NCBI GenBank assembly: GCA_003220495.1 | Contig: QHSP01000051.1 | Coordinates: 1-49,626 of the forward strand | Direction: 5' to 3' | Length of the DNA: 49,626 nucleotides | Source of the DNA: Candidatus Rokuibacteriota bacterium | GTDB lineage: Bacteria > Methylomirabilota > Methylomirabilia > Rokubacteriales > CSP1-6 | Shown: piece after piece, positions 1 through 49,626 of the stretch | Position numbering within the stretch: the first letter of the stretch is position 1 | Layout: every line of letters starts with the position of its first letter | Translations under genes and position numbers: made by a program | The notes under the pieces: model-generated | The model's database searches: none | What the model saw: only the letters and a program-made list of their open reading frames with translations | What the model was told of the DNA's origin: nothing

Positions 1-1
1 C

Positions 2-190
2 GGAGCTCGCGAGCGAATCAAGCTCGTGAAGCTCATCTGGGACTTCGTCGGCACCGAGTTCGGCGGCCGCCAGCTCCAGTACGAGATGTTCTATTCGGCG
101 TCGCAGCCGGTCGTGAATCGGCGCATGTTCCGGTCGTACGACTGGACTTCAGCCAAACTCATGGTCGATCGTTGCCTCAACGAGTACTGA
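2..190 (+). CDS. 4-hydroxyphenylacetate 3-hydroxylase (HpaB) family, C-terminal fragment
   Basis: This is the 3' end of a gene that begins before the window; 62 codons and a TGA stop are visible. The visible peptide contains the stretch [16 protein letters not shown]. This resembles the conserved C-terminal region of HpaB/PvcC-type FADH2-dependent monooxygenases and of 4-hydroxybutyryl-CoA dehydratase, where a G(T/S)EFGGRxxxYE pattern is typical. Family members hydroxylate phenols with reduced flavin supplied by a separate reductase. The catalytic part lies outside the window, so the substrate cannot be inferred. It lies 228 bp upstream of an amidohydrolase on the same strand, and catabolic genes occur further downstream, which fits an aromatic or heterocycle degradation role. 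The family call is fairly good; monooxygenase versus dehydratase cannot be decided. Confidence 0.7.
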
Positions 191-211
191 TGCCTGGCGT
201 GCGCGCTGTGG

Positions 212-383
212 CAGGCCGACGGGGGTGCCAGTCGGGCGCGGCCGGGGTCGAGACGACCACGCGGCACGCGTGCGCTGCCCCACGGCGGCTGGGCTGCATC
301 CGGGCGCGTCTCGTCCGCCGCCGCATGGAGGGAACGGGTCCCTTCGACCCCGACCGCACCCGCCTGCCACCCCCGTCGGCCTG
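212..383. repeat. long imperfect inverted repeat between two catabolic genes
   Basis: Positions 212-258 and 337-383 are reverse complements at 40 of 47 positions by hand alignment; the outermost 16 bases (212-227 and 368-383) match perfectly. The 78-base interior holds a shorter GGCGGC/GCCGCC pair. As RNA this would form a very stable hairpin between the hydroxylase stop and the amidohydrolase Shine-Dalgarno. There is no T-tract. It could be a processing or attenuation structure, or a REP-like element. Confidence 0.75.
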
Positions 384-418
384 TCAACGCGCACAAGCTT
401 GAATCCTGAGGAGGCCCA

Positions 419-1612
419 GTGCCGACGCTAGGTTTGGTGAACATCGCGGCGATTGCGACCGGGATTTTGGGGGCGCCTAGGCTTGAGGCTGAGGCGATTC
501 TCGTTGAGAACGGGCGAGTCACCGCGATCGGCGCCGCGTCGCGGACTGGGGCGGCGCGGGCCGATGTAGTGGTCGATTGCGTGGGAACGACGGTCATTCC
601 GGGGTTGATCGACTCGCATTGTCATGTGGTGCTGGGGGATTACACGCCGCGGCAGAAGACCGTGGACTTTCTCGATTCGTACGTGCACGGCGGGATCACG
701 TCGGTGGTGTCGGCGGGCGAGGGGGTGCACGCGCCCGGGCGGCCGCACGATGCCGCGGCGGCGAAGGCCCTGGCCATCGCGGCGGCGAAGTGCTTCGAGC
801 ACTTCCATCCGAACGGGATGAAGGTCAACGCGGGCTCGGTGGTGCTCGAGCCCGGGCTCACCGACGCCGACTTCGCCGAGATGGCGAGGCACGGCGTTCG
901 TCACGCCAAGTATGGCTTCGGCGGTTACGCGGAGCCTCGGGACGGCGAGCCCGAGGTGCGGCTCGCGCAGAAGCACGGGCTCTGCGTCATGTCTCACAGC
1001 GGTGGCTCGTCTATCCCGGGCTCGAGCCCGATCAGCCACGAGGTCTTGCTGCACCTGCGACCCGACGTATGCGGTCACGTGAACGGCGGCACGACGTCGC
1101 TCGACGAGGCGGGGATCGACCGGATCATCGCCGAGTCGCCGATGGCGCTGCAGATCGTCCAGGCCGGAAACCTCCGCTCGTCTCTCTTTATCGTCAAGCG
1201 GGCGCGCGAGGCCAACGCCCTGGCGCGCCTGTGCGTGGCCAGCGACACGCCGACCGGGACGGGCGTGATGCCTCTCGGCGTCATGAAGAGCGTCTGCGAG
1301 ATCGCCTCGCTCGCCGATCTCTTCCCGGAAGTCGTGATCGCCCTCGCCACCGGGAACAACACGCGCGCCTTTCGCCTGGCGGCTGGCACCGGGACGATCG
1401 CCGTCGGCGCCCCGGCCGATCTGGTCGTATGCGACGCGCCGTCGGCCTCGCTCGCCGCCGACGCGCTGACGGCGATCGCCCGTGGCGATATCCCCGGCAT
1501 CTCCTGCGTCGTCGTCGACGGCCAGGTGCGGGTCGGGCGCAGCCGCAACACGCCGATGGCCAAGCGGCTCTCGACCTTCAAGGGTGTCGCGGTCGCGGGC
1601 GCCGGCCACTGA
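419..1612 (+). CDS. enamidase-like amidohydrolase
   Basis: A 397-residue cytoplasmic metal-dependent hydrolase of the amidohydrolase superfamily. The GTG start is set by TGAGGAGG about 4 bases upstream. Visible metal-site residues are H67 and H69 (DSHCH), K164, H193 (MSHSGG), H220 (GHVNGG) and D276 (ASDTPTG). The blocks GDYTPRQKT, SIPGSS and RSRNTP closely resemble, from memory, enamidase of Eubacterium barkeri. That enzyme hydrolyses the cyclic enamide 1,4,5,6-tetrahydro-6-oxonicotinate to 2-formylglutarate in nicotinate fermentation. In that enzyme I recall a glutamate as bridging ligand; here the aligned residue is Lys164, which could be carboxylated as in most of the superfamily. Its neighbours are an HpaB-type hydroxylase upstream and, 12 kb downstream, molybdenum hydroxylases, the class that performs the first step of nicotinate breakdown. 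The other dedicated genes of that pathway are absent, so the substrate is open. Confidence 0.8.
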   Translation: MPTLGLVNIAAIATGILGAPRLEAEAILVENGRVTAIGAASRTGAARADVVVDCVGTTVIPGLIDSHCHVVLGDYTPRQKTVDFLDSYVHGGITSVVSAGEGVHAPGRPHDAAAAKALAIAAAKCFEHFHPNGMKVNAGSVVLEPGLTDADFAEMARHGVRHAKYGFGGYAEPRDGEPEVRLAQKHGLCVMSHSGGSSIPGSSPISHEVLLHLRPDVCGHVNGGTTSLDEAGIDRIIAESPMALQIVQAGNLRSSLFIVKRAREANALARLCVASDTPTGTGVMPLGVMKSVCEIASLADLFPEVVIALATGNNTRAFRLAAGTGTIAVGAPADLVVCDAPSASLAADALTAIARGDIPGISCVVVDGQVRVGRSRNTPMAKRLSTFKGVAVAGAGH

Positions 1613-1741
1613 GGACCGCAGTCCGAAGCTCCTGAAGGCCCTCCCTGGGGTGCCGTTACCGCCCCACCCATTCGGGCGATTCCCCGTCCGCTCGCCGCCG
1701 GGCATGCTGGCGGTGAACGATAGTTATCGATGGAGGATCGA

Positions 1742-2608
1742 ATGAACGGATTGCAGAGCCTCTCGAACGATCTCGCCCTCGCGGTGGAGCGCGCGGGTCG
1801 CGCGGTCTTCGCCGTCAACGGGCGCGCCCGACTCGGGTCGACCGGCGTGCACTGGCGGCCGGGGCTGGTCGTGACCGCCGACCACACGGTGCACGTCGAC
1901 GAGGAGGTCACGATCACCGGGCCCGACGGTCGAGCGCTGACGGCGCGGGTGGCGGGCCGCGACCCCACGATAGACGTCGCCGTCCTCAAGGTCGACGCGC
2001 CCGGTGTCGCCGTGGCCGACGTCGCGGATTCAGACGCGGTCCGCGTCGGCCACATCGTGCTGGCGCTGGGCGCGGGCCCGCGAGCGAGCTGGGGGGTGGT
2101 GAGCTCGATGGGGGAGGGACGGATGTTCCACCTCGACCTGACGCTCTACCCGGGCTTCTCCGGCGGCCCGCTGGTCGACCCGCAGGGGCGGGTCGTCGGC
2201 ATCAACACCTCGGGCGCGTCCCGACACTGGCAGCTCGCCATCCCTGCGGCGGCCGTGAACCGTGTGGTCGACGAGCTGCAGCGCCGCGGCCGCATTCCGC
2301 GGGCCTACCTCGGTGTGAGCACGCAGCCCGTGCGCCTACCGGAGCCGGTGCGGCAGCGGCTCAACCTCGATCAGCAGACGGCCGTCATCGTGGTCGAGGT
2401 GCAGTCGGGTAGCCCGGCCGCCGCGGCGGGCCTGACGATCGGCGACGTCATCGTCTCGCTCGGCGCGACTCGCATCACCGATCCCACCGATCTCAAGTCG
2501 ACCTTGAGGCCGGACCGGGTCGGCGAGAGCATCACCGCATCGGTGCTTCGCGGCGGCGAGCCGCGGGATTTGCAGCTGACCGTCGGCGAGCGCCCGCGCC
2601 GATCCTAG
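1742..2608 (+). CDS. HtrA/DegP-like serine protease with one PDZ domain
   Basis: A 288-residue trypsin-fold protease. The catalytic triad is visible as H48 (TADHTVH), D78 (TIDVAVLKVD) and S140 (PGFSGGPL). One PDZ domain follows at about 205-288. GGAGG at 1732-1736 lies 5 bases before the ATG at 1742; an in-frame ATG at 1730 overlaps that Shine-Dalgarno and is less likely. No signal peptide or membrane segment is seen. HtrA proteins usually act in the periplasm, so this one is either cytoplasmic or exported by an unseen route. The usual GNSGG motif is changed to GFSGG, but the nucleophile remains. A second, PDZ-less protease starts 24 bases downstream, so the two probably form an operon with the LuxR-type gene. 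Confidence 0.85.
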   Translation: MNGLQSLSNDLALAVERAGRAVFAVNGRARLGSTGVHWRPGLVVTADHTVHVDEEVTITGPDGRALTARVAGRDPTIDVAVLKVDAPGVAVADVADSDAVRVGHIVLALGAGPRASWGVVSSMGEGRMFHLDLTLYPGFSGGPLVDPQGRVVGINTSGASRHWQLAIPAAAVNRVVDELQRRGRIPRAYLGVSTQPVRLPEPVRQRLNLDQQTAVIVVEVQSGSPAAAAGLTIGDVIVSLGATRITDPTDLKSTLRPDRVGESITASVLRGGEPRDLQLTVGERPRRS

Positions 2609-2632
2609 GCAGCGCGAAGTGCAGGCAAGGCG

Positions 2633-3187
2633 ATGAACGCGTTGATCGACATCGCGGCCCTTGCGGAGCAGCTGCGCAGGGTGACCGTCGAGGTGACGGA
2701 CGCCGGTGAGCTCCTGGGCTCCGGCGTGCTGTGGCCGGCGGGCTGCGTCGTCACGAATGCGCACGTCGTGCGACGGCCCGAGGCCACCCTGCGGCTGGTC
2801 GACGGACGGTGTCTGCGCGCCCGGGTGCTGGCGCGTGATGCGGAGGCCGACCTCGCGTTGCTCGGCGTTCCAGGAACAGGCTTGCCGGCCGCGACGCTTG
2901 CCGAGCCGGACACCGTCCGGATCGGCTCGTTCGTCGCCGCCGTCGGCCATCCGCTCGGTGTTCGCGGCGCGCTGAGCACGGGCATCGTGTGCGCGATCGG
3001 CCCGATCGAGCGAAACGGACGCTCGTGGATCCAGGCGGATCTGCATCTGGCGCCCGGGAACTCCGGCGGCCCGCTCGCCGATGCCGCCGGCAGTATCGTC
3101 GGTCTGAACTCGAGAGCCGCCGGTCCCCTGGCGCTCGCGGTGCCGATGAGCGTGGTCACGCGCTTCGTTCACGCCGCTCGGGTCTGA
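2633..3187 (+). CDS. small trypsin-like serine protease, no PDZ
   Basis: A 184-residue protein consisting only of the HtrA-type protease fold. The triad is intact: H44 (TNAHVV), D73 (EADLALL) and S144 (PGNSGGPL). It lacks a PDZ domain and any obvious signal sequence. It is similar in layout to the preceding protease and follows it by 24 bases, which suggests an old duplication with loss or gain of the PDZ domain, or a heteromeric complex. The LuxR-type regulator begins about 5 bases after its stop, so co-translation is likely. The fold and catalytic call is firm; the substrate is unknown. Confidence 0.82.
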   Translation: MNALIDIAALAEQLRRVTVEVTDAGELLGSGVLWPAGCVVTNAHVVRRPEATLRLVDGRCLRARVLARDAEADLALLGVPGTGLPAATLAEPDTVRIGSFVAAVGHPLGVRGALSTGIVCAIGPIERNGRSWIQADLHLAPGNSGGPLADAAGSIVGLNSRAAGPLALAVPMSVVTRFVHAARV

Positions 3188-3192
3188 GCGTG

Positions 3193-3858
3193 ATGGAGGG
3201 CCGGCGACTTCCGCCCGTTCCACGCGAGCGCGAGCCGTCGACCGCGATCGTCGTGGTCGCCGGCAGCGAGCTGATCGCCGCGCGCCTCGAGGCGCTGCTG
3301 CGGAGCCGATCCGGTCTGCGCGTGACTGTGAGCGCTCCCGCCGAGCTCGCCCGGCGCCTCGACGACCATGCTCCCGCGGTCGTCGTGCTGGCGTTGCCCT
3401 CGGACGCGGCGGCGCGTGCGCTCGAGACACTTCGCGGGCTCCCGAGCGTCGAGGCCGTGGTGCTGCTCTCGTCGGATCCGCCGGGTGCCTGGACGGCTCA
3501 GGCTCGCCGCCTGGGCGTTCGCGCGGTTCTTCGAGACGACGTGACGGCGGAGGAGCTCGCTGCCGCGATCGCCGCCACGCGGGCCGGCCTCGTCGCTCTC
3601 CATCCCGACGCGCTGAAGGAATCGACCCAGGCGCGCGCGTCAGAGTCCCGTGGCGGCGCGACGGCCCTGACCCCCCGCGAGCTGGGGATCCTCGAGATGA
3701 TGGCGGAAGGGATGAGCAATCGCACCATCGCAGCCCGGCTCGGAATCTCGAGCCAGACCGTGAAATTCCACGTCGCCTCGATCCTCGCCAAGCTCGGTGC
3801 GGCAAGCCGCACCGAGGCGGTCACATTCGGCGTGCGGCACGGACTCATCGCGCTCTGA
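3193..3858 (+). CDS. LuxR/FixJ-type regulator with degenerate receiver
   Basis: A 221-residue protein: receiver-like domain at about 17-135, then a LuxR helix-turn-helix at about 150-212 (LTPRELGILEMMAEG, then VKFHVASILAKL). The DNA-binding half looks normal. The receiver half lacks the phosphorylation chemistry: the acidic pair after strand 1 is replaced by VVAGSE, and the phospho-acceptor Asp after strand 3 is Ala67 (VVVLALP). It is therefore predicted to act without His-Asp phosphotransfer, perhaps by ligand binding or oligomerisation. It sits in a run with two serine proteases, so it may control them or be controlled by proteolysis. A GTG immediately before the ATG is an alternative start. 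Confidence 0.8.
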   Translation: MEGRRLPPVPREREPSTAIVVVAGSELIAARLEALLRSRSGLRVTVSAPAELARRLDDHAPAVVVLALPSDAAARALETLRGLPSVEAVVLLSSDPPGAWTAQARRLGVRAVLRDDVTAEELAAAIAATRAGLVALHPDALKESTQARASESRGGATALTPRELGILEMMAEGMSNRTIAARLGISSQTVKFHVASILAKLGAASRTEAVTFGVRHGLIAL

Positions 3859-3892
3859 GCCCTCGGCGAGCGCGCGAGGACCGGACGGGGAG

Positions 3893-4264
3893 CTAGCGGT
3901 GCGCCATCTCGAGAACCGCGGCCCGGAGCTCGTCGCCGTCGACCGGCTTCATCAAGTGCATCTGGAACCCTGCCGCCCGCACGCGCGTGCTGCGAGCGCC
4001 GGCCGGCACCAGCGCGATGGCTGGGACGGTTCGACCCAGACGGACGTGCAGCTGCTGGAGCTGCGAGAGGAACTCGCCTCCGGCCGCCTCGGCCGATGCG
4101 AGGTCGCACACGATGACGTCGGCGATGAGCGCGGCCCTGAGGGCGTCGGCGGTCCCGGCGGCGGTGACGATCGCGCCCGAGAATTCGAGCACCGACCGGA
4201 GGAAGTGTCGAGCGAGCTGCTCGTCGTCGATCACCAGGACATGAATTCCTCTGAGCTCGGTCAT
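3893..4264 (-). CDS. single-domain response regulator
   Basis: A 123-residue stand-alone receiver domain. The key residues are present: acidic pair D13/D14 (VIDDEQ), phospho-acceptor D54 (VIVCDLA) and K106 (LMKPVD). The usual Thr/Ser on strand 4 is replaced (IALVPAG). No output domain is attached, so it should act by protein-protein contact or in a phosphorelay. It converges with the LuxR-type gene (34-bp gap) and lies downstream of an AraC-type gene on the same strand. No cognate kinase is adjacent. The bases just before its ATG contain TTAGCAT about 7 nt upstream and no clear Shine-Dalgarno, so a leaderless mRNA is possible. Confidence 0.85.
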   Translation of the reverse strand: MTELRGIHVLVIDDEQLARHFLRSVLEFSGAIVTAAGTADALRAALIADVIVCDLASAEAAGGEFLSQLQQLHVRLGRTVPAIALVPAGARSTRVRAAGFQMHLMKPVDGDELRAAVLEMAHR

Positions 4265-4363
4265 GGGTCCAAATGCTAACTGGAGCGTCGCCTCCGCACC
4301 GAGGTGGCGGGCGACAAGTTTCGGGTTGTAGGCGACATCGGAGCGGACGAGAGACGCGACCGC

Positions 4364-5368
4364 TTACTCGGCGCCGCTGCGGAACGACCGGGGCGAGCGT
4401 GCGAACCACCGCTGGAATGCCCGGCGGAACGCGCTCGGATCTTCGTAGCCGAGCAGGAACGCCACTTCGGAGACGCCGTGCCGGCCATCACGCAGGAGCG
4501 CCGGCGCCATCTCCTGGCGAAGCTCGGTCAGGAGCTTCGCGAAGGTCGTTCCCTCCTGGCGGAGCTGGCGCTGGAGTGTCCGAGCGCTGACCCCGAGGGT
4601 CCGGGCGACTCCCTCCAGAGTCGGGGTCCGCTCGCTCAGCTCTGCCCACAGCACGCGGCGTACCCGCTCGCGGAGCGTGCGCTCCGCGCCGATGCTCGCG
4701 AGCGTCTGGTCGGCGAGGGTGTCCAGATAGCCGACCAGGGTCTTGTCGGCCATGGCCAAGCGTCGCGCCAGCTCATCGCTTCGCAGGAGAAATGACGAGG
4801 CCAGCGCACCGAACTCGAGCGGCGCGGAGAAGAACCGTTCGTACTCCTTGACGTCGGCGGGCTGTCGATACGAGAGCTGGACGAGGACCGGTGTTACCGG
4901 CGCGCCGGCCATCTCCCGGCACGCCGACAGGAGGGCCGCGAGGCGCGCGTCGACGGCGGGTCGGAACGCCCGCAGCGCCGGCTGAACGTCCAGGCGCACC
5001 CAGGTCGCGTCACGCTCGGTGTCGATGCGGACGACCAGCGCATCCGAAACGACCCGGCTGTAGTGGGCGAAGCGATTGAGCGCCGACCCGAGGGTGCTGC
5101 TGTGGGCGGCCGCGTAGCCCACGAGACCCCACTCGCGCACCGAGGTCTCGGCGCCGAGTCGGAGCCCGAACGCGGGATCGGTCACGCGCGAGGCGGCGAC
5201 GTGCCAGAGGCGTGCCACCGCGGCGAGTGGGATCCGCGCGTCCGGATCCCGCAGCTGCCGCTCGTCGACCTTGGCCTCGCGCAGCAGCACCTCGCGAGCC
5301 AGGCCGAGCTCTCCGAGCCGCTCCAGCTGGACCAGCACCAGGCGCACGAGCCCCGAGGGTTCCTTCAC
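4364..5368 (-). CDS. AraC-family transcriptional regulator (OruR/ArgR type)
   Basis: A 334-residue regulator. The N-terminal approximately 200 residues match the arabinose-binding-like domain found in OruR-type AraC proteins (for example FGLRLGAETSVREWGLVGYA). The C-terminal approximately 100 residues hold two helix-turn-helix motifs (GVARTLGVSARTLQRQLR and VSEVAFLLGYEDPSAFRRAF). Length is typical. It is transcribed away from the efflux operon beginning at 5449, with an 80-bp divergent gap, so it may regulate that operon. This is inferred from position only; the ligand is unknown. Confidence 0.88.
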   Translation of the reverse strand: MKEPSGLVRLVLVQLERLGELGLAREVLLREAKVDERQLRDPDARIPLAAVARLWHVAASRVTDPAFGLRLGAETSVREWGLVGYAAAHSSTLGSALNRFAHYSRVVSDALVVRIDTERDATWVRLDVQPALRAFRPAVDARLAALLSACREMAGAPVTPVLVQLSYRQPADVKEYERFFSAPLEFGALASSFLLRSDELARRLAMADKTLVGYLDTLADQTLASIGAERTLRERVRRVLWAELSERTPTLEGVARTLGVSARTLQRQLRQEGTTFAKLLTELRQEMAPALLRDGRHGVSEVAFLLGYEDPSAFRRAFQRWFARSPRSFRSGAE

Positions 5369-5436
5369 AGTGGCGCCTCCTTGCCGGTAGAGTATCTGAC
5401 AATGTCTCCTGGCGGACGCGCCGCCCGCGGACTTGC

Positions 5437-5442
5437 TACCCT
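5437..5442 (+). promoter_or_regulatory. possible leaderless -10 element of the export operon
   Basis: TACCCT preceded by TG (TTGCTACCCT) lies 6 bases before the ATG at 5449. This spacing would place the transcription start at or near the start codon. No Shine-Dalgarno is visible before that ATG. No clear -35 element is seen. Confidence 0.35.
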
Positions 5443-5448
5443 GGATTC

Positions 5449-6657
5449 ATGAGCAGCCCCGATCTCTCGACTCTTCGGATCGACGAGCACGCGCGGCGCG
5501 GGCCGCGGCGACTCGGCTGGCGGACGCTCGCCGTTGCGCTCGTGGTGGTGCTCGCGGCCGCCGCCGGGCTGTTCGTCGCGCTGCGCGAGAAGGCTCCGGA
5601 GATCGAGGTGGCGGCGGTGCGCGCCGACAAGGGAGGCCGCGCGGCGCTATTGAACGCGAGCGGCTACGTCACGCCTCGCCAGCGCGCGACGATCGCCGCC
5701 AAAATCACTGCGCGCGTCAACGAGATCTACGTCGACGAGGGCATGCAGGTCGAGCCGGGACAGGTGCTCGCGAAGCTCGACGATTCCGACGCGCGCGCCC
5801 GGCTGGCTTCCGCGATAGCCGAGCGCGACGCGATCGCGGCGACCCTGGGCGATCTGCGGGTGAATCTCGACAACGCCGAGCGCGAGCTTCGGAGGGTCGA
5901 GGAGCTGTGGGAGCGCAAGCTCGTCGCCGAGCAGAACCGCGATCAGGCCAAGATGGCGGTGGACAGCTTGAAGGCACGGATCGTGCTGGCCCGCGAGCAG
6001 GTCGGCGCCGCCGAGGCGCGGGTGAAGGTCGCGCAGCAGGATCTCGACAACTGCACGGTGCGCGCGCCCTTCGGCGGCATCGTGGTCTCCAAGGACGCGC
6101 AGCGTGGCGAGATGGTCTCACCCGTGTCCGCGGGCGGCGGCTTCACGCGCACGGGCATCGCGACGATCGTCGACATGGCCTCGCTGGAAATCGAGGTCGA
6201 CGTGAACGAGTCGTATATCGCGCGGGTGAAGGCGGGCCAGCCGGTCACGGCCGTGCTCGACGCCTACCCCGACTGGCAGATCCCGGCCAAGGTGCGCACC
6301 GTGATCCCGACGGCCGACCGGCAGAAGGCGACGGTCAAGGTGCGGGCGACCTTCGATCGCCTGGATCCGCGCATCCTGCCCGACATGGGCGTCAAGGTCA
6401 CGTTCCTCGGCGAGGAGCGAGGCGCGCCCGCGACCGCGGGACGGGTCCTGATCGCGCGCGCGGCTCTGGTCGAGGAGGGCGGGATCACGGCGGTGTTCGT
6501 GCACCGCGACGGAAAGGTTGAGCGGCGGGCGGTGCGGCTTGGCCAGGCCCGCGGCAACGAGCAAGAGATCATCGCCGGCCTCTCGGACGGCGAGCAGGTC
6601 GTCACCACCGGAGCCAAACAACTCCGTGACGGCCAGTCCGTGCGTGTGAAGCGATAA
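5449..6657 (+). CDS. MacA/HlyD-type periplasmic adaptor
   Basis: A 402-residue membrane-fusion protein. One N-terminal membrane anchor lies at about 25-45. Next come a biotinyl-lipoyl-like half (ITARVNEIYVDEGMQVEPGQ), a coiled-coil hairpin at about 115-195, the second lipoyl half (CTVRAPFGGIVVSKDAQRGE) and a beta-barrel plus membrane-proximal domain. The adaptor would link an inner-membrane ABC transporter to an outer-membrane channel. It is followed by an ATPase and two FtsX-type permeases, matching MacAB-like systems. The ATG at 5449 was chosen because residues upstream in the same frame do not look like an adaptor. The AraC-type gene is divergent. Confidence 0.88.
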   Translation: MSSPDLSTLRIDEHARRGPRRLGWRTLAVALVVVLAAAAGLFVALREKAPEIEVAAVRADKGGRAALLNASGYVTPRQRATIAAKITARVNEIYVDEGMQVEPGQVLAKLDDSDARARLASAIAERDAIAATLGDLRVNLDNAERELRRVEELWERKLVAEQNRDQAKMAVDSLKARIVLAREQVGAAEARVKVAQQDLDNCTVRAPFGGIVVSKDAQRGEMVSPVSAGGGFTRTGIATIVDMASLEIEVDVNESYIARVKAGQPVTAVLDAYPDWQIPAKVRTVIPTADRQKATVKVRATFDRLDPRILPDMGVKVTFLGEERGAPATAGRVLIARAALVEEGGITAVFVHRDGKVERRAVRLGQARGNEQEIIAGLSDGEQVVTTGAKQLRDGQSVRVKR

Positions 6658-6690
6658 CCAGGCGCAGTGCGCGCTGAGCACAGGAGACTC

Positions 6691-7416
6691 ATGGTCAGCA
6701 TCGATGGGCGTGGAGACGGCAAGAGCCTGATCCGAGCGCGGGGGCTCGGGAAGACCTACCGCAGGGGAGGCGAGGAGATCCACGTGCTCCAGGGGCTCAA
6801 CCTCGACGTCGACGCCGGCGATTTCGTCGCGTTCATGGGGCCGAGCGGCTCCGGCAAGACGACGTTGCTCAACCTGCTCGGCGGCCTCGACGTGCCCTCG
6901 GCGGGAAGCGTCACGGTGGCGGGCGACGAGATCACGCGCATGTCCGGGGCCAAGCTGACCGCCTGGCGCGCGCGTCACGTCGGGTTCGTCTTCCAGATGT
7001 ACAACCTGATTCCGGTCCTCACGGCGTTTCAGAACGTCGAGCTGCCGCTCTTGCTCACCGGCCTGTCGAAGGCGGAGCGTCACCGACACGTCGAGACCGC
7101 GCTGGCCGTCGTGGGGTTGACCGATCGGATGCGCCACTACCCACGCCAGCTTTCGGGCGGACAGGAGCAGCGTGTGGGCATCGCGCGCGCGATCGTCGCC
7201 GATCCGACGTTTCTGCTGTGCGACGAGCCGACGGGCGACCTCGATCGGAAGAGCGCCGACGAGGTCCTGGATCTGCTCGACCGCCTCGTCCGGGACCACG
7301 GCAAGACGGCGCTGATGGTGACCCACGACCCGCTGGCCGCCGCGCGCGCGCGCACTGTCCTCCACCTGGAGAAGGGCGTGCTCGTGGAATCCGTGGCGGC
7401 CGGCAACGCGCGGTGA
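6691..7416 (+). CDS. MacB/LolD-type ABC transporter ATPase
   Basis: A 241-residue ATPase. Walker A (GPSGSGKTT, about 50-58), Q-loop ([10 protein letters not shown]), signature [14 protein letters not shown] and Walker B ([12 protein letters not shown]) are all present, as is the switch histidine (MVTHDP). The signature has Glu where most paralogues have Gln in SGGQQQR. The ATG at 6691 follows AGGAG with good spacing; a GTG at 6667 in the same frame lacks one. It energises the adjacent FtsX/MacB-fold permeases, so the system is probably a mechanotransmission-type exporter of lipoprotein, macrolide or peptide substrates rather than a pore-type transporter. Confidence 0.9.
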
Positions 7417-7462
7417 GACCCCCCGCACGCACGCGCGGGATCCGTCTCGTCGGGGCTCGACG

Positions 7463-8602
7463 GTGAAGTACCTGCATCTCGTCGTGAGCAACCTGCTCCG
7501 CAAGAAGACGCGCACGGCACTCACCGCCGGGTCGTTCGCGGTCGCGCTGTTTCTCTTCGGCATCCTGGCGGCCGTCGACGGCGCCTTCAAGCAAGGTGTG
7601 GACGTGGCGGGCGTCGACCGGCTGGTGGTCCTGAACCGCGTCTCGATCATCCAGCCCCTGCCGCTCGCCTATCGGGATCGGCTCGCGAGAATCCCCGGCG
7701 TGACGAAGGTGACGTTCGCCAACTGGTTCGGCGGTGTGTACCAGGACGAGCGCAACTTCTTTCCGCAGTTCGCCATCGACCGCGAGAGCTATCGAGAGAT
7801 GTATCCCGAGTTCGTCGTGCCCGACGACCAGTGGCAGGCCTTTCTCGGCGACAAGGAAGGCGCGATCGTCGGCGAGGCGCTGCTCGAACGCTTCAAGTGG
7901 AAGCTCGGCGACCGCATTCCGATCAAGGGGGCGATCTTCCCGGGAAGCTGGGAATTCAACATCCGCGGCGTCTACCGGGGACGGCGGCCTCAGGACGACA
8001 CCACGCAGTTCTGGTTCCGCTGGGACTACTTCGACGAGCGCAAGACGTTCACGAAGGGTGTGGTGGGCTGGTACGTGATTCGCATCGCCAACCCCGACGA
8101 CGCCGTGCGCCTGGTGAAGGTGATCGACGAGCAGTTCGCGAACTCGCCGACCGAGACCAAGACCGACACCGAAAAAGCCTTCGCGGCGTCGTTCGTGAAG
8201 CAGATGGGCAACATCCAGCTCCTGATCATGAGCGTCGGCAGCGTCGTCTTCTTCACGCTCCTGCTGGTGACGGGCAACACGATGGCGATCGCGGTGCGCG
8301 AGCGCACGCGCGAGCTCGCGGTCCTGAAGGCGGTCGGCTTCCGGGACGGCTTCGTGCTGGCGCTGGTCATCGTGGAGACGATGACCGTCGCCGCGGTCGG
8401 CGGCGGGCTCGGGCTCGGGCTGGCGAAGCTCTTCACCTTGCGCGGCGATCCCACCGGAGGGCTGTTGCCCTTCTTCTACGTCTCGCCGCAGTCGATCGCC
8501 TCCGGGTTCGGCCTGGCGCTGGCCGTGGGCCTGGCGGCCGGCATCCTCCCCGCGTTGGCCGCGAGCCGGCTGCGCGTGGTGGACGCGCTCAGACGGATCT
8601 GA
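7463..8602 (+). CDS. FtsX/MacB-family permease
   Basis: A 379-residue inner-membrane protein with the MacB layout: one N-terminal helix (about 17-40), a large periplasmic domain (about 45-255) and three C-terminal helices forming the FtsX domain. The conserved cytoplasmic turn [15 protein letters not shown] is present. GTG start. It follows the ATPase by 46 bp. The next permease starts after a single intervening base, so both are co-translated and probably form a heterodimer, in contrast with MacB, which is a fused homodimer. Confidence 0.87.
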
Positions 8603-8603
8603 C

Positions 8604-9773
8604 GTGGCCATTCCCATCGTCTACAACGTGCGCAGTCTCGCCGCGCGGTGGACCTCGACCGTCGTGGCCGTGCTCGGCATCGCCGGGACGGTCGGTGTCT
8701 TCGTGGCGATGCTCTCGCTGGCGCGCGGGTTCGAGGCCACCCTGGTGGCGTCCGGATCGGCGCGCAACGCGATCGTCCGACGGGCGGGCGCCACCTCCGA
8801 AATGGACAGCAGCGTGATGCTCGAGCAGGTGAGGGTGGTCGAGGACGCGCCGGGCGTCGAGCGCGGCGGCGCCGGTCCGCTGGTCAGTCCCGAGGTCGTC
8901 GTGATCGCCTCGTTCCCTCTGAGAGGCCGAGGCGTCGAAGGCAACGCTCAGGTCCGCGGCGTGTCGCTCAAGGCGCTGACGGTCCGGCCGACCGTGAAGA
9001 TCGTCGCCGGCCGCGCCTTCCAACCCGGGCTGACAGAGCTGCTCGTGGGGCGCAACGTCGCGGCGAGCTACGAGGGCCTCGAGCTCGGCCAGACCGTCCG
9101 CTTCGGCGGTGGCACCTGGACCGTGGTGGGCGTGTTCGACAGCGGCGGCACGGCGTACGACTCGGAGCTCTGGTGCGACTACAGCGTGCTCCGCCAGGTC
9201 TACCAGCGCCCGCTCAACATGTTCCAGTCCGCCACGGCGCGCCTCACGTCCCCCGACGCCCTCACCGGGTTCAAGGACGCGCTGACCTCCGATCCGCGCG
9301 TGACCGTGCAGATCGACCGCGAGGTCGATTATTACGCGAAGCAGTCGCGGCAGCTGACGACCTTGATCACGGTGCTTGGCTCGATCATCGCTGTCGTGAT
9401 GGGCATCGGCGCGGTCTTCGGCGCGCTGAACACGATGTACTCGGCGGTGTCCGAGCGTACGCGGGAGATCGCCACGCTCCGGGCGCTCGGCTTCGGCAGC
9501 GGGAGCGTCGTCGTGTCCTTCGTGATCGAGTCCCTGTGCATCGCGCTCGTCGGCGGCCTCCTGGGTTGCGTCGTGGTCCTGCCGCTCAACGGCTTCACGA
9601 CGGGCACCATCAACTGGCAGACCTTCTCGCACCTGGCCTTCGCGTTCCGGGTCACTCCCGGCCTGCTCGCGATGGGCCTCGCCTTCGCGCTGCTGATGGG
9701 GTTCATCGGCGGCGTGCCACCAGCCGTCCGCGCGGCGCGCGCCCCGATCGCCTCCGCGCTCCGAGAGCTCTAG
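8604..9773 (+). CDS. FtsX/MacB-family permease (second subunit)
   Basis: A 389-residue permease paralogous to the preceding one, with an N-terminal helix (about 16-40), a MacB-type periplasmic domain and three C-terminal helices. It has the matching coupling motif SERTREIATLRALGFG. The GTG start lies immediately after the TGA of the first permease. The two permeases and one ATPase are consistent with a heteromeric type VII ABC exporter. The substrate is unknown. A hairpin region and a short membrane peptide follow. Confidence 0.87.
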   Translation: MAIPIVYNVRSLAARWTSTVVAVLGIAGTVGVFVAMLSLARGFEATLVASGSARNAIVRRAGATSEMDSSVMLEQVRVVEDAPGVERGGAGPLVSPEVVVIASFPLRGRGVEGNAQVRGVSLKALTVRPTVKIVAGRAFQPGLTELLVGRNVAASYEGLELGQTVRFGGGTWTVVGVFDSGGTAYDSELWCDYSVLRQVYQRPLNMFQSATARLTSPDALTGFKDALTSDPRVTVQIDREVDYYAKQSRQLTTLITVLGSIIAVVMGIGAVFGALNTMYSAVSERTREIATLRALGFGSGSVVVSFVIESLCIALVGGLLGCVVVLPLNGFTTGTINWQTFSHLAFAFRVTPGLLAMGLAFALLMGFIGGVPPAVRAARAPIASALREL

Positions 9774-9790
9774 CTTCTCGATCGCCCGCG

Positions 9791-9849
9791 TCGGGCATCA
9801 CGCCCGATCTTCACCGAGAACGCTCGGGCGGCGCCCGGAGTCCGGGCGC
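9791..9849. terminator. two hairpins after the export operon
   Basis: TCGGGC(9791-9796)/GCCCGA(9802-9807) is followed by TCTT. GCGCCCGG/CCGGGCGC (9831-9849) has a 3-base loop. Neither has a strong T-tract, so termination is only plausible. The rest of 9774-9994 shows no gene. Confidence 0.4.
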
Positions 9850-9994
9850 GTATCCGTCACGCCGAGCGTGTAACCAGCTGAATCCACAGATGGACGGCCG
9901 GAGACTCGCGGGCGGCATCCTTCTTGCCGGCGAACGATGCAGGGAAAAGAGAGTGCGACCGACTCACTCGAGCCGCGAAACGCGGGAGGGGACC

Positions 9995-10117
9995 ATGACC
10001 AAGGCAATCTTGACCCTGCTCATCTGCGTCATGGCGGTGGCGGCGATCCTCGAGGTCAAGCTCGCGGTCAATCAACACGAGATGTTGGCGCAAGAGGACT
10101 CCGACGGCCCCGGGTAG
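9995..10117 (+). CDS. small membrane peptide, 40 aa
   Basis: A 40-codon frame starting ATG after GGGAGGGG (good Shine-Dalgarno, 3-4 base spacing). It reads MTKAILTLLICVMAVAAILE at the N-terminus, a single hydrophobic helix of about 20 residues with a leading Lys. A polar, acidic tail (EDSDGPG) follows and then the TAG stop. It could be a small single-pass protein or a signal peptide-like secreted fragment. It lies 221 bp after the permease and about 30 bp before the convergent dioxygenase genes. I recognise no family. The Shine-Dalgarno plus hydrophobic pattern make it more credible than a random frame. Confidence 0.5.
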   Translation: MTKAILTLLICVMAVAAILEVKLAVNQHEMLAQEDSDGPG

Positions 10118-10147
10118 CCGTGCCGAACGGCCTGCGGTCGCGGTCGC

Positions 10148-10363
10148 TCAGTGTGAGCCGAGACCCGGGATCGAGATCAAGAGGTGGAGTAAACCGCCCA
10201 GGTCGTTGAGCTTGCGCGCATCCCAGCGCACGAACGCCTCGCGCTCCTCATCGGAGAGGTCGGCGCCGGCCAGAGCCTGGCGCGGGTCGGCGCGGAACCG
10301 GTCGCGGAAGGCCGCGTCCTTCTTCAAGCGATAGAGCAGGACGTTCGTCTCGTAGCGGCTCAC
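10148..10363 (-). CDS. LigA-like small subunit of extradiol dioxygenase
   Basis: A 71-residue protein that resembles the alpha subunit of protocatechuate 4,5-dioxygenase (LigA family), which is helical and closes over the active site of the catalytic subunit. Visible features are the N-terminal [13 protein letters not shown] and the pattern [19 protein letters not shown], typical of that family. The GTG start overlaps the TGA of the catalytic subunit as GTGA (4 bp), so stoichiometric translation is likely. It is shorter than classical LigA (about 139 aa) but within the range of LigA-like partners. Confidence 0.75.
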
Positions 10364-11205
10364 GCCACGTCCCACTCGAGCGCCGCGAGGTCGACGCGGC
10401 CCATCTCGCCGTAGAAGCGCACGCGGGCGCGCGCCGGGCTCACCGCGCCCAGGAGCACGAGCCAGTTGAGCAGCTCGTGCGATCCGCTCTCGTGGAGCTC
10501 CTTGGCCGTGAGCGCGGTCATCGCGTCGTGATCTCCCGTTTCCATCAGCTTCACGATGCGGCGATCGAACACCGGATCGGACTGGCCGATCCGCGCCAGC
10601 GAGAGCTCCGGGAAGTGGCTGAGCCCGCCGGTGGCGATGACCGCGACGGTCCACGGCCCGTCGGCCACGACGCGCGCGATGTGACGACCGGCTTCGAAGC
10701 AGCGCTTCGCGGTCGGCTGTGGCGTCACGAAGCAATTGACCCAGAAGGGCACGAGCGGCGGCACGGGCCGGTCGCCGTAGAGCGTGGAGACCGGGCTCAG
10801 GAAGGCGTGATCCAGCGGCGCCGACCACGACGCCGCGAAGTCGAATCCAGCCTGGACGCCCCTCTCGAGGATGCTGGTGGCCAGGTCCTCGTGAACCGGA
10901 TAGCGCTCGGGGAGACCGTCGAGGGCTCGGTCGAACTCGATCGCGTCGTCCTGGATCATGCGGTTCACCGACCGCCCGACGCGGACGCAGAGCGCAGGGA
11001 TGGCGTCGAACGAGAAGACGTTCAGGTGATCGTCGGCGATCACGACGAGCGCGTCCGGCGCCGCCGCGGTGAGCGAACGCCCCATCTCGCGCACGACCGC
11101 GATCAGCTCTTCGACCATTCGCCGGCCGTGGGGCCCGACATTCTGGCCGTAGTAGTCGGGGTAGAGCACGTGCGACATCGCCGCCGCGTACACGATCCGG
11201 CCCAT
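10360..11205 (-). CDS. class III extradiol ring-cleavage dioxygenase, catalytic (LigB-like) subunit
   Basis: A 281-residue Fe(II) dioxygenase. The residues of the LigB active site fall at nearly the same numbers: iron ligands H12 (MSHV), H60 (DDHLNVF) and E244 (SHELLNW), and catalytic base H197 (GGLSHFP). The sphingobial enzyme uses His12, His61, Glu242 and His195. It opens a catechol- or gallate-type ring with O2 next to a hydroxyl group. The ATG at 11205 was chosen because upstream sequence in frame belongs to the divergent promoter region. Its partner LigA-like subunit overlaps it by 4 bp. The divergent SDR operon suggests the dioxygenase and the dehydrogenases share a pathway. The exact substrate is unknown. 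Confidence 0.88.
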
Positions 11206-11331
11206 GCGTCCTCCGTCTGTCAGCCCGCCTCGGCCGGCGGGGCCCCAGCCCCGCGACGGCCTGCAGCGCGCAACACGCGCCATGATGCCCGAGACTCCGT
11301 CGGTCTGCCCGGCAAAAAACGCCGCATCGGT

Positions 11332-11337
11332 GGTAGA
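11332..11337 (+). promoter_or_regulatory. possible -10 element of the SDR/molybdenum hydroxylase operon
   Basis: TAGAGT in the divergent region between the dioxygenase and the SDR. It lies about 40 bases before the ATG at 11377, and AGGAG at 11366-11370 lies in between, so this mRNA would carry a normal leader. No convincing -35 element is visible. Confidence 0.3.
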
Positions 11338-11376
11338 GTCGCGACATCGACCATCAAAAGCCATCAGGAGATCGAT

Positions 11377-12126
11377 ATGGACAAGAAAGTCGCGATCGTG
11401 ACGGGCGCCGGGAGCGGAGTGGGCAAGGCGGTCGGACTCGCGTTGCTGAGAGAGGGCTACCACGTCTCGCTCGCCGGGCGGCGCAAGGACGCGCTGGAGA
11501 AGGTTGCGGCCGAGGCCGGCGACGCGCGCTCCAGAGCGCTGGTGGTGCCCACGGACGTGTGTGATCCCCAGGCCATCCGCGCGCTCTTCGCGCAGACCAG
11601 GAGCGCCTTCGGTCGGCTCGATCTCCTGTTCAACAACGCCGGCATCGGCGCCGCCGGCCTGCTGGAAGACCTGAGCGTCGAGCAGTGGAAGGCGGTCGTG
11701 GACACCAACCTGACGGGCTCGTTCCTGTGTACGCAGGAAGCCTTCAAGATCATGAAGGACCAGAACCCGCGCGGCGGCCGGATCATCAACAACGGCTCGA
11801 TCTCGGCCCACACGCCCCGACCCAACTCGGCGCCGTACACGTCGACCAAGCACGCGATCACCGGCCTCACCAAGGCGACGTCGCTGGACGGCCGGAAGTA
11901 CGACATCGCGTGCGGCCAGATCGACATCGGCAACGCCGCGACCCCGATGACCGAGCGGATGGCCAAGGGCGTGCCGCAGCCGAACGGCGCGACCATGATC
12001 GAGCCCACGATGGACGTGGAGAACGTCGCGAACGCGGTGCTCTGCATGGCGCGGATGCCGCTCGACACGAACGTGTTGTTCATGACGGTCATGGCGAACA
12101 AGATGCCGTTCGTCGGCCGCGGCTGA
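11377..12126 (+). CDS. short-chain dehydrogenase/reductase
   Basis: A 249-residue classical SDR. The cofactor motif TGAGSGVG lies at 9-16 and NNAG near 87-90. The catalytic set is intact: a Ser in NGSISA (141/143), Y154 and K158 (YTSTK). AGGAG lies 6 bases before the ATG. It is the first gene of a same-strand run: SDR, Ldh_2, molybdenum hydroxylase subunits, second SDR. It would oxidise or reduce a hydroxyl/keto intermediate with NAD(P). The substrate is not inferable from sequence. Confidence 0.85.
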
Positions 12127-12151
12127 TCGCCTCGACGCAGAGACCGGGGCC

Positions 12152-13237
12152 ATGCGTGTTCAAGCCCAGCAGATTCGCCGTCAGCTCGTGTCCGTGTTCC
12201 GGGCGTGGGGGATGTCGGACGCCCACGCCGACACCACCGCCGACATGATGGTGGAGACCGATCTGCGCGGCGTCGACTCGCACGGCATCGGGATGCTGCC
12301 GACTTACGATCAGGAATTCCGCAACGGGCGGCTCAACATGCGCCCGACCTTCAAGAAGAAGCGCGAGACGGCGGCGATGGCGCTCGTCGACGCCGACGCT
12401 TCGCTCGGTCATCCGGCCGCTGCCTACGGGATGAACCTGGCGGTCGACAAGTGCCTCACCGTCGGCGTCGGTGTCGTCGCGGTCTTCAACTCGCACCACT
12501 TCGGCGCCGCCGGCTGCTATTCGCGAATCGCCGCCGATCGCGGCGTGATCGGCATGGTGACCTCGGCCACGCGCGGCGTGACCATGGTGCCCACCTTCGG
12601 GGCGGAACCGGTCATGGGCACGAACCCGCTCGCGTTCGCCGCTCCGGCCAAGCGCAACGCGCCGTTCGAGCTCGACATGGCGACTACGACCGTCGCCGCG
12701 GGCAAGGTGCGCGTCTACAAGCTCAACCACAAGCCGCTGCCGGCCGGGTGGGTCGTCGACGGCGACGGCAAGACCGTCACCGACTCGGCGAAGGGCTTCC
12801 AGCACGTCACCGACCGCGACGGCGGCATCACGCCGCTGGGCGGCTCGCGCGAGGCGGGAAGCCACAAGGGCTACGGCCTGGCGGTGATGGTGCACGTGCT
12901 GGCCGGGACGCTCGCCGGCGCCTCGTTCTCGCCGATCCGCAACCAGACGCAGAAGACGTCCGACCCCCACAACATCGGCCACTTCTTCATGGCGATCGAT
13001 CCGCGCGCGTTCCGGGCCGAGGGCGAGTTCGAGCAGGATCTCGACCAGGTGATCGACGTCCTGCACAACGCCAAGCGCGTCGACGCGAATCAGCCGGTGC
13101 TTGTCGCGGGCGATCCGGAGCGGGCGAACAAGAAAGAGCGGCTCGAGCAGGGCGTGCCGATTCCGGACGACCTGATGGAGCAGCTGCGTGCGGTGGCCAA
13201 GAACGCCAGCGTGCCATTCGTGCTCGCCGGATCGTGA
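12152..13237 (+). CDS. malate/L-lactate dehydrogenase (Ldh_2) family oxidoreductase
   Basis: A 361-residue NAD(P)-dependent dehydrogenase of the Ldh_2 family (malate, ureidoglycolate, sulfolactate and 2,3-diketogulonate reductases), a fold unrelated to classical LDH. Recognisable blocks are RGVDSHGIG (catalytic His region), FNSHHFGAAG, PTFGAEPVMGTNPLAFA, ELDMATTTVAAGK and SHKGYGLAVMV. Length is typical. It follows the SDR by 25 bp in the same operon. A role on a 2-hydroxy acid produced by ring degradation is plausible. The 112-bp gap downstream holds a hairpin. Confidence 0.87.
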   Translation: MRVQAQQIRRQLVSVFRAWGMSDAHADTTADMMVETDLRGVDSHGIGMLPTYDQEFRNGRLNMRPTFKKKRETAAMALVDADASLGHPAAAYGMNLAVDKCLTVGVGVVAVFNSHHFGAAGCYSRIAADRGVIGMVTSATRGVTMVPTFGAEPVMGTNPLAFAAPAKRNAPFELDMATTTVAAGKVRVYKLNHKPLPAGWVVDGDGKTVTDSAKGFQHVTDRDGGITPLGGSREAGSHKGYGLAVMVHVLAGTLAGASFSPIRNQTQKTSDPHNIGHFFMAIDPRAFRAEGEFEQDLDQVIDVLHNAKRVDANQPVLVAGDPERANKKERLEQGVPIPDDLMEQLRAVAKNASVPFVLAGS

Positions 13238-13248
13238 GCCGGGTGAGC

Positions 13249-13293
13249 GCGCCGGGGCCGGGTCGCTCGACCACGCGTCCGCTGCCCCGGCGC
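13249..13293. terminator. GC-rich hairpin between Ldh_2 and molybdenum hydroxylase genes
   Basis: Perfect 10-base arms GCGCCGGGGC (13249-13258) and GCCCCGGCGC (13284-13293), with an inner GGTCG/CGACC pair, in a 112-bp gap. No T-tract follows. It may be a partial terminator or an mRNA-stability structure that sets different expression levels for the two operon halves. Confidence 0.4.
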
Positions 13294-13349
13294 GGCGGGG
13301 ATCCATCCCTGGGCCTCGCCGGGGCCGCGCGCGCCGAGTCGCATAGAAC

Positions 13350-15863
13350 ATGAGCGAGACTCGCTGGATCGGGAAGTCGGTCAAGCGCGTCGAGGACGCG
13401 CGGCTCCTGACCGGCCGCGGAACTTATATCGACGATCACCCGCCGGTCGCCAACGCGTGCCACGCGGCGATCGTGCGCTCGCCGCTGCCCCACGCGGTGA
13501 TTCGCGGCTACGACCTGTCGGCCGCGCTGGCGCTGGACGGCGTCGTCGGCGCGATCACCGGCGAGGACGTCGCGCGGCACACGAAGCCCTTCTCGGTCGG
13601 CGTGACGGCGCCGATCCACTACTACTGCGCGGCCACGGATCGGGTGCGGTTCGTCGGCGAGCCGGTGGTGGTCGTCGTCGCCAAGAATCGCTACGTCGCC
13701 GAGGACGCCGCCGAGCTCGTCCAGGTGGACTACGATCCGCTCCCGGTGGTCCTCGATCCCGAGCGCGCGCTCGATTCGACCGCGCCCGTCCTGCACCAGG
13801 CCGTCGGGTCGAATCTGGCCGGCCACCGACGGCTCGTCTACGGCGAGCCCGAGCGCGCGTTTCGCGAGGCCGACGTCGTCCTCAGCGAGCGCTTCAGCTT
13901 TCCGAAGTACGGCTCGACGCCGATCGAGACGTACGGCGTCATCGCGCGCTGGGACCCGCTCGACGGCGTGTGCACGGTGTGGTCGAACTTCATGGGGCCG
14001 TTCATCATGCACCCGCTGACCGCGCGGGTTCTCGGCCTGGCCGAGAACAAGCTGCGGTTCATCGTGCCGACCGACATCGGCGGCTCCTTCGGCATCAAGT
14101 CGTCGATCTATCCCTATATCGCCCTGATGGCGCTCGCCGCGATGCGACTGGGCGTGCCGGTCAAGTGGATCGAGGACCGGCGCGAGCATCTACTGGCGTC
14201 GTCGAGCGGAACCGATCGTGTCGCCTACCGCGAGGTCGCGGCGTGCCGGGACGGGACGATCCTGGGCATGCGCTTCAAGTGGCTCGATAACGTCGGCGGC
14301 TACATCCGCAGCCCGGAACCGGGCTGTAGCTTTCGTCCCACCGGCAATTTTGTTGGTCCATATCGCTTCCAGCACCTCGAAGTCGATGCGTCCGTGGTCA
14401 TGACCAACAAGAGCCTCACCGGACCGAATCGCGGCTACGCGTGCGGGCATCTGTACTTCGAGACCGAGGGCATGATGGACCGACTCGCCGACCGGCTCGG
14501 GCTCGATCCGGTCGAGGTACGGCGGAAAAACCTCGTGCAGCCCGATCAGTTCCCGTACCGCACGCCGACCGGCGGGCTCTACGACAGCGGCGATTACCCG
14601 GCCGTGTTCGACAAGGCGCTCGAGCTCGCGCGATACGACGAGCTGCGGCGCGAGCAGGCGAAGGCCCGCGCCGGAGGACGCTATTTCGGGATCGGGCTCG
14701 CGCTCGCGGTCGACCCGTCGGTGTCGAACATGGGCTACGTGGCCACGGCGCTCGACCCGCAGTTTCGCGCGAAGCCCGAGTATCTGCCGAAGTCCGGCGC
14801 CGTGGACGCGGCGACGATCAAGATCGACCCGCTCGGGCGCGTCATCGCGATCCTCGGCACCACGCCGCAAGGTCAGGGCCACCAGACCGTGGTGTCGCAG
14901 ATCGTGGCCGACGAGCTCGGACTGGCGCCACAGGACGTCACCGTGGTCGACGAGATGGACACGTTCACGCGCGTGTGGTCGATCTCGTCGGGAACGTACT
15001 CGAGCCGCTTCGGGTCTGTCGGAACGAGCGCCGTCGCCCTGGCGGCCCGCAAGCTCAAGGCCAAGCTGGTCGACTACGGGGCGCACCTGATGGAGCTGCC
15101 GGTCGCGTCGCTCGAGTTCCGGGACGGCGCCGTGCGGCCGAGGAGCGGCAAGGGCCCGTCGTATTCCATCAAGGACCTGGCCGGTCGCGCCCACTGGAAC
15201 ACCGAGTCGTTGCCCGAGGGCATGGAGCCCGCGCTCCAGGCGACCGCGGTGTTCGGCTTCACGGTCGCGAAGGCCGTCGATGCCGAGGACCGCGTGAACT
15301 CGTCCAACACGTACGGCTTCATCGCCGAGGTGATGGCCGTGGAGGTCGATCCCGAGACGGCGGCGATCAAGATCCTCCGGTACGTGACCGTGCACGACGC
15401 GGGCACGATCATCAACCCGATGATCGCCGAGGGGCAGATCTACGGCGGCGCGCTGCACGGGCTCGGCGGCGCGCTGTACGAAGAGCTCGCCTACGACGAG
15501 CACGGTCAGTTCCTGACCGGAACCTTCATGGACTATCTGGTGCCGACGGCCAGCGAGGCGCCGCCGATCGATATCGCCCACATCGTGTCGCCGTCGCCGC
15601 TGACGCCGCTCGGCTCGAAGGGGCTCGGCGAATCCTCCTCGATGACGGTGCCGGCGGTCATCGCCAACGCGGTGAGCGACGCGTTGGCGCCGCTCGGCAT
15701 CTGGATCAACGAGCTGCCGATGACTCCGTCGAAGCTATGGACCGCGATGGATCGAGCGCGCCGAGCCGGAGCGCCAACGGTGAGAACGGGCGTATCGGAG
15801 CCACTCGCGTCTTTCTCAGGCCACCCTCGGCCCAAGCCGGCCTCAAGGACCCCGCTACCATGA
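13350..15863 (+). CDS. molybdenum hydroxylase large subunit 1 (CoxL/XdhA family)
   Basis: An 837-residue molybdopterin-binding subunit of the xanthine/CO dehydrogenase family. It shows the start block RLLTGRGTYIDD, the domain-2 block PTDIGGSFGIKSS, GTTPQGQGHQT and the C-terminal KGLGESSSMTVPA, whose Glu is the expected catalytic base. The loop that is YRGAGRP-like in most relatives reads GPNRGYACGH, so the active-site floor is unusual. It shares one FAD and one 2Fe-2S subunit with a second large subunit downstream. The last approximately 25 codons lie inside a dispersed repeat and look like an acquired tail. The stop overlaps the next ATG as ATGA. Such enzymes hydroxylate aromatic heterocycles or aldehydes with water-derived oxygen. 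The substrate is unknown. Confidence 0.85.
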   Translation: MSETRWIGKSVKRVEDARLLTGRGTYIDDHPPVANACHAAIVRSPLPHAVIRGYDLSAALALDGVVGAITGEDVARHTKPFSVGVTAPIHYYCAATDRVRFVGEPVVVVVAKNRYVAEDAAELVQVDYDPLPVVLDPERALDSTAPVLHQAVGSNLAGHRRLVYGEPERAFREADVVLSERFSFPKYGSTPIETYGVIARWDPLDGVCTVWSNFMGPFIMHPLTARVLGLAENKLRFIVPTDIGGSFGIKSSIYPYIALMALAAMRLGVPVKWIEDRREHLLASSSGTDRVAYREVAACRDGTILGMRFKWLDNVGGYIRSPEPGCSFRPTGNFVGPYRFQHLEVDASVVMTNKSLTGPNRGYACGHLYFETEGMMDRLADRLGLDPVEVRRKNLVQPDQFPYRTPTGGLYDSGDYPAVFDKALELARYDELRREQAKARAGGRYFGIGLALAVDPSVSNMGYVATALDPQFRAKPEYLPKSGAVDAATIKIDPLGRVIAILGTTPQGQGHQTVVSQIVADELGLAPQDVTVVDEMDTFTRVWSISSGTYSSRFGSVGTSAVALAARKLKAKLVDYGAHLMELPVASLEFRDGAVRPRSGKGPSYSIKDLAGRAHWNTESLPEGMEPALQATAVFGFTVAKAVDAEDRVNSSNTYGFIAEVMAVEVDPETAAIKILRYVTVHDAGTIINPMIAEGQIYGGALHGLGGALYEELAYDEHGQFLTGTFMDYLVPTASEAPPIDIAHIVSPSPLTPLGSKGLGESSSMTVPAVIANAVSDALAPLGIWINELPMTPSKLWTAMDRARRAGAPTVRTGVSEPLASFSGHPRPKPASRTPLP

Positions 15864-15866
15864 AAC
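15796..15866 (+). repeat. dispersed repeat copy ending at the FAD-subunit start codon
   Basis: A 71-base stretch matching 44357-44429 at about 61 of 73 aligned positions, including CTCAGGCCACCCTCGG and ending in TAC(C/A)ATGAAAC. Here it encodes the last residues of large subunit 1 and supplies the ATG of the next gene. The other copy lies just before a sigma-54 activator gene, so the two genes are unrelated. Confidence 0.7.
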
Positions 15867-16726
15867 CTCCCAAATTCGAGTACCACGCGCCGACGACCCT
15901 CGACGAGGCGATCGCGGCGCTCGGCCGCTACGGCGGCGACGCCAAGGTGCTGGCCGGGGGCCAGAGCCTGATGCCGCTGCTGAACTTCCGCCTGGCGCGG
16001 CCCGCCGCGCTGGTCGACCTGAACCGGATCGCGTCGCTCGCCTACATCCGCGAGCAGGACGGGCAGGTCCGGTTCGGCGCGATGACGCGCCAGCGCACGA
16101 TCGAGTTCTCGCCGGTCGTCGCCCAGCGGCTGCCGCTCTTGAAGGAGGCCACGCGCTGGGTCGGACACCTGCCGATCCGCACCCGCGGCACGATCGGCGG
16201 CTCGATCGCGCACGCCGATCCGTCGGCCGAATACCCGGCGGTGCTCGCGGCGCTCGAGGGCGAGGTGGTGGCGCGCGGAGCCACAGGCGATCGGGTGATC
16301 CGTGCGGCGGATCTCTTCCAGACATATCTCACGACGAACCTCGCCCCCGACGAGATTCTCACCGAGGTGAGGCTGCCGGCCATGCCGGCCGGTGCCGGCT
16401 ATGCGCTCGAGGAGTTCGCGCGCCGGCACGGGGATTTCGCGATCGTCGGCATCGCGGCGGTGGTCGTCCGCGAGGGCCAGCGCTGCACGATGGCGCGTCT
16501 GGCCACCGCCGGCGCCGGCCCCGTGCCGGTGCGGCTGCGCGCCGCCGAGGAGATCCTGGAGCGCGAGGGGCTCGGCGACGCCGCGATCGCGGCGGCGGCG
16601 CGGCGAGCCACCGAGCTCGTCGATCCCGACGCGGACATCCACGCCTCGGCCGACTATCGGCGCCACCTCGCTGGAGTGCTCACGAAGCGCGCCCTCACGA
16701 GGGCGATCGGAGTCGCGCGTGGCTGA
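15860..16726 (+). CDS. molybdenum hydroxylase FAD-binding subunit (CoxM family)
   Basis: A 288-residue FAD subunit. The two flavin-binding motifs are present: KVLAGGQSLMPL (about 29-40) and TRGTIGGSIAHADP (about 109-122). The C-terminal CO_deh_flav_C domain follows from about 175. It passes electrons from the 2Fe-2S subunit to the final acceptor. The ATG is part of the ATGA overlap with large subunit 1 and is also the end of the dispersed repeat. It lies between the two large subunits together with the iron-sulfur subunit, implying that one M/S pair serves both. Confidence 0.88.
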   Translation: MKPPKFEYHAPTTLDEAIAALGRYGGDAKVLAGGQSLMPLLNFRLARPAALVDLNRIASLAYIREQDGQVRFGAMTRQRTIEFSPVVAQRLPLLKEATRWVGHLPIRTRGTIGGSIAHADPSAEYPAVLAALEGEVVARGATGDRVIRAADLFQTYLTTNLAPDEILTEVRLPAMPAGAGYALEEFARRHGDFAIVGIAAVVVREGQRCTMARLATAGAGPVPVRLRAAEEILEREGLGDAAIAAAARRATELVDPDADIHASADYRRHLAGVLTKRALTRAIGVARG

Positions 16727-17201
16727 CATGGTGACCGTGCGATTGAACGTGAACGGCGTCGCCCACGAGGGGCGGTGCGAGCCGCGCAAGCTGCTGGTCG
16801 ACTTCATCCGCGAGGACCTCGGGCTCACGGGCACGCACGTCGGGTGCGAGCACGGGATCTGCGGTGCGTGCACGATCATGTTCAATGGGGAGGCGGCGCG
16901 CTCGTGCATCATGCTCGCGGTCCAGGCCGACGGCGCCGAGCTCGCTACCGTCGAGGGCCTGATGCGGGACGGCAAGCTCCATCCGCTGCAGGAAGCGTTC
17001 CGCGAGCATCACGGCCTGCAGTGTGGCTTCTGCACGCCCGGTATGCTGATGACCGCGCTGGACTTCCTGCGCACGAACCCGGCGCCCAGCGACCGCGAGA
17101 TTCGCGAGGGCATCTCGGCCGTGCTCTGCCGCTGCACTGGCTATCAGGGGATCGTCAACGCGGTTCGGGCCGCCGCGCCCATCCTCGCCTCCGGGCGCTA
17201 G
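16719..17201 (+). CDS. molybdenum hydroxylase 2Fe-2S subunit (CoxS family)
   Basis: A 160-residue iron-sulfur subunit with two [2Fe-2S] sites. The N-terminal plant-ferredoxin-like cluster is in GCEHGICGACTIM with a fourth Cys in RSC. The C-terminal helical cluster uses QCGFCTPGM and CRCTGYQ. All eight cysteines are present. The GTG at 16719 is preferred: GGAG at 16709-16712 has correct spacing and gives an 8-bp overlap with the FAD subunit. An ATG at 16728 is the alternative. It relays electrons from the Mo centre to FAD. Confidence 0.9.
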   Translation: MADMVTVRLNVNGVAHEGRCEPRKLLVDFIREDLGLTGTHVGCEHGICGACTIMFNGEAARSCIMLAVQADGAELATVEGLMRDGKLHPLQEAFREHHGLQCGFCTPGMLMTALDFLRTNPAPSDREIREGISAVLCRCTGYQGIVNAVRAAAPILASGR

Positions 17202-17216
17202 GTTCGGAGAGAGCTC

Positions 17217-19574
17217 GTGGGCGTGGACCTGCCGCGGCTCGTCGGCGCCCGCGTCGCGCGACGCGAGGATCCGCGCCTCCTGACCGGGCAGGGGAGCTAC
17301 GTCGACGACCACCGCCCGGCCCGGATGCTCTACGCCGCGTTTCTCCGCTCGCCGCACGCCCACGCGCGGATCGCGCGCATCGATGCGTCGGCGGCACTGG
17401 CGTTGCCCGGCGTCGCGGCGGTGCTGACCGGCGAGGACATCGCGCGCGCGGCAAAGCCCGTCCGCGCCGAGTCCAAGACGCCCGACGTCAAGACCACGAG
17501 CTTTCCGCCGCTCGCGCTCGGCAAGGTGCGTCACGTGGGCGAGGCCGTCGCAATGGTCGCCGCCGAGAGCCGCTACCTGGCCGAGGACGCGGTCGAGCAT
17601 CTCGCCGTCGAGTACGAGCCGCTGCCGGTCGTGAGGAACACCGACGAGGCGCTCGACCCGGCGAGCCCGGTGCTCCACGAGGACGCAGGAACGAACCTCC
17701 TGGTCGCCCGCGAGTTCGCCCGCGGCGACGTCGACGGCGCGCTGGCGGGCGCGGCGCTCGTCGTGCGCGAGCGGTTTCGCTTCCACCGGCACACGCCGGT
17801 CTGCATGGAGAACCGCGGCTGCCTCGCGGACTACGCGACGGGGAGCGCGATGCTCACCCTGCGCTCTTCCGCCCAGTGCCCCGGCCTCGTGCGCGACGTC
17901 CTGACCGACCTGCTCGGCATGCCCGAGCACCAGATCCGCGTGGTCGCGACCGACGTCGGCGGCGGCTTCGGCGCCAAGGCCTCGCTCTACCCGGAGGAGA
18001 TCGCCACCTGCGTGATGGCGCGGCGACTGGGACGCCCGGTGAAGTGGATCGGCGATCGCCGCGAGGACCTGCTCTCGACCACGCAGGCGTGGGACGAGAT
18101 CGTCGAGGCCGAGCTTGGCGTGAACCGCGACGGCACCATCGTCGGCCTTCGCGCTCGGGTGACCGCCGACATCGGGGCGTACTCGATCTATCCGTGGACG
18201 GCCGCCATCGAGCCCGTGCAGACGATCAGCTTTCTGCCCGGGCCGTATCGGGTGCCGGCCTATCGCGGGCAGGCGCGAGGCGTTGCGACCTGCAAGGCTC
18301 CGCTCGGCCCGTACCGCGGCGTGGGGCGACCGCCGGCGGTCTTCGTGATCGAAGGCCTCATGGATCGAGCGGCGCGCCAGCTCGGGATCGACCCGACGGA
18401 GATCCGGCTCCGCAATTTCATCCGCGACGAGGATTTTCCTTACAAGTCGCCGTCGGGAATCGTGTGGGACAGGTCGAGCTTCACCGGCTCGCTCGTCAAG
18501 GCGCGCGAGGCGCTCGATTACCAGGCCGCGCGCGACGAGCAGGCGAAAGCCCGCGCCGCCGGGCGCTGGCTCGGCATCGGCGTCGCCTCCTACGTTGAGC
18601 TCACCGGTATCGGCTCGGCGATTCCGGTGTCGCCGGGCATGCCGGTCTCCACGGGCACCGAGGCGGCGACGATCCGCTTCGATCCGGCCGGCAAGGTCAC
18701 CGCCGTGTTCGGCGTCGCGTCCCACGGCCAGGGGCTCGAGACGACGCTCGCGCAGATCGTGGCGGACGAGGTCGGCGTGCCGATCGCGGACGTGCGCGTG
18801 CTCCACGGCGACACCGAGGTCTCGCCCTATGGGACCGGCACCTACGCGAGCCGAAGCCTCGTGCTGGCCGGCGGCGCGGCCATTCTCGCCGGCCGGGCTG
18901 TCCGCGAGAAGATGCTGCTGATCGCCGGCCATCTCCTGGAAGCCGATCCGGCCGACATCACGCTGATCGACGGCCGGTACGCCGTGCGCGGGATGCCCGA
19001 CCGGAGCGTAGCGGTCCGGCAGATCGCCCGCGCCGCCTACTCGGGCGCGCGTCAGCTGCCGAAGGGGCTCGAGCCCGGCCTGGAGGCGACGAAGTTCTAC
19101 GACCCGTACTACGGCACCGCCTCGAACGCGACCCACGTGGCGGTGGTCGAGGTGGACCACGCGACCTGCGAGGTGAAGACGCTCCGCTACGTCGTCGTCG
19201 AGGACTGCGGGCGCATGGTGAATCCGCTCATCGTCGACGGTCAGGTGCACGGCGGCGTCGCGCAGGGGATCGGCGCGGCGCTCCTCGAGGAGATCGTCTA
19301 CGACGACCACGGGCAGCTGCTCAGCGGCACCTTGATGGACTACGTCGTGCCCTCGGCGTGCGAGATTCCGATGATGGAAGTGCACCACCTGGAGACGCCG
19401 TCGCCGGTCACGCTCGGTGGATTCCGCGGCATGGGCGAGGGCGGGACCATCGGCGCGCCCGCGGCCATCGCCAACGCGATCGCCGACGCGCTGGCTCCGC
19501 TGGGGATCGAGGTCGCCGAGCTGCCGGTGAGCCCCGATCGCCTCTTCCGACTCATCGGGGCGCGCACGGGGTGA
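17217..19574 (+). CDS. molybdenum hydroxylase large subunit 2 (CoxL/XdhA family)
   Basis: A 785-residue molybdopterin subunit of the same family as the gene at 13350. Blocks are RLLTGQGSYVDD, VGGGFGAKAS, GPYRGVGRP and FRGMGEGGTIGAPA. The GPYRGVGRP loop matches the form II (non-CO) type of CoxL-like proteins, unlike the altered loop of large subunit 1. The catalytic Glu near the C-terminus is present. GTG start, 15 bp after the 2Fe-2S gene. It is followed within 5 bp by an SDR. Together the order is L1-M-S-L2-SDR. The substrate is unknown, but a heteroaromatic or aldehyde is typical. Confidence 0.87.
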   Translation: MGVDLPRLVGARVARREDPRLLTGQGSYVDDHRPARMLYAAFLRSPHAHARIARIDASAALALPGVAAVLTGEDIARAAKPVRAESKTPDVKTTSFPPLALGKVRHVGEAVAMVAAESRYLAEDAVEHLAVEYEPLPVVRNTDEALDPASPVLHEDAGTNLLVAREFARGDVDGALAGAALVVRERFRFHRHTPVCMENRGCLADYATGSAMLTLRSSAQCPGLVRDVLTDLLGMPEHQIRVVATDVGGGFGAKASLYPEEIATCVMARRLGRPVKWIGDRREDLLSTTQAWDEIVEAELGVNRDGTIVGLRARVTADIGAYSIYPWTAAIEPVQTISFLPGPYRVPAYRGQARGVATCKAPLGPYRGVGRPPAVFVIEGLMDRAARQLGIDPTEIRLRNFIRDEDFPYKSPSGIVWDRSSFTGSLVKAREALDYQAARDEQAKARAAGRWLGIGVASYVELTGIGSAIPVSPGMPVSTGTEAATIRFDPAGKVTAVFGVASHGQGLETTLAQIVADEVGVPIADVRVLHGDTEVSPYGTGTYASRSLVLAGGAAILAGRAVREKMLLIAGHLLEADPADITLIDGRYAVRGMPDRSVAVRQIARAAYSGARQLPKGLEPGLEATKFYDPYYGTASNATHVAVVEVDHATCEVKTLRYVVVEDCGRMVNPLIVDGQVHGGVAQGIGAALLEEIVYDDHGQLLSGTLMDYVVPSACEIPMMEVHHLETPSPVTLGGFRGMGEGGTIGAPAAIANAIADALAPLGIEVAELPVSPDRLFRLIGARTG

Positions 19575-19578
19575 GGGG

Positions 19579-20334
19579 ATGAATCTCGGGCTCGCCGGGA
19601 AGGTCGCGCTGGTCACCGGCGGCGCGCGCGACATCGGGCGCGAGATCTCGCTGACCTTGGCCCGCGAGGGCGCGGCCGTCGCCGTCAACTACATGCACTC
19701 GAAGCCCGATGCCGACTCGGTCGTGGCCGAGATCACCCGGGCCGGCGGCCGCGCGGCGGCCTATCAGACCGACGTGGCCGACTACGCGGCGGTGGGCCGC
19801 CTGATCGACCGTGTCGTCGCCGACCTCGGCCGGCTCGACGTCGTCGTCAACAACGCGGGCTACGTCGAGGCGAAGCTGTTCCTCGAAACGAAGCCCGAAG
19901 AGTGGAAGCGACAGGTGGACGTCGACCTCTACGGGGTCTTCAACATCTGCCACGCCGCGGCGCCGAAGCTGGCGGCCCAGAAGGGCGGACGCATCATCAG
20001 CATCGTCGGGGACTCGGCGCGCGTGGGCCAGCCGCGACTCGGCGTGTCGGCCGGGGCGCGCGGCGCGGTGCTCTCCCTCACGCGCACGCTCGCGAAGGAG
20101 CTCGGCCGTCAGAACATCACCGTGAACTCGCTCGCGCTCGGCTGGATCGAGACCTCGCACTCGGACCAGGAGTGGATCGCGAAGAATCGCGAGCGGATCC
20201 TCGCGTTCTACCCGATTCGCCGTCTCGGAAAGCCCGAAGACGTGGCGCCGCTCGTCGCCTTCCTCGCCTCCGACCTCGCCGGCTGGGTCACCGGGCAGAC
20301 GATCAGCGTGAGCGGCGGATACTCGACGGTCTGA
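19579..20334 (+). CDS. SDR-fold protein lacking the catalytic Tyr/Lys
   Basis: A 251-residue FabG-like protein. The cofactor motif TGGARDIG, NNAG (91-94) and the C-terminal VTGQTISVSGGY are classical. However, where relatives have YxxxK the sequence reads GVSAGARGAV: by alignment of the following LSLTRTLAKE block, the catalytic Tyr is Ser157 and the Lys is Arg161. It is therefore likely inactive as a standard dehydrogenase, or uses different chemistry. It is the last gene of the molybdenum hydroxylase operon and converges with a DUF35 gene (16-bp gap). It could bind NAD(P) or a substrate as a structural or regulatory partner. Confidence 0.8.
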   Translation: MNLGLAGKVALVTGGARDIGREISLTLAREGAAVAVNYMHSKPDADSVVAEITRAGGRAAAYQTDVADYAAVGRLIDRVVADLGRLDVVVNNAGYVEAKLFLETKPEEWKRQVDVDLYGVFNICHAAAPKLAAQKGGRIISIVGDSARVGQPRLGVSAGARGAVLSLTRTLAKELGRQNITVNSLALGWIETSHSDQEWIAKNRERILAFYPIRRLGKPEDVAPLVAFLASDLAGWVTGQTISVSGGYSTV

Positions 20335-20350
20335 CCGTCCCGACCATGGG

Positions 20351-20734
20351 CTACGCCGGCCCGAAGCCGACCGAGGCGGTCAGGTCCTTGGCAATGAGCG
20401 GCCGGAAGCGCACAGGCAGCCCCACGGCGAGCTTGTCGAGCGGAACGTCGACGATCCGGCCGAGGATCGAAACGCCCTCCTTGAGCCGCACCACGGCGAC
20501 GGCATAGGGGACGTCCGCCGCGTGCGCGCGAGGCGCGACGCGGATCACGGTAAAGCTCGCGATCGTGCCGTCGCCCACGAGCGTCACCGGCTGCCACTGA
20601 TGGGCGTGGCAGCTCGGGCACAGCTCCTTCGGCGGCATCGCGAGCTCGCCGCACGCGCCGCAACGGATGGCCGTGAGCTGTCCGGAGCGCGCCTTCTCGA
20701 AGAACACGCGCGCGGTGATGGTCGGCTCAGTCAC
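20351..20734 (-). CDS. DUF35 zinc-ribbon/OB-fold protein
   Basis: A 127-residue protein with a rubredoxin-like zinc ribbon (C25, C28, C39, C42 in CGACGELAMPPKELCPSC) followed by an OB-fold (about 55-115). Such proteins are obligatory partners of SCP2-type thiolases, where they bind CoA thioesters and bridge subunits. It starts with GTG and overlaps the thiolase stop by 8 bp on the same strand. The pair probably forms an acyl-CoA thiolase or Claisen complex at the end of the catabolic block. Confidence 0.88.
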   Translation of the reverse strand: MTEPTITARVFFEKARSGQLTAIRCGACGELAMPPKELCPSCHAHQWQPVTLVGDGTIASFTVIRVAPRAHAADVPYAVAVVRLKEGVSILGRIVDVPLDKLAVGLPVRFRPLIAKDLTASVGFGPA

Positions 20735-21881
20735 GACCGAAGAGGCTCACCAGGACGGTCGCCGTGTTGCCGCCGAGGGTGTGGGTGAGGCCCTTACGCG
20801 CGTCCTCGACCTGACGCGGCCCGGCCTCTCCGCGGAGCTGGGTCACGATCTCCGCCACCTGCGCGGCGCCGGTCGCCCCAATGGGGTGGCCCTTGGCCTT
20901 CAAGCCGCCCGACGGGTTCACCGGGATCTCACCGCCGAGACCGGTGAGACCCTTCTCGGCGGCGCGCCCGCCGGCGCCCGGCTCGAAGAGGCCGAGCCCC
21001 TCCGTGGCGACGATCTCGGCGATCGTGAAGCAGTCGTGCAGCTCGACGACGTCCACGTCGGACGGGCCGATCCCGGCCTGCCGGTAGGCCGCGGCCGCTG
21101 CCCGCTCGGTCGCCGGCACGCGCGAGAGATCGCGCTTGTCCCCGAGCAGCATCCAGTCCGACGCCGCCGCCGAGCCGAGCACCCACACGGGCTTGCGATG
21201 CTTGCGCGCGACCTCCTCGGAGGCGAGGACCACGGCCGCGCCGCCGTCGGAGAACGGGCAGCAGTCGAAGAGCTTGAGCGGATCGGCCACGTAGGCTGAC
21301 TTCAATACCTGCTCGATCGTGATCGGCTTCTGGAATTGCGCCTTCGGGTTGAGCGCGCCGTGACGGTGATTCTTCACGGCAACCGCGGCCATCTGGGCCT
21401 CGGTCGTGCCGTGCTTCTCCATGTGGGCCCGGGCGATCAGGGCGAAGACGCCGGGAAAGGTCAGGCCGAGCGGCTGCTCCCACACGGCGTCGGACGCGTA
21501 GGCGAAGTACTCGGTGGACTCCGCCGTGGAGACGTTCAGCACCCGTTCGGCGCCTCCGACCAGGATGACGTCCGAGACACCGGCGGCGATCTCCATCACG
21601 GCGTGACGGAACGCCGCGTGCGAGCTCGCGCACGCGGTCTCGAAGCGGGTCGTGGGCACCGACGGGATGCCCAGGACGGAAGCGGCCTGGGGCCCGGTGT
21701 GAAGCTGATGCTCGGTCTCGCCGCCCACGACGTTGCCGTAGTAGAGCGCTTGCACGGCGCTCGCGCGTATGCCGGCGTCGGTCAGCGCCTCGCGGGCCGC
21801 CTCGGCGAAGAGCTCGGCCGAGGTGCGGTCGTGCAGCCCGAATTTCGTCACTCCAACCCCGATCACGGCGACCCGACGCAT
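20727..21881 (-). CDS. SCP2/SCPx-type thiolase
   Basis: A 384-residue thiolase-fold enzyme. The nucleophilic Cys is C84 (FETACASSH), and the catalytic His is in the GHPIGATG block. The C-terminal CxG motif of classical thiolases is replaced (GGNTATVLV), as in SCP2-type members. The ATG at 21881 is set by GGGAGGA 7 bases upstream on the minus strand; longer in-frame starts lie in the promoter region. It overlaps its DUF35 partner. It is likely to cleave or form a beta-ketoacyl-CoA at the end of ring degradation. A TGCTAGCAT element about 20 bases upstream could be the -10. Confidence 0.87.
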   Translation of the reverse strand: MRRVAVIGVGVTKFGLHDRTSAELFAEAAREALTDAGIRASAVQALYYGNVVGGETEHQLHTGPQAASVLGIPSVPTTRFETACASSHAAFRHAVMEIAAGVSDVILVGGAERVLNVSTAESTEYFAYASDAVWEQPLGLTFPGVFALIARAHMEKHGTTEAQMAAVAVKNHRHGALNPKAQFQKPITIEQVLKSAYVADPLKLFDCCPFSDGGAAVVLASEEVARKHRKPVWVLGSAAASDWMLLGDKRDLSRVPATERAAAAAYRQAGIGPSDVDVVELHDCFTIAEIVATEGLGLFEPGAGGRAAEKGLTGLGGEIPVNPSGGLKAKGHPIGATGAAQVAEIVTQLRGEAGPRQVEDARKGLTHTLGGNTATVLVSLFGRD

Positions 21882-22026
21882 GGGAGTCCTCCCTCGTCGC
21901 ATGCTAGCATTAAAATCGGTGACTGCATCGCTGCCCGAGGAGGCTGACTGCCCGACCAATTCTTCTTGCTGTGACTGCCGTTCCCCGGGTTCAATGGTCT
22001 TCGGTGCCGAGACGGGTTAACTTCGC

Positions 22027-24150
22027 GTGCTGAGTGAAGAAGCGCTCATCATCGCCGCCGTCGCGGGCGCGTGCGTGCTGCTCGTGCTCGGCGTGCTCGA
22101 GCTGGTGTGGCCGACGCGGCCGCGTCACGCTCGCCGATCTCGGGGCGAGCCGGATCCCGCTCGCCCCGTGGCCGCCGCGCCTCCACGTCCGGCTCAGAGC
22201 ATCCTGCCGAGGCGGTTGATCGACTCGCCGTCGGCCTCGCGCCCGGCCGGCGGCTTCGTGTTCCCGCCGCCGGCCGACTACGTGCCGCCGCCGCTGCCGC
22301 GCGAGGAAGTCCGGCCCCTCACGCGTCCGATCGGGCTAGTCCGGCCCGCGACGGCCGAAGAGGCGACGATCCCGCCGCCGGTCGAACACGAGGCCTCGCC
22401 GCCCGTTGAACCGGTCGAAGCGCCTGTCGCGCCTCCGGAGCCCGAGCACGTCGTGCCGGCCTACATTCCGCCGCCGGCTGTCGAGATCGAGCCGCCGCCG
22501 ACCGAGCCCGCGGCGGCTCCAGTCGAGGCGGAGCCGTCCGCGTTCGAGCCCGATCCCCCGATCGGGCCGGAGCCGAGCCCGCTCGAGGCCGAGCCGCCAC
22601 GGTTCGAGGCGGAGGAGCCGCCGCAGCGGTTCGAGCCCGAGCCGCCGATGGTCGAGGTGAGCTCGACCGTCGTCGAGCCTGAGCCGGAGGTCGTCGAGCC
22701 GGAAGGACCTCTGGTCGACGTGTCGCCACCACCAGTCGAGCCAGCACCGCCAGCGACCGTGCCCGAGTCGCAGCCGATCGCACAGGTCCCGCCGTCATTC
22801 GAGCCCCTCGCGCCACCGCGCGCGCAGGTTCAGCCACCGCAACCGGCGGAGATTCCTACGCCGTCCAGACGCCGGCGCCGGAGCAAGATCTCACCGCACG
22901 CGCGCCCGCACCGGGTGCTGCGCCCGGGGTCGCCGGGAGGCTCGAGCGCCGAGCGCCCGGCGACCAACCTCGCGCCGCCGGCTCTGACCGAGGCGCCCGC
23001 GAGGCCGGCGCCACCCCCTCCGAGCGCTCCGGCGGCGATCGACGCGAAGGTTACGCGAGATTCGCCGCTCGTGGAACGCTGCTTCGCCCTTTATCAGGAA
23101 AAGCGCTTCGACGAGGTCCTGACGGTCGGCGAGCAGGCGCTCGCCGGATTTCGGCGAGACGCGGCCGGGCGTCCGTCCCGCGAGGCCGCGGCGCTCTGGT
23201 CCGTCATCGGGCTGGCGAAGCAGGCCCTCGGCGACGACGACGGCGCGCACGCGGCGCTCGAGTCGTCGATCGACGCGGCCTTCGAGGCGGAGCGCTCGAC
23301 CTACCGCAGGCATCTCGCCACTCACGCGCTCGAAGCCGCCCAGGCGCGGCTGGCGCGAGCGGACAGTCACGACCCCGGCGACCGGATGGCGGTGATCCGC
23401 TCGGCGATCGCGTGGACCGAACGCGGGCTTGCGGGCGCCCCGTCGGATCCGGCGCTCAGCGACGCGCGCGAAGCCTCGCACGAGGCGCTCTGGCAGGCGT
23501 ACGAGCAGGCCGCGACGGCGCTTCTCCAGCGGCAGGAATTCCCGGAGGCGCGACAGATCCTGCACGAGGCTCTGGATGACCCCAAGCTGCCCGCGGCGCG
23601 CGCGGCGGGGCTCAGGGGGTTGCTCTCCGGCACGTTCGGCGGCGAGATCGGTCAGCTCACGGCGCAGGCGATCCTCAGCATCCAGGAAGGGCGCGAGGCC
23701 GAAGCGCTGGGAGTGCTCCAGCGCGCCGAGGGGCTGCTCGCCGCGATCGCCACCGACGCGCTTCCGGCGACGCGTCGCGACGAAGTCGACCAGCGGCTGT
23801 GGTGGGGCTACGCCGAGCTCGGGAGCAGGCGACTCGACGCCGGCGACTACGAAGAGGCGCTCGATCCGCTCGTCCACTCGTTGCGCTTCACGTCGATCGG
23901 GCCGGAGCGTCAGGCCGAGACGCGCGCAGCGGTCGTCCGCGCGCTGGAGGGCATCGCGGCGGTGCGCGCGCTGTCCATTCGCCGCCTCGCCGAAGCCGGC
24001 AGCCGCGACGAAGCGATCGTCGCCGCGGGGGCGCTCCACGAGCTCGTGAGGCGCGGCCTCGAGCTCGGGATCACCGAGGACGAGCTGGTGGCGGCCTTCG
24101 CGCGGGTGCGCCGGCTGTGCGAAGAGCTCGGGATGGACGCGCGAGCGTAG
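22027..24150 (+). CDS. membrane-anchored Pro/Glu-rich protein with helical repeat C-terminus (FimV-like layout)
   Basis: A 707-residue protein I do not recognise by sequence. Residues about 7-28 form one membrane helix. About 35-345 is low complexity, dominated by Pro, Glu, Val and Ala, with many EPEPP-type runs. About 345-700 is alpha-helical with TPR-like segments (CFALYQEKRFDEVLTVGEQAL). This order resembles FimV-type pilus or polar hub proteins, but that is only an architectural analogy. GTG start with no clear Shine-Dalgarno. Neighbours are a c-di-GMP phosphodiesterase, a GGDEF protein and a fused GspA-GspB protein, all consistent with envelope secretion or pilus control. It converges with the HD-GYP gene. 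Confidence 0.6.
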   Translation: MLSEEALIIAAVAGACVLLVLGVLELVWPTRPRHARRSRGEPDPARPVAAAPPRPAQSILPRRLIDSPSASRPAGGFVFPPPADYVPPPLPREEVRPLTRPIGLVRPATAEEATIPPPVEHEASPPVEPVEAPVAPPEPEHVVPAYIPPPAVEIEPPPTEPAAAPVEAEPSAFEPDPPIGPEPSPLEAEPPRFEAEEPPQRFEPEPPMVEVSSTVVEPEPEVVEPEGPLVDVSPPPVEPAPPATVPESQPIAQVPPSFEPLAPPRAQVQPPQPAEIPTPSRRRRRSKISPHARPHRVLRPGSPGGSSAERPATNLAPPALTEAPARPAPPPPSAPAAIDAKVTRDSPLVERCFALYQEKRFDEVLTVGEQALAGFRRDAAGRPSREAAALWSVIGLAKQALGDDDGAHAALESSIDAAFEAERSTYRRHLATHALEAAQARLARADSHDPGDRMAVIRSAIAWTERGLAGAPSDPALSDAREASHEALWQAYEQAATALLQRQEFPEARQILHEALDDPKLPAARAAGLRGLLSGTFGGEIGQLTAQAILSIQEGREAEALGVLQRAEGLLAAIATDALPATRRDEVDQRLWWGYAELGSRRLDAGDYEEALDPLVHSLRFTSIGPERQAETRAAVVRALEGIAAVRALSIRRLAEAGSRDEAIVAAGALHELVRRGLELGITEDELVAAFARVRRLCEELGMDARA

Positions 24151-24189
24151 CGCGCGGCACCGTCGCGGCGCTGGGCCCCGCCGGATCGG

Positions 24190-24215
24190 GCGCGCCTATG
24201 AAAGGACCGGCGCGC
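24190..24215. terminator. hairpin between convergent genes
   Basis: GCGCGCC (24190-24196) and GGCGCGC (24209-24215) with a 12-base loop lie between the stop at 24150 and the minus-strand stop at 24216. No T-tract is present. Its position suggests bidirectional termination. Confidence 0.45.
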
Positions 24216-25280
24216 TCAGGGCTCGACGCTTTTTCGGCGGATCTCCTCGAGCAGGGTCTCGGGCACGTTGAAGAACGCCGTCACGACGGTGGGATCGAAG
24301 TGCTTGCCCGAGCAGCGCTTGATCTCGGCCTTGGCCACGTCGAACGGCTGCGCCTTCGAGTACGGGCGGTCGAAGGTGATCGCGTCGAAGGCGTCGACCA
24401 CCATGAAGATCCTGGCGCCCAGCGGAATCTCTTCGCCCCTGAGGCCACGCGGATAGCCGCTCCCGTCCCACTTCTCGTGGTGCGAGTAGACGATCGGCAC
24501 CGCGCCCTGCAGGAACGGGATCTTCTCGATCAGCTGCTTGCCGATCTCCGGATGGCGCCGCATGATCTTCCACTCGTCTTCGGTGAGGGGACCGGGCTTC
24601 AGCAAGATTCCGTCTGGGATGCCGATCTTGCCGATGTCGTGGAGCAGCACGCCGTGGGCGAGGGCCGGGAGGTCCGGCTCCGGCACGCCGTACACGCGCG
24701 CCGTCGCCATCGCATAGCCGTGCACGCGGCGCGAGTGTGATTCGGTCCCGACGTCGCGCGTGTCGAGGGCGGACCCGAGCGCCTCCAGGGTGGTCCGGTA
24801 GGCGTCCTGGAGCTCCCGGTTGAGCTGCGCCAGCCCGCGCGTCGCCTCTTCGACCCGTCGCTCGAGGAGCTCTTGATAGTGGCGGTGCTCGATCAGGAGC
24901 TGGCGCCGCTCGAGGGCGCGGTCGGCGGCGATGAGCAGCTCGTCCACGTTCACCGGCTTCATGATGAAGTCGTACGCGCCGAGCTTGAGGCTCGCGATCG
25001 CGGTCTTCACGTCGGCCGCGCCGGTGAGGACGATCACGGCCGCGTCGGGGTCGGCCTGACGGACTTGCTGGAGGAGATCGATGCCGCCCATGATCGGCAT
25101 CTTGAGGTCGGTGACGGTCAGCGGCGAGCGCGAGTCGCGGATCGAGGCCCGGAAGACCTCGACCCCTTCGTGTCCGTCATTGGCGAGCAGGCATTTGTAG
25201 CCGGCGCCGAGGAAGATCTGGTGCAGGACGTCGCGGACCTGCCGGTCGTCGTCGACGATCAGAACCTCTCGCTGCCCCAT
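24216..25280 (-). CDS. response regulator with HD-GYP c-di-GMP phosphodiesterase domain
   Basis: A 354-residue RpfG-type protein. The receiver (about 5-120) has D10-D12, phospho-acceptor D58 (TVTDLKMP) and K108 (IMKPV). A coiled coil at about 125-165 links to an HD-GYP domain: H214/D215 (LLHDIGKIGIPD), then SHHEKWDGSGYP at about 266-277 with the GYP motif intact, and VVDAFDAIT. It should hydrolyse cyclic di-GMP when phosphorylated. It is directly downstream of a GGDEF protein, separated by one base, so synthesis and breakdown enzymes are co-expressed. The cognate kinase is not adjacent. Confidence 0.9.
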   Translation of the reverse strand: MGQREVLIVDDDRQVRDVLHQIFLGAGYKCLLANDGHEGVEVFRASIRDSRSPLTVTDLKMPIMGGIDLLQQVRQADPDAAVIVLTGAADVKTAIASLKLGAYDFIMKPVNVDELLIAADRALERRQLLIEHRHYQELLERRVEEATRGLAQLNRELQDAYRTTLEALGSALDTRDVGTESHSRRVHGYAMATARVYGVPEPDLPALAHGVLLHDIGKIGIPDGILLKPGPLTEDEWKIMRRHPEIGKQLIEKIPFLQGAVPIVYSHHEKWDGSGYPRGLRGEEIPLGARIFMVVDAFDAITFDRPYSKAQPFDVAKAEIKRCSGKHFDPTVVTAFFNVPETLLEEIRRKSVEP

Positions 25281-25281
25281 G

Positions 25282-26235
25282 TCAATCTACCTTCTGACCC
25301 GGACCTGCCGCCACGACCTGGTTCTTGCCCGCTCGCTTTGCGGCGTAGAGCGCCCCGTCGGCCGCGCGGAACAGCTCCTCCGACGTCGAGGCCTCGTCGT
25401 CCGGAAGGCTGGCGACGCCGAAGCTCGCCGTCACCCGCTTGCCGTGCGAGTAGGGGAAGGTCGCGACGACCTGCCGTATCCGGTCCGCGTAGAGCCGAGC
25501 GCCGCTCTTCGACGTCTCGACCAGCAGGACGGCGAACTCGTCGCCGCCGTAGCGGGAGACGACGTTGATGCCGCGCGAGTGCTTCATGAGGATCTGACCG
25601 ACATCGCGCAGCGTCTCGTCGCCGACCGCGTGGCCGAACTCGTCGTTGACGCTCTTGAAGCCGTCCAGGTCGAGCACCACGACGGAGACCGGGTGATTGA
25701 ACCGCCTGAAGCGCGAGATCTCCTCCTCGAGGCGGAGCGAGAAGAAGCGTCGATTGTAGAGACCGGTGACCTCGTCCTTGAACGAGGTCTCCTTGAGCTT
25801 GGCGTTGGTGGCCTCGAGCTCGCGGTAGGCGGCGTCGAGGCGCATCGCGAAGGTGTTGATGTCGATGGCCTGCTGCTCGACGGTGCCGAGCATGTTCGAG
25901 AACGACCGCATCAGGGTCCCGACCTCGTCGCTACGGCCGCCGAGCTCCGCGAGCTTCGGCTCTCGCGAGAGCAGCTCGGCGATCTTCGCGAAGGCCCGGC
26001 CGAGGTCCCAGATGATGTACGCCCCGCCGACCATGGCGAGGACGGTGGACAGCAGGAGGGCGTGGAGTGCGTAGAACTTCATGACGTCTGCCGGGTGCAG
26101 CTCGGGCCTCACGTAGCGATAGACCACGTAGGCGAGAACCAGCATCGGCACGAGGGAAGAAAGAGTGAGCGCCAGCAGGACTTTACGCCTCAGCAGCCGC
26201 CCCGTGGACGCGATATCGGCCGACGCGCGCGACAT
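25282..26235 (-). CDS. membrane GGDEF diguanylate cyclase with HAMP-like region
   Basis: A 317-residue inner-membrane protein. Two membrane helices (about 18-40 and 55-77) flank a short external loop. A HAMP-like stretch and coiled coil (about 78-150) follow, then a GGDEF domain (about 150-310). The signature RYGGDEF is intact (GGDEF at 230-234), so it can make c-di-GMP. The product-inhibition I-site, normally RxxD five residues upstream, reads RGIN (221-224), so feedback inhibition is probably absent. It precedes the HD-GYP gene by one base. The 102-bp gap upstream contains TAGAAT near its start codon as a possible -10. Confidence 0.88.
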   Translation of the reverse strand: MSRASADIASTGRLLRRKVLLALTLSSLVPMLVLAYVVYRYVRPELHPADVMKFYALHALLLSTVLAMVGGAYIIWDLGRAFAKIAELLSREPKLAELGGRSDEVGTLMRSFSNMLGTVEQQAIDINTFAMRLDAAYRELEATNAKLKETSFKDEVTGLYNRRFFSLRLEEEISRFRRFNHPVSVVVLDLDGFKSVNDEFGHAVGDETLRDVGQILMKHSRGINVVSRYGGDEFAVLLVETSKSGARLYADRIRQVVATFPYSHGKRVTASFGVASLPDDEASTSEELFRAADGALYAAKRAGKNQVVAAGPGQKVD

Positions 26236-26337
26236 GACAAGACTATTCTATTGCCGCGATCGGCGGTCAGGACAGGAAAAGTTTGAGCCGCGTGCTGTAA
26301 CTACTCGATCTACGAATGAAAAGTGATCGACGACAGG

Positions 26338-27819
26338 CTAGTGCCCTTCGGCGCGCAGCCGATGGCGCTGGCCCTCCTGGATCACCACGATGCCATCTTC
26401 CTCGATGCGCTCGAGGATGGTGCCGTTCTCGAGCGTCTGCCCCTCGACATATTTTTGGCCGTTCACATAGACCATCCGCTCCCGAGGCTCGTTCGCCCAG
26501 ACGAGCATGTCGATCTTCAGCTGGGGCGCCTCGGGCGGCGGCATCTGGTCGGGGGCCGGCGGCATGGACGTGATCGATGACCGGAGATCGGAGCGCTCCC
26601 GCCGACGCCGCTGCCGCGGGGTCTCTTCCGGAGACGCGGGAGGCGCCGGAGCGAGGCTGGTGGGCCGCGCGGGCGGGGGCGCGATCGGGCGCGCCGCCGG
26701 GACCGGTTGCGCGATCGGCTTGCGCGGTGGATCCTCAACCGCCTGCGCCGTCGGCGGGGGTGACGGAGGGATCGTCGCGGGCCTCCCCGCCGCGGACGTT
26801 TCCACTTCCGCGCGCGTATCGGGCGGGGGAGACACCGGCTGATGTGGGGCGAGCAAGATGGCGCCGATCACGACCGCGTTGAGGACGAGCCCGCCGCTCA
26901 CGAACCAGGGCCACAGCCCCCGCCGCGCGCGCGCCGCCGCCGCCGCCGGGACAGACTTCCGCGGAATCGTGACCGGCTCGATCCCTGGCGCTTCGTCGGG
27001 CACCTCGATCGCCGGTGAGCCGGCGGGAGCCAGGACAGAACGGGCAGCCGCGCGCACGGTCGATCGATCGACGCGTCGGCGCCGCTGGGCGACCGCGCCC
27101 AGTAGCGCCCGGGCGCAAATGGTGTTGATCAGGCGCGGCACGCCGGACGACAGGTGATGCACGTCTCGCAGCGCGTCGACATCGAAGATGTTGCGGCGGC
27201 CGCCGGCGATCACCATGCGGTGCCGCACGTACGCGCGCGTCTCGTTTTCCGTGAGCGGCAAGAGATGGTAGCCCGTGGACCGGGACGGCTGGTTCGGAGC
27301 CGCGCGAGCCAGCAGGTCGACGAGCCACGGCTCGCCGATCAGGATGATCCCGAGCAGCTTCCGCCCGTCGATTTCCAGGCTCGAAAGCAGGTACAGCTGC
27401 TCGAGCACGTCGAGACCCAGACTCTGGGCTTCGTCCACGATCACGACCGTGCGTCGCTGGCCGAGGCCGGCGACCTGTTTGCGGTAGAGGCCGTCGCCGA
27501 GTATCAGACTCGACGCGTCCTTCCCGTACGCAACCCCCAGCTCGTCGCAGACGACCGAGAGCAGCTCCTGGGGCGTCGGCACCGGGTTGAGGATCAGCGC
27601 CACGTCGACGCGCTCGGGCAGCCGGCTCAACAGCATGCGACACATCGTCGTTTTGCCGATGCCGCTCGCGCCGATGAGGTGGGCGACGCCGCCTTGCGCC
27701 TGGACACTGCGCAGCAGATGCGCGAGCGCCGGCTCGTGGTGCTCGCCCAGATAGGTGAATCGAGGATCCGGGGCGTTCGAGAAGGGGCGCTCGCGGAGGC
27801 CGAAATGCTCGAGGTACAT
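26338..27819 (-). CDS. fused GspA-GspB (ExeA-ExeB) type II secretion assembly protein
   Basis: A 493-residue protein joining two normally separate proteins. Residues 1-270 are an ExeA-type AAA+ ATPase: MYLEHFGLRERPF start, Walker A GASGIGKTT (about 50-58), Walker B VVIVDEAQS (about 125-133) and sensor PRLINTICARAL. A membrane helix lies at about 295-315. A Pro-rich linker follows to about 425. Residues about 430-493 match the GspB/PulB C-terminal domain (DMLVWANEPRERMVYVNGQ, then EGQTLENG and DGIVVIQEG). ExeA and ExeB form a complex that inserts the secretin GspD through peptidoglycan. The ExeA peptidoglycan-binding domain is absent. No gsp core genes are in the window. Confidence 0.87.
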   Translation of the reverse strand: MYLEHFGLRERPFSNAPDPRFTYLGEHHEPALAHLLRSVQAQGGVAHLIGASGIGKTTMCRMLLSRLPERVDVALILNPVPTPQELLSVVCDELGVAYGKDASSLILGDGLYRKQVAGLGQRRTVVIVDEAQSLGLDVLEQLYLLSSLEIDGRKLLGIILIGEPWLVDLLARAAPNQPSRSTGYHLLPLTENETRAYVRHRMVIAGGRRNIFDVDALRDVHHLSSGVPRLINTICARALLGAVAQRRRRVDRSTVRAAARSVLAPAGSPAIEVPDEAPGIEPVTIPRKSVPAAAAARARRGLWPWFVSGGLVLNAVVIGAILLAPHQPVSPPPDTRAEVETSAAGRPATIPPSPPPTAQAVEDPPRKPIAQPVPAARPIAPPPARPTSLAPAPPASPEETPRQRRRRERSDLRSSITSMPPAPDQMPPPEAPQLKIDMLVWANEPRERMVYVNGQKYVEGQTLENGTILERIEEDGIVVIQEGQRHRLRAEGH

Positions 27820-28167
27820 CGCTAGCGCGGAACGGGAGATGAGCGCAGACCGGTCGCCACACGCGACGGCATGAGCGTCAAGGACGCCACGGACAGCTCC
27901 CGCCGATGATCGTGCGACGACACGTGGTACGCCCCTTCATGCCACCATTCCATCGAGAGACGGGTCGTCCGCATCGCTGGCGTCAAACCTGAGGGCCCTG
28001 CAGGAGCCCGGCTTGAGGTGCCGCGGCCGGACGGGCGGAGTATAGCGGAAGTGGCCGATCTATGGGGAGTCCCCTCACAATGGGTCCAAAGCCTATGCTA
28101 ACCTCGGCCAAGGAAGAATTGTCTGGGCCCCACGGTCAATGTGAGAATTCTCAAGGAAATAGCCGAG
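27820..28167. other. 348-bp intergenic region, divergent promoters expected
   Basis: No credible gene. It separates gspAB (minus) from the tusA-like gene (plus). Near 28088-28101, TATGCTAACCT could be a plus-strand -10 giving a leader of about 60 bases. The minus-strand reading GTTAGCAT...TTGGACCCAT (28080-28102) recurs, without the 5-base insert, just before the receiver gene at 4264. A palindromic GGGCCCTGCAGGAGCCC-like patch lies near 27992-28008. Confidence 0.5.
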
Positions 28168-28404
28168 ATGCCCGTCGTCGCTGACCAGACGATCGATTGC
28201 CTCGGGCTCTTCTGCCCGATGCCGATCGTGAAGACACGTGAGGCGCTCCGGCACATGGATCCGGGGCAGGTCCTCGAGGTCACGTCGGACGACCCCGGCT
28301 CCGAAGCGGACATGAAGAGCTGGTCGGCGCGAACCGGCAACGAGCTCGTGGAGATGCAGAGAAATGGCGCGGTCTTCCGCTTCTTCGTCCGAAAGGCTCG
28401 CTAG
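28168..28404 (+). CDS. TusA/SirA-family sulfur carrier
   Basis: A 78-residue TusA-like protein. The family motif is intact: C11 in DCLGLFCPMPIVKT, where the first Cys carries the persulfide, plus a second Cys at 16. TusA proteins accept sulfur from cysteine desulfurases and pass it on for tRNA thiolation, cofactor synthesis or sulfur oxidation. The ATG at 28168 is chosen because AAGGAA (28153-28158) lies 9 bases upstream and homologues begin just before this point; an in-frame GTG at 28141 is the alternative. It overlaps the following desulfurase-like gene by 41 bp, so the two are surely co-translated. Confidence 0.87.
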   Translation: MPVVADQTIDCLGLFCPMPIVKTREALRHMDPGQVLEVTSDDPGSEADMKSWSARTGNELVEMQRNGAVFRFFVRKAR

Positions 28405-29572
28405 AACAGGCCTCCCCGCGGCGGGTGGCCGCGTCTACCTCGACTACGCGGGTTTCTCCCCGGTCGATCCGCGCGTGGTCGCGGTGATGCGGCCGTTCTT
28501 CGAGGGTGGCGTCGGCAATCCGAACGCCCAGCACTCGCTGGGGCTCGAGGCCCGCTCGTCCCTGGATGGGGCCCGTGCGAAAGTGGCCCGGCTGTTCGCC
28601 GCGACCCCCGGCGGGGTGATCTTCACCGCGAGCGCCACCGAGGCGAACAATCTCGCCATCAAAGGTCTGGCCCAGCGGGCCGCCGCCCGGCACATCGTCA
28701 CCTCCGCGATCGAGCACATCTCGCTGATCGACTCGTGTCGCGACCTCGAGAAGCGCGGCTGGAGCGTGACCTACGTGGGCGTGGACGCGGAAGGTCGCGT
28801 CGATCCCGAGGCCGTGGCGAGCGCGATTCGCCCGGACACGGCGCTCGTCTCGATCATGGCGGCCAACAACGAGATCGGCACGATCCAGCCGGTCCGGGAG
28901 ATCGGCCGGATCGCGCGCGCCCGCGGTGTGCCGTTCCACGTCGACGCGGTCGGTGCCGCCGGGCGCGTGCCGCTCATGGTCGACGACTGTCGTATCGACC
29001 TGCTCACGCTGTCGTCGAACGATCTCTACGGGCCGCCAGGCGCCGGCGCCCTCTGGGCTCGCGCGAGCGTCAAGCTGGCGCCGCTGACGGTCGGAGGCGG
29101 CCAGGAGCACGGATATCGCGCGGGGACCGAGAACCTGCCGGCGATCGCCGGCATGGGTGTGGCCGCCGAGCTGGCGCGTGGCGAGGTCGCCGGCGAAGTG
29201 GCGCGTCTGCGCGAGCTGCGCGATCGTCTGCTGGCGGGGCTGCTCACGCGGGTCCCGGAGGCGCGCCAGACCGGCGCCCGCGGAGCCGACCGGCTCCCGC
29301 AGAACGCGTCGATCGTCGTGCCCGGCATGAAGGCCGAGAGCGTCCTGACCGACCTCGATCTCCGCGGGGTCGCCGCCTCGTCGGGCGCCGCCTGCACGGC
29401 GATGACCGGCGAGCCATCGCACGTGCTGCGGGCGATCGGCTGCGACCGCGACACCGCCGAGAGCTCGCTCTGCTTCACGCTCGGCCGCTGGACCACGGCG
29501 AGCGAGATCGATCTCGTGATCGATGCGGTCCCGGCGGTGGTCGCCCGCCTTCGCCGCCTGGCCTCACAGTAG
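28364..29572 (+). CDS. NifS/IscS-like protein with PLP lysine replaced by Asp
   Basis: A 402-residue class V aminotransferase-fold protein resembling cysteine desulfurases. Family features are RVYLDYAGFSPVDP, TASATEANNLAI, His118 (AIEHIS), ANNEIGTIQPV, FHVDAVGAAG, RAGTENLP and the mobile Cys loop with C344 (SSGAACTA, then PSHVL). The residue that forms the Schiff base with pyridoxal phosphate, Lys in (S/A)HKxYGPKG, is Asp220 here: the sequence reads SSNDLYGPPG (GAT at 29021-29023), and the preceding His is Asn. From memory, Archaeoglobus fulgidus IscS has the same Lys-to-Asp change; it lacks normal desulfurase activity, and its Cys can ligate an IscU-bound cluster. The gene overlaps the TusA-like gene by 41 bp. 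A GGAG lies 10 bases before the ATG. Confidence 0.85.
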   Translation: MARSSASSSERLARTGLPAAGGRVYLDYAGFSPVDPRVVAVMRPFFEGGVGNPNAQHSLGLEARSSLDGARAKVARLFAATPGGVIFTASATEANNLAIKGLAQRAAARHIVTSAIEHISLIDSCRDLEKRGWSVTYVGVDAEGRVDPEAVASAIRPDTALVSIMAANNEIGTIQPVREIGRIARARGVPFHVDAVGAAGRVPLMVDDCRIDLLTLSSNDLYGPPGAGALWARASVKLAPLTVGGGQEHGYRAGTENLPAIAGMGVAAELARGEVAGEVARLRELRDRLLAGLLTRVPEARQTGARGADRLPQNASIVVPGMKAESVLTDLDLRGVAASSGAACTAMTGEPSHVLRAIGCDRDTAESSLCFTLGRWTTASEIDLVIDAVPAVVARLRRLASQ

Positions 29573-29573
29573 G

Positions 29574-30266
29574 GTGCGCCTTTTCCTCTTCGACATCGAC
29601 GGCACGCTCGTGAGCGTGCGTGGCGCCGGCCGCACCGCGTTCGCCCGCGCGCTCGAGGAGACCTACGGCACCGCCGGCACGATCGAGCGGTACGACTTCC
29701 GCGGTCGGACCGATCTGCGCATCGTCCACGACTTGATGACGGAGGCCGGGCTGGACGTCGAGCGGATTCGCGATCGTGTCGACGACTGCTTCCGGGCCTA
29801 CGCGCGCGAGCTCACGCGGATCATCGGCGACGGCTCGCGGGTCAAGGTGTTGCCGGGCGTGGCGGAGGTGGTCCGGCGGCTCGGCGCGCGGCCGGACGCG
29901 GTCGTCGGGCTCCTCACGGGAAACATCGAAGCCGGGGCTCGGATCAAGCTCGAGCCGACGGGGCTCTGGCCGTTGTTCCGTGTGGCCGCCTACGGCGGCG
30001 ACGATGCCGACCGGCGCCGTTTGCCCGCGATCGCGCGCCAGCGGGCGCGGGCCATCGGCCACGAGTTCTCGTTCGACCGCATCACGATCATCGGCGATAC
30101 GCCCCTGGACGTCGAGTGCGCGCGCGCCTCGGGCGCGGTGGCGGTCGCCGTCGCGACCGGCCAGCATCCGGTCGACGAGCTGGCGACGTGCCGGCCCGAT
30201 CTGCTCTTCAGCGATCTCGCCGACGTCGATCTTGTCGTCGCGCGTCTCGCCGACGGTACCTCGTGA
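29574..30266 (+). CDS. HAD-superfamily phosphatase (phosphoglycolate phosphatase-like)
   Basis: A 230-residue HAD hydrolase. Motif I is FDIDGT (nucleophile D7, acid D9), motif II LLTGN, and motif IV IIGDTPLD. A helical cap between about 15 and 90 matches the PGP/beta-phosphoglucomutase type. The GTG start at 29574 lies just after the desulfurase-like stop; no Shine-Dalgarno is obvious. Its stop overlaps the CopD-like GTG as GTGA, so all four genes from 28168 form one operon. The physiological phosphoester is unknown. Confidence 0.82.
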   Translation: MRLFLFDIDGTLVSVRGAGRTAFARALEETYGTAGTIERYDFRGRTDLRIVHDLMTEAGLDVERIRDRVDDCFRAYARELTRIIGDGSRVKVLPGVAEVVRRLGARPDAVVGLLTGNIEAGARIKLEPTGLWPLFRVAAYGGDDADRRRLPAIARQRARAIGHEFSFDRITIIGDTPLDVECARASGAVAVAVATGQHPVDELATCRPDLLFSDLADVDLVVARLADGTS

Positions 30267-30718
30267 CCACGTCGCTCGTCTCCGTGTGGCTCCACCTGCT
30301 GGGTGTCGTGGCCTGGGTCGGCGGGCTCGTGTTCCAGGCTCACGTCCTCGGGCCCGCGACCCGGCGGGAGGGCGCCGCGCCGCTCGCCGCGATGCTGCGC
30401 CGCGCACGACGGGTGACGTGGGTTGCGATCGCGCTGGTGGTGCTGACCGGGTTCTACAACGTGACCCGGCTCGGCCCGCTCGACCGGGTGCTGCAGAGCG
30501 GCGCCGCGCTGCTGCTGGCGCTCAAGTTCATGCTCGTGCTCGCTGCGGTAGCGGTCGCCGGTCAGCGCGATTTCGCGCAGGTCCCGCGGCTGGCGCGCGC
30601 CGTCGCCGCCGGGGACGATCCGCGCCCGGCCCTCTCGGCGATCGCGTGGATGGATCGCGTCGTGCTGCTACTCGCGGTCGTGATCATCTACCTCGGGCTC
30701 GCCGTCTCTCGCGCCTGA
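30263..30718 (+). CDS. CopD-like four-helix membrane protein
   Basis: A 151-residue integral membrane protein with four predicted helices at about 5-27, 49-67, 79-101 and 126-147. The start SVWLHLLGVVAWVGGLVFQ, with a conserved His in helix 1, resembles the CopD/YcnJ copper-resistance D and related DUF families, where histidines bind heme or copper. It is translationally coupled to the HAD gene by a 4-bp overlap. No copper genes are nearby, so a metal role is only a family-level suggestion. It converges with the F420 cluster. Confidence 0.6.
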   Translation: MTTSLVSVWLHLLGVVAWVGGLVFQAHVLGPATRREGAAPLAAMLRRARRVTWVAIALVVLTGFYNVTRLGPLDRVLQSGAALLLALKFMLVLAAVAVAGQRDFAQVPRLARAVAAGDDPRPALSAIAWMDRVVLLLAVVIIYLGLAVSRA

Positions 30719-30760
30719 TTCGCCGAACGGCCGCACCGGGTGCCCAGCGCGATCCGCCCC

Positions 30761-31405
30761 TCAGAGACCGGTGATCTTGATCCCGGAGTTCTTCAGCTTG
30801 TAGCGGCGGTTGATCGTGGCGAGGACCGCGGTGATGCCCTCGAGCGGTCCGGCGTTGCTGAGGGCGCCGACGTCGATCGGGCGCAGACCCATCGAGCGGC
30901 CCAGCTCGCCGACGGTGTCCTTGGCGGCGGCGTCGCCGCCGCACAGGAGCAGATCGCACTCGATCGAGTGCTCGGTCTCGGACAGCTCGTGGGCCGCGAT
31001 GTGGTGGAACGCGGCGACGACCTTTGCGTCGGGCAAGAGGGCCTGCGCCTCTTCAGCCGAGGAGCCTGCCGCCGGCGGGGTGAAGAGCCGTGGGCCGCCG
31101 AACGTGAGCGGTACGACCGCTGAGATCACCACCTTGGCCCGGCAGGCTTCGCGCACTTCCGGGAGCGTCGCCGCGAGGCCCTGCGCGGGCAGCGCGATGA
31201 CGATCACCGTCCCGAGGCGCGCGGCCTCGGCGTTGGCCTCGCCCATGATCGGCAGCTTGTGGGTCTGCTCGCGGAGCTCAGCGGCCTTGGTCTTCGCCCG
31301 CTCGGCGTCGCGCGAGCCGATGATGATCGAGTGGCCGACCCGCGCCCAGCGCGACGCCAGCCCCGCACCTTCTTTGCCGGTACCCCCGAGGATCGCGATG
31401 TTCAT
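30761..31405 (-). CDS. npdG: F420H2:NADP+ oxidoreductase
   Basis: A 214-residue enzyme that exchanges hydride between coenzyme F420 and NADP(H). The N-terminal Rossmann motif reads AILGGTGKEGAGLA, followed by IIIGSRDAERA, whose Ser-Arg fits NADP binding as in archaeal Fno. Blocks VVAAFHHIAAHEL and LLLCGGDAAAK are family hallmarks. It is the last gene of the minus-strand F420 cluster, 11 bp after cofE. It supplies reduced F420 for the LLM-type oxidoreductase at the head of the cluster. Confident by sequence and context. Confidence 0.92.
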   Translation of the reverse strand: MNIAILGGTGKEGAGLASRWARVGHSIIIGSRDAERAKTKAAELREQTHKLPIMGEANAEAARLGTVIVIALPAQGLAATLPEVREACRAKVVISAVVPLTFGGPRLFTPPAAGSSAEEAQALLPDAKVVAAFHHIAAHELSETEHSIECDLLLCGGDAAAKDTVGELGRSMGLRPIDVGALSNAGPLEGITAVLATINRRYKLKNSGIKITGL

Positions 31406-31416
31406 GGCACCACCGT

Positions 31417-32166
31417 TTACCGAAAGAGGTCGCGCGCGGGCTCGCGCAGGAGCGGCTTCGAGCCTTCCTCACTCGGCCTGAGCGCGAGCCCGCGTACGAT
31501 CGCGGCCGGGATGCGGTCGAGCTTGCCCATCACCGGCTCCGCCGCGCCCGCGAGCTCGTCGGCGAGCGCCAGAATCGTCGCCTGCAGCGGCCGGCCGGCC
31601 GGATCGCGTTTCCCGAGATAGCTGAGGAGCGGAGCGAATCCGGCGATCCCGATCGCGACGTTCGTGAGCCCCTCGCGCCAGGGCCGGCCGAACGTGTCGG
31701 TTACGATCACGAACACCTCGACACCGGTGAGGGCGCGCACCCGGTCCCGCATCGCGCGGGCCGAGCGGTCGGAATCCTCGGGCAAGAGCGCCACCGAATC
31801 GGCGTCGACGTTCGACTGATCGATGCCCGCGTTCGCGCAGATCCAGCCGTGGTGGGTCTCGGTGATCAGGACGCCCTTGTCCATGCGCACGATGCGCCGC
31901 GATTCCTTGAGGATCACCTCGACCAGTCGCGGATCCTTGGCGAGCCCCGGCGCCATCGCGAGCGCGATCGGCGAGGGCTGGACGTCGGCCAGCTTCACCA
32001 GCCGCCCCTCGGCCTTGGACACGATCTTCTGGCCGATCACGAGAAGATCGCCGGAGGCCACCGGCGTCGCCTGGCGCCCCGCCGCCTCGACGATGAGCCG
32101 GGCGAGGTCGTCCCCCGGGCGCACCTCGCCGATGCCCTCGACACCGATCACCTCGTAGCGAGTCAC
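31417..32166 (-). CDS. cofE: coenzyme F420-0:L-glutamate ligase
   Basis: A 249-residue CofE. It adds L-glutamates to the lactyl phosphodiester of F420-0 using GTP. Recognisable blocks are GDLLVIGQKIVSKAEGR, HHGWICANAGIDQSN, LPEDSDRSARAMRD and VTDTFGRPWREGLTNVAIG. The length equals stand-alone archaeal CofE. The C-terminal nitroreductase-like FMN domain of mycobacterial FbiB, which reduces dehydro-F420-0, is absent. It lies between cofC and npdG. Confidence 0.94.
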   Translation of the reverse strand: MTRYEVIGVEGIGEVRPGDDLARLIVEAAGRQATPVASGDLLVIGQKIVSKAEGRLVKLADVQPSPIALAMAPGLAKDPRLVEVILKESRRIVRMDKGVLITETHHGWICANAGIDQSNVDADSVALLPEDSDRSARAMRDRVRALTGVEVFVIVTDTFGRPWREGLTNVAIGIAGFAPLLSYLGKRDPAGRPLQATILALADELAGAAEPVMGKLDRIPAAIVRGLALRPSEEGSKPLLREPARDLFR

Positions 32167-32191
32167 GGGGTCCTCGAGCCCGGCTTGGGGG

Positions 32192-32878
32192 TCATGGGCC
32201 CGATGCGGAGATTTGAGTCAGGCCGCCGCGCGCGCGCCAGGTCGAGACGAGCCGGCGGGTCTCGGTGGCGCTCGGCTCGGCCAGCAGCGCCGTGAGGTCC
32301 TCGGGCGCGTCGACGTCGAGTCCGAGCCCCGGCAGGGCGAGCACGCGCGGGGTGAGGCCGTGCGCGCGCGCGGTCTCGAGATGGCGCGCGAAGGAGGGCT
32401 CGCCGAATGTCAGCGGCATCGCATCCGCCGGGGCCAGCGCGACCCCGTTGGTGCCGAGGCCCGAACGAGAAGGGACGAAGACCGGGGCGCCCTCACGCAC
32501 GCCGCCGACGATCTGTCTCAGCTCGTCGGCGGTGACGCACGGCACGTCACCCGGCACGGTGAGGAAAACTCGCGCGCCTCGCCGGGCCGCCTCGGCCTGA
32601 GCCAGGGCGACGGCTGCGGTGTGGCCGCGGTTCACCGTCTCGGAGACCGGCTCGGCGCCGAGCGAGCGCGCGATCGCCGCGGCCGCCGGGTCGCACGTGA
32701 CGACCCACACGCGCTCGAGGTCGGCCGCCGCGAGGGCTCGCAGCACATCCCGCAGCATCGCGCCCGCCAGCTCGCCACGCTCCGCGACGGAGAGGACGCT
32801 CGTCAGCCGCTGCTTGGCGCGCGTCAGATCCTTGACCGGCACGGCGACGACGAGGCGCGGTCCGGCTCCGTTCTTCAT
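32192..32878 (-). CDS. cofC: 2-phospho-L-lactate guanylyltransferase (CofC/FbiD)
   Basis: A 228-residue nucleotidyltransferase. VPVKDLTRAKQRL at the N-terminus carries the nucleotide-binding loop; TVPGDVPCVTADEL and RSGLGTNGVAL are typical. It activates a phospho-C3 acid (2-phospholactate, phosphoenolpyruvate or 3-phosphoglycerate depending on lineage) with GTP for transfer by CofD. The start overlaps the cofD stop as ATGA. Which C3 acid is used cannot be read off safely here. Confidence 0.9.
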   Translation of the reverse strand: MKNGAGPRLVVAVPVKDLTRAKQRLTSVLSVAERGELAGAMLRDVLRALAAADLERVWVVTCDPAAAAIARSLGAEPVSETVNRGHTAAVALAQAEAARRGARVFLTVPGDVPCVTADELRQIVGGVREGAPVFVPSRSGLGTNGVALAPADAMPLTFGEPSFARHLETARAHGLTPRVLALPGLGLDVDAPEDLTALLAEPSATETRRLVSTWRARGGLTQISASGP

Positions 32879-33816
32879 GTCCCGCGCCGTTCCAGCGCCA
32901 CCTCGAGCACACGGCGCGCCAGCGCCGCCTCCTGCGCGCGGTCCGTCATGACGATGTCGGCGACGTCCGCCTCGACGCCGACCCGCGCCAGGTCGGACGC
33001 GCACGCCCGATCGCGCGGGTCGATCAGGAGCCGGCGGAGCCAGGGTGCACAGGCCTCGGCGACGCCGAGCGGCGAGACCGCGAGGCCACGAACCCGCATG
33101 AGGGCGCCGGCCGGACCGCTCACCGCCGCACCGCCGACGATCGGGCTCACGCCGACGACGGGCGCCGTCGTCGAGCGTAGCGCGTCGACGATGCCGGGTA
33201 CGGCGAGGATCGGGCCGATGGAGGTGACGGGATTGGAAGGGCAAACGATGACGACGTCGGCTGTTTGGATCGACTCCACGACACCCGGCGCGGGGCCGGC
33301 GCTCGGCGCGCCGTCATAGTCCACGCCCACGACCTCGACGAGCGCTTTCTCGCGCACAAAATACTCCTGGAACGTGAGGCGCCCACCCGGTGTCCGGATC
33401 ATCGTCCGGACTGGGTCGTCGCTCATCGGCAGGATGCGGACGGCGACGCCGAGCTCGGCGGCGAGCCGCGCCGTCACCGTCGAGAGGGGCTGGCCATCGC
33501 GGAGCGCCCGGGTACGCGTGAGATGCGTCGCCAGGTCACGGTCGCCGAGATTGAACCACGTCTCCGCACCGTGCGTCGCCATCGCGGCCAGACAGTTGAA
33601 TGTCTCGCCGGCGAGTCCCCAGCCGCGCTCGACGTCGAGCATCCCGGCGAGCGCGTACGTGACGGTGTCGAGGTCCGGCGAGATGTGAAGCCCCCAGACT
33701 TCCGTGTCGTCGCCGGTGTTACCGATGACGGTGAGATCGCGCTGCGGGACGCACGTCACGAGACCGCGCAGGAGCTTGGCGGCGCCGGTGCCGCCGGCGA
33801 GCGTGACGACGCGCAT
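32875..33816 (-). CDS. cofD: 2-phospho-L-lactate transferase (CofD/FbiA)
   Basis: A 313-residue enzyme that joins the activated C3 phosphoester to Fo, giving F420-0 or its dehydro form. Hallmarks are the start VVTLAGGTGAAKLLRGL, IGNTGDDTEVWGLHISPDLD, the FNLGDRD block and VCPSNPVTSIGPIL. The ATG at 33816 is the start that matches the family N-terminus; the frame stays open upstream but is not homologous. It precedes cofC with a 4-bp overlap and follows the GNAT-like gene by 2 bp. Confidence 0.94.
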   Translation of the reverse strand: MRVVTLAGGTGAAKLLRGLVTCVPQRDLTVIGNTGDDTEVWGLHISPDLDTVTYALAGMLDVERGWGLAGETFNCLAAMATHGAETWFNLGDRDLATHLTRTRALRDGQPLSTVTARLAAELGVAVRILPMSDDPVRTMIRTPGGRLTFQEYFVREKALVEVVGVDYDGAPSAGPAPGVVESIQTADVVIVCPSNPVTSIGPILAVPGIVDALRSTTAPVVGVSPIVGGAAVSGPAGALMRVRGLAVSPLGVAEACAPWLRRLLIDPRDRACASDLARVGVEADVADIVMTDRAQEAALARRVLEVALERRGT

Positions 33817-33818
33817 GG

Positions 33819-34358
33819 TCAGTCGCGGGCGGTTTCTCGAAGCGTCCACAACGCGGTGCCACCACGCCAGGCGTAGAGACCACTCCCGGGCCGGCCCGCG
33901 AGATCGGGCGGCAAGGTGCCCTCCGGTACCGGGATGAAGCCGAAGCGGACCCAGACGCGATCGAGGCTCTGCGGGCGCGCGAACAGCGTGACGACGCCAC
34001 AGGCGACCGCGTGATCGAGCACCGCGGCCACGAGCTGCGAGGCGACCTCTAGTGGCTCGGCCTCGGCACGTACGACGGGTCCGTGCAGCAACATGGCCTG
34101 GCCGCTTCGCTCTCCGATCACGGCGCCGATCAGGCGCTGACCGCCGTCCGTGGCGCCCCACGCGACGGCGACGTCGTCGGTGGGGGGCCAGGAGACCGCG
34201 GCGAAATCGAAGAGCGGACGGGCCATCGCGGCGTCCGGCAGGGGCTGGTATCCGATTCCCTGCCAGACCCGCGGAACGGTCGCAGAGGCGAGCGAGGGAG
34301 CTGGGACGGCGGCGGGCCGAGCGCCCCCCGCGCGATTTCCAGTCCTACTTCTTGCCAA
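33819..34358 (-). CDS. GNAT-like protein of unknown function in the F420 cluster
   Basis: A 179-residue protein. The C-terminal approximately 110 residues look like a GNAT acyltransferase fold: strands in QRLIGAVIGE and AMLLHGPVVRAEA, a helix LEVASQLVAAVLDHA, then VTLFARPQSLDRVWVRFGF with the usual GF near the end. The acetyl-CoA loop is not a clean Q/RxxGxG/A, so activity is uncertain. Its stop lies 2 bp before cofD and its ATG overlaps the HU stop, so it is locked into the operon. No F420 pathway step is known to need an acyltransferase, and the substrate is unknown. An internal ATG (MARPLFDF) is an alternative start. Confidence 0.6.
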   Translation of the reverse strand: MARSRTGNRAGGARPAAVPAPSLASATVPRVWQGIGYQPLPDAAMARPLFDFAAVSWPPTDDVAVAWGATDGGQRLIGAVIGERSGQAMLLHGPVVRAEAEPLEVASQLVAAVLDHAVACGVVTLFARPQSLDRVWVRFGFIPVPEGTLPPDLAGRPGSGLYAWRGGTALWTLRETARD

Positions 34359-34638
34359 GCACCGCGTCCTTCAGGCTCTTCGCGAGCCGGAACTTGCAGA
34401 CTCGCTTGGCCGGGATCTTGATGGGCTCGCCGGTCTGGGGATTCCGTCCGATTCGCGCCTTGCGGTTCGCGAGCACCAGCTTGCCGAAGCCCGGAAGGAC
34501 GAAGGCGCCGCTCTTCTTCGCTTCCTTGGACGCGAGCGAGAGCGCCTCGTCGAGGATACCCTCGATCTGCTTCCGGGTAAGGCTGGTCTTCTCCGCAAGG
34601 TACGCGACCGTTGCAGTCTTCGTCATCGTCTTCGCCAC
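34345..34638 (-). CDS. HU-family nucleoid protein
   Basis: A 97-residue HU/IHF-type protein. The helical dimerisation part reads SLTRKQIEGILDEALSLAS; the beta-arm region has GKLVLANRKARIGRNPQTG and IKIPAKRVCKF, with the RNPQTG arm tip typical of HU. The GTG start has AGGAGGT 5 bases upstream. It lies between cofH and a GNAT-like gene within the F420 cluster and has its own likely promoter, so it could drive the downstream cof genes. It overlaps the next gene by 14 bp. Confidence 0.92.
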   Translation of the reverse strand: MAKTMTKTATVAYLAEKTSLTRKQIEGILDEALSLASKEAKKSGAFVLPGFGKLVLANRKARIGRNPQTGEPIKIPAKRVCKFRLAKSLKDAVLGKK

Positions 34639-34683
34639 AGGTGACCTCCTGTCGATCGAGGGTGGTGGTTGAACGCGAACTGC

Positions 34684-34690
34684 ATTATTA
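34684..34690 (-). promoter_or_regulatory. probable -10 element of the HU gene
   Basis: On the minus strand TAATAAT is preceded by TGTGG, in an otherwise GC-rich 73-bp gap between cofH and HU. The predicted start gives a leader of about 40 bases that includes the AGGAGGT ribosome site. No clear -35 element is seen. Confidence 0.5.
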
Positions 34691-34711
34691 CCACAGGCCG
34701 ACCCGGCGCGG

Positions 34712-35977
34712 CTAGCCGCGCGTGAAGCGGAATTCTCCCGAAGCGATCAGACGGCGATACGAGCCGAAGCGCGCCTCCGCGTCGTCGACTTTGTCCAGGG
34801 GTGAATCAGGGTTTTCCCCATCTCTATAGGTTCGAATGATCCCGTACACCGTGTCGCGCTGCGCGGGCACCCGCCCGACGTCGCGGATGAGGCGATGGAG
34901 CTCGGCCGGCCCGACGAGCTGGCCGTACTGCGCGCCCGCCGACGTCGAGATCGACTCGTTGATCAAGGTGCCGCCGAGATCGTTGGCGCCCGCCCCGAGC
35001 AGCAGCTGGGCCAGTTTCGGTCCTTCCTTGACCCAGGAGGACTGGATGTTCCGGAAGGTCGCGCCGAGCATCAGACGCGCGAGCGCGTGCATCTTGACGA
35101 CCTCGGCGCCGGTGGCGCCGGGCCGCACGCCCGGGACGAGGCCCTTCGAGTACATCGGCGCTTCGGAGTGGATCAGCGAGAGCGGCACGAATTCGGTGAA
35201 CCCACCGGTGTCCTTCTGGATCGCGCGCAGGAGCGCCATGTGGCGGATCCAGTGAGCCGGCGTCTCCACGTGGCCGTACATGATCGTCGAGGTCGTGCGG
35301 ATGCCGAGCGCGTGCGCCGAGGTGATCACGTCGACCCACTGCTCGACGGTGATCCGGCCGCGCGCGATGATATCGCGGATCGCCTGGTCGAGAATCTCCG
35401 CCGAGGTGCCCGGGAGGGTGCCGAGCCCGGCCGCCTTCAGCTCCGTCAGATATTCTCTGATCGGCAGCCCCGAGCGCACCGAGCCGTACAGCACCTCCTC
35501 GGGCGAGAACGCGTGGATGTGCAGCTCCGGGAGCGCCGTGGTGATCGCGCGCGTGAGATCGATGTAGTAGCGCCCGTCGAGCTTCGGCGGCAGCCCCGCC
35601 TGGATGCACACCTCGGTGGCGCCGAGATCCCGCGCCTCCTGGGCGCGCCGCACGACCTCCGCGACGGGCAGGAAGTAGCCCTCTTCCTCCCGGTGGTCGC
35701 GGCTGAACGCGCAGAACGTGCAGTGCTTGATGCAGACGTTCGTGAAGTTGACGTTGCGATTGACGACGTAGGTGACGACGTCCCCGGCCTGCCGCTGCCG
35801 CAGCTCGTCGGCGACCAGGGTCAGCGCGTGGAGGTCGCGCCCCTCGGCGCCCGTGAGCGCGATGCCGCCCTCGACCGACACTTCGTGGCCGTCGAGAGCC
35901 CGGGTGAGGATCGGGCGGAGATCGCGCGAGACCCAGTCGAGCGAAGCGAAGAGGCTACCAGCGACGCCAGCGTTCAT
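34712..35977 (-). CDS. cofH: FO synthase subunit 2 (radical SAM)
   Basis: A 421-residue radical SAM enzyme with CX3CX2C at C82, C86, C89 (CIKHCTFC), a GLPPKLDGRYYIDL block and the C-terminal MLGATFRNIQSSWVKEGPK. With CofG it builds the deazaflavin Fo from tyrosine and the ribityl-diaminouracil precursor. The ATG at 35977 has AAGGAG upstream. It overlaps cofG by 23 bp. In actinobacteria the two enzymes are fused as FbiC; here they are separate, as in archaea and cyanobacteria. Confidence 0.94.
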   Translation of the reverse strand: MNAGVAGSLFASLDWVSRDLRPILTRALDGHEVSVEGGIALTGAEGRDLHALTLVADELRQRQAGDVVTYVVNRNVNFTNVCIKHCTFCAFSRDHREEEGYFLPVAEVVRRAQEARDLGATEVCIQAGLPPKLDGRYYIDLTRAITTALPELHIHAFSPEEVLYGSVRSGLPIREYLTELKAAGLGTLPGTSAEILDQAIRDIIARGRITVEQWVDVITSAHALGIRTTSTIMYGHVETPAHWIRHMALLRAIQKDTGGFTEFVPLSLIHSEAPMYSKGLVPGVRPGATGAEVVKMHALARLMLGATFRNIQSSWVKEGPKLAQLLLGAGANDLGGTLINESISTSAGAQYGQLVGPAELHRLIRDVGRVPAQRDTVYGIIRTYRDGENPDSPLDKVDDAEARFGSYRRLIASGEFRFTRG

Positions 35978-37097
35978 GGGACTCCTTGACGAGACCGCGC
36001 TCGTCGACCAGGGCCTGGACGCGCGCGCGCAGGCCCTCATCCAGGCACTCGGCGCGCGTCGCGAACTCCGGATAGATCGCGAGACGCTCGCGCAGGACGA
36101 AGCCCTGGCTCTCGGTTGCGCGCCGGAGCTCGGGGATCAACGGCCACGGTTTCTCTGGGTTGATGTGATCGAGGGTCAGCGGCGAGATCCCGCCCCAGTC
36201 GTTGAGACCCGCCGCCAGGAGCCGGGGATAGGCGTCGGGCGAGAGATTCGGCGGCGCCTGGATGTTCACGTCGGACCCGAGGACGAGCCGCGCCACCGCG
36301 AGGGTCCACAGGAGATCCTCGAGCGACGGCTCGGGCGCGTCGCGCATCGGGATCCGCGGCTTGGCGCGGAAGTTCTGGACGATGACCTCCTGGATGTGTC
36401 CGTGCTTCTCGTGGAGGTCGCGGATGGCGACCAGCGTGTCCACCCGCTCGCGACGTGTCTCGCCGATGCCGATGAGCAGGCCGGTCGTGAACGGGATGCC
36501 GAGCTTTCCGGCGAGCGCGATCGTCCGCAACCGCCGCGCCGGCACCTTGTCGGGCGCCCGGTCGTGCGCCATCCCGCGGGCGAGGAGCCGCTCCGACACC
36601 GTCTCGAGCATGAGGCCCATGCTCACGTTCACCTCGCGCAGCGCCGCCAGGTCGCGCTCGCCCATCACGCCCGGGTTGGCGTGGGGCAGCAGCGGCGACT
36701 CCGCCAGAACCGCCGCGCAAACGGCGCGCAGGTACGACAAGGTCGTGCGGTGCCCGTGCCGTCGGAGAAACTCGCGATGGCTCGCGAACGAGGCTTCCGG
36801 CTTGTCGCCGAGCGAGAACAGGGCTTCCTTCGCGCCGAGCCGGCCACCCGCCTGCGCCAGCGCCACGACCTCGTTCGGCTCCATCGTGTGGGCGCCGGGC
36901 TCGCCCGGATCGCGGCGGAAGGTGCAGTAGCCGCAGTAGTCGCGGCACAAGGTGGTCAGCGGCACGAACACCTTGGCCGAGAAGGTGACGGTGCGGCCTC
37001 GGCCGCGGTCGCGCAGCTCGCCGGCGTGGACGAGCAGCTCGGGGAGCCCCGCCGCCGGGGTATCGATGAGCGCGCACGCTTCGTGGTGCGAGATCAT
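35955..37097 (-). CDS. cofG: FO synthase subunit 1 (radical SAM)
   Basis: A 380-residue radical SAM enzyme with CX3CX2C at C51, C55, C58 (CRDYCGYC) and blocks EALFSLGDKPE, MGLMLETVSERL, GLLIGIGET and LNDWGGISPLT that match CofG. It catalyses the second radical step of Fo formation. Its ATG overlaps the stop of the upstream LLM oxidoreductase (ATGA), and its 3' end overlaps cofH. Length is typical of stand-alone CofG. Confidence 0.94.
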   Translation of the reverse strand: MISHHEACALIDTPAAGLPELLVHAGELRDRGRGRTVTFSAKVFVPLTTLCRDYCGYCTFRRDPGEPGAHTMEPNEVVALAQAGGRLGAKEALFSLGDKPEASFASHREFLRRHGHRTTLSYLRAVCAAVLAESPLLPHANPGVMGERDLAALREVNVSMGLMLETVSERLLARGMAHDRAPDKVPARRLRTIALAGKLGIPFTTGLLIGIGETRRERVDTLVAIRDLHEKHGHIQEVIVQNFRAKPRIPMRDAPEPSLEDLLWTLAVARLVLGSDVNIQAPPNLSPDAYPRLLAAGLNDWGGISPLTLDHINPEKPWPLIPELRRATESQGFVLRERLAIYPEFATRAECLDEGLRARVQALVDERGLVKESHERWRRW

Positions 37098-38140
37098 GAC
37101 CGGCGCCGCGCGGTCTTCTTCGTCGACGAGGTCTTCGACCCGGCGCGCGTCGACGAGGCCCGGGTGCCGTGACCACCACCGGCTCGCGAGAGCTTCGGCC
37201 GCACGTCGCTCGCGAAGCGTTCGATGTTGGCGAGGACCGCGCGCTGCTCCTGCACCGTGTGATCGAAGACGAAGTGCGACACGCCGAGCGCCTGGTATCG
37301 CCGGATGTCGGCGGCGATCTCGTCCGCGGTGCCCTGGAACGGCGGCCGGTCGCCGGCGGCGGCCTTGGCGTTTCGACCGCGTACTTCCATCGGCACGCGG
37401 ATCGTGAGCGTGATCGACTTCGGGTCGCGCCCGGCTCGTCGCGCCCAGCCGTGGATCTCCCGGACCTTGGCCGCGTACTCGTCGGGGCCGAGCATCGCCG
37501 GCGGCCGCATCGCGATCGGATGCCAGCCGTCGCCGATGGTGCCGGCGCGCCGGAGCGCCGCGCCGGTGTGACCGCCGATCCAGACGGGGATGCCGCCGCG
37601 CTGCACCGGCTTGGGAAGCACGTGGACGTCGCGGACCGAGTAATGCTTGCCCTCGTAGCTGACCGGATCGGTCGTCCAGGCGGCGCGCATCAGCTTGATG
37701 TAGTCCTCGGTCACCCGCCCGCGCTCCTCGAACGGCGGCGCGCCGAGCGCCTCGAACTCCTCGCGCAGCCAGCCCACGCCCGCGCCGAGGATGACGCGCC
37801 CCTTCGACAGCACGTCGATCGTCGCGAGCATCTTGGCCTGGAGCAGCGGGTTGCGATACGGCACGACGAGCACGCTGACGCCGAGCCGGGCCCGCCTGGT
37901 CGCGTGCGCGAGGTGGCTCAGGGTCGTCAGCGGCTCGAGGTAGTCCTGCGCGAGCCCACCGGGGAACTGGCCGCTCGTGGTGTAGGGGTACACCGACTTG
38001 CCCGATGCGACGGGCATCACGACGTGGTCGGTGACGAACAGCGAGTCGAACCGCAGCGCGTCGGCTTTCTCGGCGAGCTTGAGGACGACATCGATGCTGG
38101 CCAGCGGCCCGCGACCCGGAAGCGAGAACCCGAACTCCAC
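37094..38140 (-). CDS. LLM-class F420-dependent oxidoreductase
   Basis: A 348-residue luciferase-like TIM-barrel protein. Blocks FGFSLPGRGPLAS, FDSLFVTDHVV, GVSVLVVPYRNPLLQAKMLA, VILGAGVGWLREEFEALG and PVWIGGHTGAALRRA are typical of F420-using members. It probably reduces or oxidises an organic substrate with F420. It is the first gene of the F420 operon and overlaps cofG by 4 bp. The last approximately 30 residues form a Lys/Arg/Ser/Thr-rich tail (SSTRAGSKTSSTKKTARRRS) not seen in most relatives, perhaps for nucleic acid or membrane contact. The substrate is unknown. Confidence 0.88.
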   Translation of the reverse strand: MEFGFSLPGRGPLASIDVVLKLAEKADALRFDSLFVTDHVVMPVASGKSVYPYTTSGQFPGGLAQDYLEPLTTLSHLAHATRRARLGVSVLVVPYRNPLLQAKMLATIDVLSKGRVILGAGVGWLREEFEALGAPPFEERGRVTEDYIKLMRAAWTTDPVSYEGKHYSVRDVHVLPKPVQRGGIPVWIGGHTGAALRRAGTIGDGWHPIAMRPPAMLGPDEYAAKVREIHGWARRAGRDPKSITLTIRVPMEVRGRNAKAAAGDRPPFQGTADEIAADIRRYQALGVSHFVFDHTVQEQRAVLANIERFASDVRPKLSRAGGGHGTRASSTRAGSKTSSTKKTARRRS

Positions 38141-38192
38141 GACCGTCCTCCGAGAATTAATGGGGTTTCCTGGAACGCGACGGCCGATATGG

Positions 38193-38198
38193 TATCAC
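38193..38198 (+). promoter_or_regulatory. possible leaderless -10 element of mnmG
   Basis: TATCAC within ATGGTATCACTAAG lies 8 bases before the mnmG ATG at 38207, with no Shine-Dalgarno between. This would give a leaderless or nearly leaderless mRNA. Confidence 0.35.
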
Positions 38199-38206
38199 TA
38201 AGCGGG

Positions 38207-40021
38207 ATGCAATTCTTTGACGTCGTCGTCATCGGCGCCGGACACGCGGGCTGCGAGGCGGCGTTGGCCTCGGCGCGCATGGGATGCCGGACGTTGCTGC
38301 TCACGATGAACCTCGACGCGATCGGCCAGATGTCGTGCAACCCCGCCGTCGGCGGCACCGCGAAGGGCCATCTGGTCCGCGAGATCGACGCGCTCGGCGG
38401 CGAGATGGGACGCAACACCGACGGCGCGGCGATCCAGTTCAAGACGCTCAACGCCTCGCGCGGCCCGGCGGTCCGGGCGTCGCGCGCCCAGTGTGATCGC
38501 GCCCGCTACCGCGGCGCGATGAAGCGGACCATCGAGCGTGAGCCGAATCTCGAGGTTCGGCAAGGACAGGCGGCGCGCTTCGTCCTCGACGCAGGCCGGG
38601 TCGCCGGTGTCGAGGACCAGATCGGCGTGCGCTCCTGGGCACGCGCGGTCGTGGTCACGACCGGAACGTTCCTGCGCGGGCTGATTCACGTCGGACTCGC
38701 CCGCCACAGCGCCGGCCGCGCCGGCGAGTTCGCGTCGGTCGACCTCTCGAACGCGCTGCGGGACCTCGGCCTCACGCTCGGGCGGCTCAAGACTGGCACG
38801 TCGCCGCGCCTGCGACGCTCGACGATCGACTACGCGGGGCTCGAGGAGCAGCGCGGCGATGCCGAGCCGTGGCCGTTTCACTGGGCGACCGCTCGGCTCG
38901 AGCTCCAACAAGTTTCGTGTCACATGACGTACACGACGCCGCGCACACACGAGATCGTCCGGGAGAACCTCGATCGGTCGCCGCTTTACTCCGGGGTCAT
39001 CGATGCGACCGGAGTTCGGTACTGCCCCTCGATCGAGGACAAGGTGAAGCGGTTCGCCGACCGCGAGCGCCACCAGGTGATCCTGGAGCCCGACGGTCTC
39101 GACACCGAAGAGGTGTACGCGAACGGGATCTCGACGAGTCTGCCTCCGGACGCGCAGGAGGCGCTGGTCCACTCGATCCCCGGTCTCGAGCGCGCGGAGA
39201 TCATGCGTCCGGGTTACGCCATCGAGTACGACTTCGTCCACCCGACGCAGCTGGCGCCGACGCTCGAGTGCCGCGCGGCGCCCGGGCTCTATCTGGCCGG
39301 CCAGATCAACGGGACGACCGGCTACGAGGAAGCCGCCGCCCTCGGGCTCTGGGCCGGCGTGAACGCGGCCTCGGCGGTGCTCGGGCGAGAGCCGTTTCTC
39401 CCGGACCGCTCCGAGTGTTACATGGCGGTGCTGGTTGACGATCTGGTGACCAAAGGCACGCTCGAGCCGTACCGGATGTTCACGTCGCGTGCGGAGTACC
39501 GTCTCTTGCTCCGCGAGGACAACGCGGACCTCCGCCTCACGCCGGCCGGCTATCGCCTGGGGCTGGTCTCGCGCGAGCGGTACGAGGCGGTCGAGCGCCG
39601 GCGCGCGCAGACGGCGGCGGAGATCCGGCGCCTCGAGGGAACGCGGGTCGGCGGCACCCCGCTGCTCCAGCTGCTCCGCCGGCCGGAGGTGACCTACGCC
39701 GACGTCCGGCGCCTGGACCCCGGGGCGCTCACCGACGTCGCGGTGGCGCGCCAGGTCGAGGTCTCCGCGAAGTACGAGGGCTACATCCGTCGCATGCTGG
39801 ACGACGTGGCGCGCTTCAAGCGCCTCGAGCAGCGATTGATCCCCGAGGGGCTCGACTATCGCAATGTGCCGGGCCTCTCGACCGAGATCCGCGAGCGGCT
39901 CGCCGAGGTCCGTCCCCGCTCGCTGGGGCAGGCCTCGCGCGTCCCCGGCGTGACTCCGGCGGCCATCTCGATCCTGACGGTCTGGTGTCATCGAGCTCGA
40001 CCGGCGGGAGCGGCGCGCTGA
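38207..40021 (+). CDS. mnmG: tRNA uridine-5-carboxymethylaminomethyl modification enzyme
   Basis: A 604-residue MnmG (GidA). FAD-binding GAGHAG at 10-15, SCNPAVGGTAKGHLVREIDALGG-type block at about 43-65, RLKTGTSPRL, the catalytic-Cys region CHMTYTT (about 238) and the C-terminal helical domain (YEGYIRRMLDDVARF) are all present. With MnmE it modifies wobble uridines of several tRNAs. Length is normal. The ATG was chosen by family alignment; the frame is open for about 1 kb upstream but that part is not homologous. No mnmE or rsmG gene is adjacent; 40022-40130 shows no gene. Confidence 0.96.
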   Translation: MQFFDVVVIGAGHAGCEAALASARMGCRTLLLTMNLDAIGQMSCNPAVGGTAKGHLVREIDALGGEMGRNTDGAAIQFKTLNASRGPAVRASRAQCDRARYRGAMKRTIEREPNLEVRQGQAARFVLDAGRVAGVEDQIGVRSWARAVVVTTGTFLRGLIHVGLARHSAGRAGEFASVDLSNALRDLGLTLGRLKTGTSPRLRRSTIDYAGLEEQRGDAEPWPFHWATARLELQQVSCHMTYTTPRTHEIVRENLDRSPLYSGVIDATGVRYCPSIEDKVKRFADRERHQVILEPDGLDTEEVYANGISTSLPPDAQEALVHSIPGLERAEIMRPGYAIEYDFVHPTQLAPTLECRAAPGLYLAGQINGTTGYEEAAALGLWAGVNAASAVLGREPFLPDRSECYMAVLVDDLVTKGTLEPYRMFTSRAEYRLLLREDNADLRLTPAGYRLGLVSRERYEAVERRRAQTAAEIRRLEGTRVGGTPLLQLLRRPEVTYADVRRLDPGALTDVAVARQVEVSAKYEGYIRRMLDDVARFKRLEQRLIPEGLDYRNVPGLSTEIRERLAEVRPRSLGQASRVPGVTPAAISILTVWCHRARPAGAAR

Positions 40022-40130
40022 CGCGCCGAGGGGCAGCGCCGGAGATTCGGCGGAGGCTCGGCGCGCGGTTCGCGCTGCCGGCCGTCGCGGGGCTCGGGCT
40101 CCGCCGGCCGAGGCGCGACCACGAATCGTG

Positions 40131-40613
40131 ATGGGCCGCCTGCCTGCGCACGGCGTCACGCCCGAGGAGTTCTTGAAGAAGCTCGCCGGATGGGCTCGCG
40201 GCACGATGATCGAGAGCCACGGAACGCGATTCGTCTCGGTGGGCGCGGGCCGCGCCGTGGCCGAGCTCGACTTCAAACCCACGCTCGCCCAGCTCACCGG
40301 CCGCTTCCACGCGGGCGCGATCGTGGCCTTCGCGGACGAGACGGCAACGTGCGCGGCCATGTGGGAGACGAACCCTTCGGGCGAGCTCCGCCCGGAGCTC
40401 TTTCCACTAACTCTCCAACTATCGGTAAACCTTATCCGAAATGCCGATAGCGGGACCTTGACAGCCGAGGCCAAGATCGTCCATCGTGGTCGTACGACTC
40501 TCGTCGTCGACGTTGAAGTCTTCGACGATCAGCGGCGGCTCATCGCCAAGCTCGCGGCGACTCAACTCGCTCCGGCGGCTCCGCCGGCCGAGACTCGACC
40601 TCACACAGGATGA
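40131..40613 (+). CDS. PaaI-type hotdog thioesterase
   Basis: A 160-residue hotdog-fold protein. TGRFHAGAIVAFADETATCAAM carries the central helix pattern of the PaaI/4HBT group (usually HGG...AD), followed by SVNLIRNADSGTLTAEAKIVHRG. It probably hydrolyses an acyl-CoA or aryl-CoA thioester. A GTG directly before the ATG could also be used. Codons for about residues 92-106 are visibly AT-richer than the surroundings and include a 7-base inverted repeat CTATCGG/CCGATAG (40419-40450). Its stop overlaps or abuts the next gene, so it may be the first gene of the kinase operon. Confidence 0.8.
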   Translation: MGRLPAHGVTPEEFLKKLAGWARGTMIESHGTRFVSVGAGRAVAELDFKPTLAQLTGRFHAGAIVAFADETATCAAMWETNPSGELRPELFPLTLQLSVNLIRNADSGTLTAEAKIVHRGRTTLVVDVEVFDDQRRLIAKLAATQLAPAAPPAETRPHTG

Positions 40614-40621
40614 GAGGCGGA

Positions 40622-42055
40622 ATGCGGCTCGCCTCGAAGATATTCTTGACGTCGGCGGTGGTCGTGGTTGTGCTCGGCGTGGTGGGCGTCTTGGGCCTGC
40701 GCGCCGTGGGCCGACTTGCCTCCGTCAACCGCGAGATCACCACCCGCACCGTTCCCGCATTGCGGCTGGCCGCCTCGACGCGCGACGCCGTGCCCGCGCT
40801 CGTTCGTCTCGAAGCGCGGTTCCTCGTGCTCAACGATACGCGGTTCATCGGCGCCTGGAACGAGCGCGCCGATCGCTTGCGCGCGAGCCTGATCCGCCTG
40901 CGCGAGTACACGACGAACGCGCAGGAGTCTCGCCTCCTCGAGGACGCCAGCGAGTCCTTCGAACGTTACTACGGCACCGTCGGCCAGATCCAGGCGCTCC
41001 TCACGCGCAGCCAGCGCGTGCGCGCCGCGGCCCTCTCGGAGGGCGCGTCGCGGGCGCTCGCCGATCGCATCGAGGCGAACCTCGAGGCGCTGACCGAGTC
41101 GATGCACGCCGACGTCCTGCAGGCGCAGGCCGAAGTCGCGCGGCTCGAGGCGCGCACCTGGTCGGGCGTGCTGGTGGCGTTGGGGGCCGCGGTCGGGCTG
41201 GCGCTGCTCGGAAGCGGACTCATCGCGCACCGCCTGACTCAATCGCTCCAGAAGCTCTCGGCCGCGACCTCGGCCGTGGCCGCCGGCTCGTTCGAGGAGC
41301 CCATCGCCGTCGAAGGCCGGGACGAAGTCGGCCAGCTCGCACGCTCGTTCAGCGCGATGGCGCGGGAGCTTCGGCGGATGGAGGAAACCAAGGAAGAGTT
41401 TTTCGCATCGGTCTCTCACGAGCTGCGCTCGCCGCTCACGTCGATCCGGGAAGGCGCCCACCTCCTGCGCGACCGGGTCTCCGGGCCGCTCAACGACAAG
41501 CAGCGTCGGCTCACGGAGATCATCGCGGCTGGCGCCGACCGCCTCCTGGGGCTCGTCAACCAGATCCTCGAAGTGTCGCGCCTTCGGGCTGGCGTGCTGC
41601 CGATCCAGCGGGTGCGCCTCGATCTGGACAAGGTCATCACGCGGGCCGTGGAGGAGCTCAAGCCGAGCGCCGACCATGCCGGCGTCGCGCTCGAGCGGGA
41701 GCGCGTGGGCGAAGACTTCGTGCTCCTGGGCGACGACACGCGGCTCCTGCAGGTGGTCGTCAACCTCGTCAGCAACGCCATCCGCTTCACGAAGCGCGGC
41801 GGACGGGTCGTCGCGCGGCTCGTGTCGACCGGACCGGAGCTCGAGATCCAGGTCGAGGACACGGGTATCGGAATTCCGCCGGCCGAGCTCCCGCACGTGT
41901 TCGAGCCGTATCGGCAGGCGCACGGCGATCGAGGCGGAACCGGCCTCGGGCTCGCGATCGTCCGCGGCGTCGCGCAGGCCCACGGCGGCCGCGTCACCGT
42001 CGAGTCGCAGGAAGGGAAGGGGAGCCGGTTCACCGTGCTCCTGCCGCGCTCATGA
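40622..42055 (+). CDS. HAMP sensor histidine kinase (GlrK/QseE-like)
   Basis: A 477-residue membrane kinase. Helix 1 (about 8-30), an all-helical periplasmic sensor (about 31-178), helix 2 (about 180-202), HAMP (about 203-255), HisKA with SVSHELRSPLTSIREGAHLL, and HATPase with N-box NLVSNAIRF, G1 DTGIGIPP and G2 GGTGLGLAI. Length and helical sensor match GlrK/QseE of enterobacteria. The following genes (lipoprotein, sigma-54 activator, glnB) repeat the glrK-qseG-glrR-glnB order. AGAGG precedes the ATG at 40622; an ATG at 40610 overlapping the thioesterase stop is the alternative. Its stop overlaps the lipoprotein ATG as ATGA. Confidence 0.88.
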   Translation: MRLASKIFLTSAVVVVVLGVVGVLGLRAVGRLASVNREITTRTVPALRLAASTRDAVPALVRLEARFLVLNDTRFIGAWNERADRLRASLIRLREYTTNAQESRLLEDASESFERYYGTVGQIQALLTRSQRVRAAALSEGASRALADRIEANLEALTESMHADVLQAQAEVARLEARTWSGVLVALGAAVGLALLGSGLIAHRLTQSLQKLSAATSAVAAGSFEEPIAVEGRDEVGQLARSFSAMARELRRMEETKEEFFASVSHELRSPLTSIREGAHLLRDRVSGPLNDKQRRLTEIIAAGADRLLGLVNQILEVSRLRAGVLPIQRVRLDLDKVITRAVEELKPSADHAGVALERERVGEDFVLLGDDTRLLQVVVNLVSNAIRFTKRGGRVVARLVSTGPELEIQVEDTGIGIPPAELPHVFEPYRQAHGDRGGTGLGLAIVRGVAQAHGGRVTVESQEGKGSRFTVLLPRS

Positions 42056-42450
42056 CGGGCGCCTGGACCGCGGTTGCGCTCTCGCTGGTCCTCGCCGGCT
42101 GCAGCTCCTGGGGTTTGACGAACCCCTTCGGCGGCCCCTCGACGATGCTCGCGAAGGCCGATCGGCTGACCGCCGAGGGTGACTACAAGTCCGCCGTCGC
42201 CGCCTACGACGCGTTCCTCGCGCAGTATTCCGACGACTCGCAGGCGGTGCGGGCCCGTCGCGACGCGGTCGCCTCGATCATGACGACCCGCGACGAGATC
42301 AGCCGACTCAACCAGGAGCTCTCGCGCGTGCGCGAGGAGCTCACGAAGCGCGACGGCGATCTGGCGCGGGCGCGCCAGGAGGCCGAGAAGCTGCGCGCCG
42401 ACCTCGAGCGGCTCAAGCAGATCGACTTGCAGCTCGAAAAGCGAAAGTGA
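42052..42450 (+). CDS. QseG-like lipoprotein with coiled coil
   Basis: A 132-residue putative lipoprotein. A signal peptide ends in the lipobox LAGC (Cys about residue 17). Then comes a short TPR-like helix pair (LTAEGDYKSAVAAYDAFLAQ) and a C-terminal coiled coil of about 55 residues rich in Glu, Arg and Leu. It overlaps the kinase by 4 bp. In E. coli the outer-membrane lipoprotein QseG sits in the same place and binds the kinase sensor domain. This protein is shorter than QseG (about 237 aa), so the match rests on position, lipobox and helical nature. Confidence 0.72.
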   Translation: MTGAWTAVALSLVLAGCSSWGLTNPFGGPSTMLAKADRLTAEGDYKSAVAAYDAFLAQYSDDSQAVRARRDAVASIMTTRDEISRLNQELSRVREELTKRDGDLARARQEAEKLRADLERLKQIDLQLEKRK

Positions 42451-42457
42451 TGGCGAC

Positions 42458-43981
42458 ATGAAGCAGAAGGTCCTCGTGGTCGACGACGACGCCGCGATCC
42501 TCGAGGTGCTCGAGATGCGCCTCACCGCGATGGGATTCGACGTCACCGCCACGAGCGACCCGCGCAAGGCTCTCGAAGCGACCGAGGCGGGCCGCTTCGA
42601 CCTCGCTCTCCTCGACCTCCGTATGGCGCCGACGGACGGCATGCGCCTCATGGAAGGGCTCCACGAGCGGCAGCCGCGTCTGCCCGTGCTCATCATGACC
42701 GCGCACGGCACGATCCAGACGGCCGTCGAGGCGGTCCGGCGCGGCGCGTTCGACTACCTCACCAAGCCGTTCGTGCGCGACGAGCTCCGCTCGAAGATCG
42801 CCCGGACCCTGGCCACGCGCCGCTGGGCGCGCGACCGGGAGCGGCTCTTGACCGTCGGGCAGGCGCTCGCCTCCTCCGGGGTGATGGCCCGCGTCCTCGA
42901 CTCGGTGGCGCAGGCCACCGTGGAGGCGACCGACGCGGACCGCTGCGTGGTGTTCCAGCTCGAGCTGGGTCGCCTCGTGCCGATGGCGAGCGCGGGCTCG
43001 CCGCCGCCCGTCTGGAACCGGCTCGAGGCCGCCGCGTCGGCGGCGATGGACAAGGGCATGCCGATCACGGTGTCGGGCGCGGCCGAGGGCGCCGACAGCG
43101 GCACGATCGTGGCCGCGCCGCTCGTCGTCCAGCGCGGCCCGGCCGGCGCGCTGGTGATCGAGACCGCGGCGCGACTCGAGCCGGGCGAGGACGATCTCGA
43201 ACTCCTCGCGCTGTTCTCCTCGCAGGCGGCGATCGCCATTCGCAACACGCACGATCTCGAGAGTCTCAAGAGCGGCGCCGTCGCGGCGCTTGGGCGCATG
43301 GCGACGCAGGTCGCCCACGAGGTGAAGAATCCGCTGGCCGGCCTTCGGCTCTACGTGCGCCACCTCGAGCAGCACCTGGCGAAGGTCGACGACGCCGCCG
43401 GACGGGATCTCGCCGGCAAGATCGCGGTCACGGTCGACCACCTGACGAGCGTCGTCGCCGAGATCACCGCGTTCGGCCGTCCACCGGAGCTGCATCGCGT
43501 GCCGACCGCGCTGCATCCGTTGCTCGACGAGTGCCTGGAGCTCGCTCGCGCGCGGCGGCCGACCGAGGGCGTCGACATCATCACCGCCTACGATCCGTCG
43601 TGCCCCGAAGCGCGGCTCGACGCGCGCGAGCTGAAGAAGGCGTTCCTGAACCTCATCCTGAACGCGCTCGAGGCGCTCGAAGGCGCCGGCCGGCTGACCG
43701 TCGCCACCGCGTACTCGGCGGCGACCGGCACGGTCACCGTGACCATCGAGGATACCGGGCCGGGCATGACGGAAGAGACGCTGGCGCGGGCGTTCGACCT
43801 GTTCTTCACGACCAAGCCGGACGGGACGGGGCTCGGAATGTCGATCGCGCGATCGGTCGTCAACCTGCACGCCGGCGAGCTGACGGTGTCGAGCCGGGTG
43901 GGCGAGGGCACCCGCGTCCAGGCCCGCCTCCCGCTCGAGCCCGCCCCCGATCCCGCACGTGCGCCGGGCGCCGGCGCGTGA
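42458..43981 (+). CDS. soluble hybrid REC-GAF-histidine kinase
   Basis: A 507-residue cytoplasmic protein with a reversed hybrid order. The receiver comes first (about 3-120; D9-D11, phospho-acceptor D53 in LLDLRMAP, K in YLTKPF). A GAF-like domain follows (about 135-270), then HisKA with QVAHEVKNPLAGLRLYV, then HATPase with N-box NLILNALEAL, DTGPGM and GTGLGMSIA. The AHExxNPL box is of the NtrB type, which fits control of nitrogen genes. It lies between the lipoprotein and the sigma-54 activator. The N-terminal receiver suggests that the upstream kinase may modulate it. Confidence 0.88.
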   Translation: MKQKVLVVDDDAAILEVLEMRLTAMGFDVTATSDPRKALEATEAGRFDLALLDLRMAPTDGMRLMEGLHERQPRLPVLIMTAHGTIQTAVEAVRRGAFDYLTKPFVRDELRSKIARTLATRRWARDRERLLTVGQALASSGVMARVLDSVAQATVEATDADRCVVFQLELGRLVPMASAGSPPPVWNRLEAAASAAMDKGMPITVSGAAEGADSGTIVAAPLVVQRGPAGALVIETAARLEPGEDDLELLALFSSQAAIAIRNTHDLESLKSGAVAALGRMATQVAHEVKNPLAGLRLYVRHLEQHLAKVDDAAGRDLAGKIAVTVDHLTSVVAEITAFGRPPELHRVPTALHPLLDECLELARARRPTEGVDIITAYDPSCPEARLDARELKKAFLNLILNALEALEGAGRLTVATAYSAATGTVTVTIEDTGPGMTEETLARAFDLFFTTKPDGTGLGMSIARSVVNLHAGELTVSSRVGEGTRVQARLPLEPAPDPARAPGAGA

Positions 43982-44149
43982 CGGGCCGGGTCCAAGTCGT
44001 TCGACGCAATTCCCCCGTAGACCGCTCTGCCCTTGCGTCCTTCGTTACGATGATACGGGTGAACAACCGCACGAATGACCGTCGAGCTCGGCTCGCGGAT
44101 CGCAGCACGATGAACAGAACGCCATCGAGCCGCGTCGTGCTGATCGCAG

Positions 44150-44422
44150 CCACCGCCGCTCATGCACTACGGGGCCCGCGAGCGGCAAGTCGGGCGGTAG
44201 ACGGCAGCGCGATGAATACGCCGCGTGGAACCGCCGCGCGATGACGACGCCGTGCGGAGCCAGATCGCATCGATCTCAGGCCCCCCTCGGTCCGCCACGG
44301 GGCCCGCGAACGAACGAGCCGGGCTCGTGGAACCGCCGCGCGATGACGACGCCGTGCGGAGCCAGATCGCGTCGATCTCAGGCCACCCTCGGTCAAACCC
44401 GGCCTCTCAGGTCCCCGTTACA
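44150..44422 (+). repeat. repeat-rich 5' region of the sigma-54 activator gene
   Basis: Two 69-base direct repeats, 44224-44292 and 44326-44394, match at 67 of 69 positions with a 102-base period. An older, diverged unit lies at 44168-44222 (ACGGGGCCCGCGA and GCGCGATGA motifs), and fainter echoes reach back to about 44040 (CGTTACGATGATACG against CGTTACAATGAAACG at the gene start). The 3' part (44357-44429) has a second copy at 15796-15866. The whole gap 43982-44422 holds no credible gene. The repeat may carry promoters or binding sites for the regulator. Confidence 0.75.
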
Positions 44423-45811
44423 ATGAAACGCGCTCACACGATTCTCGTCGTCGACGACGAGAAGACGATCGCCGACGGCCTTCGCATGACGCTCGAGAGC
44501 GAAGGCTACGGTGTGCGCACCGCCGGAAGCGTGCGGGAGGCGCTGGGCGCCCTCGTCCAGGGCGACCCGCACGCCGCCATCGTGGATCTGATGCTGCCCG
44601 ACGGCGACGGGCTGCAGCTCACCCGAGAGCTGAAGCGACGCGATCCGGCGCTCGAAGTGCTCGTCATCACCGCGTACGGTTCGGTACGCAAGGCGATGGA
44701 AGCCACGAAGGGTGCCGGCGCGTTTCACGTCCTCGAGAAGCCGTTCGAGCCGGACGAGCTCCTGGGCCTCCTCGAGAACGCGCTCGAGCACCGGAAGCTG
44801 GTCGGCGAGAACGCCGACCTCAAACGCCGGCTCGTCGACCAGGTCACCGACACCGAAATCCTCGGCAGCGCGCCGGGTATCCAGCGCGTGCTGGAGACGG
44901 TCGCGGCGGTGGCGGACGCCGACGCCAATGTGCTCATCGTGGGCGAGAGCGGCACCGGCAAGGAGCTCCTCGCGAACGCGCTCCACGAGCAGAGCCACCG
45001 GCGAAACGGCCCGTGGATCAAGATCAACTGCGCGGCGCTGCCCAAGGACCTGATCGAATCGGAGCTCTTCGGCCACACGCGGGGCGCGTTCACGGGCGCG
45101 ACCACCGAAAAGGTCGGGCTGCTCGAGGAAGCCGACGGCGGGTCGCTCCTCCTCGACGAGATCACCGAGATGCCGATGGACCTCCAGGCGAAGCTCCTGC
45201 GGGTCCTCGAGGAGCGGATGGTGCGTCGCCTCGGCGCCGCGAAAGCCATGCCCATCGATTTCCGCCTGATCAGCTCGACCAACCAGAGCCCGGACGTCGC
45301 GCTCCGCGATGGCCATCTGCGCCAGGACCTCTATTTCCGGATCAACACCGTGTCGATCGAGGTGCCGCCGCTGCGCGAGCGGCGCGACGACATCCCGATC
45401 CTCGTCCGCGCTTTCCTCGATCGCTATCGCACCAAGCACGCGCGCCCGGTGGAGGGCATCGATCCGGAAGCGTATCGGCGGCTGCTCTCGTGGTCGTGGC
45501 CGGGCAACGTGCGCGAGCTCCAGCACGCGATCGAGCGCGCGGTGCTGGTGACGCGGGGCCCGATGATCGTGCTGGAAGACCTGCCCGAGCAGCTGCAGCA
45601 CACTGCCCGCGAGGGCGGTCTCGGTCAGTCGGCGGTCGCGCCCTCGCAAGTGCCTGCCGGGTCGCTCGAGGAGATCGAGCGCGCCTCGATCCTCAAAGCG
45701 CTCGAAACGACTCGCTGGAACAAGCAGGCGGCCGCGGCCTTGCTGGGCCTGCGCCGGCCCACGCTCTACTCGAAGATGCGCAAGCACGGCATCCCCCAGC
45801 GTCGGGCTTAG
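44423..45811 (+). CDS. NtrC-family sigma-54 activator (GlrR/QseF-like)
   Basis: A 462-residue response regulator. Receiver (about 5-120): D11/D12, D55 (IVDLMLP), K106 (LEKPFEP). AAA+ domain (about 145-380): Walker A GESGTGKE, the sigma-54 contact loop GAFTGA at 221-226, and Walker B GGSLLLDEI. The Fis-type helix-turn-helix ends in NKQAAAALLGLRRPTLYSKM. All parts needed to open sigma-54 promoters are intact. The ATG at 44423 is the true start; the frame upstream runs through the tandem repeat and is not protein-like. It is followed by glnB, whose promoter fits the sigma-54 consensus, so a direct regulatory link is likely. Confidence 0.93.
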   Translation: MKRAHTILVVDDEKTIADGLRMTLESEGYGVRTAGSVREALGALVQGDPHAAIVDLMLPDGDGLQLTRELKRRDPALEVLVITAYGSVRKAMEATKGAGAFHVLEKPFEPDELLGLLENALEHRKLVGENADLKRRLVDQVTDTEILGSAPGIQRVLETVAAVADADANVLIVGESGTGKELLANALHEQSHRRNGPWIKINCAALPKDLIESELFGHTRGAFTGATTEKVGLLEEADGGSLLLDEITEMPMDLQAKLLRVLEERMVRRLGAAKAMPIDFRLISSTNQSPDVALRDGHLRQDLYFRINTVSIEVPPLRERRDDIPILVRAFLDRYRTKHARPVEGIDPEAYRRLLSWSWPGNVRELQHAIERAVLVTRGPMIVLEDLPEQLQHTAREGGLGQSAVAPSQVPAGSLEEIERASILKALETTRWNKQAAAALLGLRRPTLYSKMRKHGIPQRRA

Positions 45812-45850
45812 CGACCCCCCCCGGTCCTCCGCCTGAATCGCGAGCAGCGA

Positions 45851-45887
45851 AGGCCGGCGTGCCTATTCGTTGGGCAAGGCCCGGCCT
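45851..45887. terminator. hairpin after the sigma-54 activator gene
   Basis: Arms AGGCCGG (45851-45857) and CCGGCCT (45881-45887) enclose a TGCC/GGCA pair. No T-tract. It could terminate the activator transcript or, lying about 65-100 bp upstream of the sigma-54 promoter, serve as an activator binding dyad. Confidence 0.4.
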
Positions 45888-45920
45888 CCGCGCAGATCCG
45901 CCGCTGCTCAAAGCGGCTGA

Positions 45921-46331
<411 letters not shown>

Positions 46332-46385
46332 CGGGAACATCATCGAGCGCGCGAGCTCGTCGTTGACAGAAAAGGAGGATTTACC

Positions 46386-47879
46386 GTGAAGCGACTGTCT
46401 CTCGCACTGGCAATGCTGCTGGTGCTGAGTGCCACGGCGTCTGTGGCGATGGCTCAGCAGCCGCCCCCCCCGGCGTCTGAGTCGACGGCGGCCCCGGCGC
46501 CCGTCGCCGGCGCTCCAGCGGTCGCGCCGGCAGCACCTGCAGCGGCGGCGGCTCCGGCGTCGAAGATCGACAAGGGCGACACGGCGTGGATGCTCACCTC
46601 GTCGCTCCTCGTCCTCATGATGACGGTCCCCGGGCTCGCGCTCTTCTACGGCGGCATGGTTCGGCAGAAGAACGCGCTCGGCACGCTGATGCACAGCTTC
46701 ATCATCGCCGCGCTCATCTCGGTGCAGTGGGTGCTCTGGGGCTACAGCCTCGCCTTCGGTCCCGACAAGGGCGGGATCATCGGCGGCCTGGACTGGATCG
46801 GCCTGAGGAACGTGGGGCTCGAGCCGTTCGACGCGTACTCGAAGACCATCCCGCACCAGGCCTTCATGCTCTTCCAGATGATGTTCGCGATCATCACGCC
46901 GGCCCTGATCACGGGCACCTTCGCCGAGCGCAAGAAGTTCTCGGCGTTCCTGCTCTTCACCTTGCTGTGGGCCACGTTCGTCTACGATCCGCTCGCGCAC
47001 TGGGTGTGGGGTGACGGCGGCTGGCTGAAGACGAAAGGCGCCCTCGACTTCGCGGGCGGCACGGTCGTCCACATCTCCTCCGGTGTGTCGGCGCTCGTCT
47101 GCGCGGTCATGATCGGCAAGCGCCGCGGCTTCGGGCACCAGCCCATGCAGCCGCACAACCTGCCGATGACCGTGATGGGGGCGTCGCTGCTCTGGGTCGG
47201 CTGGTTCGGGTTCAACGCGGGGAGCGCGCTCGAGGCCAACGGTCTCGCCGTGAGCGCGTTCACCGCGACCAATACCGGCGCGGCCGCCGCGGCGCTCGGC
47301 TGGATGTTCACCGAATGGATGAGCCGCGGGAAGCCCACGGTCCTCGGCGCGGCCTCGGGCGCCGTCGCGGGCCTGGTCGCCATCACGCCGGCCTCCGGAT
47401 ACGTCACGCCAATGGCCTCGGTGATCATCGGCGTCGTCGCCGGAGCCCTCTGCTACGCGGCGTGTAATCTCAAGACGAAGCTCGGCTACGACGACTCGCT
47501 CGACGTGGTCGGCGTACACGGGGTCGGCGGGACGTGGGGTGCCCTGGCGACGGGGCTCTTCGCGACCAAGGCCGTCAACGACGGCGGCGGCAACGGGCTC
47601 TTTTATGGAAATCCGGGGCAGCTCTGGATCCAGATCGTCGCGGTGGCGTCGACCTACATCCTGGCGATCGTCGCCACGGTCATCATCCTCAAGGTGGTCG
47701 ACGCGCTCGTCGGGCTGCGCGTCACCGCCGAGGACGAAATGGCCGGACTGGACCTCTCCCAGCATTCGGAGACAGCCTATTCCGCCGGAGGCGGGTTCGG
47801 CGAGTTCGGCGCGGCGGCGGGTGGCGGGATGAGCGAGGCCATGCCCGCTGCCGAGAGCAAGCCGCGGGTGGCGCATTGA
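46386..47879 (+). CDS. amt: ammonium transporter
   Basis: A 497-residue Amt protein. A signal peptide (about 1-23, ending AMA) is followed by a 35-residue Ala/Pro linker and about 11 membrane helices. Family blocks are PGLALFYGGMVRQKN, DFAGGTVVHISSGVSAL, WVGWFGFNAGSAL and DVVGVHGVGGTWGA, which include the twin pore histidines. The GTG start has AAGGAGG upstream. The C-terminal tail after about residue 445 is long and Gly/Ala-rich and contains the region that PII proteins contact. It lies 54 bp after glnB, the standard pairing. Confidence 0.95.
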   Translation: MKRLSLALAMLLVLSATASVAMAQQPPPPASESTAAPAPVAGAPAVAPAAPAAAAAPASKIDKGDTAWMLTSSLLVLMMTVPGLALFYGGMVRQKNALGTLMHSFIIAALISVQWVLWGYSLAFGPDKGGIIGGLDWIGLRNVGLEPFDAYSKTIPHQAFMLFQMMFAIITPALITGTFAERKKFSAFLLFTLLWATFVYDPLAHWVWGDGGWLKTKGALDFAGGTVVHISSGVSALVCAVMIGKRRGFGHQPMQPHNLPMTVMGASLLWVGWFGFNAGSALEANGLAVSAFTATNTGAAAAALGWMFTEWMSRGKPTVLGAASGAVAGLVAITPASGYVTPMASVIIGVVAGALCYAACNLKTKLGYDDSLDVVGVHGVGGTWGALATGLFATKAVNDGGGNGLFYGNPGQLWIQIVAVASTYILAIVATVIILKVVDALVGLRVTAEDEMAGLDLSQHSETAYSAGGGFGEFGAAAGGGMSEAMPAAESKPRVAH

Positions 47880-47967
47880 GCCCGCGCACCCGGCGGGGCT
47901 TGATTCACCCCTCGGTTGACCGTAAGGTAGGCGGGCTGTTCATCACTCAGCACAGAAGGAGTCGCGC

Positions 47968-49392
47968 ATGACGGCGAAGGACGTACTGAAGCTGGCCAAG
48001 GAGAAAGGCGCCAAGATCGTCGATCTCCGGTTCATCGACCTGCCGGGTCTGTGGCAACACTTCTCGATCCCGGTGTCGGAGCTGAACGAAGAGATCTTCG
48101 AGGACGGTCTCGGCTTCGATGGCTCGTCGATCCGTGGCTTCCAGACGATCGACGAGTCCGACATGCTGCTGATACCCGATCCCAACACCGCGGTGATGGA
48201 TCCGTTCACCGCCGTGCCGACGTTGGTGTTGATCTGCAACGTCAAGGACCCGGTTACCGGGAAGTCGTACACGCGCGACCCGCGCTACATCGCCCAGAAG
48301 GCGGAGGCTCACCTGAAGAAGACCGGCTTGGCCGACACCGTGTACATCGGCCCCGAGCTTGAGTTCTTCTTCTTCGACTCGATCCGCTTCGACCAGAACT
48401 ACAACTCCGGCTACTACTTCATCGACTCGGAGGCCGGCGCCTGGAACACCGGCAAGGAAGGCTCGCCCGAGGCGCCGAACCTCGGCTACAAGCCGCGCTA
48501 CAAGCAGGGCTACTTCCCGGTCCCGCCGATGGACAAGTTCCAGGACATCCGGTCGGACATGGTGCTGGCGCTGGAATCGGTCGGCGTCCGCGTCGAGGTG
48601 CACCACCACGAGGTGGCGACCGGCGGGCAGACCGAGATCGACATGCGCTTCGACACCCTGACCAAGATGGCCGACAAGGTCCTCTGGTACAAGTACTGCG
48701 CGAAGAACACGGCGCGGAAGTGGGGGAAGACGGCGACGTTCATGCCCAAGCCCCTCTTCCAGGACAACGGCTCCGGCATGCACACGCACCAGTCGCTCTG
48801 GAAGGGCGGCAAGAACCTCTTCTACGAGCGGGGCGGTTACGCCGACATCTCGAAGACGTGCCTCTACTACATCGGCGGCATCCTGAAGCACGCGCCCGCG
48901 CTGCTCGCGTTGATCGCGCCGTCGACCAACTCCTACAAGCGCCTCGTGCCCGGCTACGAAGCGCCGATCAACCTGGTCTACAGCCAGCGCAACCGCTCGG
49001 CGGCGATCCGCATCCCGATGTACTCCAAGTCGGAAGGCGCCAAGCGGATCGAGTTCCGCACGCCGGACCCGACCTGCAACCCGTACCTGTCGTTCGCGGC
49101 GTGCCTGATGGCGGGCCTCGACGGCGTCGCCAACAAGATCGACCCGGGCAAGCCGGTGGACAAGGACCTGTACGAGCTGCCGCCGGCCGAGCAGAAGAAG
49201 ATCAAGCAGCTGCCGGGCGATCTCTCGATCGTGCTCGACAACCTCGAGAAGTCGCACGACTGGCTGCTCAAGGGCGACGTGTTCACGCCCGACGTCATCG
49301 AGACGTGGCTCGAGTACAAGCGTAAGAATGAGGTCGATGCGGTGCGGCTCCGTCCGCATCCCTGGGAGTTCGCGCTCTACTTCGATATTTAG
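47968..49392 (+). CDS. glnA: glutamine synthetase type I
   Basis: A 474-residue GSI. Blocks are [17 protein letters not shown], the ATP-site region [37 protein letters not shown] and the NRSAAIRIP flap. The adenylylation target is Tyr402 (DKDLYELPP), so it belongs to the regulated GSI-beta type. Length is typical (about 470). AGAAGGAG precedes the ATG. TTGACC at about 47916 could be a -35 element, but no sigma-54 site is visible in the 88-bp gap. It is the third nitrogen-assimilation gene in the run. Confidence 0.96.
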
Positions 49393-49397
49393 TTCAA

Positions 49398-49427
49398 ATC
49401 GGGGGGAGCGCCGCCGCTCCCCCCGAT
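49398..49427. terminator. strong hairpin after glnA
   Basis: A perfect 13-bp stem, ATCGGGGGGAGCG (49398-49410) with CGCTCCCCCCGAT (49415-49427), around a 4-base loop, 6 bases past the glnA stop. There is no T-tract, but stability and position argue for termination. Confidence 0.65.
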
Positions 49428-49475
49428 GGCCCCCACCGTCGATCACTTCGCGATATTCAATTCGCTGGCGAGCAC

Positions 49476-49491
49476 GGAGCGCCGCCGCTCC
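49476..49491. terminator. second hairpin in the convergent gap
   Basis: GGAGCGCCGCCGCTCC is identical to the core of the preceding terminator (49405-49420). It lies just past the stop of the minus-strand gene at 49506 and probably terminates it. Confidence 0.45.
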
Positions 49492-49505
49492 TCCGACTGG
49501 GTCGC

Positions 49506-49626
49506 TTACCGGTCGAGCCAGGTGGCCATGAGGCGGCCGCCGTAGTCATAGCCGAGATTCGGCCCGTAATTTTTCAGCGCGCCGTCCCAGACGGCGACGT
49601 AGATCCCCGACGGCAGCTGGACGTAG
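49506..49626 (-). CDS. C-terminal fragment, possibly a peptide/nickel-type ABC substrate-binding protein
   Basis: The last 39 codons and TAA stop of a minus-strand gene that begins beyond the window. The visible end reads WDGALKNYGPNLGYDYGGRL followed by MATWLDR. Charged, aromatic-rich C-termini like this occur in extracytoplasmic solute-binding proteins of the DppA/OppA family, but 40 residues are too few for a firm call. Reading frame, codon bias and the terminator-like hairpin after the stop support a real gene. It converges with glnA. Confidence 0.5.
   Translation of the reverse strand, partial: YVQLPSGIYVAVWDGALKNYGPNLGYDYGGRLMATWLDR

Follow-up and report, generated by a model that had tools for sequence, protein, structure and literature searches.

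A lysine-less IscS-like protein linked to TusA in Rokubacteria and archaea: a candidate desulfurase-fold pseudoenzyme

A draft genome of Candidatus Rokuibacteriota (5.98 Mb) carries a gene pair in which tusA, encoding a sulfur carrier, overlaps a gene for an IscS/NifS-like protein whose pyridoxal phosphate (PLP) lysine is replaced by aspartate (hereafter D-type, or IscS(D)). Four observations underlie the explanation that we favor: the combined active-site losses, the descent of the D-type proteins from a single clade, their linkage to tusA, dsrE-family genes and iscU, and purifying selection. The D-type protein would, with fair probability, be a desulfurase-fold pseudoenzyme acting as a persulfide relay or as a cluster-assembly platform to which TusA delivers sulfur. 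The window analyzed here is the whole 49,626-nucleotide stretch of contig QHSP01000051.1 (assembly GCA_003220495.1), and its relevant features are as follows.

28168-28404, + strand: tusA, 78-aa TusA-family sulfur carrier with an FCPMP active-site Cys motif (PF01206, E=1.9e-24)
28364-29572, + strand: iscS(D), D-type (lysine-less) IscS/NifS-like protein of 402 aa (PF00266, E=5.7e-66)
28364-28404, + strand: 41-bp overlap of the tusA end with the iscS(D) start
28952-28954, + strand: Gly197 codon, in place of Gln183 (E. coli numbering)
29018-29023, + strand: Asn219-Asp220 codons, in place of His205-Lys206 (E. coli numbering) of active desulfurases
29393-29395, + strand: Cys344 codon, the retained mobile-loop catalytic/persulfide Cys, equivalent to Cys328 of E. 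coli IscS
29471-29473, + strand: Cys370 codon, in place of Arg354 (E. coli numbering)
29574-30266, + strand: HAD-type phosphatase, starting 1 nt past the iscS(D) stop codon

The overlap described in the initial annotation is real, both reading frames lying on the + strand, and suggests that the two genes are translationally coupled. It is not a start-site or frame artefact, because no ATG, GTG or TTG occurs between 28364 and the onset of homology; both the ATG and the overlap are also shared by almost all of some 29 Rokubacterial relatives. The TusA has both the PF01206 profile and the CPxP motif of its family, and a profile search with PF01206 found exactly one TusA in the whole genome. The HAD phosphatase is probably co-transcribed with iscS(D). 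It was considered as a third member of the module and set aside, since by a crude test it adjoins iscS(D) in just 18 of the 33 Rokubacterial loci assessed. Convergent with this operon, on the - strand, is a coenzyme F420 cluster (30761-37097) of npdG, cofE, cofD, cofH, cofG and a probable cofC, among which lies an HU/IHF-like gene.

Active site and kinship of the D-type proteins

The window protein has the IscS/NifS fold: it belongs to aminotransferase class V (PF00266) and its AlphaFold2 model aligns with IscS/NFS1 at a TM-score of about 0.9. It falls below the NCBIfam equivalog cut-offs, scoring 418.1 bits against 530.75 for NifS and 354.3 bits against 643.2 for IscS. The initial annotation had read the PLP lysine as Asp220, preceded by Asn219, and His118, Asp194 and Cys344 as kept, and all five residues are as it described (codon 29021-29023 is GAT). 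In an alignment with solved IscS chains Asp220 occupies the Schiff-base position, and no replacement lysine was found there; nor was a displaced one identified, the protein's five lysines lying at unrelated positions and none being conserved across the clade in a suggestive way. Two losses had been overlooked, those of Gln183 and Arg354, whose equivalents are Gly197 and Cys370.

These changes extend to the whole group. Gln183, His205, Lys206, Arg354 and alignment columns 32 and 91 are near-invariant in Lys-bearing relatives and lost in D-type proteins, which retain Thr76, His104, Asp180, Ser203, Thr/Ser243 and Cys328 (E. coli numbering). In row sets that include some duplicate loci, Thr76, Asp180 and His104 are kept in all D-type rows and the mobile-loop Cys in 112/112 rows with a letter in that column. 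The residue at position 354 varies widely among D-type proteins, and the positive charge of E. coli Arg354 is absent from it. Of the features of a type I desulfurase, the window protein thus has Cys328 and His104 and lacks the Schiff-base lysine together with Gln183, His205 and Arg354. In E. coli IscS, Gln183 hydrogen-bonds PLP, the H104Q, Q183E and K206A variants are each devoid of desulfurase activity, and R354K, in which the positive charge is kept, is as active as the wild type (PMC9978102). Because residues are lost whose E. coli variants are inactive, and the charge of Arg354 is gone, a normal desulfurase reaction by the D-type protein would, judged from its sequence, be very unlikely. 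The earlier doubt about a normal PLP mechanism is thereby strengthened, four residues of the PLP/substrate site having changed together.

The best PDB match of the window protein is Archaeoglobus fulgidus IscS (4eb5, E=1.2e-99), which has SSNDIYGPKG in the columns of the window's SSND motif and belongs to the same clade, so that the initial annotation was right to ascribe the Lys-to-Asp change to it. The AlphaFold2 model (30 clade members; mean pLDDT 89) has a TM-score of 0.89-0.95 to 4EB5; a further PDB entry, 4R5F, is the D199K mutant of the A. fulgidus protein. In a tree of 107 sequences made by quick search, the sampled D-type proteins form one clade (SH-aLRT 99) with one change to Asp, nested next to archaeal forms that keep the lysine; a long stem leads to the Rokubacterial branch within it. 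Against close orthologues, the window iscS(D) has a dN/dS of 0.12-0.21 and is under purifying selection; this, with conservation of the motif across orthologues, rejects a decaying pseudogene or chance lesion. A. fulgidus IscS (4EB5, 4EB7, 4HVK) is the strongest published parallel, sharing the clade, the SSND motif, the loop Cys and about 44% identity. It differs in having been characterized with IscU, the available parts of the sources mentioning no link to tusA, whereas the window gene overlaps tusA and has no adjacent iscU.

Distribution, gene neighborhood and a second lysine-less IscS

A degenerate pattern, [HN]D-x-YGP-x-G-[AV]-G, was scanned over one genome each of 84,980 species and returned at least 118 loci, of which at least 117 encode genuine IscS-like proteins; one chance match was present among the matches listed. 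Hosts among these matches are mostly archaea (methanogens, ANME, Bathyarchaeia, Thermoplasmatota, Asgard and Archaeoglobus), the bacterial ones being Rokubacteria and scattered other phyla. The Asp form had been put forward as a bacterial version of the archaeal protein; it does occur in bacteria but is not confined to one bacterium. An orthologue of at least 60% identity is present in 32/34 relatives from the family of the window genome. Asn precedes Asp in all genuine matches listed, though the pattern permitted His. Bias of the scan was considered as a cause of the other losses and of the gene linkage and rejected: the pattern fixed Asp and the choice of residue before it, Gln183, Arg354 and the gene neighbors lay outside it, and the Lys-bearing controls were gathered by similarity rather than by pattern.

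The most constant neighbor is tusA. Among the matches listed, it is found no more than 900 bp upstream, in the same orientation, in 96 of the 104 D-type loci with sufficient flank, the count of tusA adjacency for which the initial annotation had called, and in 1/39 Lys-, Leu- or Met-bearing loci, where the lone case is a remote outlier (Fisher p=1.4e-25 for the listed loci, which span many phyla and whose relatedness is ignored). These scan-based counts come partly from draft genomes, with neighbors called by simple ORF and HMM rules. Outside Rokubacteria the customary operon is tusA-(dsrE)-iscS(D)-iscU: of the 73 listed non-Rokubacterial loci, 45 have a dsrE-family gene upstream and 56 are followed by iscU. 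All three neighbors occur together in 34 of these loci, tusA with iscU in 15, tusA with dsrE in 9, tusA alone in 7, iscU without tusA in 7 and none of the three in 1. CPxP is present in 75/79 TusA proteins, and a Cys motif is kept in 45/49 DsrE-like ones. In Archaeoglobus itself the D-type genes are just downstream of tusA (L105, L146), with iscU following in L218/L262.

Rokubacterial loci are simpler, tusA being the sole such neighbor in 31/31 listed and iscU adjoining iscS(D) in 0/31. The IscU of this genome is encoded elsewhere, within a separate isc operon, and a profile search of the genome for a DsrE partner gave only weak PF02635 matches, none of them near the window. The two-protein module that had been proposed therefore stands in its coupling to TusA but not in its size, as most relatives add iscU and often dsrE, and the Rokubacterial tusA-iscS(D) pair looks like a reduced version of the operon.

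An ANME-2 iscU beside a D-type gene (L039:7335-8000) forms a fusion with the first part of a thioredoxin-reductase-like FAD/NAD domain, and Lokiarchaeal iscU genes (L040, L041) have another Rossmann-like extension. Downstream of iscU, Lokiarchaeal D-type loci (L041:2090-4462; L066:2586-4955) encode a CoA-disulfide-reductase-like protein of 790 aa in which a TusA domain stands between two rhodanese domains. In a deltaproteobacterial MAG, a remote class-V aminotransferase that keeps its lysine lies between two tusA genes (L240:5321-6523).

A second lysine-less protein occurs in the same genomes. In the Rokubacteriaceae, the family of the window genome, the isc-operon IscS encoded beside iscU (G000:C1:93096-94244) has the motif TAHLIYGPKG, and in 28/28 family genomes examined Lys206 is replaced by Leu or Met and His104 by Gln, while Gln183, Cys328 and, where covered, Arg354 are kept (L161:3085-4308 and L004; also L162-L165, L167, L168 and L180-L200). 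A genome belonging to a different family of the order (G037) retains the lysine. The isc-operon IscS of the window genome passes the cut-off of one NCBIfam IscS equivalog model, and would therefore be annotated as a desulfurase. The sole Lys-bearing protein of the genome's three IscS-type matches is encoded 5 kb downstream of the isc-operon iscS, by a gene that closes the isc region and is followed immediately by cysE (L161:9066-10932). Of the three IscS-type proteins, two have thus lost the lysine, by independent substitutions.

A TusA-fed relay, its alternatives and known systems

If the D-type protein no longer draws sulfur from cysteine by means of PLP, as its active site suggests, what would it do beside TusA? 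TusA would dock on it and the two would exchange persulfide, most likely in the direction TusA to Cys344 to an acceptor. For most lineages this would be the neighboring IscU, where the loop Cys might additionally ligate the cluster, as it does in A. fulgidus IscS. The Rokubacterial acceptor may be IscU, encoded apart in the isc operon, or some other protein, and IscU as partner is here a guess because no iscU adjoins iscS(D) in the loci listed. A further match is present in 20/30 D-bearing genomes, and other strong class-V (SufS-like) matches occur in several of the remaining ten, so the idea that D-bearing genomes lack a cysteine route is unsupported as a general rule. With a Lys-bearing IscS or a SufS-like protein in many of these genomes, cysteine may still be the ultimate source of sulfur, the Lys-bearing enzyme loading TusA.

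The first alternative is a purely structural role, in which Cys344 is a temporary Fe-S ligand and never a persulfide, and TusA supplies IscU or a different target on its own. A. fulgidus IscS provides its precedent. The protein is reported to have no desulfurase activity (PMC7585200), its loop Cys321 is bound to the IscU cluster in published structures (PMC9769115, PMC7585200), and its authors are cited as concluding that this Cys is a ligand and not a sulfur donor (PMC7585200). Such a role would leave unexplained why tusA is the most constant neighbor, and why it alone persists in Rokubacterial loci where iscU is absent; we regard it as unlikely, though the likeliest of the three alternatives.

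The pocket itself invites another explanation, that of an enzyme holding PLP non-covalently, with Asp220 as general base on a PLP adduct and perhaps another substrate. The A. fulgidus structure 4EB5 is figured with PLP (PMC9769115); loss of the lysine alone therefore need not mean loss of PLP, and PLP absorbance alone would not refute a non-desulfurase role. The full conservation of Thr76, Asp180 and His104 is a hint that the pocket still binds a PLP-like ligand and has kept part of its function, and to that extent counts against a pure relay, which needs neither. The joint loss of Gln183, Arg354 and His205, the variability of position 354 and the reported inactivity of the A. fulgidus protein all weigh against altered PLP chemistry, which we consider improbable. 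Still less credible is a persulfide sink or regulator that restrains TusA or reclaims sulfur in competition with the Lys-bearing IscS: the single TusA of the genome and the strict tusA coupling in Rokubacterial loci devoid of an acceptor gene would suit it, but linkage to iscU in most other lineages favors assembly.

Against these readings, the TusA-fed relay or platform can be set beside known systems. E. coli IscS differs in being an active PLP desulfurase that donates sulfur to TusA, and to our knowledge tusA lies outside the E. coli iscS operon. The E. coli IscS-TusA complex (3LVJ, 3LVK) nevertheless offers the likeness of an IscS-fold protein that binds TusA. The MIS system (MisS-MisU) is reportedly the work of Garcia et al. 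in 2022. It resembles the D-type operons as a set of minimal archaeal IscS/IscU pairs, and in the tree archaeal Lys-bearing forms are the closest neighbors of the D-type clade, but MisS is described as a cysteine desulfurase (PMC12442378). Methanosarcina acetivorans IscS1 has no catalytic lysine and its authors propose an A. fulgidus-like role; it is paired with iscU1, and the recombinant protein was insoluble (PMC7585200). The thiosulfate-transfer module of Metallosphaera cuprina has DsrE and TusA as partners, as in archaeal D-type operons, but its cluster contains no IscS-like or IscU gene and lies beside heterodisulfide-reductase-like genes (PMC4175335).

The Lys-to-Asp change of A. fulgidus IscS and the lysine loss of M. 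acetivorans IscS1 were thus already known, whereas the extent and genomic context of the D-type clade appear to be new. No prior description of a tusA-dsrE-iscS-iscU operon was found in a literature coverage that takes in few subscription papers, and priority is accordingly uncertain. More speculatively, the D-type operons might represent a widespread cysteine-independent route to Fe-S clusters, in which inorganic sulfane sulfur passes through DsrE/TusA to the loop Cys of the lysine-less IscS and on to IscU; Rokubacteria would then hold an IscU-free derivative in which the lysine of the isc-operon IscS is disabled too and mobilization is split from the assembly platforms.

A. fulgidus IscS has posed a puzzle in that it assembles clusters with IscU yet shows no desulfurase activity. 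The conserved tusA-(dsrE)-iscS(D)-iscU operon singles out a probable donor of the sulfur and allows the matter to be put to the test with just four small proteins. It further suggests that members of a large clade, found in methanogens, ANME, Asgard archaea, Bathyarchaeia and a number of bacterial phyla, are misnamed "cysteine desulfurase", as is, through a separate route, the Rokubacterial isc-operon IscS.
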